A DNA stretch of 64,000 bases from an uncultured Clostridia bacterium. GTDB lineage: Bacteria; Bacillota; Clostridia; Christensenellales; CAG-138. The stretch covers positions 1 through 64,000 of the forward strand of contig CALVWJ010000007.1 of NCBI GenBank assembly GCA_944366945.1, read 5' to 3'. The translations under genes and the position numbers were made by a program. The notes below the pieces were generated by a model. It did not search any database and was not told the DNA's origin. It worked only from the letters and a program-made list of their open reading frames with translations. Position 1 is the first letter of the stretch, and every line of letters begins with the position of its first letter. Of this stretch, positions 1 to 64,000 are shown one piece after another.

Positions 1-1
1 C

Positions 2-634
2 GCCATCCTCGTCCTGCTTGCCTGGTTTCTCCGCCCAAATCCCAGCGCAGTGCTCTGGCGCGCCCAGGAAGAACGCTCTGCTGCACAGCGTGCCTATGAT
101 TCCCGCACGTTTGTTGATGCCTGCAACGCTTCCTTGCAGCCATACGGCATGGAGATCCTCTGGGCGGATGCACAGTGGAAGCCTTCGCTGCCCACTTATG
201 ATCTCTATAGCCGCGATATGGCCGTTCATACACCGGATAAAGCTTTATTGTTTTGCTCTCTGGTTGCGCTTTCCAAGGAACAGCCCGATGCCAATGCAAG
301 CTTTGCTTTTCAAAAGGTAATGCTTAGTTGCATCCTACCATCGGATCGCAGTACAACCGAAATACCCAACGAATTTAATACACTTTTCCAAGTTATATGC
401 GATTTTTATGAGCCTGGTCTCGCCCAGCATGATCCCGCATATGTTGCCTCACTGCAGGAAAGCCTGGAATCCTGCTTTTCGCTAGATACATATAGTGAGC
501 GCTTTCAGCCCTGCTCTTTCACCTCTGCGGAGTGTCCCACTGTATTCCAACTTTACTCCAAAGAAGTCAATGCTTCCATGCATTTGCTTAAATGCGTTAC
601 GCTACACACCTGTCCGGAAAGCTGCCAGGAATGA
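2..634 (+). CDS. Membrane-anchored hypothetical protein, 5' end outside window
   Basis: The reading frame is open from the first bases of the window and runs to a TGA at 632-634, so the N-terminus is missing. The visible N-terminal stretch (AILVLLAWFL) is hydrophobic and looks like the end of a transmembrane helix or signal anchor. About 200 hydrophilic residues follow, with several cysteines (for example in the last 60 residues). I recognise no domain family. It converges with the phage-type cassette on the minus strand, with only 6 bp between the two stop codons, so it could be host DNA flanking that cassette or part of it. Function unknown. Confidence 0.6.
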   Translation, partial: AILVLLAWFLRPNPSAVLWRAQEERSAAQRAYDSRTFVDACNASLQPYGMEILWADAQWKPSLPTYDLYSRDMAVHTPDKALLFCSLVALSKEQPDANASFAFQKVMLSCILPSDRSTTEIPNEFNTLFQVICDFYEPGLAQHDPAYVASLQESLESCFSLDTYSERFQPCSFTSAECPTVFQLYSKEVNASMHLLKCVTLHTCPESCQE

Positions 635-640
635 ATCCTG

Positions 641-2350
641 CTATTGCCACCTCTTTGTAAGTAGCTCTTTCATCCGATTTCCGCGGCCGGCAAAAGGATG
701 ATGTCTATAGTTTGCTTGTACTGAGATGATATAGTAGCTGCTTCTATCCGCTTCACGCGGATTATATCTAAATTCGTCATTAAGCACATCCTCTAAAAAT
801 GGTATGTACCCTATTATATCCTCCCCAAGTAAATACTGTGATCCAGTCTGCACTAAATTGGGAATTCCGAACCAATAATCTATCGCTGTACGTAATTGAA
901 TTTGAAATTCATCATGTGCATCAAATTCATGGTATTCAACATATGCAACAGCATCATACGGGGGATATTTTCCAAGATTAACACTCGTTTTATATTTTCC
1001 ATCTTGATATACATCAAAATAATACCGCTCCGTGTTTTTGTCGTAATAGAAATATGAATACTTCACTCCAAGAATCCTTGTTTGTTCTAATCCTCTTTCT
1101 CCAATCCTTGGCCTTACAAATGAGTATCCTTTCATATCGATATCACTTGGAACTATTGGGACTTCACCCTTTTTTCCTTCCAACACAATGGGCGCAGTTT
1201 TCTCCCAATTGTATCCTGCAAACACTTTGCTAAACCCCTTTTCTTCAATAAGTCGTTCAAGAATAGGTATTTTTTCTTCTGGAATCTCTTCGCATACCGT
1301 AAGTGCGTATATTTTGTCATTTCCTTTTAGTTCAGAATCTACGTCAACTCTATTCTCCAGAGAAACACTATCACGGTATTCCGCTATTGCTTGCTCTTTC
1401 TCTTCAATTAAATCTATTCTATCATCTAACAAAGACTCCATTTCCTCTTCTAATGCCGCATCATTCTTTGCATGCTTCTGCAATTCTTTCAGCTGCGAAA
1501 TGCTATCCTCCACAGCATCAATTTGCAAGTCAAATGATTTTTCTATTTCAGCTTCGCTTTTCCATTTGTTTTCAAAATGGTCCTGCGCTACATTTGTTTG
1601 GCTTCCCCATGTTCGCAATTTAGTTGGACTATAATGCATCAATTCTTGCATCGTGGTTTTGCTGGCGGCATCATATCCTTGTGTTAGCTTGGCAAAGATG
1701 GCTTCGCCCGCATCCTGTTTTAAAAAGTTATCCATGCGTTTTCGTTCTTGTTTCAGCACTATGGAATTCCGCTTTCCCAAATCTTCTTGCCCGTCTGCTG
1801 AAAAGGGTCTTGAAGCACGCGAAATCTCCGATTGCACTTTACTTTGTATTAAGGGAACATATTTTCTTTCTATTTCCTTCTCAATTCTTCTACGCTTTAA
1901 ATAGGATTCTTGCGGTTGCGCTTGACTTGTGTCTTGATGCACTCGGCGCAGCTCTTCCAATGTTTCCGCTTCTTCGGCGGCAAGCCGTGTGCGAAACGCC
2001 AATTCCGTTTTCGGGCCCCAGACCCCATCCTCCTCAATGCCAAGCGCGCCCTGCATGGCTCGCACGTTTGAAGCGGTTTGGATGAATTGGGGTGCAGCAA
2101 TGCCGGAAGTCATGATCCCATCCACATGGTGCGTTTTCATGGTTTGCCAGCGTTTTATGGCGGAAAGCTGCTCCATTGCCTCGGCCTGCGCCTGCAGAGT
2201 TTCTTCCGTGCGCCCGTCGGTCGTCTGTATCCTGCCTTGCAGCTTTTGATTGCCGCCTGTTTTTTCGGCGCTGCCTTCCCTGCCCTCAATGGGTTTTATG
2301 ATTCTGCTTTTCCCGCCAGCTGTAAGAAGCGGTATCTCTTTGGGTCTCAT
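641..2350 (-). CDS. Large hydrophilic protein with N-terminal peptidoglycan-binding-like motif, last gene of phage-type cassette
   Basis: 569 residues; start chosen for AAGGAGG four bases ahead of the ATG. Residues about 105-145 read like a PG_binding_1 repeat (MQGALGIEEDGVWGPKTELAF). Residues about 150-350 are charged and likely coiled coil, with many E/K and heptad-like runs. The last ~200 residues are a different, aromatic-rich globular segment ending in KELLTKRWQ, of no family I recognise. The DNA for roughly residues 150-569 is clearly more AT-rich than the first 150 codons and than the adjacent portal gene, which suggests a mosaic gene. It follows the portal and small gene in the same direction. 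It may be a virion-associated or secreted effector; that is inference from position and the binding motif only. Confidence 0.65.
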   Translation of the reverse strand: MRPKEIPLLTAGGKSRIIKPIEGREGSAEKTGGNQKLQGRIQTTDGRTEETLQAQAEAMEQLSAIKRWQTMKTHHVDGIMTSGIAAPQFIQTASNVRAMQGALGIEEDGVWGPKTELAFRTRLAAEEAETLEELRRVHQDTSQAQPQESYLKRRRIEKEIERKYVPLIQSKVQSEISRASRPFSADGQEDLGKRNSIVLKQERKRMDNFLKQDAGEAIFAKLTQGYDAASKTTMQELMHYSPTKLRTWGSQTNVAQDHFENKWKSEAEIEKSFDLQIDAVEDSISQLKELQKHAKNDAALEEEMESLLDDRIDLIEEKEQAIAEYRDSVSLENRVDVDSELKGNDKIYALTVCEEIPEEKIPILERLIEEKGFSKVFAGYNWEKTAPIVLEGKKGEVPIVPSDIDMKGYSFVRPRIGERGLEQTRILGVKYSYFYYDKNTERYYFDVYQDGKYKTSVNLGKYPPYDAVAYVEYHEFDAHDEFQIQLRTAIDYWFGIPNLVQTGSQYLLGEDIIGYIPFLEDVLNDEFRYNPREADRSSYYIISVQANYRHHPFAGRGNRMKELLTKRWQ

Positions 2351-2376
2351 ATTGCCTCCTTGATTTTTCTATTTTC

Positions 2377-2583
2377 CTATGCCAGATATTCCTTGGGTAC
2401 CCCTTCGAGCACAACGCGCACGGCTCCGCCATCTTGCGCATCCGCCTTGCGGCCGCACTCAATCAGCACCTTGGCAGCGGCAATGCGGTCTGCCGCCTTT
2501 TGCGTTTCATCCTCGCAGATGGCGCGCAGGCAGGCATACCCCGCCTGCGCGCCTTGATGCGCCATGCGTTCAAGCTTTTTCAT
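2377..2583 (-). CDS. Small phage-type protein (68 aa)
   Basis: A 68-residue acidic/alanine-rich protein whose start overlaps the last 14 bases of the portal gene, a layout typical of translationally coupled phage genes. The body (EDETQKAADRIAAAKVLIE) predicts a single amphipathic helix. It resembles the short proteins often found next to portal or terminase genes, but I cannot assign a family. The following 569-residue gene begins 26 bases after its stop. Existence is supported by coupling and by filling the only gap between two clear genes. Confidence 0.6.
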   Translation of the reverse strand: MKKLERMAHQGAQAGYACLRAICEDETQKAADRIAAAKVLIECGRKADAQDGGAVRVVLEGVPKEYLA

Positions 2584-4213
2584 AAGCCATAGTGCCCTCC
2601 AGCAAGCCCGCCTGCCCCATGTTCACCGAGCCGGTTCGCACCGCCCCCTGCCCTGTAGCTGCAGCCTGCGCTCGCTCCCGCATCAAAGCCTGCGCCTCCT
2701 GCTTACCGTCAAACAGCATCAATGTAAGGCCTACGTCCGGCGTGATCATGCCCAGCTGCACGAGCTTGAGCATCAGTTCGTTGTGGGCCGCAACGGAAAA
2801 GCGGTTCTCCCGCTGCGCGCGCACGCTTACCGTGAATTCCAGCGGCAGGCGGTTGTTGCGCGCCGTCAGCGCAAACAGATCATCCCCGGTAAAAGAAACG
2901 CGCTGCGCTTGCCCGCCCGCAGCGCTTTGCAGCGCCACCCGGCGCGGGAAGATGCAGAATTCCCGTTCCACCTCGATCTCCTGGCGCACAGCTTCCTCGA
3001 ACGCGCCATGCACCGTCCGCGCCACCATGCGGCTGCGCTTGCTGCCCGCCTCCTGCAAAGCTGCAATGGCGGAAGCCGCCGTAACGCCGCCATACGTTTG
3101 CCCGCGCGCAAAATCGTTGCTGCCCGATTCTTCGCGGATGCTCTGGCGTATGCTCTGCCCATAGTTTAAAATGTAACCCGGCAGCGGCGCAGTGGGGAAC
3201 CAGGTCACGCCGCTTAGGTTCTCGCCCCGGTGCACCTCCTTGGACCAATCCCGAAGGTCATCGGGATCAAAGCCCGAAGCGCCGGTTACAAGCAGCTTAT
3301 TATGGGAAGCCATGAGCGCGTTCTTCAAGATGATTTGATCGAGCTTATCCGCATAGCGCTGCTGTGTTTCAAACATGTCCACAAACCCGTACCCCAGCGC
3401 CGTCCCTTTGCGCAGGAACAGCGGCGTCACCACAAACGGATACTGTCCGTGCGCGAAATACCCTTCGGGCTTGGTTTTGCGGCTATCCTCCAGAAGCTGC
3501 CTGCCGGCGAGCTTGCACATGTGCACCCGGTAGCATTCCGCATCCCGGTCGTACTCCCGTTGCCAGCATTCGATGAGAAGCAGCATATCCCCATTTCCCC
3601 GCGCAAGGTAATGATCTTCCATGTAGAGCGCGCGGTTTTCATCCTCGCGCATCGCAAGCGCCTCTTTGGGGTAACGCGCTTCAAACCATTCCCGCGGATA
3701 TGGCGCAAATTTGAAAATTGCCCTGGAATCCTGGATATCCGTGCAAAGTGGGTCGAACATGATCGTGTGCGTATCCACTGCCCGCAGGAACGCTGCGCCA
3801 AAGCCGTTGTTCGCTTCCGGGTCATAGCCCGTTTCCTGCACCATGTATCCGCCCACAAGCAGATCGTGCAAGAGCAGCGCATATTCCCGGTCGAACCGGC
3901 CAAGCCGATGGTTCTCCCGCAGCACGGCGGTGAGCGTTTCCGCGACCCGTTCATGCCCTGGCTCATCTGAAACGACGGTAGCCTCCGGCATCTGGTCCAT
4001 AAGATCCGCTCGCACATTTTCGATGGTGGATTGAATCACGGGCGTGACGGGGCGCGGTTCGTTTTCGTCCTGCACCGGCACATCCTGCCAGTGTTCGCCA
4101 CGATAGACGCGCTCGCAGCGATCCAGCCGGTCCCATTCTGCGGCGTATGCATTGCGGTATTCGTTGAACAGCGTATAGATCCGTTCGACCATTTCAGCCT
4201 GTTTTGCGTTCAT
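2570..4213 (-). CDS. Phage portal protein, P22-like
   Basis: 547 residues, start preceded by GGAGG. Portal proteins form the dodecameric DNA channel at a capsid vertex and dock the terminase. The N-terminal half (RVYRGEHWQDV..., VTPVIQSTIENVRADLMDQMPE, VSDEPGHERVAETLTAVLRENH) and the region around FVDMFETQQRYADKLDQIILKN follow the pattern of P22-type portals, and the gene lies directly after a large terminase. The C-terminal region (ARGQTYGGVTAASAIAALQEAG) also fits the family. No capsid, scaffold or protease gene follows, which is unusual for a functional prophage. Codon use and GC match the host backbone, suggesting long residence. Confidence 0.85.
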   Translation of the reverse strand: MNAKQAEMVERIYTLFNEYRNAYAAEWDRLDRCERVYRGEHWQDVPVQDENEPRPVTPVIQSTIENVRADLMDQMPEATVVSDEPGHERVAETLTAVLRENHRLGRFDREYALLLHDLLVGGYMVQETGYDPEANNGFGAAFLRAVDTHTIMFDPLCTDIQDSRAIFKFAPYPREWFEARYPKEALAMREDENRALYMEDHYLARGNGDMLLLIECWQREYDRDAECYRVHMCKLAGRQLLEDSRKTKPEGYFAHGQYPFVVTPLFLRKGTALGYGFVDMFETQQRYADKLDQIILKNALMASHNKLLVTGASGFDPDDLRDWSKEVHRGENLSGVTWFPTAPLPGYILNYGQSIRQSIREESGSNDFARGQTYGGVTAASAIAALQEAGSKRSRMVARTVHGAFEEAVRQEIEVEREFCIFPRRVALQSAAGGQAQRVSFTGDDLFALTARNNRLPLEFTVSVRAQRENRFSVAAHNELMLKLVQLGMITPDVGLTLMLFDGKQEAQALMRERAQAAATGQGAVRTGSVNMGQAGLLEGTMAYEKA

Positions 4214-4254
4214 TTGTAGTTCCTCCCTGTTTTTGTTTTACTTTCATTGCTCGG

Positions 4255-5598
4255 TCAAGTTTCAAGAAAGCCGGCGCGCTGTTTCGGCACGGAAAACGGG
4301 TCATACCGCCGCCGCGCCGGCGCGGCTTCCCGTTTGCTGCCGTGCGGGCGGGACATCAGCCCGTAGCGCAGCGCTTCTGGCGCATGGTCTTCGCCATCCG
4401 CTGCATCCTCGCGATTGTGGCTGTCGAACATCAAAAGCGGAAGCGTGCGCAGAAGGTTTGCGCAATCCGGGAATGCCTGCCAAAGCGGCTTTCCATCGTC
4501 CGCCGGTGCAAGATATTCCCGCACGCGCTGCCAGCCTGCGACGCGTGCGTTATCCGCCGGGGTCAGCGGCACGCCTGCACGCGCGAACAGTTCTGCAATG
4601 CTCTCCCCTTCAAAACCGCCCTCGCTCTTGAGAACCGCCCCGCGCCTTTGCCACATATCGGGGGACGCAACCGTATACGCAATGTGCTCTTCCCCTGTAA
4701 GCGCGCGGATTTCCCGCGCTACCTCGGAAGCCTGCATGCGGCGCACATACAGCTCCCGGTAAGTATAAACGCGGCCATCCCCATCCACGGCATGCCAGAG
4801 CACGCAGCAGGGATCGTTATACCCCCAATCCATCGAGCGGAAGCGCCGCCACCAAGAAGGAAGTTCAAACGGCTCGCATATATGCTTTGCGCGCGAAAAC
4901 TCCCGAAAATACTGGCCTGCATGCACATCCCAATCCCCCTCCAGGTGCGCGCGCCTAAGGTCCTCCGGCAAAGCCTCCAGCTGGCGCACATAATCCGGAT
5001 CCGCTGCAAGAAGCACCTTGTTATCCCATACGCGCGCAGGGATAAACGCGTAATCCTCCGGCCGCTCGCCGTTTTGGAACCGGCGATCGATAAACAGGCG
5101 TTTTACCCATGCGTGCCCTACGTTTCCCGGATTGCAGGTATAGTACATGCGCGGGCGGAAGTTAGGCTTAACGGTGCGGTTGCAGGTGGTTAAAAAGCGC
5201 ATCTGCTCCTCGGTGAAATGGGTTGCTTCCTCCATGCCGATCACATCGTATTCCTGCCCTTGATACTGGTAGACGTCGTTTGCGCCGTCGCAATAGCCAA
5301 GGCGCAGCCGCGCGCCGTTGGGAAAGCGGAACACGCGCTCGGCCGCATTGTAATCCGCCACGCCATGGAGCTCGCGCAGCAGGGGCACAACATGGTTTTC
5401 CCGCAGTTCGGGCAGCGTGCGCCGCAACAAAAGCGCATTCAGCCCCGGCGTTGCGAAAGCGAGCAGCACGAGCTTTCGGCGCATGGCCCAGCTTTTCCCG
5501 CCGCCGCGCGCACCTCCATAGGCGGTATGCCGCGCCTGTGCCCGGAAAAATTCCGCCTGGCGCGGGTTTGGCGTCCCGCTTAAAAGGAGAGCGTGCAT
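4255..5598 (-). CDS. Phage terminase large subunit
   Basis: 447 residues. TerL is the ATPase-nuclease motor that packages DNA through the portal. Walker A is GGARGGGKS at about residues 28-36, and the Walker B-like YDVIGMEEATHF lies at about 117-128. The C-terminal half contains conserved acidic segments (SMDWGYNDP near 270) expected of the RNase H-fold nuclease. The start has GGAGG six bases upstream and overlaps the preceding HTH gene by 19 bases, so the two are coupled. The portal gene follows after 41 bases. Length is normal for the family, and no disruption is visible. Confidence 0.9.
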   Translation of the reverse strand: MHALLLSGTPNPRQAEFFRAQARHTAYGGARGGGKSWAMRRKLVLLAFATPGLNALLLRRTLPELRENHVVPLLRELHGVADYNAAERVFRFPNGARLRLGYCDGANDVYQYQGQEYDVIGMEEATHFTEEQMRFLTTCNRTVKPNFRPRMYYTCNPGNVGHAWVKRLFIDRRFQNGERPEDYAFIPARVWDNKVLLAADPDYVRQLEALPEDLRRAHLEGDWDVHAGQYFREFSRAKHICEPFELPSWWRRFRSMDWGYNDPCCVLWHAVDGDGRVYTYRELYVRRMQASEVAREIRALTGEEHIAYTVASPDMWQRRGAVLKSEGGFEGESIAELFARAGVPLTPADNARVAGWQRVREYLAPADDGKPLWQAFPDCANLLRTLPLLMFDSHNREDAADGEDHAPEALRYGLMSRPHGSKREAAPARRRYDPFSVPKQRAGFLET

Positions 5599-6149
5599 GC
5601 GCCGCCTCCTACGCCATAGAGCCTAAGCGCGAGCATCCGCACAAGGCGCATGCGGTTTCTGCGCACAGTCGAAGGATCGCAGTTGAGCCGCTCGGCAATG
5701 TCGCCATCGCCCATGCCGCGCAGGTAGCGCGCTTCAACCGCGAGATAATATGGGTCGTCGCTGATAAAGCTGAGCGCAACGTTCATGCGTTTGAGCTCCC
5801 GCTCATCTGCAGCAAGCCTGCCGCGCAGCGTTGCAAGCTGCAGCGCATGCACCTCCTCTGGGTCAAGGCGCATGCCGGGGCGCAGCACGCGCACCAGCGA
5901 CGATGCGTGCTCCTTCAGCGCATCTACGCCAAGCTGCTCCAGCTCCGCAAGCTCTTCGCGCGCATCTTCTACCCGGGCGCGCAATGCCCGCAGCGCATAA
6001 AGCCTCCGCTCCGTCTCCGCACACGCCGCCTTTTCTGCTTTTTTGCGATCGGCGGTCTGCTGTGGCACGCTATATTGCGCCAATAGCATGGCGGGGTCCA
6101 CCATGCGGCCGTCCATCATCCGCACAGCCGTTCTTTCGTTTTGCTTCAT
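5580..6149 (-). CDS. HTH protein at the head of the phage cassette (terminase small-subunit position / ArpU-like regulator)
   Basis: 189 residues; GGAGGG lies ahead of the ATG. Residues about 30-110 are helical and charged. The C-terminus (YYLAVEARYLRGMGDGDIAERLNC, then DPSTVRRNRMRLVRML) is a sigma-70 region 4-like helix-turn-helix as found in ArpU/RinA-type late regulators of Gram-positive phages. Its place directly before TerL is also where terminase small subunits sit, and both roles use an HTH; the sequence does not decide between them. It is the first gene after the SOS-box promoter. Confidence 0.7.
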   Translation of the reverse strand: MKQNERTAVRMMDGRMVDPAMLLAQYSVPQQTADRKKAEKAACAETERRLYALRALRARVEDAREELAELEQLGVDALKEHASSLVRVLRPGMRLDPEEVHALQLATLRGRLAADERELKRMNVALSFISDDPYYLAVEARYLRGMGDGDIAERLNCDPSTVRRNRMRLVRMLALRLYGVGGGACTLSF

Positions 6150-6168
6150 TCAAATCCCTCCTCAAAAT

Positions 6169-6184
6169 AAGAACATTTGTTCTT
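6169..6184. promoter_or_regulatory. Candidate LexA/DinR (SOS) box
   Basis: The sequence AAGAACATTTGTTCTT is a perfect dyad and contains GAAC-N4-GTTC, the core of the Gram-positive LexA (DinR) box. It lies where transcription from the cassette promoter (6191-6219) should start, about 20 bases ahead of the first gene, so bound LexA would block it. Inference: the phage-type cassette is induced by DNA damage. Confidence 0.7.
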
Positions 6185-6190
6185 GTTTTC

Positions 6191-6219
6191 ATGATACATA
6201 ATCCATATGCCTTCTACAA
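6191..6219 (-). promoter_or_regulatory. Promoter of the phage-type cassette
   Basis: On the minus strand TTGTAG (6214-6219) and TATCAT (6191-6196) are separated by 17 bases. The expected start at about 6184 falls on the edge of the SOS box. Confidence 0.55.
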
Positions 6220-6230
6220 TCCCCAAAACG

Positions 6231-6270
6231 AAAAAAAGCTCTTATCAGTACCATAAATGGTACTGATAAG
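6231..6270 (-). terminator. Intrinsic terminator after the D-Ala-D-Ala carboxypeptidase gene
   Basis: A perfect 14-bp inverted repeat (CTTATCAGTACCAT, loop AA) at 6241-6270 is followed on the minus strand by AGC and a run of seven T. On the plus strand a second small GGCA/TGCC hairpin with TTTTT lies at 6271-6287. It insulates the cassette promoter from dacF readthrough. Confidence 0.85.
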
Positions 6271-6375
6271 GGCAAATCTGCCTTTTTCATGCCGAAAAAA
6301 TCGTGCAAATCCGGCCGCTACCTTACCGGCTTTGCGCGCTCAGCACGCCTTACTCACGGAAGCGCGGTATCTATG

Positions 6376-7671
6376 CTAAACTTCCGCTTGCATATCTGCC
6401 TGGGATTGTGCCTTTGCCCGGGCGCGCTTGCGCAGCAGCACGATGCAAACGACCGCCGCAATCACAAGCACCACCGCACCGCCGATAAGATATTCCGGCG
6501 CAAATGTGGGGCGAATCTCCATATCCACCATAGAAACAAGCTCTGCTGTACGCACATTGCCAAACGCATCCGTCAGCGTAAGCGTGCCGAAGGCATCGCC
6601 TGCTGTAACATCCCCCTGGGGTTCAACGGCAATATCGCATACGGTTTCAGCCTGTGCTCCTTCCTGCACGAGCATGGCAACGCTTTCCTTTACCGTGAGA
6701 GGAAGCGTCCCATCTCCGTTCACGGTCAGCTCCATGACTACATCGCCGGGCTCATAGCCGCATCTTGTGAAGGTGCGAGCATATTGCATGAGCTCCACCG
6801 TGTCCAAGTAATGGCTGTAATAGGTGGCACCATCGATCTCCAGTTCCTTGCCCTGCATGACGATGCTGTAAAAAGTAAGGTCTCCATGCACCATGCAGCA
6901 GGCAAGGTTATAGCCGGCGCTGCCAATATAGCCTGTTTTTATGCCTATGATATCCTCCGTAAAGCCGGTATCATACCGCGGATTGTTTTGAGGGCGCAGC
7001 ACGCGGTTGCTGTTGCCATAGCGAAATGGCTGGTTCCGCTTGTTGGAAGCGGGGATCACGCCTTCTTTGGTGGAAACGATCTCGCGGAACGTTTCATTTT
7101 TCATGGCGTAAAGGCAAAGCTTGAGCATGTCGTTGGCCGTGGTTGCCTGCGGCATAGGGGAAAGGCCGTGCGGATCCTGGTAGAACGTGTTTTCCATGCC
7201 AAGCTCTGCCGCTTTTGCGTTCATCATATCAATAAAGGTTGGAATATCGCCGGCCACATACATCGCAAGTGTGGTGCCGGCCTCGTTTCCGGATGCAATG
7301 AGCAGATAGTTCATAAGGTCGCGCACGGAGATCTCCTCGCCTACCTCCAAATGATTCACATCCAGCCAATAGCAGTTTTCTTCGCTCATGGCCTCGGGCG
7401 CTACCACCGTGGTGCCGGAAAGCTCCGGATCGTATTCAAGCACGAGGATCGCCGTCATCACTTTTGTCATGCTTGCAGGCGCATTCTTACGGTCCGGCGC
7501 CCTGGAAAAGAGCACCGTCCCCGTGCTTTCTTCATACAAAAGCGCAATGGGCACATTTGCAGCAGCAGGTGCACCGGGCGCTTGCGTTTCATCCGCCTCC
7601 ACTTCAGCGAAAGAGACGCTGTTTATAAGCAGGAACAGCGTTAAAAGCAATAATAGGGAAGTGCGTTTCAT
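6376..7671 (-). CDS. dacF: D-alanyl-D-alanine carboxypeptidase (PBP5/DacF type)
   Basis: 431 residues. It trims the terminal D-Ala from peptidoglycan stem peptides at the outer membrane face. An N-terminal signal peptide (KRTSLLLLLTLFLLINSVSFA) precedes the S11 domain with SMTK at 67-70, SGN at 127-129 and KTG at 245-247, all intact. A C-terminal hydrophobic helix (about 395-415) with a basic tail would anchor it in the membrane. The start at 7671 is preferred over the ATG at 7686 because the ribosome site GGAGGA overlaps that upstream ATG. It is a monocistronic gene ending at a strong terminator. DacF is the usual name in spore formers; DacA-like is the alternative. Confidence 0.92.
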   Translation of the reverse strand: MKRTSLLLLLTLFLLINSVSFAEVEADETQAPGAPAAANVPIALLYEESTGTVLFSRAPDRKNAPASMTKVMTAILVLEYDPELSGTTVVAPEAMSEENCYWLDVNHLEVGEEISVRDLMNYLLIASGNEAGTTLAMYVAGDIPTFIDMMNAKAAELGMENTFYQDPHGLSPMPQATTANDMLKLCLYAMKNETFREIVSTKEGVIPASNKRNQPFRYGNSNRVLRPQNNPRYDTGFTEDIIGIKTGYIGSAGYNLACCMVHGDLTFYSIVMQGKELEIDGATYYSHYLDTVELMQYARTFTRCGYEPGDVVMELTVNGDGTLPLTVKESVAMLVQEGAQAETVCDIAVEPQGDVTAGDAFGTLTLTDAFGNVRTAELVSMVDMEIRPTFAPEYLIGGAVVLVIAAVVCIVLLRKRARAKAQSQADMQAEV

Positions 7672-7843
7672 CCGTATTTCCTCCATCTTTCCTGTTTTTG
7701 GAATACCCTATGCAATTTTGTTTGTGGCAATCCATGCGCTTTTGCGAAATCTATTTTTATTGTTTATACATCTCTTGTTTATATTCCAACGTTCCATTCC
7801 CGCAACGCGCCGGAAATACGGTTTTTGCTTGCCTTACGGCTGT

Positions 7844-8818
7844 TTAAGCGTTTGGGGTTACGCTTTCCAGCTGCGGGTGAAGGCCATATTTCTGGTAAAG
7901 CGCATCGAGGGTTCCGTCTTCGCGCAGCTCACTAAGCATGATATCCCCAAGGGAAGCCAGCGCAGGCGCAGTGGAAGCGCTTGCTATAGCATAGGAATAC
8001 ACGCCCAGGATGGTTTCGCTGCGGTCGAATTCATAGGTTCCTTCGTATTTATCCAGATAAAGATCGCTCATCACAATCGCATCCACCTCGCCCGATTGGA
8101 GCGCAGCAAACAGTTCATCAAAGGATGCATAGGCATAAGAGATGGTTTCTTCATTATATTTATAGGTTGTAATGAGCCCATCATCCGGATGCTCTTCCAG
8201 GTAGGCACTTAAGCGCGCCGAAAAACAAGCCGTGGGCACATAGAGCTCAGAGGTTGACGCGGATTGCAGATAGCCGATCTTTATGTTTTTAATCACCCGT
8301 CCGCCTTCACCCGGGCGCGTCACAAAGCGGCATATGTCTCCATAATAAGCGGAAGAATAGGAATACGCCGATGTGGCATTGCGCGGCATCATCGCAATCG
8401 CAACGTCAATGCTGCCATCATTCAGTTTGGATGCGACCGTCATAGACGTAACCGGCACGAGCTCTACCGCGTCCCGCTCGCCCGTCCATGCGGCATCATA
8501 GGACAGGATGCGCTCGGCAAGCATCTCAGCAAGCTCAATTTCAAGCCCTTCTCCCTCATAAGCCATTCCGGGCATATCCGTGCGCACGCCCACGCGCAGC
8601 ACACCGTTGTCATGCACCGTGGCAACCTCTGCGCTGGACATCAAGGAAGGTTCCGCGCGGAAAACGCTCATAAGCAGGAGCAAAAGAAGCAATGCGCCCA
8701 CCCCAATCAAGATCTGCCGGGGGCGCTTGCCTTCTTCGCCTTTGAATGTTAGTAGGCTGCGGCCGTGTTTTTTCTGCCTTGGACGGTGGCCGCGCCGAAC
8801 AAAGAGTTTCATTCCCAT
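7844..8818 (-). CDS. Family 3 extracellular solute-binding protein, membrane-anchored
   Basis: About 324 residues. A basic cytoplasmic segment (about 1-30) and one transmembrane helix (ILIGVGALLLLLLLMSVF) precede an SBP_bac_3 domain (VLRVGVRTDMPGMAY..., LAEMLAERIL, IDVAIAMMPRN, GEVDAIVMSD). Such proteins bind amino acids for ABC importers, but no permease or ATPase gene is adjacent, so it may be an orphan receptor. It lacks a cleaved lipoprotein signal. The start is uncertain: ATG at 8818 coincides with the expected transcription start, while ATG at 8812 has a GGAG seven bases upstream that would lie outside such a transcript. Confidence 0.8.
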   Translation of the reverse strand: MGMKLFVRRGHRPRQKKHGRSLLTFKGEEGKRPRQILIGVGALLLLLLLMSVFRAEPSLMSSAEVATVHDNGVLRVGVRTDMPGMAYEGEGLEIELAEMLAERILSYDAAWTGERDAVELVPVTSMTVASKLNDGSIDVAIAMMPRNATSAYSYSSAYYGDICRFVTRPGEGGRVIKNIKIGYLQSASTSELYVPTACFSARLSAYLEEHPDDGLITTYKYNEETISYAYASFDELFAALQSGEVDAIVMSDLYLDKYEGTYEFDRSETILGVYSYAIASASTAPALASLGDIMLSELREDGTLDALYQKYGLHPQLESVTPNA

Positions 8819-8824
8819 GCTCCG

Positions 8825-8853
8825 ATTATACCCCACGGCACATGCGTTGACAA
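8825..8853 (-). promoter_or_regulatory. Promoter of the solute-binding protein gene
   Basis: Minus-strand TTGTCA (8848-8853), a 17-base spacer, and TATAAT (8825-8830). The predicted start is at about 8818, on the gene's first ATG. Its -35 overlaps the -35 of the alaS promoter. Confidence 0.75.
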
Positions 8854-8876
8854 GGCGGCAAGGGGTGGGCTATAAT
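8847..8876 (+). promoter_or_regulatory. Promoter of alaS
   Basis: Full consensus TTGACA (8847-8852) and TATAAT (8871-8876) with an 18-base spacer; expected start near 8883, giving a leader of about 70 nt. No T-box features are seen in the leader. Confidence 0.85.
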
Positions 8877-8951
8877 AAATCAATATGTAAATTTTTATAG
8901 GAACGCTGGCAGTATTTTCCAGCTTTCCTGTTATAAATGAGGGGTAATACC

Positions 8952-10736
8952 ATGAAAAACTTGACTTCCAAGGAATTGCGCGCACTCTACCTCCAGTTTT
9001 TCCGCGAACGCGGGCATGCCGTGATTCCTTCCGCTTCCTTGATCCCTGAAAATGACCCTACGGTGCTCTTTACAACGGCCGGAATGCATCCTTTGGTTCC
9101 TTATTTGATGGGGCAAACGCATCCTGCCGGAAAGCGCCTTGTGGATGTGCAAAAATGCGTGCGCACCGGGGATATTGACGAAGTGGGCGACAGTTCCCAC
9201 TGCACCTTCTTTGAGATGCTTGGCAACTGGTCGCTGGGTGATTATTTCAAGCAGGAGTCCATCGCCTATTCCTGGGAATTTCTCACGGACGAAAAATGGC
9301 TTGGCATCGATAAGGACCGTCTCTACTTCACCTGCTTTGAAGGGGATGAAAACGCCCCGCGCGATACCGAATCGCACGACCGCTGGGTGGAGATGGGCGT
9401 CGATCCTTCCCATATTTTCTACCTCGGCGCAAAGCATAACTGGTGGATCCCCGGCACTGCCGGCCCCTGCGGCCCGGATACGGAGATTTTCTATGATACC
9501 GGTAAGCCCAAATGCTCCGATGGCTGCAATCCCTCCTGCGATTGCGGGAAATACCTTGAGATCTGGAACAACGTGTTCATGCAGTATTTCAAGCCCGAAG
9601 GCGGGAAAGTCGAACCCCTCGCGCAGCGCAATGTGGACACCGGCATGGGGCTTGACCGCACCATTGCCACGCTGCAGGGCGTGGAAAGCGTGTATGATAC
9701 CGACGCGTTTACCGGGATCATCGCCCGGATCGCCGAACTCTCTCACAAGGGCTACAAGGATTCCCATGAAACCACGCGCGCATTCCGCATCATCGCGGAC
9801 CATGTGCGTTGCGCCACGTTCATCCTGGGCGACCCGCGGGGCGTAACCCCTTCCAATGTCGATCAAGGCTATATTCTGCGCCGGCTGATCCGCCGGGCGA
9901 TCCGCTATGCAATGCAGCTTGGCATGGCCGAGGACAGCCTCAAGCATGTTGCGGAGGCCGTCATCGCCCAATATGGGGATTTCTATACGGAGCTCGCCGC
10001 AAACCGGGATAAGATCATGGCGGAGCTTTCCCGCGAGGAACAGCGCTTCCAAAAGACACTCAAAAACGGCATCCGTGAATTTGAACGCATTAAGGGGAGT
10101 TTTGCGGATGGCCGCATCGACGGGCCTTCTGCCTTCCGCCTTTATGACACCTTTGGCTTCCCCATCGAATTCACGGAGGAGATGGCGCGGGAAAACGGCC
10201 TCACCGTGGATGTTGCTGGATTCCAAGCCGCATTTGCGGAACACCAGAAAAAATCCCAGGCGGGCGCGGAGCAGCGCTTTAAGGGCGGCCTCGCGGATTC
10301 GAGCGAAGCGACTGCAAGGCTTCATACTGCAACCCATCTTCTGCAGGCTGCGCTGCGCAAGGTGTTGGGCGAAAGCGTAGCCCAACGCGGCAGCAACATC
10401 ACGCCAGAACGCCTGCGCTTTGACTTCAGCTTCGAGCGCAAGGTCACGCCGGATGAGCTGAAAGAGGTGGAGCGCCTTGTCAACGAGGCGATTGCCGCGG
10501 ATGTACCCATCACCTGTGAGGAGATGGCTGTAGATGAAGCGCGCGCTACAGGCGCGATCGGCCTTTTCGGCGACAAATACGGCGAGCGCGTGAAGGTTTA
10601 CACCATGGGCCAGTTCTCCAAGGAGATCTGCGGTGGCCCGCATGCTTCGCATACCGGCGAACTCGGCACGTTTAAAATCAAAAAAGAGGAAGCTTCCTCT
10701 GCGGGCGTGCGCCGCATCAAGGCGATCCTCGAATGA
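8952..10736 (+). CDS. alaS: Alanyl-tRNA synthetase, short form lacking the C-terminal C-Ala region
   Basis: 594 residues. It charges tRNA-Ala with alanine in the cytosol. The class II catalytic domain (motif region LFTTAGMHPLVPYLMG, HCTFFEMLGNWSLGDYF) and the tRNA-recognition region are intact. The editing domain follows with HTATH (zinc/HxxxH) and CGGPH (CxxxH). The protein stops right after the tRNA_SAD segment (SSAGVRRIKAILE), where E. coli AlaRS (876 residues) continues for nearly 300 residues with a coiled coil and the DHHA1/C-Ala domain. The start at 8952 is chosen because AGGGG overlaps the upstream ATG at 8937. Known short bacterial AlaRS exist, so this may be the functional enzyme rather than a fragment. 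Confidence 0.88.
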   Translation: MKNLTSKELRALYLQFFRERGHAVIPSASLIPENDPTVLFTTAGMHPLVPYLMGQTHPAGKRLVDVQKCVRTGDIDEVGDSSHCTFFEMLGNWSLGDYFKQESIAYSWEFLTDEKWLGIDKDRLYFTCFEGDENAPRDTESHDRWVEMGVDPSHIFYLGAKHNWWIPGTAGPCGPDTEIFYDTGKPKCSDGCNPSCDCGKYLEIWNNVFMQYFKPEGGKVEPLAQRNVDTGMGLDRTIATLQGVESVYDTDAFTGIIARIAELSHKGYKDSHETTRAFRIIADHVRCATFILGDPRGVTPSNVDQGYILRRLIRRAIRYAMQLGMAEDSLKHVAEAVIAQYGDFYTELAANRDKIMAELSREEQRFQKTLKNGIREFERIKGSFADGRIDGPSAFRLYDTFGFPIEFTEEMARENGLTVDVAGFQAAFAEHQKKSQAGAEQRFKGGLADSSEATARLHTATHLLQAALRKVLGESVAQRGSNITPERLRFDFSFERKVTPDELKEVERLVNEAIAADVPITCEEMAVDEARATGAIGLFGDKYGERVKVYTMGQFSKEICGGPHASHTGELGTFKIKKEEASSAGVRRIKAILE

Positions 10737-10813
10737 TTCAACTTTGAAAAGTAAGTTGCGGTGCATCAAACCGCTGCCGCAAATTGCCGATTTTCACGCA
10801 AAGGGGGTAACCC

Positions 10814-11563
10814 ATGCCATATACGGCGCAATGGTTTGAATACGACTGGCCGATCGACGGCCGTCCGGCGCGGTTTGCAGTAGACCTGGGCCTAGCCAGC
10901 CTGCCGCATGAGGGGCGTCCCGTTTTGCTCTATGCCAGCTGCGAGAGCAAGAACGCCAAAACGGACTCGCTCTCAGCGCTTGAAAGCAGGCGTGCAGAAG
11001 CCGTCTGCAAAAAGCTTTGCAAAACGCTTGCGCCTTATTACGCCGGGTTCATTGAAACCGGTTCGCAGCGCCAATATTATTTTTATATCAAAGAGCGCGC
11101 CGGGCTGGAGGATGCGGAGCGCGTGCTCGCAAAGGAGCATTTCCTGCTTTGCCGCGCAGGGTGCACAGATGAGCCGGATTGGGTCACATACCGAAAGCTG
11201 CTCTATCCGGACGCCGCCAAGCTGCAAACGGAAGAAAACCGCAAGCGCATTGCGCTGATGACCGCGCATGGGGACAATCCAGCCGTTGCACGCCGCATTG
11301 CATTGTTCCTGTTTTTCCCTACAGAAGCAACGATGTTGCTTTTTTCGGAGCAGGCGCGCCTTTCCGGTTATGCAGTGGGTGAACCTGTGTTCACGCCGGA
11401 TCAGCCGCCGGCCTATGGCGTCTCTATCGTGCGCATTTCCGCATTGCGTAAAGAGGAAATCGATGCGCTGACTACGCGCGCCATCCGCATTGCGGAGCAA
11501 TACAATGGCGAATTGCGCTATTGGGAGGCTCCCGTGGTAAAGCACGGCGGCATGTTCTTGTGA
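10814..11563 (+). CDS. DUF695 plus RraB-like two-domain protein
   Basis: 249 residues with AAGGGGG ahead of the ATG. Residues about 1-135 fit DUF695 (WFEYDWPIDGRPARFAVDL..., LAPYYAGFIETGSQRQYYFYI). Residues about 145-245 resemble the RraB/DUF1260 family (GDNPAVARRIALFLFFPTE, GYAVGEPVFT, CVSIVRIS-like core), named after a protein that inhibits RNase E in E. coli. The combination of these two domains is known. It lies 77 bases after alaS in the same direction and ends at a strong terminator, so cotranscription with alaS is likely. A role in RNA turnover is only inferred from the second domain. Confidence 0.75.
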   Translation: MPYTAQWFEYDWPIDGRPARFAVDLGLASLPHEGRPVLLYASCESKNAKTDSLSALESRRAEAVCKKLCKTLAPYYAGFIETGSQRQYYFYIKERAGLEDAERVLAKEHFLLCRAGCTDEPDWVTYRKLLYPDAAKLQTEENRKRIALMTAHGDNPAVARRIALFLFFPTEATMLLFSEQARLSGYAVGEPVFTPDQPPAYGVSIVRISALRKEEIDALTTRAIRIAEQYNGELRYWEAPVVKHGGMFL

Positions 11564-11600
11564 TGCGCACCCGTTTTTCAAAAACCTATCATCATTCTAT

Positions 11601-11641
11601 AAAAATAGGAAAGGCGGCCGGTGGCCGCCTTTCCTATTTTT
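11601..11641. terminator. Strong bidirectional intrinsic terminator
   Basis: A 19-bp inverted repeat with GGCGGCC/GGCCGCC core, loop GGT, flanked by A-rich and T-rich tracts; it ends the alaS transcription unit. Confidence 0.9.
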
Positions 11642-12144
11642 ATTTCCAAGCTTCCCCAGCATTCCTATCTCTTCTGCATGGCATGCAAAGCCATAGCTTT
11701 CTTTGGGATTCGGTATGCAAATGAAGTCTTTTTGACGTTTGCAGGCAAGTTCCCTTGGAATGCCAAGTTTTCCTGCATCTTCTAAAGCTATAGCTGCGCG
11801 GCGCGCAAGATGGCAGCAGCCCTTGCGATCCTACTTTCTAAAAACAAAACGTCTTTCTTACATGAACATCCCCTCATATTGGGAAGTGTGTTCCGTCAAT
11901 CCAACAAGGTCTTCCTTTTTGCATCCTTGAGATTCCTCCGCGGTCTCTTTTTTGTAGCAGTTTTTAACGGGCGACGCCACTGCGAGATTTCCGCCGTATA
12001 GTTTTAAATAAAAGGCAAGATGCAATGCCTTCACTTCAAGCTACGGGGTAAAGCATTTTTTCTGCCCATATCCTGTCGGTTACACCGCCGGTTGCTTCGC
12101 ATCACAGGGTAGCTCAAAACACTTTTCCGCATGTTATATATAAA
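11642..12144. other. Intergenic region without recognised gene
   Basis: About 500 bases between two terminators with short frames only, no good ribosome site and no recognised RNA. I see nothing assignable. Confidence 0.6.
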
Positions 12145-12174
12145 CCACGCGCCGGTGCTATACCCGGCGCGTGG
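12145..12174 (-). terminator. Terminator after the NhaC-family gene
   Basis: An 11-bp GC-rich stem (CCACGCGCCGG / CCGGCGCGTGG) with an 8-base loop, followed on the minus strand by TTTATATATA; 20 bases past the stop. Confidence 0.75.
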
Positions 12175-12194
12175 CTTACGCATTCTAATCTGCG

Positions 12195-13853
12195 TTATGC
12201 TTTCTTGGACTGTGAGGGGGTCTTTTTCATTTGGATTCTCTTTATGAGAAGCAGCACGCCCACCATTGCCGCAATCGCAAACGGGGTCACAATCACGCTC
12301 TGTACCACCCCCGCGATGGCGTAGAACACGACGCACATCGCGGCCACAAGGCAGGCATAGGGCAGCTGCGTGGAAACGTGGTTGATATGGTCGCTCTTGC
12401 CGCCTGTGGAAGCCATGATCGTGGTATCCGAAATGGGGGAGCAGTGATCGCCCATCACCGCGCCGCCCAGGCAGGCCGCAATCGTGATGCACATCATCTG
12501 GCTGATCTCATCCGGGAAAATGTTGATCACGATCGGGATCAAGATGCCAAACGTGCCCCAGGAAGTGCCGGTTGCAAATGCAATCCCGCATCCAATCAAG
12601 AACAGCAGGGGCGGAAGCAGCGGGCTGTTGTGGCTGTTCCCGACAATGGATTTTACGAAATCGTCGCTGCCGAGCGCATTGGTTACGCCGGAGAGCGTCC
12701 AGGCGAAAGTAAGGATGAGGATCGCAGGGACCATTGCCTTAAACCCTTCTGCGATGCTGTCGGTAAACTCCTTGAAGTTGAGCACCTTGCGGCAAAGGAA
12801 GAAGGGGAAGCAGAACACCAGCGCGATGAAGGAGCCAAGCACAAGGCCTACGGAAGCATCGGAGTTGGCAAACGCTTCCACGAAATTCGCCTCGCCATGG
12901 AAGAAACCGCCCGTATAAATCATGCCGCACACGCATGTAATGATGAGCACCACAACGGGGAGTACAAGGTCAATAACTTTGCCCTTATAATGCGTTTCTT
13001 CATCGTAGTTGGTCGCCTCGCCGTAGGGGCGCGCATCTGTGGTAAACAGATCACCGCGCAGCCTAGCGTTGTCTTCATGCACCTTCATGGAGCCGAAATC
13101 AAAATTCCCAAGCGCGAGCGTGATCATCATGGTGATGGTGAGCAGCGCGTAAAAGTTATATGGAATTGTTTCCAGGAACATTAAAAACCCGTTGATGCTT
13201 GAGCTTTCCGGCACGGAAGAGGTAACCGCAGCAGCCCAGGAGCTGATAGGAGCAATGATGCAAACCGGCGCAGCCGTTGCATCAATGATGTAGGAAAGCT
13301 TTGCGCGAGAAATCCTGTGTTTATCGGTTACGGGCAGCATCACCGAACCGACCGTTAAGCAGTTGAAATAGTCATCAATAAAGATCAAGCAGCCGAGCGC
13401 TACCGTTGCAAGCTGTGCCCCCGCGCGCGTCTTGATTTTTTTCGCAGCCCATTTCCCGAAAGATGCGGAGCCGCCCGCCTTATTCATAAGGCTTACCATA
13501 ATGCCGAGGATTACAAGGAAGATCAAAATGCCAACGTTCCAACTATCCCCAAGATTTGCCGTCATCATCTCAAAGATTCCCGTGATGCTGTGCTCCACAT
13601 CCAGCCCGCTTGCGGAGATGTTTTGCAGCACACAACCCACCACGATGCCGACAAACAGGGAAGTATAGACTTCCTTTGTGATGAGCGCAAGGCCAATTGC
13701 AATGATTGGCGGCAGCAGAGACCAGAACGTGCCGTATACGCTGCTCCCGCCGCCTTCGCCTTCCGCGAACGCGACTGTGCAGGCAATCATCGCCAAAAGG
13801 AATGCCACAGCGATGATGAGCCTTTTCTTGGTTGTTGCAGAGTTTCTCCTCAT
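12195..13853 (-). CDS. NhaC-family Na+/H+ antiporter
   Basis: 552 residues. An N-terminal hydrophobic segment (about 10-30) is followed by some eleven membrane helices. Family landmarks include FIDDYFNCLTVGSVMLPVTDKH, DATAAPVCIIAPISSWAA, ATGTSWGTFGILIPI and GDHCSPISDTTIMASTG. It probably exchanges sodium and protons, though related members carry organic acids or amino acids with cations. The gene ends at the hairpin 12145-12174 and starts about 160 bases from a divergent paralogue. The first residues (about 10-30, ending AFAEG) look like a cleavable signal sequence, unusual but seen in this subfamily. Confidence 0.88.
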   Translation of the reverse strand: MRRNSATTKKRLIIAVAFLLAMIACTVAFAEGEGGGSSVYGTFWSLLPPIIAIGLALITKEVYTSLFVGIVVGCVLQNISASGLDVEHSITGIFEMMTANLGDSWNVGILIFLVILGIMVSLMNKAGGSASFGKWAAKKIKTRAGAQLATVALGCLIFIDDYFNCLTVGSVMLPVTDKHRISRAKLSYIIDATAAPVCIIAPISSWAAAVTSSVPESSSINGFLMFLETIPYNFYALLTITMMITLALGNFDFGSMKVHEDNARLRGDLFTTDARPYGEATNYDEETHYKGKVIDLVLPVVVLIITCVCGMIYTGGFFHGEANFVEAFANSDASVGLVLGSFIALVFCFPFFLCRKVLNFKEFTDSIAEGFKAMVPAILILTFAWTLSGVTNALGSDDFVKSIVGNSHNSPLLPPLLFLIGCGIAFATGTSWGTFGILIPIVINIFPDEISQMMCITIAACLGGAVMGDHCSPISDTTIMASTGGKSDHINHVSTQLPYACLVAAMCVVFYAIAGVVQSVIVTPFAIAAMVGVLLLIKRIQMKKTPSQSKKA

Positions 13854-14011
13854 AAATGATTGCCTCCCGAAAAAAGAATGGTTGGGATTTTACCAGCCGG
13901 GCAAGAAATGCCATGCACCCGGCAAATCATATCAAGGATTCTCCGGCGGTTCCGCCGGGATGTATTGTATATGCATAGTGCTTCTATGCCAAATTCAATT
14001 TTGAGGGTATC

Positions 14012-15406
14012 ATGAACCACCTGTTTATCGACGGGTTGGTTGGAACCGCGCTGTCGGATTCGTACAATGTTGGTATTCTAGTCTTCCTCGTAATCCTGGG
14101 CGTCATGGTGGCGCTGATGAACAAATCCGGTGGTGCAGCCGCATTCGGCAAATGGTCTGCTCAGAAGATCAAAGGCCGCACTGGCGCGCAGCTTGCAACC
14201 ATCTGCCTGGGCGTGTTGATTTTCATCGACGACTACTTTAACTGCTTGACGGTTGGATCGGTCATGCGTCCTGTGACCGATAAACATAACATCTCCCGTG
14301 CGAAGCTGGCCTATTTGATCGACGCCACGGCCGCGCCTGTGTGCATCATCGCGCCCATCAGTTCCTGGGCGGCTGCGGTCAGCGGCTTTGTAAAGGATTA
14401 TGACGGCCTTGCGCTGTTCATCGCGGCCATCCCCTACAACTTCTACGCAATCCTCACCATCACCATGATGGTTGCTCTTGCGCTTATGAAGTTTGACTTT
14501 GGCCCCATGAAAGTCCATGAGAAGAACGCCATTGAAAAGGGCGACCTTTACACCACGCCGGATCGGCCCTATGCCAACGCAAAGGAAGAAGTGTTGGAAG
14601 GCAAGGGCAAAGTGCTTGACTTGGTGCTGCCGATTATCGTGCTCATCATCAGCTGCATCATCGGCATGATCTACTCCGGCGGTTTCTTCGATGCAGAAGG
14701 GGAAGCCTACCACAACTTCGTCACTGCGTTCTCCGGCTCGGATGCTTCCGTGGGCCTTGTATTCGGCTCTGCAATCGGCCTGGTATTCTCGCTGATTTTC
14801 CTGCTCTGCCGCCGCGTAATCAACTTTAAGGATGCGATGGATTGCGTGCCGGAAGGCTTCAAAGCAATGGTGCCTGCCATCCTCATCCTCACCTTTGCCT
14901 GGACGCTGAAGGCCATGACCGACAGCCTCGGCGCAAAGGAATATGTTGCTGAACTCGTAAAGCAATCCGCTGGCAGCTTCATGAGCTTCCTGCCCGCAAT
15001 TGTGTTCCTTATTGCGGTTGGCCTCTCCTTTGCTACTGGCACTTCCTGGGGCACGTTCGGCATCTTGATTCCGATCGTAGTTGAAGTGTTTGGCGGCAAC
15101 GGCGGCGAAATCATGATCATCGCCATCTCCGCCTGCATGGCCGGTGCGGTTTGCGGCGACCACTGCTCCCCCATCTCGGATACCACGATCATGGCTTCCG
15201 CGGGTGCGCAGTCGAACCACATCAACCACGTTTCGACACAGCTTCCATACGCGATGCTCGTTGCAGGGGTTTCCTTCGTAATGTACATCATTACTGGCTT
15301 CGTCCGCAGCGTTATCATGCTCCCCATTGGGATCGCGGTTATGGTGGGTGTATTGTTCTTGATCAAATATCTGACCAGGGACAAAGATGTTTCTGCCAAG
15401 GCATAA
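14012..15406 (+). CDS. NhaC-family antiporter paralogue lacking the N-terminal ~95 residues
   Basis: 464 residues. From its tenth residue on it aligns closely, with no frame break, to the divergent neighbour: NVGILVFLVILGVMVALMNKSGG, FIDDYFNCLTVGSVM, DATAAPVCIIAPISSWAAAV, GTSWGTFGILIPIV and GDHCSPISDTTIMAS are shared. The neighbour has about 95 further N-terminal residues (signal and first two or three helices). These cannot be recovered upstream, since only about 150 bases separate the genes. The ATG is preceded by GAGGG. It may be an N-terminally clipped but functional carrier or an inactivated copy. It ends at the hairpin 15426-15453. Confidence 0.75.
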   Translation: MNHLFIDGLVGTALSDSYNVGILVFLVILGVMVALMNKSGGAAAFGKWSAQKIKGRTGAQLATICLGVLIFIDDYFNCLTVGSVMRPVTDKHNISRAKLAYLIDATAAPVCIIAPISSWAAAVSGFVKDYDGLALFIAAIPYNFYAILTITMMVALALMKFDFGPMKVHEKNAIEKGDLYTTPDRPYANAKEEVLEGKGKVLDLVLPIIVLIISCIIGMIYSGGFFDAEGEAYHNFVTAFSGSDASVGLVFGSAIGLVFSLIFLLCRRVINFKDAMDCVPEGFKAMVPAILILTFAWTLKAMTDSLGAKEYVAELVKQSAGSFMSFLPAIVFLIAVGLSFATGTSWGTFGILIPIVVEVFGGNGGEIMIIAISACMAGAVCGDHCSPISDTTIMASAGAQSNHINHVSTQLPYAMLVAGVSFVMYIITGFVRSVIMLPIGIAVMVGVLFLIKYLTRDKDVSAKA

Positions 15407-15425
15407 CACACCGCGTTTGTATTGC

Positions 15426-15453
15426 AAAGCGCCGCCCGCAAAGGCGGCGCTTT
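15426..15453 (+). terminator. Terminator after the NhaC paralogue
   Basis: AAAGCGCCGCC / GGCGGCGCTTT stem with a 6-base loop, 20 bases past the stop codon. Confidence 0.8.
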
Positions 15454-15758
15454 CCGTTGCTGACAAAGTTGATGCCCGTGCCACAATGTTTACAGGATAT
15501 GGCGCAGCCTGGATTGCAGATTGGAAATGCGTACTTTGCTGGCAATACAATGCTGCTGAGGGATCCGGCTGCCAGCCTCCGGGTGGTCCTCTTATGCAAT
15601 TGGGGTATAAGCCCTACAACATAGGCGTAAGGTGTGCGATGCATCCCCTTCACCTTAAAATGCAGGCAGCCAACAAACGCAACTCTTCCCAAGTGCCATC
15701 TTCCCTCAGCGGCTCTTTTGGCCTATACTATTTGCATGCATGCGAAAGGAGGATCGTT

Positions 15759-16322
15759 ATGCTGTTTCCAGAAAAACAGATTACCTTAAAGGACGGGCGC
15801 TCCGCCCTGCTGCGCAGTCCTGTTGAAGAAGATGCAGCCGAAATGCTTGCGTTTTTAAAGGACTGTGCGAACGAAACGCATTTCTTATCCCGCGAGATCG
15901 AAGAGTATACGGAAACCGAAGCGGAAGAGGCCGAGCGGCTTGCGCGTACCAACGCCTCTGAAACGGGTTCCATGCTCGTCTGTGCCGTCGGCAATGAAAT
16001 TGCTGGGAATTGCCAGCTTTCTTTCAACCGGCTCAGCCGCATCCGGCATCGTGCAACCATTGCGATTGCCCTGCGGAAAAAGTATTGGGGGCTTGGGATT
16101 GGGACCGCTATGTTTAAGCAAATGTTTCTCCTTGCACAGGCACGCGGCGTAACGCAGCTCGAGCTTGGGTTCATGGAAGGCAACGCGCGGGCGCGGGCGC
16201 TCTATGAGAAAATGGGATTTCGAATCGTATCCTATCATCCAAACGCGTTCCGCTTAAAGGATGGTACGCTGTGCCATGAATACTTCATGGTATGCGAATT
16301 GGACGTTGAAGCGGACAATTAA
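15759..16322 (+). CDS. GNAT family N-acetyltransferase
   Basis: 187 residues; AAAGGAGG lies six bases ahead of the ATG, which fixes the start. The acetyl-CoA binding signature is seen as ALRKKYWGLGIGTAMFKQMF, followed by LELGFMEGNARARALYEKMGF, the usual beta5-alpha4 end of the fold. The N-terminal part (TLKDGRSALLRSPVEEDAAEMLAF) matches RimJ/RimL-like enzymes that acetylate protein N-termini or small amines. The substrate cannot be told. A TATACT at 15724-15729 is a weak promoter candidate. It is monocistronic. Confidence 0.85.
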   Translation: MLFPEKQITLKDGRSALLRSPVEEDAAEMLAFLKDCANETHFLSREIEEYTETEAEEAERLARTNASETGSMLVCAVGNEIAGNCQLSFNRLSRIRHRATIAIALRKKYWGLGIGTAMFKQMFLLAQARGVTQLELGFMEGNARARALYEKMGFRIVSYHPNAFRLKDGTLCHEYFMVCELDVEADN

Positions 16323-16763
16323 GCCCGGCTTTTCTTTCTCTGCGCAAAGGGACATATGCCATGCGGCTTGAAGGAGCGCTTTTGTGCGCCCTTTCGCACC
16401 GTTCGCCTCGATTTCACCTTTTGCGCAAGGTTTTCAAAGCGCCCTGCGCATTTGAAACGTTCCTAGGGCGCAGGAAGCGTTGGGATTGCCTTGGGAATAA
16501 CCCCGTTATTCCTGCATCAACTTTCTGCACAAAATGCGAGATTCATTTTCGCGCATCAAAAGGGCTTTGTTTCTCTTTCATTTAAAAACATGGCACATAC
16601 TGCTTTTTGGACTTTACTTGGCTTCCTTGCATCTTTAACGCAGTTAGAAGCCATGCAAAAGAATACCACCCTGCCGCACAAGACTTTTGTAAATTCTCTG
16701 TACAAGAGGCCAAATCCGATTAAGCCCCCCGGGCTGCGGCTCCAAAGAGTTTTTTTACAAGCT
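16323..16763. other. Intergenic region without recognised gene
   Basis: About 440 bases with only short frames lacking ribosome sites. Nothing assignable. Confidence 0.6.
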
Positions 16764-16791
16764 AAAAGGGAGGCTGCATTGCCTCCCTTTT
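16764..16791. terminator. Terminator after proC
   Basis: AAAAGGGAGGC / GCCTCCCTTTT stem with a 6-base loop, 17 bases past the proC stop; T tracts on both sides make it bidirectional. Confidence 0.85.
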
Positions 16792-16807
16792 TGTTTTTGT
16801 GCTGTTT

Positions 16808-17623
16808 TTATTCCGCGTCAAAAGTGGCTGTCATCGCATCGCTCTTCTGCACAGCACGCACATAACCCGCAGCCACGGCTTCTTCAAACCCCGCTGCACG
16901 CATGGCTTCGACAGCAGCCTCGGTCGTCCCTTTTTTAGAGGAGATGCGCGCGCGCAATTCTGCAGCCGTCAGCGTGGGTTCCGTTTTGAGCAGTTCCGCA
17001 GTCCCGATCATGGTTTCCCGTGCAAAGAGGGCTGCTGCATCCGGCGCCATGCCATCGCGTACCGCTGCTTCCGCAAGCGCTTCGAGCAGCAGGCAAAAAT
17101 AGGCAGGGCTCGAACCCGCGACGCCAATCACCTTGGCGATCTCAGCCTCGCTTTGGAGCCGAATTGCCATGCCGCCAGCAGCGAGCAGTTTTTCGGCAAA
17201 CGCAGCCTGCTCCTCTGTTACGCCTGTTCCTACAGCGTAACCCGTTACACCCCTGCCTACACCTACGCCCATGTTGGGCATGACGCGAATCACGGGAAAC
17301 GTCCCCAGCTCTTTTTCCATTTTTCGGAAGCTGATGCCTGCCATAATGGAAAGTATGAGCTGGCCCTCTTTCAGATGCGGTCGGTACATGGCGGCCGCTT
17401 GCGCGAAATCCTGCGGCTTCATGGCAAACACCACGGCATCCGCTGTCGCAAGTGCCTCCGGGCCCGCTGCCTGGATGCCAAGCTCAGTGGCTCGCTGCCT
17501 GCCATGTTCGGGGTTGCGCGCGTTTACGCAGAGGATCTCGTTGCCATTGAGCACACCCCCGCGAAGTGCGCTTTTTATAATTGCGCCCGCCATGTTGCCG
17601 GCGCCGAGAAACGCAAGTTTCAT
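16808..17623 (-). CDS. proC: Pyrroline-5-carboxylate reductase
   Basis: 271 residues. It reduces 1-pyrroline-5-carboxylate to proline with NAD(P)H, the last step of proline synthesis. The Rossmann motif FLGAGNMAGAI opens the protein. The C-terminal dimerisation domain carries the family signature (VIGVAGSSPAYFCLLLEALAEA, ...SKKGTTEAAVEAM). The start at 17623 has GGAGG five bases upstream; the ATGs a few codons earlier overlap that site. The gene begins 11 bases after the proA stop, making it the last gene of proB-proA-proC. Confidence 0.95.
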   Translation of the reverse strand: MKLAFLGAGNMAGAIIKSALRGGVLNGNEILCVNARNPEHGRQRATELGIQAAGPEALATADAVVFAMKPQDFAQAAAMYRPHLKEGQLILSIMAGISFRKMEKELGTFPVIRVMPNMGVGVGRGVTGYAVGTGVTEEQAAFAEKLLAAGGMAIRLQSEAEIAKVIGVAGSSPAYFCLLLEALAEAAVRDGMAPDAAALFARETMIGTAELLKTEPTLTAAELRARISSKKGTTEAAVEAMRAAGFEEAVAAGYVRAVQKSDAMTATFDAE

Positions 17624-17634
17624 CGCTGCCTCCA

Positions 17635-18882
17635 TCATGAACGTACCTGGCCGTTGCCAGACACGATATATTTATACGAAGTCATCTCTCGCAATCCCAA
17701 TGGGCCCCGCGCATGCAGTTTTTGCGTGCTGATGCCCATTTCCGCGCCAAAGCCAAATTCAAATCCATCCGTAAAGCGCGTGGAGGCATTATGGTTCACC
17801 ACCGCGGCATCCACGCCACGCAGGAAGATGCGCGCATTTTCGGCGTCCTCCGTTATGATTGCTTCCGTATGCTTGGTGCCATACTGCGCGATATGCGCCA
17901 TAGCCTCTTCAAGTGAGTCCACAACCTTTACCGCAAGTTCCGGGGCAAGGTATTCGTTGGCCCAATCCTCTTCCCCGGCCGGCAAGGCAAGCTTATCCAC
18001 CGCGCGGACCTGCGCGTCGCCATGGATGACTACCCCAAGCGTGTGCAGCTTCGCAAGGAGCTTAGCAAGGTGCGCCGTCGCCCATACGGAATGCACAAGG
18101 AGCGTTTCCGCCGCGTTGCACACGGAGGGGCGCTGCGTTTTCGCATTCACTACGATCGCTTCTGCCATATCATAATTTGCACTTTCATCCAGATAAATAT
18201 GGCAGTTGCCCACCCCCGTTTCCAGCACGGGAACGGTAGCCGTTTCCACCACGCGGCGAATTAAGCCTGCGCCGCCGCGCGGGATGATAACATCCACACA
18301 ATCGTTCATGCGCAGCATCGCGTCCACGCTTTCATGCGCAGTATCTTCAACCACTGCAAGCGCATTTTCCGGCACGCCCACCTCTTTGAGCGCAGCGCGC
18401 ATAACCTCCGCCAGCGCAAGGTTGGAACGCAGCGCTGATGCGCTGCCGCGCAGCAGGATGCCGTTGCCGGTTTTGAGCGCAATCGCCGCCGTGTCCACCG
18501 TTACATTGGGCCGCGCTTCATAGATCATGCCGATTACGCCCAGCGGCACGCGCACCTTGCGGATATGCAGCCCATTGGGTCGCGTGAATTCCTCCACGGT
18601 TTCCCCCACCGGGTCGGGAAGCGCGATAAGCTGCCGCACGCCTTCCGCCATGCCTTCTATGCGCGCACCCGTAAGCGCAAGCCGGTCAAGCAGCGATTCG
18701 CTCATGCCGTTTGCTCGGCCGTCCGCAAGATCCTGCTCGTTGGCGGAGAGGATCTCCGCCTTGCGTGCCAGAAGGGCATCCGCGATTGCCGCAAGCGCCT
18801 CGTTGCGTTTTTCCGTGCCCAAAAGTCCCAGTTCCGCCGAAGCGGCTTTCACGGCAAGCGCCGTCTCCCGAAGGTCTCTCAT
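17635..18882 (-). CDS. proA: Gamma-glutamyl phosphate reductase
   Basis: 415 residues, full family length. It reduces gamma-glutamyl phosphate to glutamate-5-semialdehyde with NADPH. The aldehyde-dehydrogenase-like fold shows GVIGMIYEARPNVTVDTAAI, ALKTGNGILLRGS and the catalytic cysteine in RPSVCNAAETLLVH, with the C-terminal DGFEFGFGAEMGISTQKLHARGP. It lies six bases after proB and just ahead of proC. Confidence 0.96.
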   Translation of the reverse strand: MRDLRETALAVKAASAELGLLGTEKRNEALAAIADALLARKAEILSANEQDLADGRANGMSESLLDRLALTGARIEGMAEGVRQLIALPDPVGETVEEFTRPNGLHIRKVRVPLGVIGMIYEARPNVTVDTAAIALKTGNGILLRGSASALRSNLALAEVMRAALKEVGVPENALAVVEDTAHESVDAMLRMNDCVDVIIPRGGAGLIRRVVETATVPVLETGVGNCHIYLDESANYDMAEAIVVNAKTQRPSVCNAAETLLVHSVWATAHLAKLLAKLHTLGVVIHGDAQVRAVDKLALPAGEEDWANEYLAPELAVKVVDSLEEAMAHIAQYGTKHTEAIITEDAENARIFLRGVDAAVVNHNASTRFTDGFEFGFGAEMGISTQKLHARGPLGLREMTSYKYIVSGNGQVRS

Positions 18883-18888
18883 GTTTTC

Positions 18889-19977
18889 TTATACCTCTTC
18901 TACCCAATTATCCCGGTGGATTACCACCGCGTTTTTCCCATGCCCTTCCGCGCCATCCACGCGCCGCAGGAGTTCTTCCTTGTCGAAATTGACCTCCCCG
19001 CGCCCGAGCAGCACGTTCGTGCCCTGGCGGAATACGCGCACGATATCGCCTGCGCGGAAATCGCCCTCCGCCGCAACAATCCCCGAAGGCAGCAGGCTCT
19101 TTCCATGGTGGACAAGCGCTTCCTCAGCGCCCGCATCGACATACAGGTTGCCGCGCGTCTGCGCATAAAAAGCCATCCATTGCTGGCGCGTGCGCATCCC
19201 CGTTTCGCTTGCGGCAAAATAGGTGCCGGCCGGCTCGCCCGCCGCAGCGCGCAGCAATGCGCCCGGGCAATCCGCCTTGCAGATCACCACCGGCACGCCC
19301 GCAGCCGTTGCCAGTTTCGCTGCGGAAAGCTTTGTTGCCATGCCTCCCGTTCCGTTGCTGGTGCCTGCACTGCCGCCAAGCGCCATGATTTCGGGCGTAA
19401 GATGCTCTACACGCGCGATGCGCTTGGCTTCCTTATCCACGCGAGGGTCGGCCGTATAGAGTCCATCCATATCCGTCATCAGTACGAGCAGGCCGGCATG
19501 CATCATAGCCGCAACCTGGGCGGAAAGCGTATCGTTATCGCCAAGGCGCAACTCATCGATAGATACGCTGTCGTTTTCGTTTATAATGGGAACCGCTCCG
19601 CGCTGCAGGATGATCTCAAGCGCGTTGAAGGCATTTTTATACCGCCTGCGATCCCGAAAATCGTCGCGCGTAAGCAGAATCTGCGCGCTTACGATCCCCT
19701 TTGCTTCAAAAAAGCGGGTATATTCTTCGAGAAGCAGGCCTTGACCAACCGCAGCGGCAGCCTGCTTAGCCGGGATGCTCGTGGGCCGCTTAGCGTAGCC
19801 GATGCGCCGGAATCCTGCCGCAACTGCGCCGGAGGTCACCAGGATGACCGTATGCCCAGCTTCCCGCAACGCTGCAATCTGCGTTGCAATGTATTCGATT
19901 TTTTCCGGGCAGATGCTCCCATCCGGGCCGGTAAGCGAACTTGTGCCGACCTTAACCGTAATCAGCTTTCTTTCCAC
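18889..19977 (-). CDS. proB: Glutamate 5-kinase with PUA domain
   Basis: 362 residues. It phosphorylates glutamate, the committed and usually proline-inhibited step of proline synthesis. The amino-acid kinase domain shows VKVGTSSLTG at the N-terminus, NENDSVSIDELRLGDNDTLSAQVA in the middle and GTSNGTGGMATKLSAA. A C-terminal PUA domain (about 280-360: LPSGIVAAEGDFRAGDIVRV) is present, as in most bacterial ProB. It is the first gene of the proline operon, behind a consensus promoter; the leader is short and shows no T-box. Confidence 0.96.
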   Translation of the reverse strand: MERKLITVKVGTSSLTGPDGSICPEKIEYIATQIAALREAGHTVILVTSGAVAAGFRRIGYAKRPTSIPAKQAAAAVGQGLLLEEYTRFFEAKGIVSAQILLTRDDFRDRRRYKNAFNALEIILQRGAVPIINENDSVSIDELRLGDNDTLSAQVAAMMHAGLLVLMTDMDGLYTADPRVDKEAKRIARVEHLTPEIMALGGSAGTSNGTGGMATKLSAAKLATAAGVPVVICKADCPGALLRAAAGEPAGTYFAASETGMRTRQQWMAFYAQTRGNLYVDAGAEEALVHHGKSLLPSGIVAAEGDFRAGDIVRVFRQGTNVLLGRGEVNFDKEELLRRVDGAEGHGKNAVVIHRDNWVEEV

Positions 19978-20029
19978 TGCTCCCCCGCTATATTCCTGTT
20001 TTTAAGCCTCCATTTAGGGCTATTTCATA

Positions 20030-20058
20030 ATGATACGGTTTTGCCTGCGCTTTGTCAA
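20030..20058 (-). promoter_or_regulatory. Promoter of the proBAC operon
   Basis: Minus-strand TTGACA (20053-20058), 17-base spacer, TATCAT (20030-20035); expected start about 45 bases before proB. Confidence 0.8.
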
Positions 20059-20394
20059 CCGCATGCAAGCCGCCTTCCCGGGAGAATATGCGCATGCAGC
20101 ACTGGGTTATCCAGCCGGCGGATGTGGTTCATTTGGGTTCCAGGCTGGAAATTGCAGCTTATAAAAAGTTGGCCACAAACTGCAGGTACGCAATTTTTCA
20201 AGATGAAAAACCCGCATGAAAAAGGAATGCATATCCGGATTTAAACGGCACAGTGCGAAACTTTGAAATCGTTTTAGGCGCGGCCCAATCTTTCCCCATG
20301 CCGTTCCAAAGGTGAACCGCATAGCATCGGAATATAAGGCCGCGCCATCCCTTTTGCTCCCGCTTCATCCGGCGACTATCCCACATTAAGCCGC
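20059..20394. other. Intergenic region without recognised gene
   Basis: About 335 bases between the proline promoter and the end of the ACT-protein gene; no supported gene or RNA structure seen. Confidence 0.55.
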
Positions 20395-20832
20395 TTACTC
20401 AATGTCGATTAGGCCCGCCTTCTCCACACCATCGGCGGAAAGCAGCGCCTCCAGCACCCCGTTTACGCTTGTTTCAAGCCCCGTGATATCCATTGAAATC
20501 ACCACGCTTGCCCGATCCCCAATCGGCGGGTTCTGCATGATGGTAAGGATATTGGCGCCAAGGGCGCTCATCATATTCAGAACCCTGCTCAAGATCCCTT
20601 TTTCATGGCTTAAAATCAGCGAAATGACCGCTTTTTTGCAGGCGTTTCCCTCCGAAGGCATAAACACATAATCCTTATATTTATAGTAGGTGCTGCGGGA
20701 AATGCCAACCGTGCGCGCCGCCTCGCTCACCTCGCGGATCTTGCCGCGCCGGAGCAACTCCCGCGCGGCAACCACCTTTTCAAAATAATCCGGCAGGACC
20801 TTCTTATGGACGATCAGATAATCGCTCTTCAT
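20395..20832 (-). CDS. ACT domain-containing protein (UPF0735/PheB-like)
   Basis: 145 residues. Residues about 1-60 include a small HTH-like segment (REVSEAARTVGISRSTYYKYKDYVF). Residues about 65-145 form an ACT domain (AVISLILSHEKGILSRVLNMMSALGANILTI). This is the UPF0735 family, called PheB in Bacillus, where it neighbours amino-acid genes. ACT domains usually bind amino acids. It lies 59 bases after thrC on the same strand, so it is probably cotranscribed and could sense an aspartate-family amino acid. That role is inference. Confidence 0.85.
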   Translation of the reverse strand: MKSDYLIVHKKVLPDYFEKVVAARELLRRGKIREVSEAARTVGISRSTYYKYKDYVFMPSEGNACKKAVISLILSHEKGILSRVLNMMSALGANILTIMQNPPIGDRASVVISMDITGLETSVNGVLEALLSADGVEKAGLIDIE

Positions 20833-20891
20833 GGCTCCTCCTCCCGTTTCTCCCTATAATGTGCGCTAGCACTCCAGCTTTGCGCAAAGGC

Positions 20892-22370
20892 TTATTCTGC
20901 CCAGCGCACCTGCTCCGCCTTGCGCTCCACGTAGGAAAGCATTGCGCTGGGCTCGATTACATCCCGGTGCAGCTCTTTTTTGTATTTCAGCGCCGCAAGG
21001 GGCTTTGGAATGGGCGTTCCAGTTGCGCCGTGGAGCTCCTCCATCGCATCAAAGCCGCTTTCCGGCACAGGCAGCCCCAAGGCCTCCAACATTGCAGGGG
21101 CAAACTTATACGGCGACGCCGTAGAAAGCACAACCGCCGGGTTCTCGCTTTGCCCTGCCGCGCGATACCCTTCGTAGACCCGCCATGCAACCGCGGTATG
21201 CGGATCCATCAAGTACCTTTCCTTTGCCCAAACGCGGCGGATTGCATCAAATGCAGCCGGATCATCCGCCTTGCCGCAGGCAAATTCGCTCCGAATCCGC
21301 TTATGCAGCTCCTCCGGAATGCGGTAAACGCCCGTTTCCGTAAGTTTATGCATGAGCGATGCCACAAGTTCGGCATCCCCATCCGAAGCGAAATACAAAA
21401 GCCGCTCCAGGTTGCTTGAAACGAGGATATCCATCGAAGGGGATGCCGTTTTATGGAACGTGCGCCTGCGATCGTATACGCCCGTTTGCAGGAACTCGGT
21501 CAGCACATCGTTTTCATTGGAAGCACACACCAGCGTGCCCACGGGCAGCCCCATGCGCTTTGCAAGATAGCCCGCCAGGATATTGCCGAAGTTTCCCGTC
21601 GGCACGATAAAATCCACGGGCGCGCCCGCTTTCACCACGCCTTTTTTGCGCAGATCCGCGTAAGCTTTGAAGTAATAGGCCACTTGCGGCGCAAGCCTAC
21701 CAATGTTGATGGAATTGGCGCTCGAAAGCCGCACGCGCGTCCCCTTGAACTGCGCAAAGACCTCCTTCACACCGCGCTGCGCATCGTCAAAGTTGCCGCG
21801 CACCGCGCAGACGCAAACATTCTTGCCTTCCTGCGTGACCATCTGCGCGCGCTGCACCTCGCTCACCCCGCCTTCGGGGTAGAATACCATCACGCGCGTG
21901 TGCGGGGCATCTGCAAAGCCCGCGAGTGCAGCTTTTCCTGTATCCCCGCTTGTAGCGGTGAGCACAAGCACATCCTCTTTCACCCCGCATGCCGCGCAGG
22001 AGGCTGCAATCAAGCGCGGAAGCAGGCAAAGCGCCATGTCCTTGAAGGCGCTGGTCGGCCCGTGGTAAAGCTCCAGCACATGCGCCTTGTCAACCTGCAC
22101 GGTGGGGGTAAGATCTTCTGTTTCAAATTTGCCCGAGTATCCTTCGCGCACAGCATCCTCGACCGCGGCCGCAGGAAGATCCGGCAAAAGCTTTTTTAGG
22201 ATATGCGCCGTGAGCGCGTATTGATCCAACGAAATCAGCGCCGCATCCGAAAGTTCTGCCGCAGGGATGGTTTCTGGGACATATAACCCCCCGTCCGGCG
22301 CAAGGCCGCGCAAAACAGCTTCTGCGCTGGTCGCCGTTTCTTGATGAGAGCGCGTGCTTAGGTAATGCAT
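20892..22370 (-). CDS. thrC: Threonine synthase
   Basis: 492 residues. It converts O-phosphohomoserine to threonine using pyridoxal phosphate. The N-terminus (YLSTRSHQETATSAEAVLRGLAPDGGLYVPE) and the PLP-lysine region (HGPTSAFKDMALCLLPRL) mark the long, fungal/E. coli-type threonine synthase. Further motifs are LTATSGDTGKAALAGF and PTGNFGNILAGYLAKRMGLPV. It is divergent from hom-lysC-asd, so the two units split the threonine pathway across one control region. GGAAG precedes the ATG. Confidence 0.95.
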   Translation of the reverse strand: MHYLSTRSHQETATSAEAVLRGLAPDGGLYVPETIPAAELSDAALISLDQYALTAHILKKLLPDLPAAAVEDAVREGYSGKFETEDLTPTVQVDKAHVLELYHGPTSAFKDMALCLLPRLIAASCAACGVKEDVLVLTATSGDTGKAALAGFADAPHTRVMVFYPEGGVSEVQRAQMVTQEGKNVCVCAVRGNFDDAQRGVKEVFAQFKGTRVRLSSANSINIGRLAPQVAYYFKAYADLRKKGVVKAGAPVDFIVPTGNFGNILAGYLAKRMGLPVGTLVCASNENDVLTEFLQTGVYDRRRTFHKTASPSMDILVSSNLERLLYFASDGDAELVASLMHKLTETGVYRIPEELHKRIRSEFACGKADDPAAFDAIRRVWAKERYLMDPHTAVAWRVYEGYRAAGQSENPAVVLSTASPYKFAPAMLEALGLPVPESGFDAMEELHGATGTPIPKPLAALKYKKELHRDVIEPSAMLSYVERKAEQVRWAE

Positions 22371-22399
22371 GGTTCAGTCTTCCTTTCTGTTTCTAAGCT

Positions 22400-22427
22400 A
22401 TTATACTTTTCAATCCTTTTTTCACAA
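22400..22427 (-). promoter_or_regulatory. Promoter of thrC
   Basis: Minus-strand TTGTGA (22422-22427), 16-base spacer, TATAAT (22400-22405). Confidence 0.6.
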
Positions 22428-22443
22428 TTCTTGTTTTTGGGGC

Positions 22444-22473
22444 TTGCAATCGCCCCATGGGATATGATATATT
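22444..22473 (+). promoter_or_regulatory. Promoter of hom-lysC-asd
   Basis: TTGCAA (22444-22449), 18-base spacer, TATATT (22468-22473); the leader to hom is about 180 bases. Confidence 0.5.
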
Positions 22474-22595
22474 GTCCGCAGCAGAAAAACAAGTGTTTTT
22501 TTATTAAAAACATTCCATTTTATCTGCCCGCTTTATGCCGACGCCTCCAGCCTGCGCTTCGGGCTATGCATGGCGGAAACAAATGCCACAATTGC

Positions 22596-22620
22596 GGGGC
22601 TGCGCATGCCATGCAGCCCC
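22596..22620 (+). promoter_or_regulatory. Hairpin in the hom leader
   Basis: GGGGCTGC / GCAGCCCC, 9-base loop, 37 bases before the hom start. No T tract follows, so a simple terminator is unlikely; it could be an attenuator arm or leftover. Confidence 0.3.
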
Positions 22621-22656
22621 GATTATCAAGTTTGATTGGAAAGGAATTTCATTATT

Positions 22657-23826
22657 ATGAAAACCGCACTTTTGGGTTACGGCGTAGTTGGAAGCGGCGT
22701 GCACGCGCTTGCAGAGGCTCGCCCCGAGCATGGCATTACCATTTCGCGCGTGCTTGTACGAAGGGATATTGCACCCATCCGCGCAATCGCAACGCGCGAT
22801 TTTCAAGAGATCGTTTCCGACCCTTCCATCGAAACGGTCGTTGAAGTCATGGGCGGAGAGGAGCCGGCTCTTACTTACGTAAAAGCGGCGCTCGCTGCAA
22901 AGAAGCACGTTGTTACGGCCAACAAGCTCATGCTTTCACTGCATTACGAGGAACTCCTTGCGCTCGCGCGCGCAAACGGCGTGCGGCTTGCGTTCTCTGC
23001 AGCCGTGGGAGGCGGTATTCCTTGGCTCGCTAACCTTTTGCGCGTTTCGCGTGTGGACCGGATTGCATCCCTGGGCGGCATTATGAACGGCACCACCAAT
23101 TTTATCCTTACAGCCATGCAGCAGGGCGGCGCAGATTTCGCGGAAACCCTTTCCACCGCGCAGAAGCTGGGCTACGCTGAAGCGGATCCCACCGCCGACA
23201 TCGACGGTCTGGATGTGCGCGCAAAGCTGGCGCTCTCCTGCGATGCTGCGTTCGCGCAGATGGCGGATGCTTCTGCAATCCCAACGCTCGGCATCCGCTA
23301 TATTACAGCAGCCGACGTTGCGCAATTCCATGCGCTTGGGCTGACCTGCCGCCTTATCGGCAAGGCGGAACGCACGGAGGCTGGTGTTGCCGCCTATGTG
23401 GAGCCCATGCTTTTTGCTGCGGACGCACCGGAAGCGGGTGTCAATGGCACGGGCAATATCATCTCCTACTGCTGCGAGGGGCTGGGATCGCAAAGCTTCT
23501 TTGGGCTCGGCGCCGGGCAAGCGCCAACTGCCTCCGCCGTGATGCAGGATCTCATCGATGTTTCCTGCGGCGCGACGCCCTTTTCCCTTGCCCACTGTGA
23601 AGGCTCTTTTGTGCCGGATGCTTCCAAAGCATCCCATCCCTACTACCTGCGCACCAGCGGCGCGCTGCCCGAAGGCTGCATTGACCGCATGCTCGGGCAG
23701 ACGCCTGCCGGAGCAGCCTGCATCACCGCGCCCATGCCGGTGAGCGCCCTGCATGCACTTGTTCAAGCGCGCCTTGCGGCACAGGAAAGCGTATTTGCTG
23801 CCGGGCTTGCTTCGCTCGAATCGTAA
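22657..23826 (+). CDS. hom: Homoserine dehydrogenase, short form without ACT domain
   Basis: 389 residues. It reduces aspartate semialdehyde to homoserine with NAD(P)H. The Rossmann start (ALLGYGVVGSGVHALAE), VTANKLMLS and the substrate region (GGIMNGTTNFILTAMQQGG, ...LGYAEADPTADIDGLDVRAKLALS) are clear. Most Firmicute enzymes are about 430 residues with a C-terminal ACT regulatory domain; this protein ends without one. The ATG at 22657 is preceded by GGAAAGGA; a TTG 21 bases upstream lies in that site. It is the first gene of a three-gene unit. Confidence 0.94.
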   Translation: MKTALLGYGVVGSGVHALAEARPEHGITISRVLVRRDIAPIRAIATRDFQEIVSDPSIETVVEVMGGEEPALTYVKAALAAKKHVVTANKLMLSLHYEELLALARANGVRLAFSAAVGGGIPWLANLLRVSRVDRIASLGGIMNGTTNFILTAMQQGGADFAETLSTAQKLGYAEADPTADIDGLDVRAKLALSCDAAFAQMADASAIPTLGIRYITAADVAQFHALGLTCRLIGKAERTEAGVAAYVEPMLFAADAPEAGVNGTGNIISYCCEGLGSQSFFGLGAGQAPTASAVMQDLIDVSCGATPFSLAHCEGSFVPDASKASHPYYLRTSGALPEGCIDRMLGQTPAGAACITAPMPVSALHALVQARLAAQESVFAAGLASLES

Positions 23827-23859
23827 ATTATTTTGTTTGATAAAGGAACGGAACCAGTT

Positions 23860-25200
23860 ATGCTTAAAACAGTAAAATTCGGCGGAAGCTCCCTGGCGGA
23901 TGCGGAACACTTCTCCGCCGTGCGGGACATCATCCGCGCGGACGATGCGCGGCGCATCGTTGTTGTGAGCGCGCCGGGCAAGCGTAAAAAAGGCGACAAT
24001 AAAGTCACCGATCTTCTCTACCTCTGCTATGCGCACATCAAATACGGCGTAGATCATGAAAGCGTATTTCAGATGATCGAAGCGCGCTACCGCGAGATCG
24101 CAGAGGCGCTCAACATCCCGTTTGATGTAGGCGCTGCATTTGAGGAGATCCGTGCCCGCATGAAGTCCCATCCCGATGAGGATTACCTTGTTTCCCGCGG
24201 CGAAGCCCTCTGCGCGCAGCTGATGGCCGCATATTTGGGGTATGACTTTGTGGATTCCTATGGCACGGTCAAATTCCATCTGGATGGCCGCATCGACCTG
24301 CCTGCCACCTACACGGCGATCGCAGAAGCGTTCGAAGCTTCCAGCGGGCGCATTGTGATGCCAGGTTTTTATGGCACCATGCCGGGCGGCCAGCTTCGGC
24401 TTATGGCGCGTGGCGGCTCTGACATAACCGGCGCGCTTGCAGCCGCCGCGCTCAATTGCGATCTTTATGAAAACTGGACGGATGTGCCGGGTATCTTGAT
24501 GGCAGATCCTTCCATTGTGCCGGATCCGCAGCCCATCCCGCGCATAACCTATAGCGAGCTGCGGGAGCTGACCTACATGGGCGCCAAGGTGCTGCATGAG
24601 GAATCTGTTTTCCCGGTTCGGGAAATGAACATCCCGCTCAATATCCGCAACACCAACGATCCTAGCGCGCCCGGTACCATGATCCGTGAAGAGTTCGAAG
24701 AGGACGGCTCCCACCCCGAGCCCTACTTCATTACGGGCGTTGCCGGCCGGCGCGGCTATTGCATTATCGACATCCATAAAAACCACGTTTCGGCCAAGCT
24801 TGGCATTGTGCGCAGCGTGCTTGCCCTGTTTGAGAAGCATGAGCTGCATATTGAGCAGATCGTTTCGGGCATTGACTGTTTCTCGCTGGTCACTTCCACG
24901 GAGGCTGTCAAGCCCTATCTCTTCAGCATCATCGAGGAGATCGAGAGCTTCTGCGGACCGGATTCGGTAAAAGTTACGGACGGCATTTCCCTTATCGCAT
25001 GCGTTGGCCGGCGCATGGTGTTCCGGCCGGGCATTTCGGGGCGTCTCTTTGCTACGCTCGGCGAGAACAACATCAACATCCGCATGATCTCCCAGGGCCC
25101 CGAGGAGCTTAATATCATTGTGGGCGTGGATGACCGCGATTTTGAAAAAACCATCCAGGTGCTTTATAACAGCTTTACCAGAAAGGATCTTTCCAAATGA
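23860..25200 (+). CDS. lysC: Aspartate kinase
   Basis: 446 residues. It phosphorylates aspartate, the first step to lysine, threonine and methionine. The kinase domain begins VKFGGSSLADAEHF and includes VSRGEALCAQLMAAYLG and ARGGSDITGALAAAAL. Two ACT domains occupy about 305-446 (KLGIVRSVLALFEKHELHIEQI..., ATLGENNINIRMISQGPEELNII). The ATG is preferred over an upstream in-frame TTG. The stop overlaps the asd start (ATGA), so translation is coupled. Confidence 0.94.
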   Translation: MLKTVKFGGSSLADAEHFSAVRDIIRADDARRIVVVSAPGKRKKGDNKVTDLLYLCYAHIKYGVDHESVFQMIEARYREIAEALNIPFDVGAAFEEIRARMKSHPDEDYLVSRGEALCAQLMAAYLGYDFVDSYGTVKFHLDGRIDLPATYTAIAEAFEASSGRIVMPGFYGTMPGGQLRLMARGGSDITGALAAAALNCDLYENWTDVPGILMADPSIVPDPQPIPRITYSELRELTYMGAKVLHEESVFPVREMNIPLNIRNTNDPSAPGTMIREEFEEDGSHPEPYFITGVAGRRGYCIIDIHKNHVSAKLGIVRSVLALFEKHELHIEQIVSGIDCFSLVTSTEAVKPYLFSIIEEIESFCGPDSVKVTDGISLIACVGRRMVFRPGISGRLFATLGENNINIRMISQGPEELNIIVGVDDRDFEKTIQVLYNSFTRKDLSK

Positions 25201-26210
25201 ACAAAAAGAAGCTTTACAACGTTGCCGTGCTCGGCGCAACGGGCGCAGTGGGCCAGGAAATGATCAAGGTGCTCGCGGAGCGCAACTTTCCCATTGGGGA
25301 GCTCCGCCTGCTTGCAAGCGCACGCAGTGCGGGTAAAACCGTGCGCTGCGGAACGCGCGAACTCGTGATCGAAGAAGCATGCGATGCGGCGTTTGCCGGC
25401 ATGGACATCGTGCTCGGTGCTGCGGAAAACGATATTGCCAAGCGGTTTGCCCCCGCCATCCAGGCAGCGGGCGCCATGTTTGTGGATAATTCCAGCGCCT
25501 TCCGGCTCGACCCGGATGTGCCGCTTGTGGTGCCGGAGATTAACCCCGAAGATGTTGCCGCTGCAAAAAAAGGCATCATTGCAAATCCAAATTGCTCCAC
25601 CATCATCACGCTGATGGCGCTTGCGCCCATCGCCCGCATTTCGCCCATTCAAACGCTGGTGGCTTCCACCTATCAAGCCGTGTCCGGCGCGGGTGCAGAA
25701 GGGCTTGCGGAGCTTGAAGCGCAGGCGGAAGCCTATCCCAAAGGCGAACCGCTCCAGGCAAAGGCGTTCCCGCATCAGATTCTGTTCAACCTCATTCCGC
25801 GCATTGGCGGCGTGGGGGAAAACGGCTATTCTTCCGAAGAGATGAAGCTGCAGAATGAAGGGCGCAAGATCCTGCACCTTCCGGAGCTGCGCGTAACCTG
25901 CACGTGCGTGCGCGTGCCCGTGATGCGCTCGCATTCCATCAGCGCCACGTTCACAACCGCGCGCCCCGTTTCCGTAGAAGAAGCGCGCACAGCGCTTGCT
26001 TCCGCGCCCGGCGTGCAGCTCGTGGATGATCCCAACAACGACGTTTATCCCATGCCGCTTGCAACAAGCGACCAGGACGACGTGTTCGTCGGCCGCATCC
26101 GCCGCGATCTCGTGAGTGAAAACGGGCTCACGCTCTGGTGCTGTGGGGATCAGATCCGCAAGGGCGCGGCAACCAATGCCATCCAGATCGCTGAGTTGCT
26201 CATCCAATAA
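25197..26210 (+). CDS. asd: Aspartate-semialdehyde dehydrogenase
   Basis: 337 residues. It makes aspartate semialdehyde from aspartyl phosphate with NADPH. VAVLGATGAVGQEMIKVL is the nucleotide site; the catalytic cysteine lies in ANPNCSTIITLMAL; a histidine-containing region (RVPVMRSHSISATF) binds substrate. Full length for the family. It overlaps lysC by four bases and ends at a terminator. Confidence 0.95.
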   Translation: MNKKKLYNVAVLGATGAVGQEMIKVLAERNFPIGELRLLASARSAGKTVRCGTRELVIEEACDAAFAGMDIVLGAAENDIAKRFAPAIQAAGAMFVDNSSAFRLDPDVPLVVPEINPEDVAAAKKGIIANPNCSTIITLMALAPIARISPIQTLVASTYQAVSGAGAEGLAELEAQAEAYPKGEPLQAKAFPHQILFNLIPRIGGVGENGYSSEEMKLQNEGRKILHLPELRVTCTCVRVPVMRSHSISATFTTARPVSVEEARTALASAPGVQLVDDPNNDVYPMPLATSDQDDVFVGRIRRDLVSENGLTLWCCGDQIRKGAATNAIQIAELLIQ

Positions 26211-26238
26211 AAAAACACGCTATCAAAGCATGTTCAAG

Positions 26239-26280
26239 CCATGCGGATGCTGCCAACGGGTAGCATTCCGCATGGTTTTA
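26239..26280 (+). terminator. Terminator after asd
   Basis: Long imperfect stem (CCATGCGGATGCTGCC against GGTAGCATTCCGCATGG) followed by TTTTATTTT. Confidence 0.85.
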
Positions 26281-26430
26281 TTTTCATTGAAAGAAACTTT
26301 GTCTTGGGAAGCAAGAATCTGCCGAGAAAATGCCCCATTGCATGCAGCTAACCCAAAGCGCCAAGAGCTTACACGCGCAAATCCCAGCATTTGAGCCACA
26401 GGGAAGCGAATCGGTCCAACATGACACATA

Positions 26431-26459
26431 TTGACTGTTGCATGATTCCGTACTATACT
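26431..26459 (+). promoter_or_regulatory. Promoter of the MATE leader
   Basis: TTGACT (26431-26436), 17-base spacer, TATACT (26454-26459); gives a leader of about 170 bases. Confidence 0.7.
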
Positions 26460-26527
26460 ATTTAAAACTATTTTGCCGCCGGGTAAACGCTTGTTTTCGC
26501 TCCATTAGGCCATAGAAGGAGTGGAAA

Positions 26528-26623
26528 ATGAGTGTTTTTTTTAGCCCACCGTTAAAAGCGGCTGCTGTATTTTGCGATTGCATCAATGCAATATGTACGT
26601 TGCGCAGCAGCAGTCTGCTCTGA
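26528..26623 (+). CDS. 31-residue leader peptide upstream of the MATE gene
   Basis: AAGGAG (26516-26521) sits six bases before an ATG that opens a 31-codon frame, ending in TGA 15 bases before the MATE ATG. The deduced peptide starts MSVFFSPPLKAAAVF and contains three cysteines; it resembles nothing I know. The frame itself contains complementary blocks (GCTGCTG with CAGCAGC, TTGCAT with ATGCAA), so its translation would change RNA folding around the MATE ribosome site. A role as a regulatory upstream ORF is inferred. Confidence 0.5.
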   Translation: MSVFFSPPLKAAAVFCDCINAICTLRSSSLL

Positions 26624-26638
26624 ATTTGCGAGGTAGCT

Positions 26639-27988
26639 ATGCAAAAATCAAATTGTTTTCGGGATTTCATAAAATATTCTTCCTTGAATGTATTGGGCAT
26701 GATCGGGTTATCATGCTACATTTTAGCCGATACCTTTTTTGTATCCAAGGGACTTGGAACCAATGGATTGGCGGCACTTAACCTTGCAATTCCGATTTAC
26801 AGCTTCATTCACGGAAGCGGGCTTATGATTGGCATAGGCGGCGGAACAAAATACTCGATCCAAAAAAACTACGAAATCCCCCAAAACCTCCATGCAATCT
26901 TTACCAACTCCATATATTTCGCTACAATTCTTGCTGTGTTTTTCGTTATGGTAGGCCTCTTCTTTACCGAGCCTATCGTTGCACTTTTCGGGGCAGATGC
27001 AACCATATTTGCCATGACACGAACTTATATACAAGTCATCTTATTGTTTGCGCCCGCTTTTCTCGCAAACAATGTGCTTTTGAGTTTTGTGCGCAATGAT
27101 GGCGCGCCTCAGCTTTCTATGGCGGCAATGATTGCAGGCAGTTTATCCAACGTCGTATTGGATTATCTGTTTATTTTTCCATGGAAAATGGGGATTTTCG
27201 GCGCGGCATTTGCAACAGGGCTCTCGCCCATCCTCAGCATGCTCGTTCTGTCTATTCATTTTATTCGAAAGAACAATCATTTCCGTTTCTTAAAATGCAG
27301 GTGCAGTAGAAAATTATTTGCTGGCATTTTCTTAAACGGCGCGCCTTCACTCGTTGCTGAGCTGTCCTCCGGCATCGTGATGATTGTTTTTAATGCCATT
27401 CTTCTTTCCCTGCAAGGGAATGTTGGAGTTGCCGCCTATGGTGTGATCGCAAATCTTTCCCTTGTGGTCATCGCAATCTATACGGGAATTGCGCAAGGCA
27501 TTCAGCCTATCATGAGCAACAACTTTGGAGCCGGCAATCTTAAAAATGTCCACAGCATTTTGAAGTACGCCCTTTCCGCGATGCTGATTCTATCCGGAAT
27601 TATTTATACGGGCGTATTTTGGGGCGCCTCCCCAATTGCAGCTATATTCAACAGCGAGCAGAACGCGCTGTTGCAAACCATTGCCATGCAAGGGTTGAAA
27701 TTGTATTTTATTGCCTGTCCATTCGTAGGGTTTAATATTATGATTTCGGTTTATTTTACTTCAACGGAATATGCCGGCCCGGCGCATGTCATTTCTCTTT
27801 TGCGGGGATTTTTCATCATAATCCCAATGGCGTTCCTTTTATCCAACATGGCTGGAATGGCAGGCATATGGTGCGCTTTCCCCGCAACGGAATCCATTGT
27901 AATGCTTCTAAGCTTTGTATTTTACATGCATTGCAAAAAGAGGCGCATCCATTCTGAAAAACGCGATTTCGCTTTCCGCGAAGTTTAA
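26639..27988 (+). CDS. MATE family efflux transporter
   Basis: 449 residues with about twelve membrane helices. MATE proteins export drugs or metabolites in exchange for Na+ or H+. The N-terminus (NVLGMIGLSCYILADTFFVSKGLGTNGLAALNLAIPIY) and the internal repeat (VAAYGVIANLSLVVIAIYTGIAQGIQPIMSNNFGAG) are typical. GAGGT precedes the ATG. The substrate is unknown. Control by the upstream 31-codon frame is possible. Confidence 0.9.
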   Translation: MQKSNCFRDFIKYSSLNVLGMIGLSCYILADTFFVSKGLGTNGLAALNLAIPIYSFIHGSGLMIGIGGGTKYSIQKNYEIPQNLHAIFTNSIYFATILAVFFVMVGLFFTEPIVALFGADATIFAMTRTYIQVILLFAPAFLANNVLLSFVRNDGAPQLSMAAMIAGSLSNVVLDYLFIFPWKMGIFGAAFATGLSPILSMLVLSIHFIRKNNHFRFLKCRCSRKLFAGIFLNGAPSLVAELSSGIVMIVFNAILLSLQGNVGVAAYGVIANLSLVVIAIYTGIAQGIQPIMSNNFGAGNLKNVHSILKYALSAMLILSGIIYTGVFWGASPIAAIFNSEQNALLQTIAMQGLKLYFIACPFVGFNIMISVYFTSTEYAGPAHVISLLRGFFIIIPMAFLLSNMAGMAGIWCAFPATESIVMLLSFVFYMHCKKRRIHSEKRDFAFREV

Positions 27989-28372
27989 ATTCCCTCCGGC
28001 GCGCCTGCTGAAAATCGCAGATTTCTTCAGCTACTTTTTTGCAAGTGTACGTACGTCCTAGCGCTTCTATGCTCAAAAAAGCCATTGTTGTAAGGCAAGC
28101 ACCCTACCAACGAAAAACTGTAAGGCTTTGAACTTGCTCATGCTTGCATCTAATTTGGCAAGCTGCATTTTGCTGTGAAATGCGCAGGGGCGAGAAGCCG
28201 CCCGCCGCCCTTGCGAAGATGCTTGGAGTTTATATTGCTAAGGCAGCAGTTGCTTGCGCTGCTGCCTTGCGTGATCCCATTTATCATCCGGGCTTTCTTG
28301 CAGAATAAAGATCTGGCTTGAACCCAATACATCGATTCACCTAACTTAATGTGTGCGCTTCAAGCCGCTTTT
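27989..28372. other. Intergenic region with a small hairpin
   Basis: About 380 bases. A 10-bp hairpin (AAGGCAGCAG / CTGCTGCCTT, 28240-28268) and a distant GGCTTGAA/TTCAAGCC pair followed by a T run (28315-28376) are visible. No gene supported. Confidence 0.4.
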
Positions 28373-28927
28373 TTATTCGGCATTCTGCTTTTTAAGCCTC
28401 GTGCCTCCGTGTTTATCCCAAAGCCCTTTGAGAAGGAGCAACGTCCCTGCCGCCACGACCAACCCCGTGATGGTAAAAATCGTTGGCATAGGCTGCATCT
28501 GAGCATAGCGCATAAAATCAGTATAAAAGCCCTGGCCGTTCACCTGTGCTTTCTGCATCGCGCCAAAGGTGGGCAGGAACATGAATTCGAGCGCCAGCAG
28601 CACGAGCCCCACCATAGCCGTAAGGAATCCAGCAAGGATCTCCCGGTGCGCAAAGTTCGCATGTGCCACCTGCAAAAGCTGCGCTTCCCTCGGCGCTGCA
28701 TCCTCTGCTTCGCAGCCAGCAGCGCTCGCCTCGCCTCCCTTTAAAAGCGCATCCGTCGTCACGCCGAACAGCTCGCTTAAAAGCACGACTTTGCTTACAT
28801 CCGGCACAACTTCATCCCGCTCCCATTTGGAAACCGACTGGTGTGAAACGCCCAGCTGCGTGGCAAGCTGCTCCTGTGAGAGCCCAGCTGCGCGGCGGAG
28901 CTGCTGAATCTTTTCTCCCATCGTCAT
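28373..28927 (-). CDS. XRE-family regulator with two C-terminal membrane helices
   Basis: 184 residues. Residues 1-62 are a Cro/C1-type HTH (KIQQLRRAAGLSQEQLATQLGVSHQSVSKWE). A linker follows, then two hydrophobic helices (about 110-135 and 155-175). The start at 28927 has GGGAGG ten bases ahead; longer in-frame starts lack one. Membrane-tethered HTH proteins of this shape are common in Clostridia and often control nearby transporter genes. The divergently transcribed neighbour is an ABC-F protein, but no regulatory link is shown. Confidence 0.82.
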   Translation of the reverse strand: MTMGEKIQQLRRAAGLSQEQLATQLGVSHQSVSKWERDEVVPDVSKVVLLSELFGVTTDALLKGGEASAAGCEAEDAAPREAQLLQVAHANFAHREILAGFLTAMVGLVLLALEFMFLPTFGAMQKAQVNGQGFYTDFMRYAQMQPMPTIFTITGLVVAAGTLLLLKGLWDKHGGTRLKKQNAE

Positions 28928-29097
28928 GGAACAAAGACCTCCCATGTGTTTTTTCTGTACCAAGTTTGCCACGCAGCGCGTTTGCAAACCAGGGATTGGC
29001 GGTTGAAATCCTGCAACCTGCATTTGCAACGTGCATTTTGGGTTCAAAAGCTTTCTGCACGCCGCCGTATTCCTTAGTATGCCACCAGCATCCCGGC

Positions 29098-29126
29098 TTG
29101 ACAAGCGCAATTCCATGTGCTATACA
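29098..29126 (+). promoter_or_regulatory. Promoter of the ABC-F gene
   Basis: Consensus TTGACA (29098-29103), 17-base spacer, TATACA (29121-29126). The start near 29133 leaves a leader of about 140 bases. Confidence 0.75.
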
Positions 29127-29162
29127 TAACCCATAGAAGGCCATACGATTGGAGATGAAACA

Positions 29163-29174
29163 ATGCGCAAATAA
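29163..29174 (+). CDS. Three-codon leader peptide (MRK) upstream of the ABC-F gene
   Basis: GGAG at 29151-29154, eight bases, then ATG CGC AAA TAA. Very short upstream frames are known in attenuated antibiotic-resistance leaders, including ABC-F genes. Downstream the leader has a CGGCAT/ATGCCG stem and T-rich stretches before the real start. Prediction only. Confidence 0.35.
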   Translation: MRK

Positions 29175-29271
29175 GCTCCCTGTTGTTCGGCATACCCCGG
29201 CGGCGTTCATGCCGTGCGGTTTGTTTGCCTTTTGGGTGCTTTGTGCATTTTTCCGATTGGAGGGTCTTTTT

Positions 29272-30744
29272 GTGTCTCTCATTTCTGTAAACGATCTTAC
29301 GTTTTGCTATGATGGCAGCTATGATAACATCTTTGAACACGTTTCCTTTGAAATCGATACCGATTGGCGGCTGGGTTTCGTGGGGCGAAATGGGCGCGGG
29401 AAAACCACGTTTTTAAACCTGTTGCTCGGGGCTTACGAATACAGCGGTTCCATTCGCGCTTCCGTGCGCTTTACCTATTTTCCCTTTGTTGTCTCTGAGC
29501 CGGAACGCGACACGGTTGACGTGCTTGCGGATGCGGCGGAAAACGCGCCGGAATGGAAGCTCCTGCGCGAGCTTGGGCGCATGGGCATGGAGGAAGGGTT
29601 GCTTTACCGGCCGTTCCACACGCTCAGCCCCGGGGAGCGCACGCGCGTGCTGCTTGCGGCGCTATTCCTTCGGGATAACAATTTTCTCCTCATCGATGAG
29701 CCCACCAACCACCTCGACATGGAAGGCCGAGCCATGCTGCGGGAGTACCTGCTTTCCAAAAAAGGATTCATCCTTGTAAGCCATGACCGGGCATTTCTGG
29801 ATGGTTGTGTGGATCATATTCTTTCCATCAATCGGGCAAACATCACCGTAACGCGCGGGAACTTTTCCACCTGGTGGGAAAATAAAGCGCGGCAGGATGC
29901 CTATGAGCTTGCGCAAAACGAGCGGCTCCTCGGCGACATCCGCCGCCTTAAAGATGCCGCGGAGCACACGGCGCGCTGGTCGAACGCACTTGAGGCAACA
30001 AAAATCGGAACCGGCGCAGGCGACCGGGGCGCAATCGGCCACAAAGCAGCAAAGATGATGCAGCGTTCCAAAGCCATTGAAGCGCGGCAGGAGCGCGCAA
30101 TCGAAGAAAAATCCAAGCTCTTGAAAAACATAGAGCGCAGTGACGCGCTCAAAATCCACCCATTGCTTCACCGCAAAGCAGTCATTGCAACTGTGCAGGA
30201 GCTTGCCGTCCGCTATGGCGCGCATCCGGTCTTTGAAGGGCTTTCGTTCGTTGTGCGCCAGGGCGAGCGTATCGCGCTCACAGGCCCAAACGGCTGCGGA
30301 AAATCAAGCATCGTGAAGCTGCTTGCAGGCGAGCCAATCCCGCATACGGGACTCATTCAGCTGCCTGGGGATCTGCTTCTATCCTATGTCCCACAGGACA
30401 CTTCCTTTTTAAAGGGCGATCTCACCGATTTTGCCAAACGAAGCGGCATCGATGAGAGCCTGTTTAAAACCATTCTGCGCAAGCTTGACTTTCCGCGCGT
30501 GCAGTTCGAAAAGGATATGGCGGATTTTTCCGCCGGCCAGCGCAAGAAGGTTCTGCTGGCGCGGAGCCTTTGCGAGCAGGCGCACCTCTACCTCTGGGAT
30601 GAGCCGCTCAATTATGTGGATGTCCTATCCCGCATGCAGATCGAATCGCTGCTTTGCACTGAAAACCCCACGATGGTGTTTGTGGAACACGATGCAGCAT
30701 TTCTCGCGCATGTAGCGACAGCGCAGATCCGCGTTGGAGGTTGA
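29272..30744 (+). CDS. ABC-F ribosomal protection protein, Lsa-like
   Basis: 490 residues from a GTG with GGAGGG seven bases ahead. Two ATPase domains: the first has GRNGRGKTT (about 38-46), LSPGERTR and LLIDEPTNHLDM; the second has GPNGCGKSS and FSAGQRKK, then LWDEPLNYVD. Between them lies the long charged interdomain linker (about 190-290). No membrane domain is present. ABC-F proteins bind the ribosomal E site and dislodge antibiotics; the N-terminal sequence (FVGRNGRGKTTFLNLL, VRFTYFPF) is closest to what I know of Lsa-type proteins protecting against lincosamides, streptogramin A and pleuromutilins. Resistance is not proven by sequence. Confidence 0.85.
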   Translation: MSLISVNDLTFCYDGSYDNIFEHVSFEIDTDWRLGFVGRNGRGKTTFLNLLLGAYEYSGSIRASVRFTYFPFVVSEPERDTVDVLADAAENAPEWKLLRELGRMGMEEGLLYRPFHTLSPGERTRVLLAALFLRDNNFLLIDEPTNHLDMEGRAMLREYLLSKKGFILVSHDRAFLDGCVDHILSINRANITVTRGNFSTWWENKARQDAYELAQNERLLGDIRRLKDAAEHTARWSNALEATKIGTGAGDRGAIGHKAAKMMQRSKAIEARQERAIEEKSKLLKNIERSDALKIHPLLHRKAVIATVQELAVRYGAHPVFEGLSFVVRQGERIALTGPNGCGKSSIVKLLAGEPIPHTGLIQLPGDLLLSYVPQDTSFLKGDLTDFAKRSGIDESLFKTILRKLDFPRVQFEKDMADFSAGQRKKVLLARSLCEQAHLYLWDEPLNYVDVLSRMQIESLLCTENPTMVFVEHDAAFLAHVATAQIRVGG

Positions 30745-30814
30745 TTTCCCATCCTGCCTATGCCATAATGAATTTGGGATTCATTCCCCAATTCTCACGG
30801 GAGGTAGCAAGCGC

Positions 30815-31396
30815 ATGACTGGATTTTTTGAAGCGTTTTCCCAATTTCTGGCCACGGGTACCATTTGGGTATATCTGGTGATTTTCCTTGGGAAGATCGT
30901 AGAAGTTTCGCTCGGCACGCTGCGCATCGTGCTCATCAACCGCGGGGAACGGTTAATTGGTTCCCTTATTGCCCTCATCGAAATCTCGCTCTGGCTCATC
31001 ATCGCGGGGAATGTGCTTACCAACTATCAGTCTGACCCGCTCAAGATGGTGGCCTATGCGCTTGCCTATGCAATGGGCAATTACGTCGGCAGCTGGCTGG
31101 AAGAGCGGCTGGCATTTGGCCTTTGCTCCATGCAGACGGTAGTAATGGACCGCGAAACCAGCGAAAAGATCACAGCAGCGCTCCGTCAAAACGGTTTTGG
31201 CGTTACGGAGCTTGCCGCACAGGGGCGCGACGACCAGACCCGCTACCTTCTTATCTCTACCCTGCGCCGCAAGCTTGCAGACGAGGCCATCGCGCTGGTG
31301 CAGTCGATTGCGCCGAATGCCGTCATAACGGTAAGCGATGTAAAAAGCCAGCGCAGCGGCTATCTGCGCAATGCGGCCGGCCGGCGCAAACGATAA
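30815..31396 (+). CDS. UPF0316/DUF2179 membrane protein
   Basis: 193 residues; GGGAGG precedes the ATG. Three membrane helices fill residues about 15-90 (VYLVIFLGKIVEVSLGTLRIVLINRG, LIALIEISLWLIIAG, YALAYAMGNYVGSWLEERLA). A cytoplasmic DUF2179 domain follows (about 100-185). This is the UPF0316 architecture; family function is unknown, and the DUF2179 domain resembles small-ligand-binding modules. It lies 70 bases after the ABC-F gene and may be cotranscribed with it. Confidence 0.85.
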   Translation: MTGFFEAFSQFLATGTIWVYLVIFLGKIVEVSLGTLRIVLINRGERLIGSLIALIEISLWLIIAGNVLTNYQSDPLKMVAYALAYAMGNYVGSWLEERLAFGLCSMQTVVMDRETSEKITAALRQNGFGVTELAAQGRDDQTRYLLISTLRRKLADEAIALVQSIAPNAVITVSDVKSQRSGYLRNAAGRRKR

Positions 31397-32480
31397 AATA
31401 CCATTGCGCCAGCCGGAGCCTAACAAACTCGGGCTTTGCGCTAAGCGCAGCCCGCATAAAAGCAAGGAAAGCACAATATGCGGCCAGGGTTTTTGCCTTG
31501 ACATTGGGATGATTCCGGCTTTTTTGCGTCTATTTGATTGATACATGCCGTTTTGTGATAGAAGTCGCCATGATGAGAAATCCTTAGCATTGGCTCTCTC
31601 GTTCGCGCTGGCCATATCTATGTAGGGTCGGATGCGGCCGTAAGACGGATTACCCCCTTTTCCGATTGTATCGGTGGCGAAGTGTGCAACAAAGTGAGAT
31701 AACACTTTTTATTGGCGACACAAGAAGCAACTGGATAACAAAGGGTGAGCGATGCTCTAAGAAACTGGTGCAATCAGCACAAATATGGAATTCTTGAAGT
31801 TGCGGAAAGCCGCCCCCTAAAGATGCAGATGGTGCGGGGTAAACGATTTCGTTTTGGCGGGAAGACTGCCCGGGGTTTCATATGTTATCCATGGAAGCGA
31901 TTGCTATTTGCTGATTGAGAGCTATTGCATACGCTTGCAAATCCATCCGTTCCCTGTATATCCCCAAGATAAAAACGCTTTGCAAGTTCGATTCATTTTT
32001 CAATTGATGATAGATTCTATGGACTGCTCTCTTCACGGAGCCGTCTTTCCATTTTTCTGGCCGCCCGCGCGCATGCCGGACATAGCTTTCCATAAAACCT
32101 TCGGCGTGAAACCCAACGTCCTTTCTCAAACCTAAATCGGTTTTAGCGGCATGCACAGTTGTCACACTATGTAAAGCTTTTTCTAGGCTAACCCCGCTAA
32201 AGGGCAGCGCAGCAGGGAAACGCCGGCTCATTTCAGCCCCATTTGCCCCGGCGCTGTGTTGGCTGGGCCTGGAAGAGGGGGCACCCTGCCTGCAGCTCGT
32301 CCGCCTTGCGCCGGAACAAATGAGGCCGAACTTAATACTACACCCTTGAAGCGGTAGATGTGCGGCAGAGGCGCGAAAGAGGCGGAGGCATCCCGCAGAT
32401 GACGATGTAGCTGCCCTAATATGCCCTTCAAGGCGATATTTTTCTAGGCCCCCCCTTTATAATGCGCTTTTTTTCGATGC
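31397..32480. other. 1.1-kb region without a supported gene
   Basis: Frames on both strands are short, interrupted and lack ribosome sites. A 117-codon minus frame (31878-32231) has no recognisable motif. The stretch could hold a decayed gene, but I cannot name one. Confidence 0.5.
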
Positions 32481-32513
32481 AAAAAGCCCGGGCTGATGCC
32501 ATCCGGGCTTTTT
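32481..32513 (-). terminator. Terminator of the NfeD-FloA operon
   Basis: AAAAAGCCCGG / CCGGGCTTTTT with an 11-base loop, 24 bases past the last gene's stop. Confidence 0.9.
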
Positions 32514-32536
32514 AAGCTTTCTATATTGCTTTGTTC

Positions 32537-33259
32537 CTATGCGCCGCGCTTTCTGAGTGCCTTGGGTTTCCCCAAAATCTCCGCATACAGCACGCCTTGC
32601 AGCACAGCGTCCTTTCCAAAATCCAGGCCATAAGGGAACAGTTCTCGTTCCTTTTCCTGTGCATAGGCGTCCCGTTCCTTCATCTGGAATTCCGGAGGCT
32701 CGTGGCACTCTTGCACGCCAATCATGCTGGATTCCACGTGCCGATGCGAGGATTCCGTCAACGGTTTCACCACATGCTGTGTTACGGAAGCCGTAGCAGG
32801 ATGCACCCTGCCTTGCGGCGCAGCTTTGGCTTTGCGATTCTGCGAAGGCGCCGGAGCGCCCTCTGGCGAACGGCCTCTACCCTCCGTAGACGCATAGTTC
32901 ATGCTGCCACCATAGCGCGGCTTGCCGCAGCGCGTGCAGAACTTTGCAGTAGCGCGGTTTGTTTCACCGCAAGAGCATCGCCATGCAGTGCCTGCCGGTG
33001 CAGCCCCGCTGCCCTGCGTATGCGGTGCAACCTGCGGTATAGGCACGGTCACAGTTGGTGCACCGTTGCCGTTTTTGCTTTCTGCCTGGCGGCGCTGCGC
33101 CTGGTAATCCCGCAACCGCTCGGCTGCGCGGGCCTCTTCTGCATCGGGCGTACGCGCATTCGCCTGCCGCTGCTGCGTTTTCCGCTGCGCCTGCGTTTTC
33201 TTGTTATTCGCGTTGACCACCGCAACGATGATTGCAATAATAACGATTAAAACTTCCAT
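32537..33259 (-). CDS. Membrane-anchored zinc-ribbon protein of the flotillin operon
   Basis: 240 residues. A single N-terminal helix (EVLIVIIAIIVAVVNANN) is followed by a Q/R-rich segment, a zinc ribbon (CSCG...CTRCG, about residues 103-120), and a low-complexity tail rich in H, P and R. No catalytic motif. The start at 33259 has GGGAG five bases ahead; an upstream in-frame ATG lacks one. It is the last gene after floA, 53 bases downstream, so it probably works at the same membrane domains. Function unknown. Confidence 0.7.
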   Translation of the reverse strand: MEVLIVIIAIIVAVVNANNKKTQAQRKTQQRQANARTPDAEEARAAERLRDYQAQRRQAESKNGNGAPTVTVPIPQVAPHTQGSGAAPAGTAWRCSCGETNRATAKFCTRCGKPRYGGSMNYASTEGRGRSPEGAPAPSQNRKAKAAPQGRVHPATASVTQHVVKPLTESSHRHVESSMIGVQECHEPPEFQMKERDAYAQEKERELFPYGLDFGKDAVLQGVLYAEILGKPKALRKRGA

Positions 33260-33312
33260 CTGCGCTCCCTTCTCCGGGCGTTTCATCCGGCGCCGGACCG
33301 TTCAGCGCACGC

Positions 33313-34293
33313 TTATTCCTTCTTTTCCGTCTGTGCGCCACCTGCGATGGAGTCGCGCATCTTGGTGTCGGAAATCACGTTCTGCATATTGTAGTAATCC
33401 ATAACGCCCAGTTTGCCTTCCCGGAATGCTGCAGCGATCGCGCGCGGCACCTCGGCCTCCGCTTCGATCACGCGGGCACGCATGCCCTGCACTTCGGCCT
33501 TGTTTTCCTGCTCCTGCGCAACAGCCATTGCGCGGCGCTCTTCCGCCTTTGCCTGGGCAATGCGCTTATCGGCTTCGGCCTGGTCAATCTGGAGCTGCGC
33601 GCCAACGTTGCGGCCAACGTCCACATCCGCAATGTCGATTGAAAGAATCTCAAACGCAGTTCCTGCATCCAGGCCCTTGTTTAAAACAGTGCGGGAAATC
33701 AGATCCGGATTTTCAAGCACGTCCTTGTGTGTTATGGAAGAACCTACCGTTGTAACGATGCCTTCGCCGATGCGCGCGATGATCGTTTCTTCTCCCGAAC
33801 CACCAACCAGGCGGTCGATGTTCGCACGGACCGTTACGCGCGCTTTTGCACGCAGCTCAATGCCATCCTTTGCAATCGCGGCAATTACAGGCGTTTCAAT
33901 CACTTTGGGGTTCACGCTCATTTGCACGGCGTTAAGCACGTCACGCCCGGCAAGATCGATTGCGCAGGCACGCTCAAAGTCCAGCGGGATGCCTGCACGT
34001 TGCGCAGCGATGAGCGCGTTTACAACGCGGTCTACATTGCCGCCTGCGAGGTAATGCGCTTCGAGTTTATTGAGCGAAATTACCAGGCCGGCTTTGGTTG
34101 ATTTGATCATCGGGTTGATGATGCGCGAAGGCACAACCTTGCGGATCCGCATTGCCACGAGCTGGCCGATCCCGACCTTGACGCCGGAAGCGCGCGCCGA
34201 AATATACAAGCCTACCGGCACGAAGCTAAAGAATATCGCAAGGAAAATAATTGCAGCAACGATGATGATGACGGAAACTACCAGTTCTGGCAT
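33313..34293 (-). CDS. floA: Flotillin-like protein FloA
   Basis: 326 residues. FloA is a membrane scaffold of functional microdomains in Firmicutes. One N-terminal hairpin helix ([28 protein letters not shown]) is followed by an SPFH-like domain ([25 protein letters not shown]..., [15 protein letters not shown]) and a coiled coil rich in EA repeats ([29 protein letters not shown]). Length and motifs match the bacterial FloA/YqfA family. It is cotranscribed with an NfeD protein upstream, the standard pairing. Confidence 0.95.
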
Positions 34294-34340
34294 ATGAAGT
34301 CCTCCCTTATTGTTTCGTTTTTATTCTTTGGTTCTTTTAT

Positions 34341-34586
34341 TTATGCTCCCCGGATGAGCCGGATGAGATAAACAATCAAATAAATCACGCCGATGAATGC
34401 CGGCACGCCGATTATAAGCTCAATCCAGGCGCGTCTGCGCGCGCGCCGTGCCGATTCCGCATCCATTTGATGATTGATTTCAGCCGCCTCTGCCGCGGCA
34501 CGCAGCCGCGCATTCTCTGCACATTTCGGGCAGCCTGTGCCATCCTTATCTTCATAGAATGCACCGCATTTCATGCAAAATTTCAT
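34341..34586 (-). CDS. Small zinc-ribbon membrane protein
   Basis: 81 residues. An N-terminal zinc ribbon (CMKCG...CPKC), a short charged helix and one C-terminal membrane helix (IELIIGVPAFIGVIYLIVYLIRLI). It lies between nfeD and floA in one direction with short gaps, so it is part of that operon. Two zinc-ribbon membrane proteins in one flotillin operon is notable. Confidence 0.75.
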   Translation of the reverse strand: MKFCMKCGAFYEDKDGTGCPKCAENARLRAAAEAAEINHQMDAESARRARRRAWIELIIGVPAFIGVIYLIVYLIRLIRGA

Positions 34587-34607
34587 GGAAAGCCGCCCTC
34601 GCCTTCT

Positions 34608-35111
34608 TTAAATCTTCTTTACCAAGATGCGCAGCCCTTCTACTGCCTCAATCCGCACGCGACTGCCTTTCTCAATAAACTCGCCTGCACTCACTACATC
34701 TAGCTTGCGTCCATCAAAATCCGCATTGCCCGAAGGGCGCAGCGCCGTTAAGCATTCCCCTTCAAGTCCGATCAATTCCTGTGCGGCTGCATCGGAAAGC
34801 GAGGTGGATTTTTCTTCGATGGTATCTTTAAGCACCACCTGGGAGCGCGAAATTGCGCCTTTCTGGAAGGAGCGATATACAAAAAATGCAGCAATTCCCA
34901 GGATCACCAGGATAAGTGCCAACGTAATGAGCGCCGATGCAAGCGTGTCTGCTCGCAGCACAATCGCAGCCACCAAAGCTGCTACACCCAAAAGGCCCGG
35001 AATTCCCATACCTGGTGTAAACATTTCAAAAATCAACAATCCAAGCCCTACCAGCAGGCACATCAGAGCAGGCAAGCTCCAACCTACAATGTATGCAAGG
35101 AATCCATCCAT
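34608..35111 (-). CDS. NfeD family membrane protein
   Basis: 167 residues. Three or four membrane helices (GWSLPALMCLLVGLGLLIFEMFTPGMGIPGLLGVAALVAAIVL, ...ALILVILGIAAFFVYRSF) precede a C-terminal OB-fold (about 105-165: LIGLEGECLTALRPSGNADFDGRKLDVVSAGEFIEKGSRVRI). This is the short NfeD form that pairs with FloA-type flotillins. The start at 35111 has GGAGG seven bases ahead; the in-frame start 39 bases upstream has none. First gene of the operon. Confidence 0.92.
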   Translation of the reverse strand: MDGFLAYIVGWSLPALMCLLVGLGLLIFEMFTPGMGIPGLLGVAALVAAIVLRADTLASALITLALILVILGIAAFFVYRSFQKGAISRSQVVLKDTIEEKSTSLSDAAAQELIGLEGECLTALRPSGNADFDGRKLDVVSAGEFIEKGSRVRIEAVEGLRILVKKI

Positions 35112-35163
35112 AGCAAATCCTCCTTTTCCTCGGATATGCAGGAATTCCATTCCTGCTGTTAAT

Positions 35164-35192
35164 ATGTTAACACATGGTCATGTGACTGTCAA
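35164..35192 (-). promoter_or_regulatory. nfeD-floA promoter with a dyad in the spacer
   Basis: Minus-strand TTGACA (35187-35192), 17-base spacer, TAACAT (35164-35169). Within the spacer CACATG-GT-CATGTG (35171-35184) is a perfect dyad, a likely operator for a repressor or MerR-like activator. Confidence 0.65.
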
Positions 35193-35219
35193 CAGTGTTT
35201 ACAGGAACATAATATGGTA

Positions 35220-36038
35220 TTAATATAGCTCAAACACATGCGTGTTGAACCAGCGTGCAAAGCCAAAGTCATAATTGGGCAGCACCCCGCTTGTCATTAG
35301 CTTTACAACAAGGATCCATACGAGGAACACCACCACCAGCGAAAGTAAAATGATCGCGATTACAAGCAGCGGGCCCGCGCCGCCCTCTTCCGTATCCTGG
35401 CTGTATGCATCCTGGCGTTTTTCGGATTTAGTACGTTTGAGGGACGGCTCAGACGCATATGGTTCTTCATCGTCAAACAGGTTCGGAACTTCCGCCTCCA
35501 GGTCTTCTTCCTCTATTTCAGCTGCAAACATTTCCCGTTCAGCCGCTCGTGCATCCGGCCCATCTTCTGTTTCCGATTTAAGGGCAGTCTCTTCTAATGG
35601 TGCGTTTTCAGCATACACCCACGTCTTATTGTCGATGGATGCAATGGGTTCAGCGGCTGCGGCAGGTTCCGGCGCGGCTGGCGCTTCAGCCCGCACGGCA
35701 TCCTGTACGCGTTTATTCGTATCGGGCTTCATCGCCTCATCTACAAGGCCATTGAAAAACAGCGCTTCGCTGCAGACTTGATCCGTAAGCGCCATAAGCT
35801 GTGCATCGATGTTCTCTTTCAAGCCGCCATGCCCTGCAAGCGTAGCTACTTCGGCAAGAACACGCCGCGTTGCCTGCTTCGCCTGCACCGCATCGTGTGT
35901 AATATCAAAAGCCCGATCGTAGATCTGCTTGGAATACAGCTGCATGAAAGCACGAAGCTCACGCTTATCCCCACCGTTGAGCAGGGCTATCATTTCCCGC
36001 TTATCCCGTGCCGTACCCGCGTTGTTCTGTTCCTGCAT
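35220..36038 (-). CDS. Membrane protein with N-terminal sigma-70 region 2-like domain
   Basis: 272 residues. Residues about 15-75 (MIALLNGGDKRELRAFMQLYSKQIYDRAFDITHD, then AVQAKQATRRVLAEVATL) look like the region 2 helices of an ECF sigma factor, but no region 4 follows. Instead there is a long acidic low-complexity stretch (about 95-215) and one membrane helix (about 225-250), with a short outer tail. The start at 36038 has AAGGAG ahead. A TATAAT at 36082-36087 on the same strand may be its -10. It lies divergent to spoIID. A membrane-tethered regulator or anti-sigma-like decoy is possible; function unknown. Confidence 0.65.
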   Translation of the reverse strand: MQEQNNAGTARDKREMIALLNGGDKRELRAFMQLYSKQIYDRAFDITHDAVQAKQATRRVLAEVATLAGHGGLKENIDAQLMALTDQVCSEALFFNGLVDEAMKPDTNKRVQDAVRAEAPAAPEPAAAAEPIASIDNKTWVYAENAPLEETALKSETEDGPDARAAEREMFAAEIEEEDLEAEVPNLFDDEEPYASEPSLKRTKSEKRQDAYSQDTEEGGAGPLLVIAIILLSLVVVFLVWILVVKLMTSGVLPNYDFGFARWFNTHVFELY

Positions 36039-36155
36039 GCCTGCGCCTCTCCTTTGACATGATTTGTCATCTTTCCCCTTTATTATACATGCACAAGCGC
36101 TATGATACCAGAAGCAAATGCATGAAACGCAATCTTCCTGCATAGGGATGGAAGC

Positions 36156-37211
36156 ATGGAATACCGTCCTTCAACCCGCCGGGTACGCAGGCGTGCTGCG
36201 CCGCCCGCTTTCCCGCTTCTCCTGCATCCGCTGCCGCTCGGGCTCGCCGCGTTTGCGCTGAGCTTTTTTGTGCTGCTGCTGCGCGGATGTGCAATTGCCG
36301 GGCAGGAAACGGAGGAACCGCTCCCGATTCCAGAGGACATTTCCGCCGTAATCGCAGTATATGACGATGAAAACGACTGCGTGCGCTCCATGCCGCTCGA
36401 AGAATACCTCTGCGGCGTAGTAGCGGCTGAGATGCCCGCTTCATTTGAGACCGAAGCGCTCAAGGCGCAGGCCATCGCCGCACGCACGTTCACCCTGCGT
36501 CACCTTGCAGCCTGCGGCGGAACGCCCTGTGGTCGTTTAGGCGCGGATATCTGCACGGATAGTGCCTGTTGTCAATCCTACCGTTCGCCGGAGCAGCTTG
36601 CTGAAAAATGGGGTACGGATGCGGAATACTATTCCGGCCGCATCCGGGAAGCCGTTTATGGTACGGCTGGAGAAGTTGCAACCTATGATGGGGAGCTGAT
36701 TGAAGCGCTTTATCATTCCACGGCAGGGGGCGTAACGGAAAACTCCGAAAACGTATTCGCAAGCGCTGAGCCTTATCTTGTAAGCGTTGCAAGCCCGGGA
36801 GAGGAAGGCACTGCGCACTATGCAGAAACTACCACCTTTTCCAGCAAAAGCTTTGCAACAAAGCTCAATGCGGCATTCCCCAAGGCGGGCCTTTCCGAAA
36901 AAAAGCTGGAAGAGCAGGTGCGGATTATCTCTCGCTATGCAAGCGGCCGTGTGGAATCTGTACAGATTGGGGCGATTGAAGTTACCGGGCGGCAGTTACG
37001 CGGTGCTCTTGATCTGCCAAGTGCCAATTTTACCATTGAATTTGTGGATGGGGATGTGCGCGTTGCTACCCTGGGCTATGGGCACGGCGTTGGAATGAGC
37101 CAATACGGTGCAAATGCCATGGCCAAAGAAGGCGACGACTATCGCGCCATCCTGCAACATTATTATACCGGCATCGAAATTGAGAACTGGAATGACAGGC
37201 TAATTTCATAA
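36156..37211 (+). CDS. spoIID: SpoIID/LytB-domain protein
   Basis: 351 residues. SpoIID is a lytic transglycosylase of engulfment in sporulation. A membrane helix (about 25-48) precedes the SpoIID domain: SMPLEEYLCGVVAAEMPASFETEALKAQAIAARTF contains the catalytic glutamate, then ALYHSTAGGVTENSENVF and the closing GYGHGVGMSQYGANAMA. Length and order match true SpoIID rather than the long LytB forms. It supports a spore-forming or formerly spore-forming lineage. Confidence 0.88.
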   Translation: MEYRPSTRRVRRRAAPPAFPLLLHPLPLGLAAFALSFFVLLLRGCAIAGQETEEPLPIPEDISAVIAVYDDENDCVRSMPLEEYLCGVVAAEMPASFETEALKAQAIAARTFTLRHLAACGGTPCGRLGADICTDSACCQSYRSPEQLAEKWGTDAEYYSGRIREAVYGTAGEVATYDGELIEALYHSTAGGVTENSENVFASAEPYLVSVASPGEEGTAHYAETTTFSSKSFATKLNAAFPKAGLSEKKLEEQVRIISRYASGRVESVQIGAIEVTGRQLRGALDLPSANFTIEFVDGDVRVATLGYGHGVGMSQYGANAMAKEGDDYRAILQHYYTGIEIENWNDRLIS

Positions 37212-37610
37212 ACGGCAGCGGGGGCTGCAGCATCTAACCTTTGCTTCGCAGCATCTCCACATGCCATTGGGTTACGATCCCGGCTGGTCAACATTTTCGT
37301 GAGTATACCATAGGCAGAAAATCAGAAAATCCGCACAGAATGCCTAAAGCATTGCCTTCTGGAAAGGCGTGCGCCTTCGGACGCCTGATGCCTAAAGGTC
37401 CGCTGCATTTGGGGATATGCAGATTTGCTTATTCATAAAGCAGGCGTTGTGCCATTCTGTTGGCATATGCTTTCATGTTCCCGTTGCCTTCTCTTTTTCC
37501 CCGCCCGGATAGGCCACCGCATGAAACGGCATAACCTCTGGGCCGCAATGCCAAAGCTTATTGCGCGTGCCGACGGGCTGCACCGGCCGGACGGCTGACT
37601 TCCGCCGTAC
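37212..37610. other. Intergenic region without recognised gene
   Basis: About 400 bases between convergent genes. Short frames only; no clear terminator or RNA. Nothing assignable. Confidence 0.55.
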
Positions 37611-37991
37611 TTATCCTAGCGGCAAAACCAGCATTGGATCCACATCCGTAATGGTTACGGTTTGTGCATAATACCAGGCAAGCTCTTCGGTGGGGGATTT
37701 GCCGATGAACCCCTCCGGCCGTTCGGCCGGTTCTCCTAATGCCACTGTAACAAAAAGCCCTGCAACTATGCGGTCGATTCCATGTTCCTTTGCTGCCAAA
37801 GCCTCGATGCGCAATTCGGTTTCCTCTGTAATGCGGAACCCGACGTCCTCCCCCGTTGCATCCTCCGTGACCACAAAATAATCTGCTCCAGAGCGTCCGA
37901 TAAAGCCAGTGCAGTCTTGCATGGTGCCGCTGCAAGCGAAAAGCGTCCAAACCAGCACGACTATTAGGCGCGCAAGCTTCTTTTGTTTCAT
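37611..37991 (-). CDS. Putative lipoprotein, function unknown
   Basis: 126 residues. An N-terminal hydrophobic segment ends in LFAC, a loose lipobox, so it may be lipid-anchored. The rest (YFVVTEDATGEDVGFRITEETELRIEALAAKEHGIDR...) reads like a small DUF3221-type beta-barrel as found in secreted Firmicute proteins, but I am not certain. The start at 37991 has GGAAGG ahead. It lies 72 bases after the L,D-transpeptidase gene on the same strand. Confidence 0.65.
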   Translation of the reverse strand: MKQKKLARLIVVLVWTLFACSGTMQDCTGFIGRSGADYFVVTEDATGEDVGFRITEETELRIEALAAKEHGIDRIVAGLFVTVALGEPAERPEGFIGKSPTEELAWYYAQTVTITDVDPMLVLPLG

Positions 37992-38063
37992 AGCCAACCT
38001 TCCATAAAAAATACCCGCCGGCCATGCTGATGCACGCGCCGGCGGTTCCATTTCCTTTTATAT

Positions 38064-39395
38064 TTAGCCCATAATCAAGCAGCTGTTATGCATGTAGCCC
38101 GTGTAGCCATTGGCCTTGCAGTAATACCAGCCAGTTTCTGAAACAGAAAGAATCGTAACCGGCGTGCCGCCGTTGATGAGTGCCACAACCGGCGCGCTGG
38201 TGCTGCCTGTCGCGCGCATGCGCGCCTGCGTTCCTTCCTTAACGCGCGTGCCAGAAGAAACGCCGGAACCTGTCACCGTTCCCGAGCTCTGCGAGCCGCC
38301 AATGGATACACCGTCATTTGTGCTGGTGTCTTCCTGTACTCCAAAGGCATCTTCCAGTTTCGGATAAACCAGCGAAGTCTCCTTTTCAACGTATTTAGTG
38401 CGCAGATAGCCCTCTACACCATTATAAGAGCCATACCACCAGCCTTTTTTGGGGTTGGATACCACTTCTGCCTCTCCGCCCTTGGGGATGGTGACGAGCT
38501 TTTTCGCACTCGTGCTCATGGATTCATATACGTAGGTTTTCTGGGTAGCAGTATAGGTGACCTGCGTTTCCACAGGCGCATCCGGATAGAAGAAGATATA
38601 CTGTGTTTTCACATAGCCGAGCGTGCCATCTTCAAGCTCTACCTTGCACCAATCCGAACCGATCTGCAGGAGCGTCATTTTCTGGCCGCGGGAAAGCGTT
38701 GCCACAGTGGTATCACGCGAAGTTGAAAAGCCTGTGCGCACCGGCACATTATCATAACGGGCAATCGCAGGGATTACCACTGGGTCAGCCTTTGTATCTT
38801 CGGGCTGCTCATATTTAGAATAGGAAGGGATTTCCGCCTTCAGCTGTTTTACAAGCTCTGGATCAGCTTCCTTTTTCCGGTCGATCTTGCAGGTTGTCCC
38901 CGGCGGGCAATTGTAGAAAATCCACTGCGCTACATGGGGCAGCACGCGCACACAACCATGGGATACAGCCTTGCCCAGGTTATTATACGCTGAGCGGGAC
39001 ATGCTCGAAAGCTTGGTAGAATTATACATAACGGAGTGGATATAGATGCCGCGTACCACCTGCGTCCAATACTGCGCATATTGGCCGAACGCAACGAAAT
39101 AGCCGAAGCGTTCTTTCAAATCACCCAGTTTAAAGGTGCCAGCTCCCGTCTGGTTTTCTTCGTTCCCGGTTGTGCACAGGCTTTGCAGCACAATCGGCCC
39201 GCCGATCGGCCCTTCATAAACGGTGATGATTTGGTTGACCAGATCGATCTCAATCGTGTAGCGGTTGGGATCGGTATTATCATAATCGATCTTGCTGGTC
39301 ATGCCCGGTAAAACTTTCGCCTCAGCCGGCATGCTTGGGATCAGCGCAATGGCCATCATGAGGCAAAGCGCTAGCGCAAACAGGCGTTTCTTCAT
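38064..39395 (-). CDS. L,D-transpeptidase with SH3 repeats
   Basis: 443 residues with a signal peptide (1-26, ending PAEA). The YkuD domain (about 45-170) carries the catalytic SHGCVRV at 145-151 and the upstream histidine in GIYIHSV. Three bacterial SH3 domains follow (about 210-265, 285-335, 388-443), which bind peptidoglycan. L,D-transpeptidases make 3-3 cross-links or attach proteins to the wall. GGAGG precedes the ATG. Catalytic residues are intact. Confidence 0.92.
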   Translation of the reverse strand: MKKRLFALALCLMMAIALIPSMPAEAKVLPGMTSKIDYDNTDPNRYTIEIDLVNQIITVYEGPIGGPIVLQSLCTTGNEENQTGAGTFKLGDLKERFGYFVAFGQYAQYWTQVVRGIYIHSVMYNSTKLSSMSRSAYNNLGKAVSHGCVRVLPHVAQWIFYNCPPGTTCKIDRKKEADPELVKQLKAEIPSYSKYEQPEDTKADPVVIPAIARYDNVPVRTGFSTSRDTTVATLSRGQKMTLLQIGSDWCKVELEDGTLGYVKTQYIFFYPDAPVETQVTYTATQKTYVYESMSTSAKKLVTIPKGGEAEVVSNPKKGWWYGSYNGVEGYLRTKYVEKETSLVYPKLEDAFGVQEDTSTNDGVSIGGSQSSGTVTGSGVSSGTRVKEGTQARMRATGSTSAPVVALINGGTPVTILSVSETGWYYCKANGYTGYMHNSCLIMG

Positions 39396-39439
39396 TTTGA
39401 TTCCTCCATCCGTTTTTTATCGAAAATAAAGCGCAGCGG

Positions 39440-40273
39440 TCAAGCCGGCTTTTTTTCATTCGAACCCGAATTCCTGCAAAGAAAATAGGTCGCTGCAAAC
39501 CCACCTGCAAATAAGGCGACGCACAGCACTTGAATCCAGGACCATGAAAAGCCCGGGAAAATCAGCACAATGGATCCTGCAAGCAATCCAAGCACCGTAT
39601 AATATGCATATCCATGATGCCGGTCAAACATTCGCTTGACAAACGCAATGGTTGCAAGCACGGTTGCTCCAGCGCCTACGGCAACACATGCCATAACGGG
39701 GATATCGAACCGGTTGAGCGCAGAAAGCAGCGGCTCATAAAGCCCCATATACATCAAAATAAACGAAGTGCTGATGCCGGGGATCACCGTCCCGAGCGCA
39801 ATGAGCACCCCCGCAAGCGCTGCGGTCCACATCGTAAACGGCCAGGCTTGCCCGTCGGTCAAAAGCCGGTCTCCTGCAGCAAACAGCAGAATCAAGGCAA
39901 TCCCAAACGCGGTTCCCAGCAGATAGCGTTTTTTAAAGCCATGCTGGTTGGCTTCTACCATAAAGGATGGGACACCCCCGAGAACCATACCGATGAGCGC
40001 ATACATCACGGGCATTTTCCAGTTTGCGATCAACCATTCCACCAAGCGGCTCGTTGCGAAAAGGCCGATTACACCACCTATACCCAGAGGAAGAAGGAAT
40101 AGCGTGTTGCGCTTGATCGCATGAAAAAAGCCCACCACAGCATCAATCACCGGGCGGTAAACGCCAAGGGAAACCGCAATCACCCCGCCACTTGCGCCAG
40201 GCAAGATTGCCGCAATGCCGATAATGGCCCCTTTTAGCATCCGCATCCAGAATCCGTCTCTTCTTTGGTTCAT
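39440..40273 (-). CDS. DUF368 membrane protein
   Basis: 277 residues with about eight membrane helices. The family signature KGAIIGIAAILPGASGGVIAVSLGVY is near the N-terminus, and TVIPGISTSFILMYMGLYEPLL is its internal counterpart. DUF368 proteins have been linked to undecaprenyl-phosphate translocation in other bacteria. The start at 40273 has GGAG six bases ahead; in-frame starts further upstream lack one. It precedes the L,D-transpeptidase gene by 44 bases on the same strand, so both may act in wall synthesis. Confidence 0.88.
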   Translation of the reverse strand: MNQRRDGFWMRMLKGAIIGIAAILPGASGGVIAVSLGVYRPVIDAVVGFFHAIKRNTLFLLPLGIGGVIGLFATSRLVEWLIANWKMPVMYALIGMVLGGVPSFMVEANQHGFKKRYLLGTAFGIALILLFAAGDRLLTDGQAWPFTMWTAALAGVLIALGTVIPGISTSFILMYMGLYEPLLSALNRFDIPVMACVAVGAGATVLATIAFVKRMFDRHHGYAYYTVLGLLAGSIVLIFPGFSWSWIQVLCVALFAGGFAATYFLCRNSGSNEKKPA

Positions 40274-40421
40274 CCAACTCTCCAAGCCCCCTGCATTCTG
40301 CATCCTCCGCTGCTTCATATGGGGCTGTTTTTTATATTGTATCTCAAAATCTTCCATGAAGTACAGGGGTTTAAATAAAATTTACAATTGGTTATTTTTT
40401 GCACACATCCCCAATTTTCTC

Positions 40422-40450
40422 TTGCAAAGCTGCTCGAAATGATGTATTAT
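40422..40450 (+). promoter_or_regulatory. tRNA-Ser promoter
   Basis: TTGCAA (40422-40427), 17-base spacer, TATTAT (40445-40450), 30 bases ahead of the tRNA. Confidence 0.7.
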
Positions 40451-40480
40451 AGTTGGGCATGAGCATGCTAAGCGCGTCGC

Positions 40481-40572
40481 GGAGAGATGGCTGAGCTGGT
40501 CGAAGGCGCACGACTGGAAATCGTGTATACCTCATAAGGGTATCGAGGGTTCGAATCCCTCTCTCTCCGCCA
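40481..40572 (+). tRNA. tRNA-Ser(GGA), hybrid of host 5' half and element 3' half
   Basis: Acceptor arms GGAGAGA/TCTCTCC, discriminator G, encoded CCA. The anticodon loop CTGGAAA gives GGA (serine). The long variable arm pairs (ATACC/GGTAT), and the T stem is GAGGG/CCCTC with TTCGAAT loop. The element integrates here: from the anticodon loop on, the sequence is matched by a diverged copy at 52928-52985. Confidence 0.95.
40514..40572 (+). repeat. attL: tRNA-Ser 3' half at the integrase end
   Basis: Starts with the 13-base core CTGGAAATCGTGT shared with attR; also shares the TTCGAAT loop region and TCTCTCCGCCA. The variable arm and T stem differ from attR. Confidence 0.8.
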
Positions 40573-40574
40573 TG

Positions 40575-40601
40575 AAAAAGCCCCTGAGTTAGGGGCTTTT
40601 T
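40575..40601 (+). terminator. tRNA-Ser terminator
   Basis: AAAAAGCCCC / GGGGCTTTTT, 7-base loop, directly after CCA. By its position it was probably brought in by the element. Confidence 0.85.
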
Positions 40602-40654
40602 CTTATACCCGGAAGCATTCTGTTTTCGTACTGCCTACGTGTCAAACTCACAGC

Positions 40655-40676
40655 TTGCTATGGTGTTTGCTATGGT
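40655..40676 (+). repeat. Left arm-type repeats TTGCTATGGT (two copies)
   Basis: Copies at 40655-40664 and 40667-40676, 12 bases apart in phase. The same motif recurs near attR. Likely integrase or excisionase arm sites. Confidence 0.6.
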
Positions 40677-40707
40677 GAGTCTAGGCAGCATCAGAAAACA
40701 TGGCGCA

Positions 40708-42081
40708 TTACTTGGCACCAAACAGGCCTTCCATCACCTTTGCTGGCTGCTGTGCCTTTTCCATAACGGTGATGTAGGTATCCGCCGTAATGCTTATGGT
40801 GCTGTGACCCAGTGTTTCCGAAATCACCTTCAGCGGCACATCCTGTTCCAGTAATAGACTGGCGCAAGTATGCCGAAGGTCGTGCAGTCTAACATCCGGC
40901 AGGGACAGATCTTTCAATATCTTTTTGAACTTGTGATAGACTGTCTGCGGGTTCTTCGGGGAGCCATCCTCATTGCAGCATATCAGGTCGTTATCTTGGT
41001 ATTTTGCGCCCAATAGCAGCTTTTGACTGGCAACCTCTTTCTTTCGGCTCTTAATGCTGTCCAAAACATAGTCCGGCACGTATAGCTTGCGCACGCTGCT
41101 GTCAGTCTTAAGAGCTTTAATACCCCATGTTCGAGGCTGTCCTTTCCGTTCTTCCAGCCCTGTTACCTGCTGAACCACCGCTATGGTTTTTCTCTCAAAA
41201 TCCACATCCTGAAACCTTAGCCCCATAGCTTCACCGCGCCTCAGGCCCGATGACAGCATCAGCAAAACCGGCGTTTCTATGTTGCTTCCCAGTACGCCCT
41301 TTAGCAGTATACTTGCCTGCTCCTTTGTAAGGGGGTTCGGATGGAACCGCTCCCCCTTCGGGCAGACTGCATATACAGCAGGGTTTTTAGTCAACAGGTC
41401 ATCGGCCACCGCATCGTTTAAGGCCTTGCGTATGGTCGCATGGACATAGCGCACACTGGCGGGAGATAAGCCATGCTTTTCCTGTAACTCGAAATAAAAT
41501 CTGGTCAGCATGTGCCTGTCCAGCCGCTGAAGCTTCACACTGCCGATATGGGGCAGAATGTGCGTTTTTATATTGACATCATATCCTCTTGCTGTACCCT
41601 GTGCCAGCGTGTGGCTATGGGTATCAAACCACTGTTGTAAGTATTGGCCAAGGGTCAAGCTGCTGAAATTTTTATAAGTGCCCAGCTCTATCTCAGCCTG
41701 CGCCTTGCGCAGCGCGGCCTTGGCCTCGGCTTCCGTTTTAAAGCCGCCAACCCATTTAGGTTTGCCTACTTTCCCCGTTAAGGGGTCAGGTGGATATAAT
41801 ATAATTGTCCAGGTTTTTCCTCGTTGAAAGGGATTGGTCTTTTCTTTTTTAATGTTTTTAATTGTGTTCTTGTTTGTATCCACGGTCTGCCGTCCTTTCT
41901 CAAACGGTACGGCAGCAAACCCCTGATTATATTCTGTTGCCAAGGTGCGATGAGAAAATTCTATTATATCATGCTGATGTATGTCCATCGGGTCATTTGA
42001 TATTTCCTTCGTCACCTTGGGTAAAATGCGGGTTGCATAGGCGTTTTCTAAACGGGCGGCTGTTACCGACCAATAAGCCAT
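40708..42081 (-). CDS. int: Tyrosine-type site-specific integrase
   Basis: 457 residues. It catalyses strand exchange between tRNA-Ser att sites. An AP2-like arm-binding domain (about 80-135), a SAM-like core-binding domain (about 140-235) and the catalytic domain follow; active-site residues are R281/R282 in SSGLRRGEA, H400-x-x-R403, H426 in LGHS and Y436 in ADTYITV. The start at 42081 has AGAGGGGG ahead and overlaps the excisionase-like gene by 19 bases. The first ~75 residues are unlike typical Tn916-type integrases and may be a lineage-specific extension. Confidence 0.93.
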   Translation of the reverse strand: MAYWSVTAARLENAYATRILPKVTKEISNDPMDIHQHDIIEFSHRTLATEYNQGFAAVPFEKGRQTVDTNKNTIKNIKKEKTNPFQRGKTWTIILYPPDPLTGKVGKPKWVGGFKTEAEAKAALRKAQAEIELGTYKNFSSLTLGQYLQQWFDTHSHTLAQGTARGYDVNIKTHILPHIGSVKLQRLDRHMLTRFYFELQEKHGLSPASVRYVHATIRKALNDAVADDLLTKNPAVYAVCPKGERFHPNPLTKEQASILLKGVLGSNIETPVLLMLSSGLRRGEAMGLRFQDVDFERKTIAVVQQVTGLEERKGQPRTWGIKALKTDSSVRKLYVPDYVLDSIKSRKKEVASQKLLLGAKYQDNDLICCNEDGSPKNPQTVYHKFKKILKDLSLPDVRLHDLRHTCASLLLEQDVPLKVISETLGHSTISITADTYITVMEKAQQPAKVMEGLFGAK

Positions 42082-42233
42082 GATTCAACCCCCTCTTTGG
42101 GAATTCGTATCGCCTTTCCGATGCGCAAAACCGGAAACGGCGGGTCGTTGATTAGTTTGTAAACCGCCGTGCGGCTGATGCCCAACAGGGTTTGAAGTTC
42201 CTTGGGGGTGTATGTAATCTTTTCGTTGTTCAT
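42063..42233 (-). CDS. Excisionase-like helix-turn-helix protein (56 aa)
   Basis: Reads MNNEKITYTPKELQTLLG... with the HTH_17/MerR-like pattern (TPKELQTLLGISRTAVYKLI, RIGKAIRIPKEGVESWL) of element-borne excisionases. It lies directly ahead of the integrase and overlaps its start by 19 bases, so translation is coupled. It probably bends DNA at the ends for excision. Only 56 residues. Confidence 0.8.
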   Translation of the reverse strand: MNNEKITYTPKELQTLLGISRTAVYKLINDPPFPVLRIGKAIRIPKEGVESWLIGR

Positions 42234-42245
42234 GCTTTAAGCCTC

Positions 42246-44666
42246 CTACTCAAAATCTCCAACATCTCCATCATTTGCATCTGTTGGAGCATCTTTAAAG
42301 CGATAGTTCACCAACATGTTACGAGGAGAATTCTGGGTTCTGGGAGGGCGCATAAACCTGACTTCTCCTCTCCTGCTAAGCTCCGCAAAAAAGGCTTTTT
42401 GGTTCATTCCATCTTCTCCATGAGCCGCACACCATTCTTTATATTTAACATGAGCTTCCCCGGTAGAGGCTGCGCAGCCGTCAGCTCGCTCTAAGTATTC
42501 GTCAAAGAACGCCTGAAATCTATTGCTGGTTCTGGCATACGATTGTGTAGCTTCGCGCACAGCTCGAGGCGTATCAAGTCCTTGCTCCATTAACAGCCTA
42601 TAACCTTCCACAGCCCAGTTCAGAACTGCACTTAAATTTTCGGGCTGCATCAGCTCCTGTTTCAGCCCCATATCCCGCGCTGCCATATCGAAATGGCGGG
42701 AGAATGGGATGACATACACACGGTCAGAGGCAAATAGAGTTTGGTCTGTAACTTCTGGCAGGTCATTCACACTGAAAAACAGCTTGAACGCGCTCTTATA
42801 CTCAAAGGAGTTTTCATGCAGATACCGCGCTACCAGCGTGTCGTTGCCCGTAATCGTTTTTAGCAACGATGCGTGCAATGTCATTTTTTTATCAGGCTCA
42901 GATGCGCTGACCAGTCTGGCTCCCGCAAGCCTTGCGATATCTTCATTTGGTGCGCTGCCATTATACCTGTGCTTTTGAGCAAAGCTGCTGGGGCTTGCAG
43001 CTTTTGCATAGTCGCCAAAGGTTTTGAGTAAAACCTCCATGGCCGTACCTTTGCCGTTTCTTGTAGTCATTCCAAACAGTATAAAAAAGCATTCAAACCG
43101 GGTGTCACCGCTCAGCGCATAACCGCAGGCCCTTTGAAAGAAATTCTCAAGCTCTTTGTCTCCTTGAAAAATCTCTTCCAGAAACCTTGTCCATCTGGGA
43201 CTTGTGGCGTTTGGATTATATACCGCCTCTGTTTTCTGCGTAAGGTAGTCAAATGCACTATGCTCCCTGAACTCCATTGTTTGAAGGTCGAGCGTGCCGT
43301 TAGGGGTATTTACAAGATAAGGGGCGTCGTCGAACTCCCGCATATTCATGGAGCGGACAGTTGTCGCATCCTTAATTACAGTTTCCCGGTATGAGCGGCT
43401 TTGCCACTTCTTAATGGTAGCCAGACTGGCTTTTATGGATTCTTCTGGAAGAATATGCTTGTGAACCTCCAACAACCTTGCAAGCTGCTTACATTCAGAC
43501 ATAATACCTACCCCCTGATGGTCTTTCTTCCAAACGCTGCCATCGTATATGAGCCAGATGTTTCGGGCAGGAATAAAACGGGCTTTTTCCTTTACAAAAT
43601 CGGCTAGCAACTCTCCGCTGCCAATATGTGAAAAGCCATATAAGGGGTTGCCGCCTATCAAATAGTCAGTTATCAGTTTTTCTATGATCTTATCTTCGGT
43701 TATAGCGGCATCGGTATTTTCGTGCTTAGGCATAGGTGCTAAGCTGTTACTCTCCTTCTTTGGAGAATATACTTCGTGACATCCTGCTATTGCCTTTGTA
43801 ATAACATCCGCTCCATAGGTAGATGAGCCTCGCCTTGAATCCCACTTATCCCGCATCAGCCCAGACCGGCGGAACAGGCTATCCATACGCTCAGCATCCC
43901 TGCACGTCCAAAACGCCAAGTGGCTGCACAGTGCCAAATCAGCCTCGCTTTGAGAGGGATAGCCGGTTATATCGCCAGCCCACAGCGCGGAGAACTGCGT
44001 CCCGTTTTTTGCGGCCTGAGCTTTTTCAATAAGCTTATCGTCAGAACACTCTATTTTGGAAGAAAGCAACTTGAGAGCTGGTTTATGGCACTCATGCTTG
44101 TCCGTTCCGCGCCGCATGTATTTTTCCAAAACCTCCGTTAATGCTTCGTCCCGCTGAGCCAGCTCTCCCGTTCCCTCTAATCGGTTGCCGGTTAGGGTCA
44201 CGAATTTGCTGGTTGCCTTCGCAACATAGACCTCAAGGCCGGATTTTTGATTATGGATATAGAACCGTTCCTTATCATAGAGAAAGTCAGAGGTTCGGAA
44301 TATAATACGGATACCCTTGCCGCTGGGGCTAAGCTCGGTATAGCTGTCCATGCAGTCGATAATATCTCTTGCCATATTGCTAAGCCTTCCAACTTCATCA
44401 ACACAATGGTCGATATCAATAGCCGATATGCCGTCGAAGACGCCCAGACCGATGCCGCTATAATCGGAAACAGCGCTTACAGCTTCATCAAAGCTGCAAA
44501 AGCTCTCCACCGCATTTGACCTTGCGAGCAATCCGGTGCGGGGGTTATAGGGTATTTTTGTAGTGCGGCCATTGTGGGTCTCATAGCGCCATGTGCAGAA
44601 GCGGCCATGCTGCTTGAGGTAGTCGGGAATATTGTGTGTCCTTGCGAACACATCATATGGTTTCAT
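42246..44666 (-). CDS. Primase / SF3 helicase (D5-type phage-plasmid replication protein)
   Basis: 806 residues. An N-terminal primase-polymerase-like domain has GIGLGVFDGISAIDIDHCVD (metal-binding D-x-D at about 84-86) and SPSGKGIRI. A middle primase C-terminal/PriCT region follows. The C-terminal SF3 helicase has Walker A GMTTRNGKGT (532-541), Walker B-like RLVSASEP and sensor FFSVNDLPEV, with a DNA-binding tail. Such proteins replicate P4-like satellites, PICIs and related elements. It lies 12 bases ahead of the excisionase-like gene on the same strand. Intact. Confidence 0.9.
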   Translation of the reverse strand: MKPYDVFARTHNIPDYLKQHGRFCTWRYETHNGRTTKIPYNPRTGLLARSNAVESFCSFDEAVSAVSDYSGIGLGVFDGISAIDIDHCVDEVGRLSNMARDIIDCMDSYTELSPSGKGIRIIFRTSDFLYDKERFYIHNQKSGLEVYVAKATSKFVTLTGNRLEGTGELAQRDEALTEVLEKYMRRGTDKHECHKPALKLLSSKIECSDDKLIEKAQAAKNGTQFSALWAGDITGYPSQSEADLALCSHLAFWTCRDAERMDSLFRRSGLMRDKWDSRRGSSTYGADVITKAIAGCHEVYSPKKESNSLAPMPKHENTDAAITEDKIIEKLITDYLIGGNPLYGFSHIGSGELLADFVKEKARFIPARNIWLIYDGSVWKKDHQGVGIMSECKQLARLLEVHKHILPEESIKASLATIKKWQSRSYRETVIKDATTVRSMNMREFDDAPYLVNTPNGTLDLQTMEFREHSAFDYLTQKTEAVYNPNATSPRWTRFLEEIFQGDKELENFFQRACGYALSGDTRFECFFILFGMTTRNGKGTAMEVLLKTFGDYAKAASPSSFAQKHRYNGSAPNEDIARLAGARLVSASEPDKKMTLHASLLKTITGNDTLVARYLHENSFEYKSAFKLFFSVNDLPEVTDQTLFASDRVYVIPFSRHFDMAARDMGLKQELMQPENLSAVLNWAVEGYRLLMEQGLDTPRAVREATQSYARTSNRFQAFFDEYLERADGCAASTGEAHVKYKEWCAAHGEDGMNQKAFFAELSRRGEVRFMRPPRTQNSPRNMLVNYRFKDAPTDANDGDVGDFE

Positions 44667-44719
44667 ATTGTTTTTGTCCTCCTTAAATTAGGAATTACAG
44701 CCGGCTGCTTTTGAAATTA

Positions 44720-44748
44720 ATTATAGTCGGTGTTAAAATACCTGTCTA
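44720..44748 (-). promoter_or_regulatory. Promoter of the replication-integration operon
   Basis: Minus-strand TAGACA (44743-44748), 17-base spacer, TATAAT (44720-44725), divergent from the XRE promoter. Confidence 0.6.
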
Positions 44749-44750
44749 AA

Positions 44751-44795
44751 TTGCCGAAATTATATTTTTATGGTAATATGGTTACTAAATATTAC
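44751..44795 (+). promoter_or_regulatory. Promoter and operator of the XRE regulator
   Basis: TTGCCG (44751-44756), 17-base spacer, TAATAT (44774-44779). A dyad GTAATAT-N9-ATATTAC (44773-44795) covers the -10 and start, fitting autorepression by the downstream HTH protein. Confidence 0.6.
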
Positions 44796-44811
44796 TACAC
44801 AAGGAGTCAAC

Positions 44812-45717
44812 ATGAGTTCAAGTGATACCAAATATCTGATTTACGATAAAGATGAGATTGCGAAGCGGCTAAAGGAGCAGCGCAAACTGACAGGACATAG
44901 CCAAGCGCAGCTGGCGAAGAAAATAGACGCTTTAATCGGCAAGGCTGCGAATCAAAATGGGCTGTGCATGGATAAACATGCAGGAGTCGAATATGTATCC
45001 GGATGGGAAAACAACACCCGGGCTATAACTCTGAATGTCCTCATGGCGTATTCAAAAATATATAATGTATCACTCGACTTTCTTATGGGGAGAACTCCGG
45101 ATTGGAACCCTGAAAACCATGATATTAAAGAAAAAACTGGCCTGAGCGATAAGAGTTTAGTTGCTCTTGAGTCTATAGGTGTATACACGGAAGATGACTA
45201 TAAAGATACAATAGATTCTCTGCCCAAAAAACGATTGCTGCCAGATGAATATTTTGCCGCACGAATTGGTAAACCTTTGCCCGAAAAAGAGCGAGTTTCA
45301 ATCGCATACGATTTTGTAAATTCATTTATCAATTATATGCTTTCAAGTCGCAAGCTCTGGCTCGATTCTGCATTCCTACTATTGCAAGCGGCCAATAATA
45401 TCCAACGCAGCAGCGAAACGAGGTACCAGCTTGCTTCAAACGGTGAGAAAATTCTTCAAAATGTATCATCTACCAACGATGCAGCTCTCACTTCTGAAAT
45501 ACGCAGTCACATAAGTAACCTTAACGAGTTTATCAGTGAGGCCGATGTTGACACAGATATTTATATATATATGGTGAAAGAAAGAATCACAGTAAAATTC
45601 AAAGAACTGCTGGATGCATATATTATAGATTATTTAAATAGAAGCTACAGTTTTAAAGAGTATCCTTCAAAGAGCCGAAATAAAGGCTTAAATATCGAAA
45701 AATCGTCGGATAGCTGA
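44812..45717 (+). CDS. XRE-family regulator of the element
   Basis: 301 residues. AAGGAG lies six bases ahead of the ATG. Residues about 10-95 form an HTH (IAKRLKEQRKLTGHSQAQLAKKIDALIG..., YVSGWENNTRAITLNVLMAYSKIYNVSLDFLMG) with an insertion between helices. The C-terminal 200 residues are helical and unrecognised. Divergent from the primase-integrase operon, it is the likely master repressor. Its 3' end overlaps the convergent recombinase gene by 65 bases. Confidence 0.8.
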   Translation: MSSSDTKYLIYDKDEIAKRLKEQRKLTGHSQAQLAKKIDALIGKAANQNGLCMDKHAGVEYVSGWENNTRAITLNVLMAYSKIYNVSLDFLMGRTPDWNPENHDIKEKTGLSDKSLVALESIGVYTEDDYKDTIDSLPKKRLLPDEYFAARIGKPLPEKERVSIAYDFVNSFINYMLSSRKLWLDSAFLLLQAANNIQRSSETRYQLASNGEKILQNVSSTNDAALTSEIRSHISNLNEFISEADVDTDIYIYMVKERITVKFKELLDAYIIDYLNRSYSFKEYPSKSRNKGLNIEKSSDS

Positions 45718-46261
45718 CCCTGCACAGTTGTGCTAGAGCTTTCTTGGTAAGCTGTCCTTGTTCGTATAGTGGAACATATTTTAGGAATACACTCGGCAAA
45801 TCATCTTTGCCCATGACAGGCCGCCCAATATTCTTGCCCTTGGCTTTGGCGGCAGCCATACCGCTCCGTACACGTGAGCGTATAAGCTGTAGCTCCAATT
45901 CCGAAAATACGCCAGCCATCTGTAAAAACGCTGCTGTCATGGGGTCAATCTGCCCTTGAGTACAGTCAATCGTCAGGCTGCCCAGTATCACCAGCCGAAG
46001 TTTTTTGGCCTGAATCTGTTCAATGGTCTCGCATAGTTGTCGGGTACTTCGGCTTAAGCGGGAAACCTCAGTAACAATTATAGTATCACCATCCTGTGCT
46101 TTATCTTGTAGCAAGGCATTTAACTCTGCTTTCTGGGCTGCGTCCCCGTGTTCGAATTCCCCAATTAATACATCAGCGCCGGCCGCTTTTAATTCTCGCA
46201 GCTGGCGCGTCACATCCTGCTTGTTTTCATCTGTACTGCATCGTGCATAACCGAATTTCAT
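45653..46261 (-). CDS. Serine recombinase (resolvase/invertase family)
   Basis: 202 residues. The N-terminus MKFGYARCSTDENKQDVTRQL contains the catalytic serine; the conserved VTEVSRLSRS and the E helix (LELQLIRSRVRSGMAAAKAKGKNIGRP) follow, and a C-terminal HTH (LTKKALAQLCRVSYPTIFRYL) is present. Small enzymes of this type resolve or invert DNA segments. No paired inversion repeats are obvious around it. It overlaps the convergent XRE gene by 65 bases. It is a second recombinase in an element that already has a tyrosine integrase. Confidence 0.9.
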   Translation of the reverse strand: MKFGYARCSTDENKQDVTRQLRELKAAGADVLIGEFEHGDAAQKAELNALLQDKAQDGDTIIVTEVSRLSRSTRQLCETIEQIQAKKLRLVILGSLTIDCTQGQIDPMTAAFLQMAGVFSELELQLIRSRVRSGMAAAKAKGKNIGRPVMGKDDLPSVFLKYVPLYEQGQLTKKALAQLCRVSYPTIFRYLSLYFGSLKDTL

Positions 46262-46381
46262 AGCGTACCCCCTCTTTATGAAGAATATTATAGTATATAA
46301 ATAAAAGGGTGCCGAGGCGCATTTTATACAAAAATAGCCAAATTTACTATGATTTTTCCGTATTATCCTGTCACAAATAAT

Positions 46382-46411
46382 TATAAAAGAAAGGAAATGC
46401 TTTCTTTTATA
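46382..46411. repeat. Perfect 12-bp inverted repeat
   Basis: TATAAAAGAAAG / CTTTCTTTTATA with a 6-base loop, 120 bases upstream of the recombinase start. It could be an RNA hairpin or a protein site (possible recombinase target). Confidence 0.4.
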
Positions 46412-46425
46412 CGCCTGCTCCGATG

Positions 46426-46448
46426 AAAAAGGAGCGGTCAGCTGCTCC
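46426..46448 (-). terminator. Terminator after the 76-residue gene
   Basis: GGAGC / GCTCC stem, 8-base loop, then TTTTT on the minus strand; 35 bases past the stop at 46484. Confidence 0.6.
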
Positions 46449-46483
46449 GCCCCTTCAATACTATATTTAAATACAATGCACTG

Positions 46484-46714
46484 TTAATATTCTTCCGGTT
46501 CGTATATATTGAGTATCTTTATTACAGAAGCCAGAAGCAGCTTCGCATAATCATAAAGGGATATTTCTATCATGCCTTCTCCATATCCTTGTTCTTCCAT
46601 CGTGGCGAAGAGGCTTTCCAATACCTTTTTCCCGGTCGCCGCTTTGGGCAGCTTTGCCTGCTTTGATTCTTTAACTATTAACGGAGTCTTTTGTTCACGT
46701 TCTATTTTCAACAT
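46484..46714 (-). CDS. Small hypothetical protein (76 aa)
   Basis: 76 residues, basic N-terminal half (IEREQKTPLIVKESKQAKLPKAATGKKV) and acidic helical C-terminal half. No family recognised. It stands alone between the kinase gene and the recombinase, with a terminator behind it. Codon use suits the element. Could be a small regulator, which is a guess. Confidence 0.5.
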   Translation of the reverse strand: MLKIEREQKTPLIVKESKQAKLPKAATGKKVLESLFATMEEQGYGEGMIEISLYDYAKLLLASVIKILNIYEPEEY

Positions 46715-47067
46715 ATCGTTTTACCTCGTTATTTAATTATTCAAGGTGGCAGTTCCGTATATTGTCTGTGAGGTAAAACAAGTCTTTTGCCTACAATGTA
46801 ACGGCTATCCCTGCTATAGCCTGCAAGGGATATGCCGCAGGTACATTCCTGCCGTACTCTATAGTTTAATTCTAGTAGACCCTATTCGAAAGAACAAGGC
46901 TTTTGTATCCCTCGATAATCAAAGCACCGCAGAGTAAGCAAAACAGCGGGAATTAGGGGACTGATACGCTTAACGCTCTTTTCTCAATGGAAAGCCCATA
47001 TACGGCTTATAGCTGTATATGGGCTGAATAAGGACATTTTTATGGGGAATCGAAACAAGTTTTCTGA
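46715..47067. other. Intergenic region with a hairpin
   Basis: About 350 bases. A long hairpin (AGCCCATATAC / GTATATGGGCT, 46993-47024) lies 44 bases after the kinase stop and may terminate it. A 63-codon plus frame (46746-46937) lacks a ribosome site. Confidence 0.5.
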
Positions 47068-48687
47068 TCAGGGCACTTGCAGCGTATATATCCCGCTGTA
47101 TTCCCTGCCGTTGTATTCGCCCTCATAGCAGATATGATATTCCCCCGGCATTGTGACCGTGAGCATATCTCCCTCGATACTCGCTCCTTTCGTCTCCTGC
47201 AAAGTGTAGGCCCATCGCTGTGGCGTGTGCTCCATGCACCAACATCCCCGATCGTCCACCGGCAGCTCAATATGGATTTGTCTGGCGGCAGGAAGTTGGG
47301 AAAACTCATTGGATGCAGGTTCAAAAACGGAGAACGGGAATTCAGCGAGGGGCCAGCCGTGGAGGCGTTCGTCCCCATCCTCAAAGATCAACTCACAACA
47401 GCATACGTTTCGTACGTCTTCCGCTTTGGGAACCACGCATATCCAAAAACCAAGTTTAGAATTGTTTCCATGGTAAGAGCTTCGGGCTTCAATGCGGTAA
47501 TCTCCCGGTTCATGCACGATTAGTAAATTGTCTTTAAGAGTGACATCACCAAGCGTTTCACCCGTTGCCCCAGTGCCTGCGTCACTCCACTGAGAGAACT
47601 TTAGCTGAACTTCGGGTTCATCGTGCACTTCGGCTCTGCATTCGCTGTCGTCAACCCGCCAGTAAAGCTCGATCGGGATTTCGAGGGATGTGCCCTCCTC
47701 ATAGCCATGCACATAGTGCGGTGAAAATGCAAACGCGTCTTTTTCGCCCTGTGCAATCGCCAATGTGCAGGTGCAGGGGATCGCGGCAGCCGCAGCACCG
47801 GGAGCAGCGCTTTCTTGGGACGGTAGCTGTTCGGAAGCAGGCGTCTGCACCGGAACCGATGCAGGCGCGCCCGCATTCTCCGCCCGCGGCAGCAGAACAA
47901 GGCAAAGAATAGCCGCAGCAGCAATAGCGCCCATCAGGAAGCTGCCCAATCCTGCCCATATACGCTCCTTCCGTGCAAGCCTTTGCAGCGCCCTTTGAAG
48001 GGATTTCACGCTTTGGTAGCGTTTCTTTACGTCAAGATTTGTACACTTATCGATAACAGCCCACAGCTTCCCTCCGCACCGCTCCATTTTTTCATATGGC
48101 TTTCCGGTACGCGCTTCGTACAGGGTAACGCCCAGTGCATAGATGTCCGACCGCATATCAGATTGACCAAACCCGTACTGCTCCGGCGGTGCATAGCCCT
48201 GCGTTCCAAGCTGAACCGTGTCCTTCTTTGCGGCAGAGGAATACTGCCTCGCCGCGCCGAAATCAATAAGCACATAGCGGCCAAGATCGGATAAAATGAT
48301 GTTATCCGGCTTGACATCCCTATGGATAATGGGTGGTTTCGCCCCATGTAGGCATTCCAATGCCTCGCACAAATCTTTGGCCAAAACCATCGTTTCTTTG
48401 TTATCCAGCGTTCTGCCGACTTCAAGAATGCTGCGGAGGCTTCTGCCGCTAACATATTCCTCTAATACCCATACCGCATCCCCTGATTCCTGAACGGACA
48501 GGATGCGGGGCAGCACCGGGCTCTTCATCTCGGCGACTGCTTCATAGATTGGGCGCAATGAGGCGGGGAGCAGCTTTTTTACTGCAAGCATCCCATTTTG
48601 ACGGTTTTTTACAAGATATACCCGTCCTTCCTTCAATACCGCCACTTCTTCGTAAAGCCACTGGTGAAATTCATTACGCATATCCAT
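47068..48687 (-). CDS. Membrane Ser/Thr protein kinase with outer domain
   Basis: 539 residues. An N-terminal Hanks-type kinase (about 10-240) has the invariant lysine in LAVKKL, HRDVKPDN at 122-129, DFG at 142-144 and APPEQ at 166-170; the glycine loop is short. One membrane helix (about 246-266) is followed by a proline/alanine linker and some 230 outer residues with Ig-like repeats (YWRVDDSECRAEVHDEPEVQLKFSQWSD..., PGEYHICYEGEYNG). The overall plan is that of PknB-type receptors but without PASTA repeats. It is transcribed from a promoter divergent to the 139-residue partner. Carried by the mobile element. Confidence 0.9.
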   Translation of the reverse strand: MDMRNEFHQWLYEEVAVLKEGRVYLVKNRQNGMLAVKKLLPASLRPIYEAVAEMKSPVLPRILSVQESGDAVWVLEEYVSGRSLRSILEVGRTLDNKETMVLAKDLCEALECLHGAKPPIIHRDVKPDNIILSDLGRYVLIDFGAARQYSSAAKKDTVQLGTQGYAPPEQYGFGQSDMRSDIYALGVTLYEARTGKPYEKMERCGGKLWAVIDKCTNLDVKKRYQSVKSLQRALQRLARKERIWAGLGSFLMGAIAAAAILCLVLLPRAENAGAPASVPVQTPASEQLPSQESAAPGAAAAAIPCTCTLAIAQGEKDAFAFSPHYVHGYEEGTSLEIPIELYWRVDDSECRAEVHDEPEVQLKFSQWSDAGTGATGETLGDVTLKDNLLIVHEPGDYRIEARSSYHGNNSKLGFWICVVPKAEDVRNVCCCELIFEDGDERLHGWPLAEFPFSVFEPASNEFSQLPAARQIHIELPVDDRGCWCMEHTPQRWAYTLQETKGASIEGDMLTVTMPGEYHICYEGEYNGREYSGIYTLQVP

Positions 48688-48726
48688 AGGTTGCGCTCCT
48701 TCGATAGGTTCCCTGTTTATGAGATA

Positions 48727-48755
48727 AATATAGCATGGTATAATATAAATGACAA
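48727..48755 (-). promoter_or_regulatory. Promoter of the kinase gene
   Basis: Minus-strand TTGTCA (48750-48755), 17-base spacer, TATATT (48727-48732). A plus-strand TATAAT (48739-48744) in the same 87-base gap may serve the partner gene. Confidence 0.6.
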
Positions 48756-48773
48756 CACATACGGAGGCTGCTC

Positions 48774-49193
48774 ATGTATTCCAAAACCACGGGAGATCTG
48801 CTTAAAACGCTGCTGAGCACAGACGAGTATTCCCAGTTTCAGGCGTTAAAAGGCAACAGCGTCGTGTCCCTTGCAGAGCATCTTGAGACTTTGCTGAATC
48901 AAAAGCGAACCTCTAAGGCGGAGGTGATTTACAGGGCGAAACTGGACACGGTCTACGGGTATCAGATTTTCAACGGCACACGCAAACCCTCACGCGATAA
49001 GCTTTTGCAGCTTGCCTTTGGGTTTCCCCTTACATACAAGGAAACGTTGACGCTGCTCAGAATTGCCGGGGTGGGCAGCCTTTACGTTCGCCGCAGACGG
49101 GACAGCATCATTATATTCGCCCTGAACAAGGGCTTCTCCCTGGAACAGCTCAATGCGTTGCTGGAGCAGGAGGAGGAAGCGTATTTGGTGTAA
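48774..49193 (+). CDS. Small DNA-binding-like protein paired with the kinase
   Basis: 139 residues. The middle (AEVIYRAKLDTVYGYQIFNGTRKPSRDKLLQLAFGFPLTYKETLTLL) has the shape of an HTH variant in which helices 2-3 and the following helices resemble XRE proteins. Genes of this family are commonly found beside Hanks kinases in Firmicutes. ACGGAGG precedes the ATG. It is divergent from the kinase across an 87-base control region, suggesting that kinase and regulator act together. Confidence 0.7.
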   Translation: MYSKTTGDLLKTLLSTDEYSQFQALKGNSVVSLAEHLETLLNQKRTSKAEVIYRAKLDTVYGYQIFNGTRKPSRDKLLQLAFGFPLTYKETLTLLRIAGVGSLYVRRRRDSIIIFALNKGFSLEQLNALLEQEEEAYLV

Positions 49194-49198
49194 AGCAT

Positions 49199-49226
49199 AG
49201 CCGGCGCTGATTTATCAGCACCGGCT
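49199..49226 (-). terminator. Hairpin between convergent partner and surface-protein genes
   Basis: AGCCGG-T-GCTGA / TCAGC-G-CCGGCT on the minus strand pairs fully with one G-U; about 30 bases past the surface-protein stop. Confidence 0.6.
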
Positions 49227-49256
49227 TGCTTTGTCCCTACGGGAATTCCTGCAATA

Positions 49257-52200
49257 TCAGTTCGACTCACTTTTGCCTTTGTATGCTGCAATCAAAATAA
49301 CGGCTGCGGCAAACATGAAAGCGGCGCACGGCAACAAGAAATATCCCTGGCTGTCACCTGTTTGCGGCGGTGCAATGCTTGTTCCGTCTTCTCCAACACT
49401 TCCGTTGTTCGGTGCAACAACCTCAATTCCGGAACCAGTACTTCCTAATGAGCCGGTATTATCCGAATCCGGTTTTTCCCCAGGATTGGGAGTAATTCCG
49501 GAACTTTTATAGGAAACGATAATCGGGCTAAGGTGGCTCACCTCTATTCTTAGCCCATAAGGGGTTGCCTCTGCCATGAGCGTTTCAAACTCAGTATGCG
49601 TTTCATCAGAGTAATGATGAACGGTAAATACTGTTTCCTGAGCAATCGAAAGCTCATAGGTCATTCCTTCCGGATAATTCAGGTAAATCGTATGTGCCGC
49701 GCTTTCGTTTCCAGTCGCAGTAAGATCACTGAGCGGCACTTTTTCGCCTTGTTTGTTCACACAGTCGATCAGATAATATACCCCATTCCCATCTGTTTCC
49801 TGTGCAGGGATTTCCGTTTTCAGCATATAGCCCTCCGCGTTGTCATAACTGCCAACCAGGTAAGGTGCGTTTGAATTCTCTGCTGGCTCACTTTGAATTT
49901 CCTCGAATTCGGTTTTGTACATCAGGTTGTTTATCGCAAGGCAAAGATACTCGCAGGACATTAAATCTCCCATGTCATCATACCATGCAAACAAAACACC
50001 GTACTCTCTTGCATTGCTGAGATATACTGTAATTCCATCGACGGTGACTTTTTTGCACAGTTCCAAACATACTCCGGTGCCAACACTGGATGGAAATTCT
50101 TGACTGTTGAGTACCAGTTCAAGCTGCTCCTTAGCATAATCCGCCCCGTACTGGCTAAAATCATTGATGGATAACCATTTGAAAGACGCCGCGTACTCCG
50201 GAGGCTCGATCTTTGGCGAAAGCTCCTGCTTTTCAAGCAATTCCTTGGAGGGCAAATTGTTTTCATCGTATTCGACAGTTAAAAAGCCATCGCTGATTGT
50301 CAACTTGGAACTGCTGCCGTCAAAGTCTTCGGATTTGACCGGGCTATATGTGGAGATGCCGATGCGCTCATCCGGAACCGGTTCAGCAATAAAGTCCACC
50401 CACGTACCTTCCATGGAAATTGGCACGAGCACACGTGTAATCATTTCGGAAGAAAGCTCTTCGTCATCTTCCGTTAACCATGTCAACCGTATTTTATCGG
50501 TGATTTTATAATCAATCAGCTCTGTTTCAGAATCACCTTTGGTATACGGAACATTGATATCGAAATAGAGGGAAGCGCCGTCCGAATCCAGCGTTTGGGG
50601 CGCTTCTTCATCAAGTACCACTTTCGCTGCACCTTCGGGTGCAAACACTCGGATTACGATATCTTTGTTGACATTTTCCAGCAGCTTTTCCGAGTCTTTC
50701 AGCTTAAATGTGGCTGTGCCACTGTCGTAGCTACAATCCATCCCTTCATAGTTTCCGGGATTCAGCACAATGCGTGAGTCTTCGGGTACAGCGTTTGGCA
50801 ATGCGATAGCTTGCCCCTGCTCTGCCTGATAAATGCAGACATGGAGTATTTTTTGATAAAGAAGTTCGCCGTTCGCACCATAAAAATCAAAATAATAGGT
50901 TTTGAGAAAGTCTTCGGGCAAAAGGAACTCGTTCCCTGATACAGTTAATGTGTCGGCTATTATGCAACGGAATTCAATTGGGTCGCCGGAGTTGCTTTCA
51001 CCTCCGTCATTCCTTCTGTCATACCAACGGATATTTGATACATCCGTCAGTTCGTTTGGGTCAAACGAAACCGTCACTTTTGCAGCTACACTGTTGTCAA
51101 CACCGTAATTTTGATATGCCTTTTGCCATGCGGCATTATCGTTTTTTGCAACAGTAGCATTCACTTGGCCGTTTACGGATTTATCGGTCACGCTAAGCCC
51201 ACAGTAGTCCACCTTTACGTTGGAAATACTTAAAAGGTTGTCTTCATTGTATGGTTTCACATAGATGGGCAGCTTCTCCGTAACATTTCCTTCCGCACTC
51301 TCCCATGTGATGTCGACCTCAATCAACCGGCCTTCGAGGAAAGTCCATTGATTGCTTTTCGTTTCACTACATTGTACGCCAAGCTGTATCGTTCCTTCGT
51401 TGACCGAAAAATGTTCAACAGGTCTGTCATCCGTAGGTATGCTGGCAGAATAAGTCGTATATTTTCTATCAGTGGGTGCTGCAATCTTGAAGGTTATCAT
51501 GCCTTCATCGCCTTCTTGCTGATCACGAACCATAGCATCAAAGGCCTCTTTGCTTGAAAAACCGACTTCGATCCGATTTTGTGCGGTGTTTTTCGCAAGG
51601 GATAATCCATCGGCACTTGTCTCCAACTCAACCCGGTAGAGAACAGGTGTGACCCCGGTTTCAGGAGATACTATGGACAATTCTAAAGAGCCATCGACAT
51701 CATAGTTATTACAATGAATCGGGGTATCGCCAGCAGTAAGAACTAAGGAACCATCACCCGTTAGCGCTATTTTTCCTTCGTGATAAAGCGCCCAAAAGTC
51801 AGAAGTTACGGAATTATCGCCTTGTACTTCAAGGCTGTCTGTATTAATGCCGATACCCCATGCGGCTTTGATTTGCGCATTATTCAACGTCACCTTACCG
51901 AGGGAGGATACCGCATAAAAATCTCCGCCATTATACTTGCTTACATCAAGCTTGCCCTTTATCGTTATATCCCCTTCAGCATACACAGCATAGCCAAATC
52001 CAGCCTGACTTAAATCCTCGGCTCCAAATTTTATCAAGAGACTTTTCTGAATATCCAGCGTAGCTCCTGCCGGCAATTTGATGCCGTAATACTTTTCGCT
52101 ATTTGATGTTCGGTTTATGGCTATTAGCAGGTCATCCGTTACTGTGAGCGTTTTTGACTCAGCATCCCAATTCCAGCCATCACCGCTTTGGTCTCCAATA

Positions 52201-52310
52201 GAACTGATACAATCGATCGTTCCAGTATGACTTGCAGCGAAAACTGGAACGCAGGCCATCATTGACATGAGCAATGCCAAGGCTGTGGCAAGCAGCTTTT
52301 TCATCTTCAT
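49257..52310 (-). CDS. Large sortase-anchored surface protein of the element
   Basis: 1017 residues. A signal peptide (1-25, ...CVPVFA) opens the protein. Residues about 35-230 are a repetitive beta-helix-like carbohydrate-type domain (WNWDAESKTLTVTDDLLI, GDITIKGKLDVSKYNGG, GKVTLNNAQIKAA). The middle contains several Ig-like segments. The C-terminus has PPQTGD at 981-986, a hydrophobic helix and the tail KGKSESN: a sortase sorting signal with P in place of L. It would be covalently attached to the wall. As element cargo beside a receptor kinase it may be an adhesin or a sensed partner. Confidence 0.85.
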   Translation of the reverse strand: MKMKKLLATALALLMSMMACVPVFAASHTGTIDCISSIGDQSGDGWNWDAESKTLTVTDDLLIAINRTSNSEKYYGIKLPAGATLDIQKSLLIKFGAEDLSQAGFGYAVYAEGDITIKGKLDVSKYNGGDFYAVSSLGKVTLNNAQIKAAWGIGINTDSLEVQGDNSVTSDFWALYHEGKIALTGDGSLVLTAGDTPIHCNNYDVDGSLELSIVSPETGVTPVLYRVELETSADGLSLAKNTAQNRIEVGFSSKEAFDAMVRDQQEGDEGMITFKIAAPTDRKYTTYSASIPTDDRPVEHFSVNEGTIQLGVQCSETKSNQWTFLEGRLIEVDITWESAEGNVTEKLPIYVKPYNEDNLLSISNVKVDYCGLSVTDKSVNGQVNATVAKNDNAAWQKAYQNYGVDNSVAAKVTVSFDPNELTDVSNIRWYDRRNDGGESNSGDPIEFRCIIADTLTVSGNEFLLPEDFLKTYYFDFYGANGELLYQKILHVCIYQAEQGQAIALPNAVPEDSRIVLNPGNYEGMDCSYDSGTATFKLKDSEKLLENVNKDIVIRVFAPEGAAKVVLDEEAPQTLDSDGASLYFDINVPYTKGDSETELIDYKITDKIRLTWLTEDDEELSSEMITRVLVPISMEGTWVDFIAEPVPDERIGISTYSPVKSEDFDGSSSKLTISDGFLTVEYDENNLPSKELLEKQELSPKIEPPEYAASFKWLSINDFSQYGADYAKEQLELVLNSQEFPSSVGTGVCLELCKKVTVDGITVYLSNAREYGVLFAWYDDMGDLMSCEYLCLAINNLMYKTEFEEIQSEPAENSNAPYLVGSYDNAEGYMLKTEIPAQETDGNGVYYLIDCVNKQGEKVPLSDLTATGNESAAHTIYLNYPEGMTYELSIAQETVFTVHHYSDETHTEFETLMAEATPYGLRIEVSHLSPIIVSYKSSGITPNPGEKPDSDNTGSLGSTGSGIEVVAPNNGSVGEDGTSIAPPQTGDSQGYFLLPCAAFMFAAAVILIAAYKGKSESN

Positions 52311-52473
52311 CTCTCAAAATCTCCTCCGCTATTAACTCAAAGATTGGCTTTTCATTCCCGAATAATAAGCCTTTGGTTAAGTTAGTTTATCACATGCGTT
52401 TAGATTTTTGTTATGCTGGCAGCATAATATAGCAGCTTCCAAAAACTTCATCTTTAGAAGGTGTGCTTTGAGT

Positions 52474-52713
52474 ATGAAAATATACTGGGACGGAAAATCA
52501 AAGAACATAATAGGGCCAAGGGTTCGCATGTATCGTGAGCAGGCTAAGTTGTCTCAACGTGCGCTGGCAGAAAAGCTCCAACTGATGGGCTATGATTTTT
52601 CTGACCTGACCATACTGCGAATAGAAAGCGGCAAACGTTTCGTGCCCGATTATGAGGTGAAGGCATTGGCAAAGTTTTTTGGTATTTCCTATCAGGATTT
52701 GCTGGATGAATAA
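52474..52713 (+). CDS. XRE-family HTH protein at the right end of the element
   Basis: 79 residues. A compact HTH (RVRMYREQAKLSQRALAEKLQLMGYDFSDLTILRIESGKR, split by a short loop) fills the protein. The start at 52474 (MKIYWDGKSKN) is the best match to the domain; AGAAGG lies eleven bases ahead. It is the last gene before attR. It could regulate cargo or the integration module from the far side. Confidence 0.7.
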   Translation: MKIYWDGKSKNIIGPRVRMYREQAKLSQRALAEKLQLMGYDFSDLTILRIESGKRFVPDYEVKALAKFFGISYQDLLDE

Positions 52714-52799
52714 GAACCCCGCAGACATTTCTGATGTTGAAGATGTTGGAGTTTATTCCATAAATAGTATAAAATTTCAGAGTTGCTGCCGTCCAAATT

Positions 52800-52870
52800 T
52801 TGCTATGGTTTTTGCTATGGTAAACTTGAGATTCGCTATGGTTATTTGGCGTTTTTCAGTGTGCTATGAT
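52800..52870 (+). repeat. Right arm-type repeats TTGCTATGGT
   Basis: Copies at 52800-52809 and 52812-52821, with variants at 52833-52842 (TCGCTATGGT) and 52861-52870 (GTGCTATGAT). The first two have the same 12-base phase as the pair near attL. Sequence lies 58-128 bases inside attR. Confidence 0.6.
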
Positions 52871-52927
52871 GTTAAAAAACCAGGAATTTAGGGGATTTAC
52901 GCAACACGCTGCATCACGGTATGGGTT

Positions 52928-52985
52928 CTGGAAATCGTGTTTACGGGGAACCGTAACAAGGGTTCGAATCCCTTTCTCTCCGCCA
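52928..52985 (+). repeat. attR: displaced tRNA-Ser 3' half
   Basis: Begins with core CTGGAAATCGTGT, then a well-paired variable arm (TTACGG/CCGTAA) and T stem (AAGGG/CCCTT), ending TCTCTCCGCCA. No 5' half precedes it. Probably the host's original tRNA 3' half. Confidence 0.85.
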
Positions 52986-52987
52986 AA

Positions 52988-53036
52988 GAAAAGCCGCAAT
53001 TTTGATACAATGGATATCAAAATTGCGGTTTTCTTT
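52988..53036 (+). terminator. Terminator behind attR (original tRNA-Ser terminator)
   Basis: About 19-bp stem (AAAAGCCGCAATTTTGATA against its complement), then TTTTC TTTT. It directly follows the displaced tRNA half. Confidence 0.85.
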
Positions 53037-53270
53037 TGCCCGAAGCTCCTGCCTAAAAGTTTGCAAGTGCTTTATGGTACTGCATTGCTTGGGTGATACA
53101 TGGCAACAGGCCTGTGTTTGTTCCTGGCGCGATTCTGCCGGGTTCAGTTCTCTAAGCGCTCATTCAAATAAAGGCCGCTGCGGCATGCACTTATTCTGGT
53201 GTTTTTAGATAATTCCAGCTCGCTCCATTGACTCTCTGGATGCGCTGCAAACTGTTTCTGCCATCGCATG

Positions 53271-53813
53271 CTATTTCATTACTTTTATGAACCGGAACAT
53301 TTCATCCGGCCCCTCATCATCGTTTCCATCCATCGGAACCTCGGGGTTGGTATTGTATTCGGTATAAAACTCCACAATATGGAAGCCGCATTTATTCACA
53401 TAAAAATGGATGTTCCTTTTATCAAAATATGGCGTATAGGTTTCCCAAACTTTCGTCTCTGGATGAAGCGCTTCTACTGCCAGCCATGCGCCGTAGCCTA
53501 CCCCCTGGCTGTGTGCTTTAGGAGAAACAAAGAGTATTTCCAGATGGTTGTGCCCCGTTGCCGCGTCGATGTTTAAAATCACACCGCCTACCTTTTCGCC
53601 ATCGTCCATAATGCGGTATGCCTCGCTGCCCACTGCATCTAGGCTTTCCTCAATGGTTTTACGCGAGATGATCTCGTTATCGTTGTCCAAATGATCATCC
53701 CGCATACCAAACTCCAACATGGCACCGTATTTAAATGCCCACTGGTTATCCAAAATAAACTGTTCTCTGTCATCCTTTTCCAATGGAACAAGCGTAACTT
53801 TTTTGTTTTTCAT
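53271..53813 (-). CDS. GNAT family N-acetyltransferase
   Basis: 180 residues. The start at 53813 has AAAGGTG ahead; the longer frame has no ribosome site. The acetyl-CoA loop reads ILFVSPKAHSQGVGYGAWLAVEALHPETKVWETYTPYF, followed by FYVNKCGFHIVEFY. This corresponds to the small-molecule acetyltransferase type found in many Clostridia. Substrate unknown. First host gene after the element; no neighbours in an operon. Confidence 0.82.
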   Translation of the reverse strand: MKNKKVTLVPLEKDDREQFILDNQWAFKYGAMLEFGMRDDHLDNDNEIISRKTIEESLDAVGSEAYRIMDDGEKVGGVILNIDAATGHNHLEILFVSPKAHSQGVGYGAWLAVEALHPETKVWETYTPYFDKRNIHFYVNKCGFHIVEFYTEYNTNPEVPMDGNDDEGPDEMFRFIKVMK

Positions 53814-54106
53814 AGCATCACCTTTTAAATGCAATCCGCTTCTCTCCAACATGCAACCGCCGGATGCATGCAGCATTCTGTCTGCTAGGCTCCTAAGCGT
53901 TTTGTTTCTGACCCTCGTAGGCTATATCCTATCCTATGGCAGCCTGCATAGGCAACCCCAATCGCGTTACAAGATGGTTTTTTGCGCAGCGCTGAACGTC
54001 CGTTTTGCCGGAGCGCCCCGCGGCCTTAACGGCAGCAGTTGCTATTCCGGCCGCACGCCGTTTAAGGTTGCAAAATAGCTCGCATGCCACGCCCTTCATC
54101 CGGCAG

Positions 54107-54694
54107 TTACCGCTTCGTGATGCAGCCAAGCAATGCGCGGGCGCGCGCTGCAAGCTTCCCATAAAGGTAGACATCGTCTGCATCAAAATGCGCCGCATCA
54201 ATCTCCGCCACCGGCAGCCAGCCAACCGCAAGGTTCTCGCCTGGGCAAACGCAGAGCTGCGCCGTTTCATCCGCAACAAACAGATAGGCAGCAGAAAGGT
54301 GCAAGTGCGCATTCACCCACCGCCCATGCTTTATGTGGCCATGCACATGCAACACATCCAGCGAGGCAATGCCCGGCATGAGGGAACGCAGGCCAAAAAT
54401 GCCCGTTTCTTCTTCCGCTTCCTTCCGGGCGACGCCCATGAGGTCCGCATCGCCATCGGCATGGCCGCCCGCCCATGCCCAAACGCCCCGTTGCGCATGA
54501 TGGGCCATCAGCATTTTGTCCCCTGCTTCATTCACGATGAACGCGGAGCTTGTGATATGCGCAACGCGGTTCTCCCGCAGCAGCACCGTATCCGGGAACT
54601 GCCGCGCATAGCTTAGAATTACATCCTTCTCCTCCGCCTCTCGCGCATCCTGTGGAATATAGGCTGCAAGCGCCGAAAGGAAATCCGCTTTCAT
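54107..54694 (-). CDS. NUDIX hydrolase
   Basis: 195 residues. The Nudix box is present as GGHADGDADLMGVARKEAEEETG, with the glutamates that bind metal (REAEEE-type). NUDIX enzymes hydrolyse nucleoside diphosphate derivatives. An N-terminal helical segment (about 1-55) precedes the domain, and the protein ends in KLAARARALLGCITKR. The start at 54694 has AAGGAG nine bases ahead. Substrate unknown; standing alone. Confidence 0.87.
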   Translation of the reverse strand: MKADFLSALAAYIPQDAREAEEKDVILSYARQFPDTVLLRENRVAHITSSAFIVNEAGDKMLMAHHAQRGVWAWAGGHADGDADLMGVARKEAEEETGIFGLRSLMPGIASLDVLHVHGHIKHGRWVNAHLHLSAAYLFVADETAQLCVCPGENLAVGWLPVAEIDAAHFDADDVYLYGKLAARARALLGCITKR

Positions 54695-54784
54695 CTTTTG
54701 CATCTCCTTGCAATTGCGTCCTGTTACGGCCATCATAGCACGCCGGGCGGCACAATCGCAAGCTAAAGGAAGTTCCCGATTGTT

Positions 54785-55132
54785 TCAGCCTTTTTTCGGG
54801 CGTTCCGAAACATCCCAGCGCCGGAACCATGCGGAAAGCTCCTTGAGCCTTGCGATCCGGTTGTTAGGCATGCCCGAACGGGAAAGATCATGGTTTTCGC
54901 CATGGAACAGGCACAGCCTGCACTCCGTTCCATGGTACTTGAGGGCTGTAAGCATCTGGAGCGCGTCCACCATGCAACAATGCATATCCAGATCCGAGTG
55001 AAGCAGCAGCAGGGGCGTTTTTACCCGATCGGCATATTTGAGCGGAGAATGGAACCAAAGCTTTTCGGGGTCGCTCCATGGGGTACACAAGTGGTCGTGT
55101 TCCGCTTCCTGGAAGCTGATATCCGAAAGGCA
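54785..55132 (-). pseudogene. C-terminal remnant of an S9 (prolyl-oligopeptidase-like) peptidase
   Basis: About 115 codons matching only the end of acylaminoacyl-peptidase-type S9 enzymes: SPLKYADRVKTPLLLLHSDLD carries the catalytic aspartate and GENHDLSRSGMPNNRIARL the catalytic histidine. The serine motif (GxSxGG), the propeller and everything upstream are missing, because the frame runs into the Spo0A-domain gene. A remnant, not a working enzyme. Confidence 0.75.
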
Positions 55133-55145
55133 GATTTGCTCATGC

Positions 55146-55556
55146 TTATCCTTTATTGCTAAGCAGCCTGGAGTCGTTAGAATTGCGTAATGCAGCCGGC
55201 TTACCTGTTGAGCATTCATGAATAAAGCCCCCGGTACCTTCGTGCCGCGCAAGATATCCGTGCAGAATTGCGATAAACTCTGCCGAAGTTGGGGCTGCCG
55301 GGAGCGGATATCCCGCTATTTCCATGAGGAGTTTGGGATTGCGTGCCCATGCGCATTGAATCACCGTTCGAATGCTGCGCTCCACTGCATACCAGGTACA
55401 TCCATAGATCAGCGTTATTTCACGATACAATGCCGTCATGTTATAAAGCAGTTCCTCATTTGTATGCGTACGCTCTAAAATAAATGTGACCCTTTTGCAT
55501 CCTTTGTAGTTGAGCCCTACGCCGAGTCGGCCTAACAGTTCTTCCGCTGCGTTCAT
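55146..55556 (-). CDS. Stand-alone Spo0A C-terminal DNA-binding domain
   Basis: 136 residues; GGAGG lies eight bases ahead of the ATG. Residues about 1-105 follow the Spo0A_C pattern: AAEELLGRLGVGLNYKGCKR, YREITLIYGCTWYAVERSIRTVIQCAWAR, and TSAEFIAILHGYL. In Spo0A this domain binds 0A boxes (TTGTCGAA) and controls sporulation genes, but here no receiver domain precedes it. The last ~30 residues (CSTGKPAALRNSNDSRLL) are unlike Spo0A and may come from frame run-on. A possible phosphorylation-independent regulator. Confidence 0.8.
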   Translation of the reverse strand: MNAAEELLGRLGVGLNYKGCKRVTFILERTHTNEELLYNMTALYREITLIYGCTWYAVERSIRTVIQCAWARNPKLLMEIAGYPLPAAPTSAEFIAILHGYLARHEGTGGFIHECSTGKPAALRNSNDSRLLSNKG

Positions 55557-55708
55557 ATTTACCGCCTCCAAGTGTAATCCTTTCAATAATAATTATCGTT
55601 TTTTAATTCAAATTTGGGACGGCAAAATATATATTCTTGCATAAAAACAGTATAATCAAACATTTTGCATCATGGTATCCTGCAGCGGATCTTCACCTTT
55701 TGGCTCTG

Positions 55709-55737
55709 CAAAAGGGGCCGAAAAATTTTCAGCCCCT
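55709..55737 (-). terminator. Terminator after the M14 peptidase remnant
   Basis: GGGGC-GAAA / TTTC-GCCCC stem followed by TTTT on the minus strand, 20 bases past the stop. Confidence 0.75.
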
Positions 55738-55757
55738 CTTGTGAATTTGGTTTTTTA

Positions 55758-56837
55758 TTACCGATCGTGAATAAGCTGCGCCGCTTTTAAGCCGCACTCA
55801 AGCTGAATGTTGATGAGCTTGCGAATCGGAATCACAGAATAATCGAGTTTCTCTTCCAGGGCATCCGCAAGTTCCCTATGAAGCCGCTCCGCCTTCTCCT
55901 TCCCCTGCTGCAGCGCTGTCTCTGCCGCTTTGTCCGAAGTGCGCGCAAGGGCATATTCGTGAGCGCGAATAAGCATGCCATAGGAAAGCAGCCGGTAAAA
56001 CTGCGTAACCAACACATTATCAAAATACTCCGCCTGGGTTGCAGGCCGCTGATATGCCGGGTCTTCCTGCGCCATGCGCCGGTTGGGCTCCAGCCCCGAA
56101 TCCTCAAGCGCGTCATGAACCGCGCAAAGATAAGGGTTTTTCTCTCCCATATAGCGCTCAGATCCTTGAAGAATCTCCTTCATGCGCCGGTTGGACTCCA
56201 GGGTCCAATCGATCTTTTCAATCACTGCGGCGCTTCGCGTAACAGCCGCAGGCGTTGAATCCGCAATGCGCGCATCGTAGAAGTATGGCATCTCCGTGAG
56301 GAAGGTAAACGTGCCATAATTCTGTTTGGAGTAGGAATCGCTGCATGTCCCGCTCGTTACGATCTTCGGAATGTTTTTTGCACCAAAACGCTCGAAATAA
56401 TCATATTCGGCTTCAATCCCCTCCGCAAGCAGCACGGCAGGTGCGAGCTGCGGAATTGCAGGGGATTCCGGTTCCCCAAGGTGCAGCGGAATCCCCTGGC
56501 GTTCCACTGCCTCGCGCAGCCCTGGATACAGGGCGGGAACATCCTCCGTAACATACCAATATACACCGCCAAACCCGGCATTGTGCAGCGCATAAGTAAA
56601 GGCCGGTTTGATCCTGTCGATCAGATTTTTCATCGCCTGCGTCTCAGGCATGATATTATGAAAATGCAGTTCTTTATAATCGATGGGAAACGTCCAATCC
56701 ACCTGCAGGTTTGCTGCAGGCCGGAAGAAATTGCGTGAATAATTGAAAATTGTATACGGCCCTTTAAGCCAGCCTTCATTGCGTACCAGGCCATCCGCAT
56801 CCCATGCTTTCACAATGTAAAATGTATAATCAAGCAT
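55758..56837 (-). pseudogene. M14-type carboxypeptidase lacking its N-terminal part
   Basis: 359 codons from an ATG (LDYTFYIVKAWDADGL). The sequence matches the middle and C-terminal parts of long M14 peptidases (NEGWLKGPYTIFNYSRNFFRP, WTFPIDYKELHF, PETQAMKNLID, LHNAGFGGVYWY). The usual N-terminal ~180-200 residues with the H-x-x-E zinc ligands are absent; the frame closes with a stop about 25 bases upstream. No good ribosome site. Likely broken, although the remaining frame is intact. Confidence 0.7.
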
Positions 56838-56870
56838 TGCGCGCAATTCGCTGTTTTCTGCAAATATTCA

Positions 56871-57278
56871 GATTTTCTCGTAATATCGGAACCTAAAAAT
56901 GGGCATGCAATACTCCTTGCCAGCATTGAGGAATATGCTGCGCTTTTCTCCCTGCTTGCGGATAAAAACAAGCTGCGCTTGCTTTCCTATATCTGCTCCT
57001 GCAAGGAGTCGCTGCTCTCTGTGCGCACGACCGCGCATGCATTGCAGTTTTCGGAAGGCGAAGCCTTCGCCCTGTTGGAAGAGTTCTGCACGCTGGAGTG
57101 GGTTCTCCCGGAAAGCATCGATATGGGCGACGGCCCCGTGCGCGTCTATCGCCCTGGAGATACTATGGCGCTCCTGCCTCTGCTATGCTTTGCACGCGAA
57201 TTCCTCGCAAACGCCAAGCTTTTCTATTTGAATAACTATCTGCGCACAAAACCGCTGCTACAAAACATGCTGGAGTAA
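56871..57278 (+). pseudogene. 5'-truncated winged-helix (ArsR-like) regulator
   Basis: The open frame reads FLVISEPKNGHAILLASIEEYAALFSLLADKNKLRLLSY and on through a wing-like region to LLQNMLE, but has no usable ATG or GTG near its beginning; only a TTG at 56979 inside the domain. It is head to head with the truncated M14 gene. Probably lost its start in the same event. Exact family uncertain. Confidence 0.5.
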
Positions 57279-57454
57279 GGGCAGCGCCAACATCCCGCCG
57301 CTTGCTTCCATTTCATTTGCTTTTGCGGTTTAACTTCAGCAGCTTTGCAGCGGGTGGGGAAAGCCCGCTTGGCTGCTCTTCCCCCCAGGCAACGCCAATA
57401 CGCCTGGCCGCGTGCAGCCCCTTTGGGCGCCAGGCTTTTTGCGCCGCGCACTTT

Positions 57455-58759
57455 TCATTGCTTCTCTGCATCCGGTTGCGGGTTCAAGAAAACCGAGGCA
57501 AAAAACATGTTATTTTCCCAGCGGAAATCCGCCGTCCCATCATATTGCTTCGCAATATAGCGCACTGACTGCGTGCCGACGCCGCTTCCGGCATGCTTGC
57601 TGGAGCAGAATGTGCCATCCGGTTCCATGTGCGGCTGCACAGGTGCCGTGTTATCCACGACGATGGTGAGCGCGTTTCCCACCGCTCGCGCTGCCGCCCT
57701 AATATACGGTTTTTCGCCTCCAGAGCAGGCCTCCAAGGCATTTTCCAAAAGATTGCCCAGCACAACGCAAAAATCCGGCTCCGAAACGGGGAGCCGCTCC
57801 GGCAGGCTTACTTGGAACTCAAAGGCTATATTTTCTGCCACAAAACGGCTTGCATAATAATTCAGCAGCATATTTGCGGCATAGTTCCTGCAATATAGCG
57901 GCATGGGTTCAAGTGGCCGGGGCACATTCTGTGCATGCAAATACGCCCGCAGCTGGTCCAGATCGCCTGCATCCAGAAAGGATTGCATGATATTCTGATG
58001 TTGGCGCAAGTCGTGGCGCGCCCTGCGAATTTCTTCCATATAGGATTGCAGGTTTGCATATTGGGCGCGCTGGACCTCCATCATGCGCTCGTTCTGGCGG
58101 TTCTGTTCCTCCCGGGCCGCCTGCTGCCGCATCTGCTCCAGCGCCTTCAGCAACCAGAAAAATACCACGAAAATGCTCGCCACCAGGCTCAGTCTCGCAA
58201 AAAGGAACCGCCAATTCCCTACGTTTTCTGCATCAAATGCGTTGGTATAAATCAAAATAACAGCGCTTGTAAAAGCCGGCGCAAGCCAGATGGTCCTCCA
58301 GAATGCAGGCGCATTGCTATAGCGTATCAGCTGGGCGGTCCGGCGGAAAAAGGGAAGCATCCAGGGCATGCTCAGCAAATACACCAGCGCGCAAAGCAGG
58401 CTGCTCTGCCAGGATTGCACGGAGGCAGCCCACAAACGGACGGCCAGAAAAGAACCAATTCCCCGAACCACCACCGTATAATCCAACAACAGCACGCAGG
58501 AAAACAGCAGTTTAAAACGATCGATGCGCAGTGTGAAGCAATAGATGCCATAGCCAACCAAAGAAAAAAGGGATTCCACCAAACCGATGCCTATGCCTTT
58601 TCTGACCACCCACACCATTACCACTGACTTCAGCACAAGGTTTAGGCAAGCCAATACGATGGCCGTCCGCCTGGAACGCCATGGGTACTCCCAATACTGA
58701 AACAGGGTCAACACATGTACCGGCAGGCTGGTGCAAAACACATATAAAAGCGTCTCCAT
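57455..58759 (-). CDS. GHKL-type sensor histidine kinase (AgrC/ComD-like), no adjacent response regulator
   Basis: 434 residues. Six or seven membrane helices (about 1-215) form the sensor, then a coiled coil, an H-box (RARHDLRQHQNIM), and a HATPase domain with FCVVLGNLLENALEACSGG (N box) and GSGVGTQSVRYIA (G box). The layout matches peptide-sensing AgrC/ComD/BlpH kinases. GGAGGG precedes the start at 58759. No LytTR regulator, AgrB or pheromone gene is seen nearby, so the partner is elsewhere. Confidence 0.85.
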   Translation of the reverse strand: METLLYVFCTSLPVHVLTLFQYWEYPWRSRRTAIVLACLNLVLKSVVMVWVVRKGIGIGLVESLFSLVGYGIYCFTLRIDRFKLLFSCVLLLDYTVVVRGIGSFLAVRLWAASVQSWQSSLLCALVYLLSMPWMLPFFRRTAQLIRYSNAPAFWRTIWLAPAFTSAVILIYTNAFDAENVGNWRFLFARLSLVASIFVVFFWLLKALEQMRQQAAREEQNRQNERMMEVQRAQYANLQSYMEEIRRARHDLRQHQNIMQSFLDAGDLDQLRAYLHAQNVPRPLEPMPLYCRNYAANMLLNYYASRFVAENIAFEFQVSLPERLPVSEPDFCVVLGNLLENALEACSGGEKPYIRAAARAVGNALTIVVDNTAPVQPHMEPDGTFCSSKHAGSGVGTQSVRYIAKQYDGTADFRWENNMFFASVFLNPQPDAEKQ

Positions 58760-59352
58760 CCCAGTTGTCCCTCCAAATCCGTACAGGACTGCATAACGCC
58801 GATCTGCCAGGGCTCCTCCTTTTCTGGCATACATTCCCCATTTTCAGCGTAATGCTCGATTCTCTCGGGTATCTCTTCCCCCAACTTTGCAACGCGTTTT
58901 CGTCTTACTTGAGCAAGCCCCATGGCCATGCGCGGCAGCCATCGTGCCGTTTCGGCTCTGCATCTTTTTGCACCTTAGATGCTGCAGTATTCCTGCCGGC
59001 TGCATCACGCTACTAGCACAGCACGCGCAGAAACAACAGGGAAGCCGTGTCTCATCGAGCAGCGCTACCATTTCTTTAGAACAAAGGAACAATGCGTTTT
59101 TAAAGTATAGCACAAAGTAATGGCAGGTTCAAAACAGAACTGATGTCGATAAAAGGACATGAGAAAAGTGTTCGGTTCGGCAGTTTGCCGTACGCTGGCC
59201 TTTGCCGCGCTTGGTCCCATTTGCCCTCCCTTTGCAGCTTACCCGCGCATAAATCTATAGGGTATTCGCAGTCGCATGAACGCCATGCTCGCAGCGTGGC
59301 AGTTCTGGCGGCGTGCAGCTATTGCAGCGAGACCCCGCAACCTGCGCGCACG
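58760..59352. other. Intergenic region without recognised gene
   Basis: About 590 bases upstream of the kinase; short frames without ribosome sites. No RNA structure recognised. Confidence 0.55.
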
Positions 59353-59625
59353 CTATTGTTTCTTTCCTGCTTCCTGCAGGATCCTCCCAATTTCCGGAAT
59401 GGTTTTGCCCTCTGCCCGCATCTGTTTGATCCAGGCAATTCTGTGGACCGCCTCCTCTCGCGGATATCTGCGCGTGAGCCCGCGTTCTTCCTGCCGAAAC
59501 GGGAGAAAGCCTTCTTCCGTATAGAATTTCAGTGTGCTGTACCGGATTCCCGTGAGGCGGACCAATTCCCCGATGGTAACAGATTCTGAAGCAAGAATGG
59601 CTTCCATGCTCCTTTGCCTTGCCAT
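59353..59625 (-). CDS. Small MerR-family regulator
   Basis: 90 residues. The winged HTH (VTIGELVRLTGIRYSTLKFYTEEGFLPFRQEERGLTRRYPREEAV) is complete, with a short C-terminal helix but no effector or metal-binding domain. GGAGG lies nine bases ahead of the ATG. It begins 21 bases after the stop of the GPP34 gene on the same strand, so the two form an operon. Confidence 0.85.
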   Translation of the reverse strand: MARQRSMEAILASESVTIGELVRLTGIRYSTLKFYTEEGFLPFRQEERGLTRRYPREEAVHRIAWIKQMRAEGKTIPEIGRILQEAGKKQ

Positions 59626-59646
59626 ATAGCGCCACCTCCCGAAATA

Positions 59647-60297
59647 TTAGGTAGACGCTATGATGATGGTTGCAAGCAGGGCGTCAATATACTCCATCAC
59701 TTTTTGGATCATCTCATTTTGCGGGCTCTCTTTGATTTCTTGCATCCGCTTTCTAAAATCCTTCTTTTCATAGGCGGAGAAATACTTTTTAAGTTCCCCG
59801 CTCTTATGCAGAAGAGCAGATAATGCCACAATATCCTCTGAAAGCTCTCCATCTTCCAAAATTTCCGCGCGGATATTCTGCACGATGGCATCCACCATGG
59901 ATGCACTCGGAAGATAGCGTTTTTTCCCGCCGAACAGGCCTCCCGTTTCTTTCTGCACGCAGCCTGCCGCAAAAAGGGATTCTCCAACGCTTTCGATCAA
60001 CGCATTTATGGCTTTTCCGGTAAATGTTACGGAAAATGCTTCAACTACCGTTTCAAATTTAACCGGTTGCTTCCGATGAACCATATCATAAACGGGGCGT
60101 AAATATGCTTTTTCTTCCGGCAATGGGCCTTGCACGCGCAGCTTCTTTCCGCCAAATGCAAGCACATCATCCATCAGCAGTTCCAGCACGCAGGATGCGG
60201 TAAAACAAAGGGGTTTTTCAATCCCAATGCCCGGAAATTTCCCATTTTTCTTGAGAACGCAGAGCAGGTACTGCTGGGCAAGCGACAGATCGTTCAT
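59647..60297 (-). CDS. GPP34 (GOLPH3-like) family protein
   Basis: 216 residues. The sequence SLAQQYLLCVLKKNGKFPG..., CFTASCVLELLMDDVLAF, VVEAFSVTFTGKAINALIESVGESLFAAGCVQ and GGKKRYLP follows the GPP34 family, whose eukaryotic member GOLPH3 binds phosphatidylinositol 4-phosphate at the Golgi. Bacterial members are frequent in actinobacteria and some Firmicutes; their role is unclear. The start at 60297 has GGAGG seven bases ahead. Cotranscribed with a small MerR regulator downstream. Confidence 0.75.
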   Translation of the reverse strand: MNDLSLAQQYLLCVLKKNGKFPGIGIEKPLCFTASCVLELLMDDVLAFGGKKLRVQGPLPEEKAYLRPVYDMVHRKQPVKFETVVEAFSVTFTGKAINALIESVGESLFAAGCVQKETGGLFGGKKRYLPSASMVDAIVQNIRAEILEDGELSEDIVALSALLHKSGELKKYFSAYEKKDFRKRMQEIKESPQNEMIQKVMEYIDALLATIIIAST

Positions 60298-60743
60298 CGC
60301 GGATCCTCCATCCATCCTTAATTTACTTATCACTTACTACTTATGATATAAGAATAGCATTTGACTCCTCTTGCGTCAAGTAGCGCTTTATTCTCAGAGC
60401 ACAGTGAACCGCTGCTGCATTTTAAGCCTCGCCTTTTGCAGGCAGCACAGAAGCCCCTGCCATTGAGCATCTTCCATCTGCATTAAGAAATAAACCAGCT
60501 TTTTCATATTATTATTGGGATATTGGTCAGCAGGAAAAGCCTTAGAACGGAAATCTATCGCATCGTTTTATCAGCGCACAAGGATTAACCATTATGTTTC
60601 ACTCAGAGATGCCAATTCTATTATGTTGCACACAGCGGCAAAGCACAACAAGGGAGTTCCGCTCCACAATGTTGTGCTTTTGTACCTTGGTATGCATGCA
60701 CGGGCACAATAAAATCTGTTCCTTTAGGCTGCCTGGTCATGCC
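60298..60743. other. Intergenic region with a composite hairpin
   Basis: About 450 bases. AAAGCACAACA / TGTTGTGCTTT (60640-60680) encloses an inner GGAG/CTCC pair, 64 bases past the arsC stop; it may terminate the arsenic operon. No gene supported. Confidence 0.55.
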
Positions 60744-61142
60744 CTACATCAACCGCTTTTTCAAGTCAAGGATCTTCCGTTCGATCGTGCGAATCGTTTG
60801 TGAAAACACAACATCGTCATGTCCTGTGGGATCAGCTATCCCCCAATCCTCACGATGCTTGCACGGTAGATACGGACAGTTCACATTGCAGCCCATAGTC
60901 ACCACAGCATCCAAAGGCGGCAGTTCAAGCAACCGTTTGCTACGTTGGCTCTCCTCCATGTCAATGCCATATAGCTGTTTCATCAACCGCACGGCATTTT
61001 GATTGATCTGCGGCACTGTCTCAGTCCCGGCAGAATAGCTTTCAAATACATCAGCCGCAAGGTGCTTTCCAAGAGCTTCGGCAATCTGACTACGGCAGGA
61101 ATTATGGACGCAAATAAAGGCGACTTTGGGTTTTGCGTTCAT
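60744..61142 (-). CDS. arsC: Arsenate reductase (low-molecular-weight phosphatase type)
   Basis: 132 residues. The P-loop CVHNSCRSQIAEA (C-x5-R type) and the conserved VTMGCNVNCPYLPCKHREDWGIADPTG, with the redox cysteines, mark thioredoxin-coupled ArsC. It reduces arsenate to arsenite. The start at 61142 has AGAGG nine bases ahead. Last gene of the operon, five bases after the thioredoxin-like gene. Confidence 0.93.
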   Translation of the reverse strand: MNAKPKVAFICVHNSCRSQIAEALGKHLAADVFESYSAGTETVPQINQNAVRLMKQLYGIDMEESQRSKRLLELPPLDAVVTMGCNVNCPYLPCKHREDWGIADPTGHDDVVFSQTIRTIERKILDLKKRLM

Positions 61143-61147
61143 TGAGA

Positions 61148-61492
61148 TCACCCTCTGACTTTCTGGATAAGTGCTTTCACTTCATCTTTTTTCAAAACCT
61201 TGCCATAGGATACCACCTTGCCGTCCACCACAAGTGCTGGCGTGGTCATCACACCATATGCGGCAATCTGAGCAAAATCCGTCACATGGTCGATGGTCGT
61301 GTCCATATTCAGCTCTGCGAGGGCAGTTTTTGCGGCATCCTCCAGCGCGTTGCATTTTGCGCAGCCGGAACCCAACACCTTTACGCCCACAGTTGCTTTT
61401 GCAGTTTCTGCCTGCGCCATTTTTTCAAGCGCACAGCTGGCACCGCAGCAACAGTTTTTTGTTTGCTCTTTTTTCTTGCCAAACAGTCCCAT
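61148..61492 (-). CDS. Small thioredoxin-fold protein of the arsenic operon
   Basis: 114 residues. A cysteine-rich N-terminal segment (KNCCCGASCALE, about 12-23) precedes a thioredoxin fold with active site GSGCAKC and the cis-proline region TTPALVVDGKVV. It matches the redox-active disulfide protein 2 family often found with ArsP-type permeases. It may supply electrons to ArsC or load the permease; the extra cysteines may bind metal or arsenite. Confidence 0.87.
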   Translation of the reverse strand: MGLFGKKKEQTKNCCCGASCALEKMAQAETAKATVGVKVLGSGCAKCNALEDAAKTALAELNMDTTIDHVTDFAQIAAYGVMTTPALVVDGKVVSYGKVLKKDEVKALIQKVRG

Positions 61493-61509
61493 GATAAATA
61501 CCTCCTATT

Positions 61510-62511
61510 TTAGATTAAAATAAACTGAAACACATTAAACAGATAACCCACCAGAATGATTCCGAACACACACACTCCAATGAACAGAGCCAGCAACTTG
61601 GGCTTCACTGCTTTACGAAGCATAATCAAAGAAGGCAGCGAGAGCGTGGTTACCGCCATCATAAAGGAAAGAACCGTTCCCAATTGCGCCCCCTTTCCAA
61701 GAAGTGCCTCGGCAATAGGAATTGTCCCAAAGATATCTGCATACATAGGAACGCCCACAATGGTCGCAAGAATCACACCAAAAGGATTGTCACGCCCCAG
61801 AATCGTTTCAATCCAAGTCTCCGGTATCCAGTTGTGAATCACGGCCCCTATGCCGACTCCAACCAGAATGTATGGAAGCACCTTTTTGAATGTGCCAAGC
61901 ATCTGCTCCCTGGCATAGGCCATTCGTTCCTTAAAGGTTAAGTTTGAAGGCTCTATATCCACACTTGCGGCAGAGCGTACAAAGCTCTCTACATACTTTT
62001 CCATATGCAGCTTCTCAATGAGGGTACCGCCAATGACGGAGATGATTAGGCCCAGCAATACATAGACGACAGCTACCTTTGCTCCAAAAATGCTCATTAA
62101 AAGAACAAGGCTTCCCAGATCAACCATAGGAGAAGAAATGAGGAATGAAAAGGTCACGCCCAGCGGAAGCCCCGCACTGGTAAAACCGATAAACAGCGGA
62201 ATAGACGAGCAGGAGCAGAACGGAGTCACAGTTCCCAAAAGCGCGGCAACCAGATTCGCCCCAACGCCATGAAAGCGCCCCAGAATTTTTTTGCTACGTT
62301 CGGGTGGAAAGTAGCTCTGGATATAAGAGATGGCAAAAATCAGCACGCAGAGCAAAAAGGTGATTTTCAGTACATCGTAAATAAAAAACTGGATGCTGCT
62401 TCCAATGCGTCCGCTCATATCCAAACCCAGTGTGGACAACCCCATTCCGATCAACTCGTTAAGCCACTTCATGCCTAATACTTGATTTTGAATAAACTCC
62501 CAAACTCCCAT
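61510..62511 (-). CDS. ArsP-like permease (DUF318 family)
   Basis: 333 residues with about eight membrane helices. The family motif GTVTPFCSCSSIPLFIGFTSAG with its C-x-C is present, plus LISSPMVDLGSLVLL and VGIGAVIHNWIP. Members export organic or inorganic arsenic or other metal species. The start at 62511 has GAGGTG six bases ahead; earlier in-frame starts lack one. It sits between arsR and the thioredoxin-like gene in one operon. No classic ArsB or Acr3 pump is present. Confidence 0.87.
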   Translation of the reverse strand: MGVWEFIQNQVLGMKWLNELIGMGLSTLGLDMSGRIGSSIQFFIYDVLKITFLLCVLIFAISYIQSYFPPERSKKILGRFHGVGANLVAALLGTVTPFCSCSSIPLFIGFTSAGLPLGVTFSFLISSPMVDLGSLVLLMSIFGAKVAVVYVLLGLIISVIGGTLIEKLHMEKYVESFVRSAASVDIEPSNLTFKERMAYAREQMLGTFKKVLPYILVGVGIGAVIHNWIPETWIETILGRDNPFGVILATIVGVPMYADIFGTIPIAEALLGKGAQLGTVLSFMMAVTTLSLPSLIMLRKAVKPKLLALFIGVCVFGIILVGYLFNVFQFILI

Positions 62512-62608
62512 TTGTAGCACCTCACGGTCAAATTTGAAACGCATCAAATTATTTTGATATTTCATGCCGTAAAAAACGCCATCCATTTTAGATGGCGTTC
62601 ACGCCCCC

Positions 62609-62917
62609 TCAGCAATGACAGGTTTCTGCCCACTCCAGATCCGGCGTAGTCAGCTTTTTCAGCAAGTCAACAGCGGCATCTCTGCCCGGTTCACTGAGCC
62701 GGTAGTGTGTCCATTTCCCCTCTTGGCGGCTAACAACAATGCCGGAATCGCAGAGGATTTTCATATGATAAGAGAGTCCGGATTGCGTTAAGTCCAAGGG
62801 CTCCAGCAAAACACAGGCACACTTTTCACCGCTGCGCAACTGCTCCAAAATGGCAAGCCGTTTCGGATCGCAAAAGGCCTTGAACACCTTGGCTTGAGCC
62901 TTGTATACTGTATCCAT
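62609..62917 (-). CDS. arsR: ArsR-family metalloregulator
   Basis: 102 residues. The winged HTH includes KAFCDPKRLAILEQLRSGEKCACVLLEPLDLTQSGLSYHMKIL; the C-A-C pair near residues 33-35 is the arsenite-sensing position of ArsR proteins, and further cysteines end the protein (ETCHC). It represses its own operon until arsenite binds. First gene of the arsR-permease-thioredoxin-arsC unit, beside two matching operators. Confidence 0.93.
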   Translation of the reverse strand: MDTVYKAQAKVFKAFCDPKRLAILEQLRSGEKCACVLLEPLDLTQSGLSYHMKILCDSGIVVSRQEGKWTHYRLSEPGRDAAVDLLKKLTTPDLEWAETCHC

Positions 62918-62927
62918 GCGCTACCTC

Positions 62928-63007
62928 ATATCAATATTTCTTGATATGTTTGTAGTATATGCATAAATCTTCCTCCTGTCAACTATTACATCAATTTTTC
63001 TTGATAT
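62928..63007 (-). promoter_or_regulatory. Promoter and two operators of the arsenic operon
   Basis: Minus-strand TTGACA (62977-62982), 17-base spacer, TATACT (62954-62959). Dyads ATATCAA-N6-TTGATAT (62928-62947) and ACATCAA-N6-TTGATAT (62988-63007) flank the promoter, one over the start, one upstream of -35, exactly 60 bases apart. Confidence 0.8.
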
Positions 63008-63294
63008 ATATTTCAGCATAAAATGACGAGTTGGCTTTAAGGGTGATCTCAAGCAAGACTCTATAACAGCAAATCCTCAATCAGTCCGAATGACAGCATC
63101 CTGTGTGAATTGCGTTTTTACAGAACACCACGAAAAATTAGGATTTCAACTTGGCTATATCTTCGGTGCTGTAAGCTTGTTGCAGAGCACGAAAATAAAA
63201 ACTGCCAGCTTAGAAGTTGGCAGTCAAGGTACATGATGGCACGACTATATCATGAATTTTCCCTTTCAAAGGGCTGTAGTAAAACTAGGGTTAC

Positions 63295-63336
63295 AAAAAA
63301 CGCTGACAAGGCACATATTGGATCCTTGTCAGCGTT
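63295..63336 (-). terminator. tRNA-Val terminator
   Basis: AACGCTGACAAGG / CCTTGTCAGCGTT, 12-base loop, followed by T6 on the minus strand. Confidence 0.9.
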
Positions 63337-63342
63337 CTTATC

Positions 63343-63419
63343 TGGTGGGGATGGAGGGGCTCGAACCCCCGACCTCTTCGATGTGAGCGAAGCGCTCTAA
63401 CCAGCTGGGCTACATCCCC
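63343..63419 (-). tRNA. tRNA-Val(CAC)
   Basis: 77 bases with acceptor GGGGATG/CATCCCC, D arm GCCC-loop-GAGC, anticodon stem CTTCG/CGAAG with loop CTCACAT (CAC, valine), T loop TTCGAGC and encoded CCA. Confidence 0.93.
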
Positions 63420-63486
63420 TTTCTGCGACGGAATCTATTGTACAACACCACCGCAGATTTTGCAACATGAAAATTCGCTGCAACGC

Positions 63487-64000
63487 TCATTGCCCAAAAG
63501 CATTGCGATAATAGTTTCCGGCCTCAAGGGGGATTCCTTTGGCCGCAAACATCTCGCTCACGGTTACCAGCTGATACCCCTGCGCGATCAGCTCCGGCAC
63601 GATTGTTTCAGCAGCGGCGGCGGTAGCTTCATAAAGGTCATGCATGAGGATGATGCTGCCATCCTTTACCTCCTGGCGAATGGCTTTGAGCGTGCTTTCG
63701 GTATCCCGCGTGCTCCAATCCAGTGTATCGATCGTCCACATGATTAAAGGGTACGGCACATTGGCTTTTACGGTTTTATCCTTGATGCCAGCGCCATATG
63801 GAAGGCGCGCCAACGTTACTTCCTTGCCCGTTGCAGTAAGGATCAAGGCGTTAAGGCTGTTGATCTGCTCCTGGATTTCGTCCGGCGAGATTTTCGTCAA
63901 ATTTTTATGGTTGTAGGTGTGGTTGCCAATCTCGCACCCCAGTTCGCTTGCGCGCTTGGTGATCTCCTGGAATTTTTCAAGCTGGGTGCCGACCACAAAA
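63487..64000 (-). CDS. Polysaccharide deacetylase (NodB domain), 5' end outside window
   Basis: Open through the window edge; 171 codons visible, including the true C-terminus. GNHTYNH is the metal-binding H-x3-H motif, followed by ARLPYGAG, MWTIDTLDW and IILMHDLYEATAAA with the catalytic histidine. These enzymes remove acetyl groups from peptidoglycan or chitin-like polymers at the surface. The N-terminus and any signal peptide are not visible. Confidence 0.88.
   Translation of the reverse strand, partial: FVVGTQLEKFQEITKRASELGCEIGNHTYNHKNLTKISPDEIQEQINSLNALILTATGKEVTLARLPYGAGIKDKTVKANVPYPLIMWTIDTLDWSTRDTESTLKAIRQEVKDGSIILMHDLYEATAAAAETIVPELIAQGYQLVTVSEMFAAKGIPLEAGNYYRNAFGQ

Follow-up and report, generated by a model that had tools for sequence, protein, structure and literature searches.

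The common view of tRNA genes is that they pass down vertically and that the elements integrating into them restore them faithfully. Among tDNA-integrated islands, those at Islander 'A' sites result from crossovers centred on the anticodon, and the gene is usually restored (PMC4383910). In mycobacteriophage Boilgate, attP and attB-4 share a 43-bp core in which five single bases differ, and in tRNA-dependent lysogeny (e.g. phage Fionnbharth) the core is about 10 bp long, a whole tRNA is brought and no working tRNA is rebuilt (PMC10865867). As told in PMC8371274, SSVK1 turns tRNA-Glu into tRNA-Asp. The Caldiarchaeum tRNA-Thr with an element-derived intron differs from the present case in being archaeal and in involving a 5' fragment and intron gain (PMC3293823). 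Inherited attP/attB mismatches are already published, and the case presented here is strongly diverged, not unique.

The element analysed here measures 12.4 kb and occupies the single tRNA-Ser(GGA) gene detected in the assembly (Table 1). Very probably, a crossover in the anticodon core replaced the 3' half of this gene with the diverged 3' half and terminator of the element. Like Islander 'A' islands, the locus comprises an intact tRNA gene, a downstream 3'-end fragment in the same orientation, a tyrosine integrase between them, a size (12,414 bp, core to core) within 2-200 kb and a core in the anticodon loop; in contrast to the restored gene usual for those islands (PMC4383910), the two halves here have only 35 of 46 alignment columns in common beyond the 13-bp core, with 10 substitutions and one gap. 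With Boilgate it would share a hybrid attL tRNA, predicted to be functional, whose 3' half stems from an imperfectly matching element; the difference lies in the 10 substitutions, the length change and the exchange of paired stems as units (PMC10865867). The very short common core (13 bp, against about 10 bp) recalls Fionnbharth, but here ARAGORN predicted a rebuilt tRNA-Ser(GGA) at attL and called no tRNA gene, of the same isotype or otherwise, between 40573 and 52927 (PMC10865867). Finally, integration would have changed the tRNA sequence as in SSVK1, with Ser(GGA) retained instead of the change of amino-acid identity told in PMC8371274.

Table 1. Features of the tRNA-Ser(GGA) locus and its element. 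Positions refer to the window, i.e. the whole 64-kb stretch of DNA analysed.
Feature	Position	Strand	Evidence
Host 5' half of tRNA-Ser(GGA): acceptor 5' strand, D arm, anticodon-stem 5' strand	40481..40513	+	ARAGORN
Crossover core (13 bp), attL copy	40514..40526	+	exact core, two copies in assembly
3' half now in use, probably element-borne (variable arm, T arm, acceptor 3' strand, CCA)	40527..40572	+	46/46 with G011, G033, G073
Terminator hairpin after attL half, presumably arrived with that half	40573..40602	+	-19.8 kcal/mol, z -4.73
Two arm-type repeats (TTTGCTATGGT), putative P' side of attP	40654..40676	+	
Tyrosine integrase (457 aa) whose C-terminus faces attL	40708..42081	-	Pfam Phage_integrase 2.1e-24, Arm-DNA-bind_4 4.9e-6; PHROG integrase 2.3e-72
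Primase/helicase with NrS-1 HBD and D5_N domains	42246..44666	-	Pfam, PHROG
HTH repressor-like protein	44770..45717	+	Pfam, PHROG
Serine resolvase/invertase	45653..46261	-	Pfam, PHROG
Ser/Thr protein kinase-like cargo	47068..48687	-	Pfam, PHROG
1017-aa protein, no Pfam/PHROG match at E 0.001	49257..52310	-	PPQTGD and hydrophobic C-terminus
Small HTH regulator	52408..52713	+	Pfam, PHROG
Three arm-type repeats, putative P side of attP	52799..52842	+	
attR copy of core	52928..52940	+	exact core
Displaced 3' half, probably the host's previous half	52941..52985	+	joined to 40481-40526 = G020 tRNA-Ser, 91/91
Terminator hairpin of displaced half	52990..53032	+	-21.5 kcal/mol, z -5.47

ARAGORN called one tRNA-Ser(GGA) at 40481-40572, for which a normal fold was predicted, and none over the attR copy (52928-52985). 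The core, CTGGAAATCGTGT, takes in the anticodon loop (7 bases), the 3' strand of the anticodon stem (5 bases) and one extra base, and its copies at 40514-40526 and 52928-52940 are the only two in the 2.4-Mb assembly. Beyond it, the attL half (46 nt) displays a variable arm ATACC..GGTAT and a T stem GAGGG/CCCTC, and the attR half (45 nt) TTACGG..CCGTAA and AAGGG/CCCTT; the acceptor 3' strand, TCTCTCC, is identical in both. The earlier note, which had pointed out the shared core, the differing but internally paired arms and a separate terminator after each half, was borne out on these points, both terminator hairpins folding strongly (Table 1). Self-pairing of each half is a property of any working tRNA half: acceptor stem (7/7) and T stem (5/5) were paired in all 76 intact tRNA-Ser(GGA) genes parsed. 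These genes came from 77 loci, with three displaced halves kept separate and one further copy unparsed; loci with a core outside a tRNA or truncated were excluded from the tRNA-Ser table, as was the unparsed copy, from G083, with its partial duplication.

The origin of each half was sought among the tRNA-Ser genes of relatives. Attaching the displaced half to the 5' half and the core yields a 91-nt tRNA that ARAGORN called tRNA-Ser and that is identical (91/91) to the uninterrupted, natural tRNA-Ser of G020, from another genus of the same family. The attR half is also identical to the matching part of uninterrupted tRNA-Ser in G009, whose genus is neither that of G020 nor that of the host, and in G169, from another family. 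The attL half is identical (46/46) to that of uninterrupted tRNA-Ser in G011, G033 and G073, all from a further genus, g8, and the terminator of G073 resembles the attL one by eye. The 5' half is of the GGCTGAG type, as in the three congeners where it was found (3/3), against GGCCGAG in g8 genomes (3/3). These matches support the proposals of the earlier note that the element brought its own 3' half and terminator by crossing over in the anticodon loop, and that the earlier half of the host was probably left at 52928-52985. We infer the crossover itself, the element origin of the attL half and the direction of the swap; the cell presumably uses the hybrid tRNA.

Orthologous uninterrupted tRNA-Ser genes occurred in congeners G001, G002 and G004, none of which displayed the attL-type half. 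The expectation that such sister genes would be of attR type held in part: the T stem AAGGG/CCCTT and a GGAA-containing variable loop were present in all three, but variable stems (two types among the three) and terminators were unlike those of attR, which counts against the swap. The fourth congener, G003, yielded neither core nor tRNA-Ser 5' half by pattern and is therefore uninformative. The same two left-hand neighbour genes precede the tRNA in G001, G002 and G004, and their right flanks differ from that of the element. From 53 kb onwards, the flank contains NUDIX and low-molecular-weight phosphatase genes with matches in all four congeners; in no case did these share a contig with the tRNA-Ser gene, whose contig was located for three of the congeners, which also counts against the swap. 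So does the fact that neither a same-species empty site, the comparison resting on congeners, nor an excised circle of the 12.4-kb element was seen.

A complete second tRNA-Ser, named in the earlier note as a possible source of the attR copy, was looked for: the 36 tRNAs of the assembly (42 contigs, 94% complete), all with an assigned anticodon, include no other GGA. An origin of the attL half in the same genome was rejected since the sole other tRNA-Ser found (CGA) has another variable arm and another T stem. Neither a TGA nor a GCT tRNA-Ser was found in the assembly, which is thus incomplete in this respect. No further tandem half was present in the window, where GGTTCGAATCCC with at most one mismatch occurs twice.

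In the element itself, putative arm-type repeats flank the core to the left and to the right, the arrangement of a lambda-type attP. Seven sites in the window matched TTTGCTATGGT with at most one mismatch, five of them at the two att ends; 1.26 were expected for the whole window and none of 100 shuffles reached seven. The tyrosine integrase is convergent, its C-terminal end being the one near attL. Integrases located in context reached 39-40% identity at best over the greater part of their length, apart from a 51% identical fragment of 70 residues in G036; this distance counts against the swap. Scanning genome contigs for the integrase gave three distant loci, and scanning viral contigs with the single protein as query gave no match; with an alignment as query, identity did not exceed 36% among the best 80 of the viral matches listed. 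A loose tRNA-Ser half pattern matched two of these 80 loci (L245 and L248), neither being a tRNA by eye. Integrase matches in phage and plasmid collections were all below 60% identity. The primase had matches in 9 of 103 family genomes, its own included. By eye, the 1017-aa protein is cell-surface-like, given a PPQTGD motif and a hydrophobic C-terminus.

At least two tRNA-Ser(GGA) halves on one contig were recorded in 14 genomes, i.e. this one and 13 others. Whole intervals were examined in G000, G188, G237, G249, G398, G485, G825, G468 and G554, and about 1 kb around each half in G733, G761, G466, G504 and G533. Differing, self-paired halves occurred in four of the 14; one of these is the five-half array of G485 (intact A, then A, B, B, B), which shows serial integration. 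ARAGORN found a single tRNA-Ser in G237, where the second half is a displaced one, and a tRNA-Ser(AGA) called over the displaced half of G825 was taken as spurious. The stretches of G468 and G554 gave no match to the integrase set. In G188, the half identical to that of the sister genome G205 is the intact one and not the displaced one; this counts against the swap and indicates that a displaced half need not resemble the genus. Outside the count of 14 stand genomes with at least two matches on separate contigs only (G033, G536, G557, G655, G727 and G532); those of G033 were taken as assembly overlap, and in G557 intact and displaced halves, on different contigs, differ. Among IMG/VR contigs, L311 and L293 contain a 3' half that lacks its 5' partner; a convergent integrase match comes next and ends 143 and 147 bp, respectively, past the core start, as in an expected attP. 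Conversely, L289, L290 and L310 display an orphan half with the integrase match on the side opposite to that of the present element, which counts against the swap. The exact attL-type and attR-type half patterns had no IMG/VR match, a search that may leave out near records.

A crossover inside the shared 13-bp core would join the element's 3' half to the host 5' half and move the host's previous 3' half to the far end of the element. The integrase would need identity within the core alone, and the remainder of the 3' half would be free to differ, provided folding is kept, since the variable arm and the T arm each form a closed hairpin inside that half. Two helices bridge the halves: the 3' strand of one, the anticodon stem, belongs to the core, and that of the other, the acceptor stem, does not differ between attL and attR.

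The displaced half might itself be the relic of an earlier swap, attR then showing a previous half and not the one native to the lineage. Such a history, which we consider rather unlikely, would agree with the attR half matching no type of the three congeners while being identical in G009, G020 and G169, and with the serial integration of G485. Yet, variable stems vary among congeners, so that ordinary change could yield the attR type; moreover, the T-stem and loop class of attR agree with the genus and a third T arm of such type is absent from the window. It is improbable that the element's half once matched and that the attL 3' half was later altered by recombination with a g8-like tRNA gene. 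The identity with native g8 genes and the similar G073 terminator would fit, but an additional event ending at the core would be needed when a single step of conservative recombination leads to the same arrangement, and in viral contigs self-paired halves without tRNA 5' half adjoin integrases.

Displaced halves are free of selection, and that of G733 has lost four bases, which could suggest that the attR copy drifted from an initially identical half. The chances of this are close to negligible: the attR half is fully paired, its 45 nt recur without change in intact genes of G020, G009 and G169, contradicting drift, and drift would not produce compensated changes. An assembly chimera or unrelated tRNA remnant, which the number of contigs and the incompleteness of the genome might bring to mind, is likewise highly improbable since a single contig contains both ends of the element, a single element accounts for the core, orientation, integrase and repeats, and two or more halves on one contig recur in the 13 other genomes.

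Replacement of the 3' half by that of the element remains the preferred reading. It is possible, albeit somewhat doubtful, that such elements are vectors of tRNA 3'-half modules between genera, needing a core of about 13 bp: they would overwrite the variable and T arms of tRNA-Ser, tandem arrays would form a layered record of the overwritten halves, and the acceptor stem would act as a compatibility lock limiting the surviving hosts. At this locus, the displaced half can be compared directly with its replacement, each an exact match to a different lineage, and tRNA-half replacement thereby becomes directly testable. The 13 bp suggest how little identity an anticodon-site integrase may need, and island finders that depend on similarity between fragments could overlook those that have diverged further.

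The 12,414-bp interval begins within the tRNA-Ser(GGA) gene, and the 13-base core CTGGAAATCGTGT of that gene recurs at 52928, where another complete 3' half of tRNA-Ser continues from it. The earlier note was right to observe two differing halves sharing this core, which occurs at two sites only in the 2.4-Mb assembly, one per half. The half now in the gene (attL half) and the displaced one (attR half) were alike in 35 of 46 aligned columns, with 10 substitutions and one gap. This bears out the differing variable arms and T stems described there; the differences were confined to the variable arm with its loop and flank and to the first T-stem base pair. Both halves displayed the same acceptor strand TCTCTCC, discriminator G and CCA, and each was followed by a terminator hairpin of its own, also as described.

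Features of the tRNA-Ser element and of the tandem array in G485, a compared genome
Feature	Position	Strand	Remarks
tRNA-Ser(GGA)	40481-40572		single in the window (ARAGORN); terminator hairpin 3' of the gene
TTTGCTATGGT repeats, at most one mismatch	40654, 40666; 52799, 52811, 52832		five copies at the element ends
Tyrosine integrase	40708-42081	minus	C-terminus towards attL
Primase/helicase			NrS-1 HBD and D5_N domains; inside the 12,414-bp interval
Regulators, serine resolvase, Ser/Thr kinase-like protein			inside the 12,414-bp interval
1017-aa protein	49257-52310		PPQTGD and hydrophobic C-terminus; cargo alongside the Ser/Thr kinase-like protein
Displaced tRNA-Ser 3' half	ends 52985		own terminator
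G485 tandem array (loci L314 and L315)	C1:4443000-4475000		one intact tRNA-Ser(GGA), four displaced halves of two types

Under conservative recombination, the half past attR would be the chromosome's and the attL half the element's, and sequence comparison agrees with this assignment. The tRNA rebuilt from the 5' half, the core and the displaced half is 91 nt long, was called tRNA-Ser by ARAGORN and matched at 91 of 91 bases the uninterrupted gene of G020, a genome from another genus of the same family. All 46 bases of the attL half were found in the uninterrupted genes of all genus g8 genomes listed (G011, G033 and G073; the G033 gene was assembled from two contigs overlapping at it). Moreover, the 5' half carries GGCTGAG, as in the three congeners where the gene was found, and the three g8 genes carry GGCCGAG; the 5' and 3' portions of today's gene thus have their affinities in separate genera. 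The mechanism proposed earlier, in which the element brings its own 3' half and terminator and crosses over in the core, is well supported.

Three congeners (G001, G002 and G004) shared the left neighbours of the window's gene, which encode a VCA0040-like protein (resembling undecaprenyl phosphate translocase) and an L,D-transpeptidase. Their tRNA-Ser was uninterrupted, and the expectation that it would be of attR type held for the T stem (AAGGG/CCCTT, 3/3) but failed for the variable stem and the terminator. An eight-genome search matched the NUDIX and low-molecular-weight phosphatase genes right of attR in all four congeners, in each case away from the contig with tRNA-Ser (located in three of the four); synteny therefore did not reveal the right-hand part of the empty site. 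The attR half may itself have come through an earlier swap, as suggested by identical halves in G009, G020 and, outside the family, G169. Another alternative, that the attR copy is the remnant of an independent gene, would call for a complete second tRNA-Ser(GGA), and none occurred among the 36 tRNAs of the 94%-complete assembly. Being the only one, the hybrid tRNA would be the one on which the cell depends. ARAGORN accepted both hybrid and rebuilt tRNA, with close predicted fold energies (-32.7 versus -32.4 kcal/mol); compared with shuffled sequence, the hybrid's predicted fold had no more than a moderate advantage (z -1.72).

Replacement by the element's half would require the anticodon stem-loop core and probably no more. 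The part 3' of it would constitute a cassette of two closed hairpins and one acceptor-stem strand, and a foreign cassette should function given a matching acceptor strand. Genera have different acceptor stems (GGAGAGA for g1 and g8, GCAGAGA for every tabulated g2 and g14 gene), and the range of hosts in which an element is tolerated could therefore be restricted by this stem. Within the element, the 1017-aa protein had no match in Pfam or PHROG. The TTTGCTATGGT repeat occurred seven times in the whole window against 1.26 expected, and in 100 shuffles the count never came to seven; judging from their positions, the five terminal copies would lie to either side of the core in the excised circle, like arm-type integrase sites.

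The pattern of core followed by T arm matched 107 of 396 genomes of the order and 110 of 393 of the class (overlapping samples, the latter with a requested completeness of at least 90). At least two halves on one contig were recorded in 14 genomes, 13 of which had one intact tRNA-Ser, the remaining copies being displaced; in G554 both were displaced and the stretch fetched held no tRNA. Halves were identical in nine of the 14, and the displaced half of G733 differed by a 4-base loss. Differing, self-paired halves occurred in four (the window's genome, G188, G554 and G485), all with unchanged acceptor strand and only the window's with a T-stem difference. G188 and G554 each had one variable-stem pair exchanged, and one G-U pair was present in the G485 B type and in both G554 halves. 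The intact half of G188, not the displaced one, equalled that of its sister G205. The integrase look-up covered the element interiors of G188, G237, G249, G398, G485, G825, G468 and G554, and the sequence retrieved for G733, G761, G466, G504 and G533 was about 1 kb around each half: integrase domains were present in G188, G237 and G398, and a loose integrase set gave three matches inside the G485 array, one in G825 and none in the fetched stretches of G468 and G554. Very small tRNA-Ser elements (L149 to L152, 2.4-4.5 kb from half to half) displayed the integrase ORF on the attR side, the reverse of the window's element; in L151 (G249) an integrase-like ORF was recognized by eye. The strength of 3'-half conservation varies greatly among genera, being complete in 11/11 g10 genomes, with several variable-arm types among g174 genomes.

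On its 4.8-Mb contig, G485 displayed an intact half of type A and, across 30 kb, four displaced halves in the order A, B, B, B. As conservative recombination would make the outermost half the oldest, A would have replaced B, and the array probably documents half replacement layer by layer.

In IMG/VR, 27 contigs carried the half pattern; ARAGORN found no tRNA-Ser at the half in 16, of which some resembled copies of each other by eye and L305, beginning 3 bases ahead of the core, is ambiguous. Fifteen were parsed for pairing (L297 is cut off), all with a fully paired T stem (5/5) and at least five variable-stem pairs, G-U counted. Two contigs, L311 and L293, look like attP: a convergent integrase match ended 143 and 147 bp past the core start, 3' of the half, as in the window, and the half had no tRNA 5' half before it. 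The match lay on the opposite side of the half in L289, L290 and L310; not all elements are thus built alike. Contig C73 of genome G036 is a related case: its 3' half lacks a tRNA 5' half and neighbours a partial integrase with 51% identity across 70 residues. About 100 bp after an intact tRNA-Ser in G016 (C73, L046), sequence like the G036 post-half region (TTTTCTACCATTCTTCTACCC) was observed, possibly the scar of a lost element; the window's integrase had no match on that contig. Locus L126 (G126 C61) displayed a tRNA-Ser 5' half and core immediately 5' of a complete tRNA-Ser with a different anticodon stem (GCGCGA/TCGCGT), with an integrase nearby. At L116 (G083 C37:15725-15797), the tRNA-Ser 5' half and core were partly duplicated in tandem (60 bp). 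Yet another 3' half (GTGCCCC..GGCAC, GAGAG/CTCTC) belonged to the tRNA-Ser(GGA) of L133 (G074 C44), with a convergent integrase downstream, 39% identical to the window's; this type was also an orphan in G029 (L047).

The type of event is already known and does not represent a new kind of system. Islander reports an anticodon-centred site in 2083 of 3919 islands and describes the displaced fragment (PMC4383910). A review of archaeal integrases states that integration reconstitutes an intact tRNA and names as rare the conversion of tRNA-Glu into tRNA-Asp by SSVK1 (PMC8371274). Boilgate shows five differences within a 43-bp core, its hybrid being predicted functional, and is contrasted with tRNA-dependent lysogeny and its core of about 10 bp (PMC10865867); general background is found in PMC11476347 and PMC8074189. 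Our literature search, which does not prove absence, returned no report of arm-level exchange this diverged. What makes this a good test case is how far the halves have diverged, that each of them matches other lineages exactly, and the array in G485.
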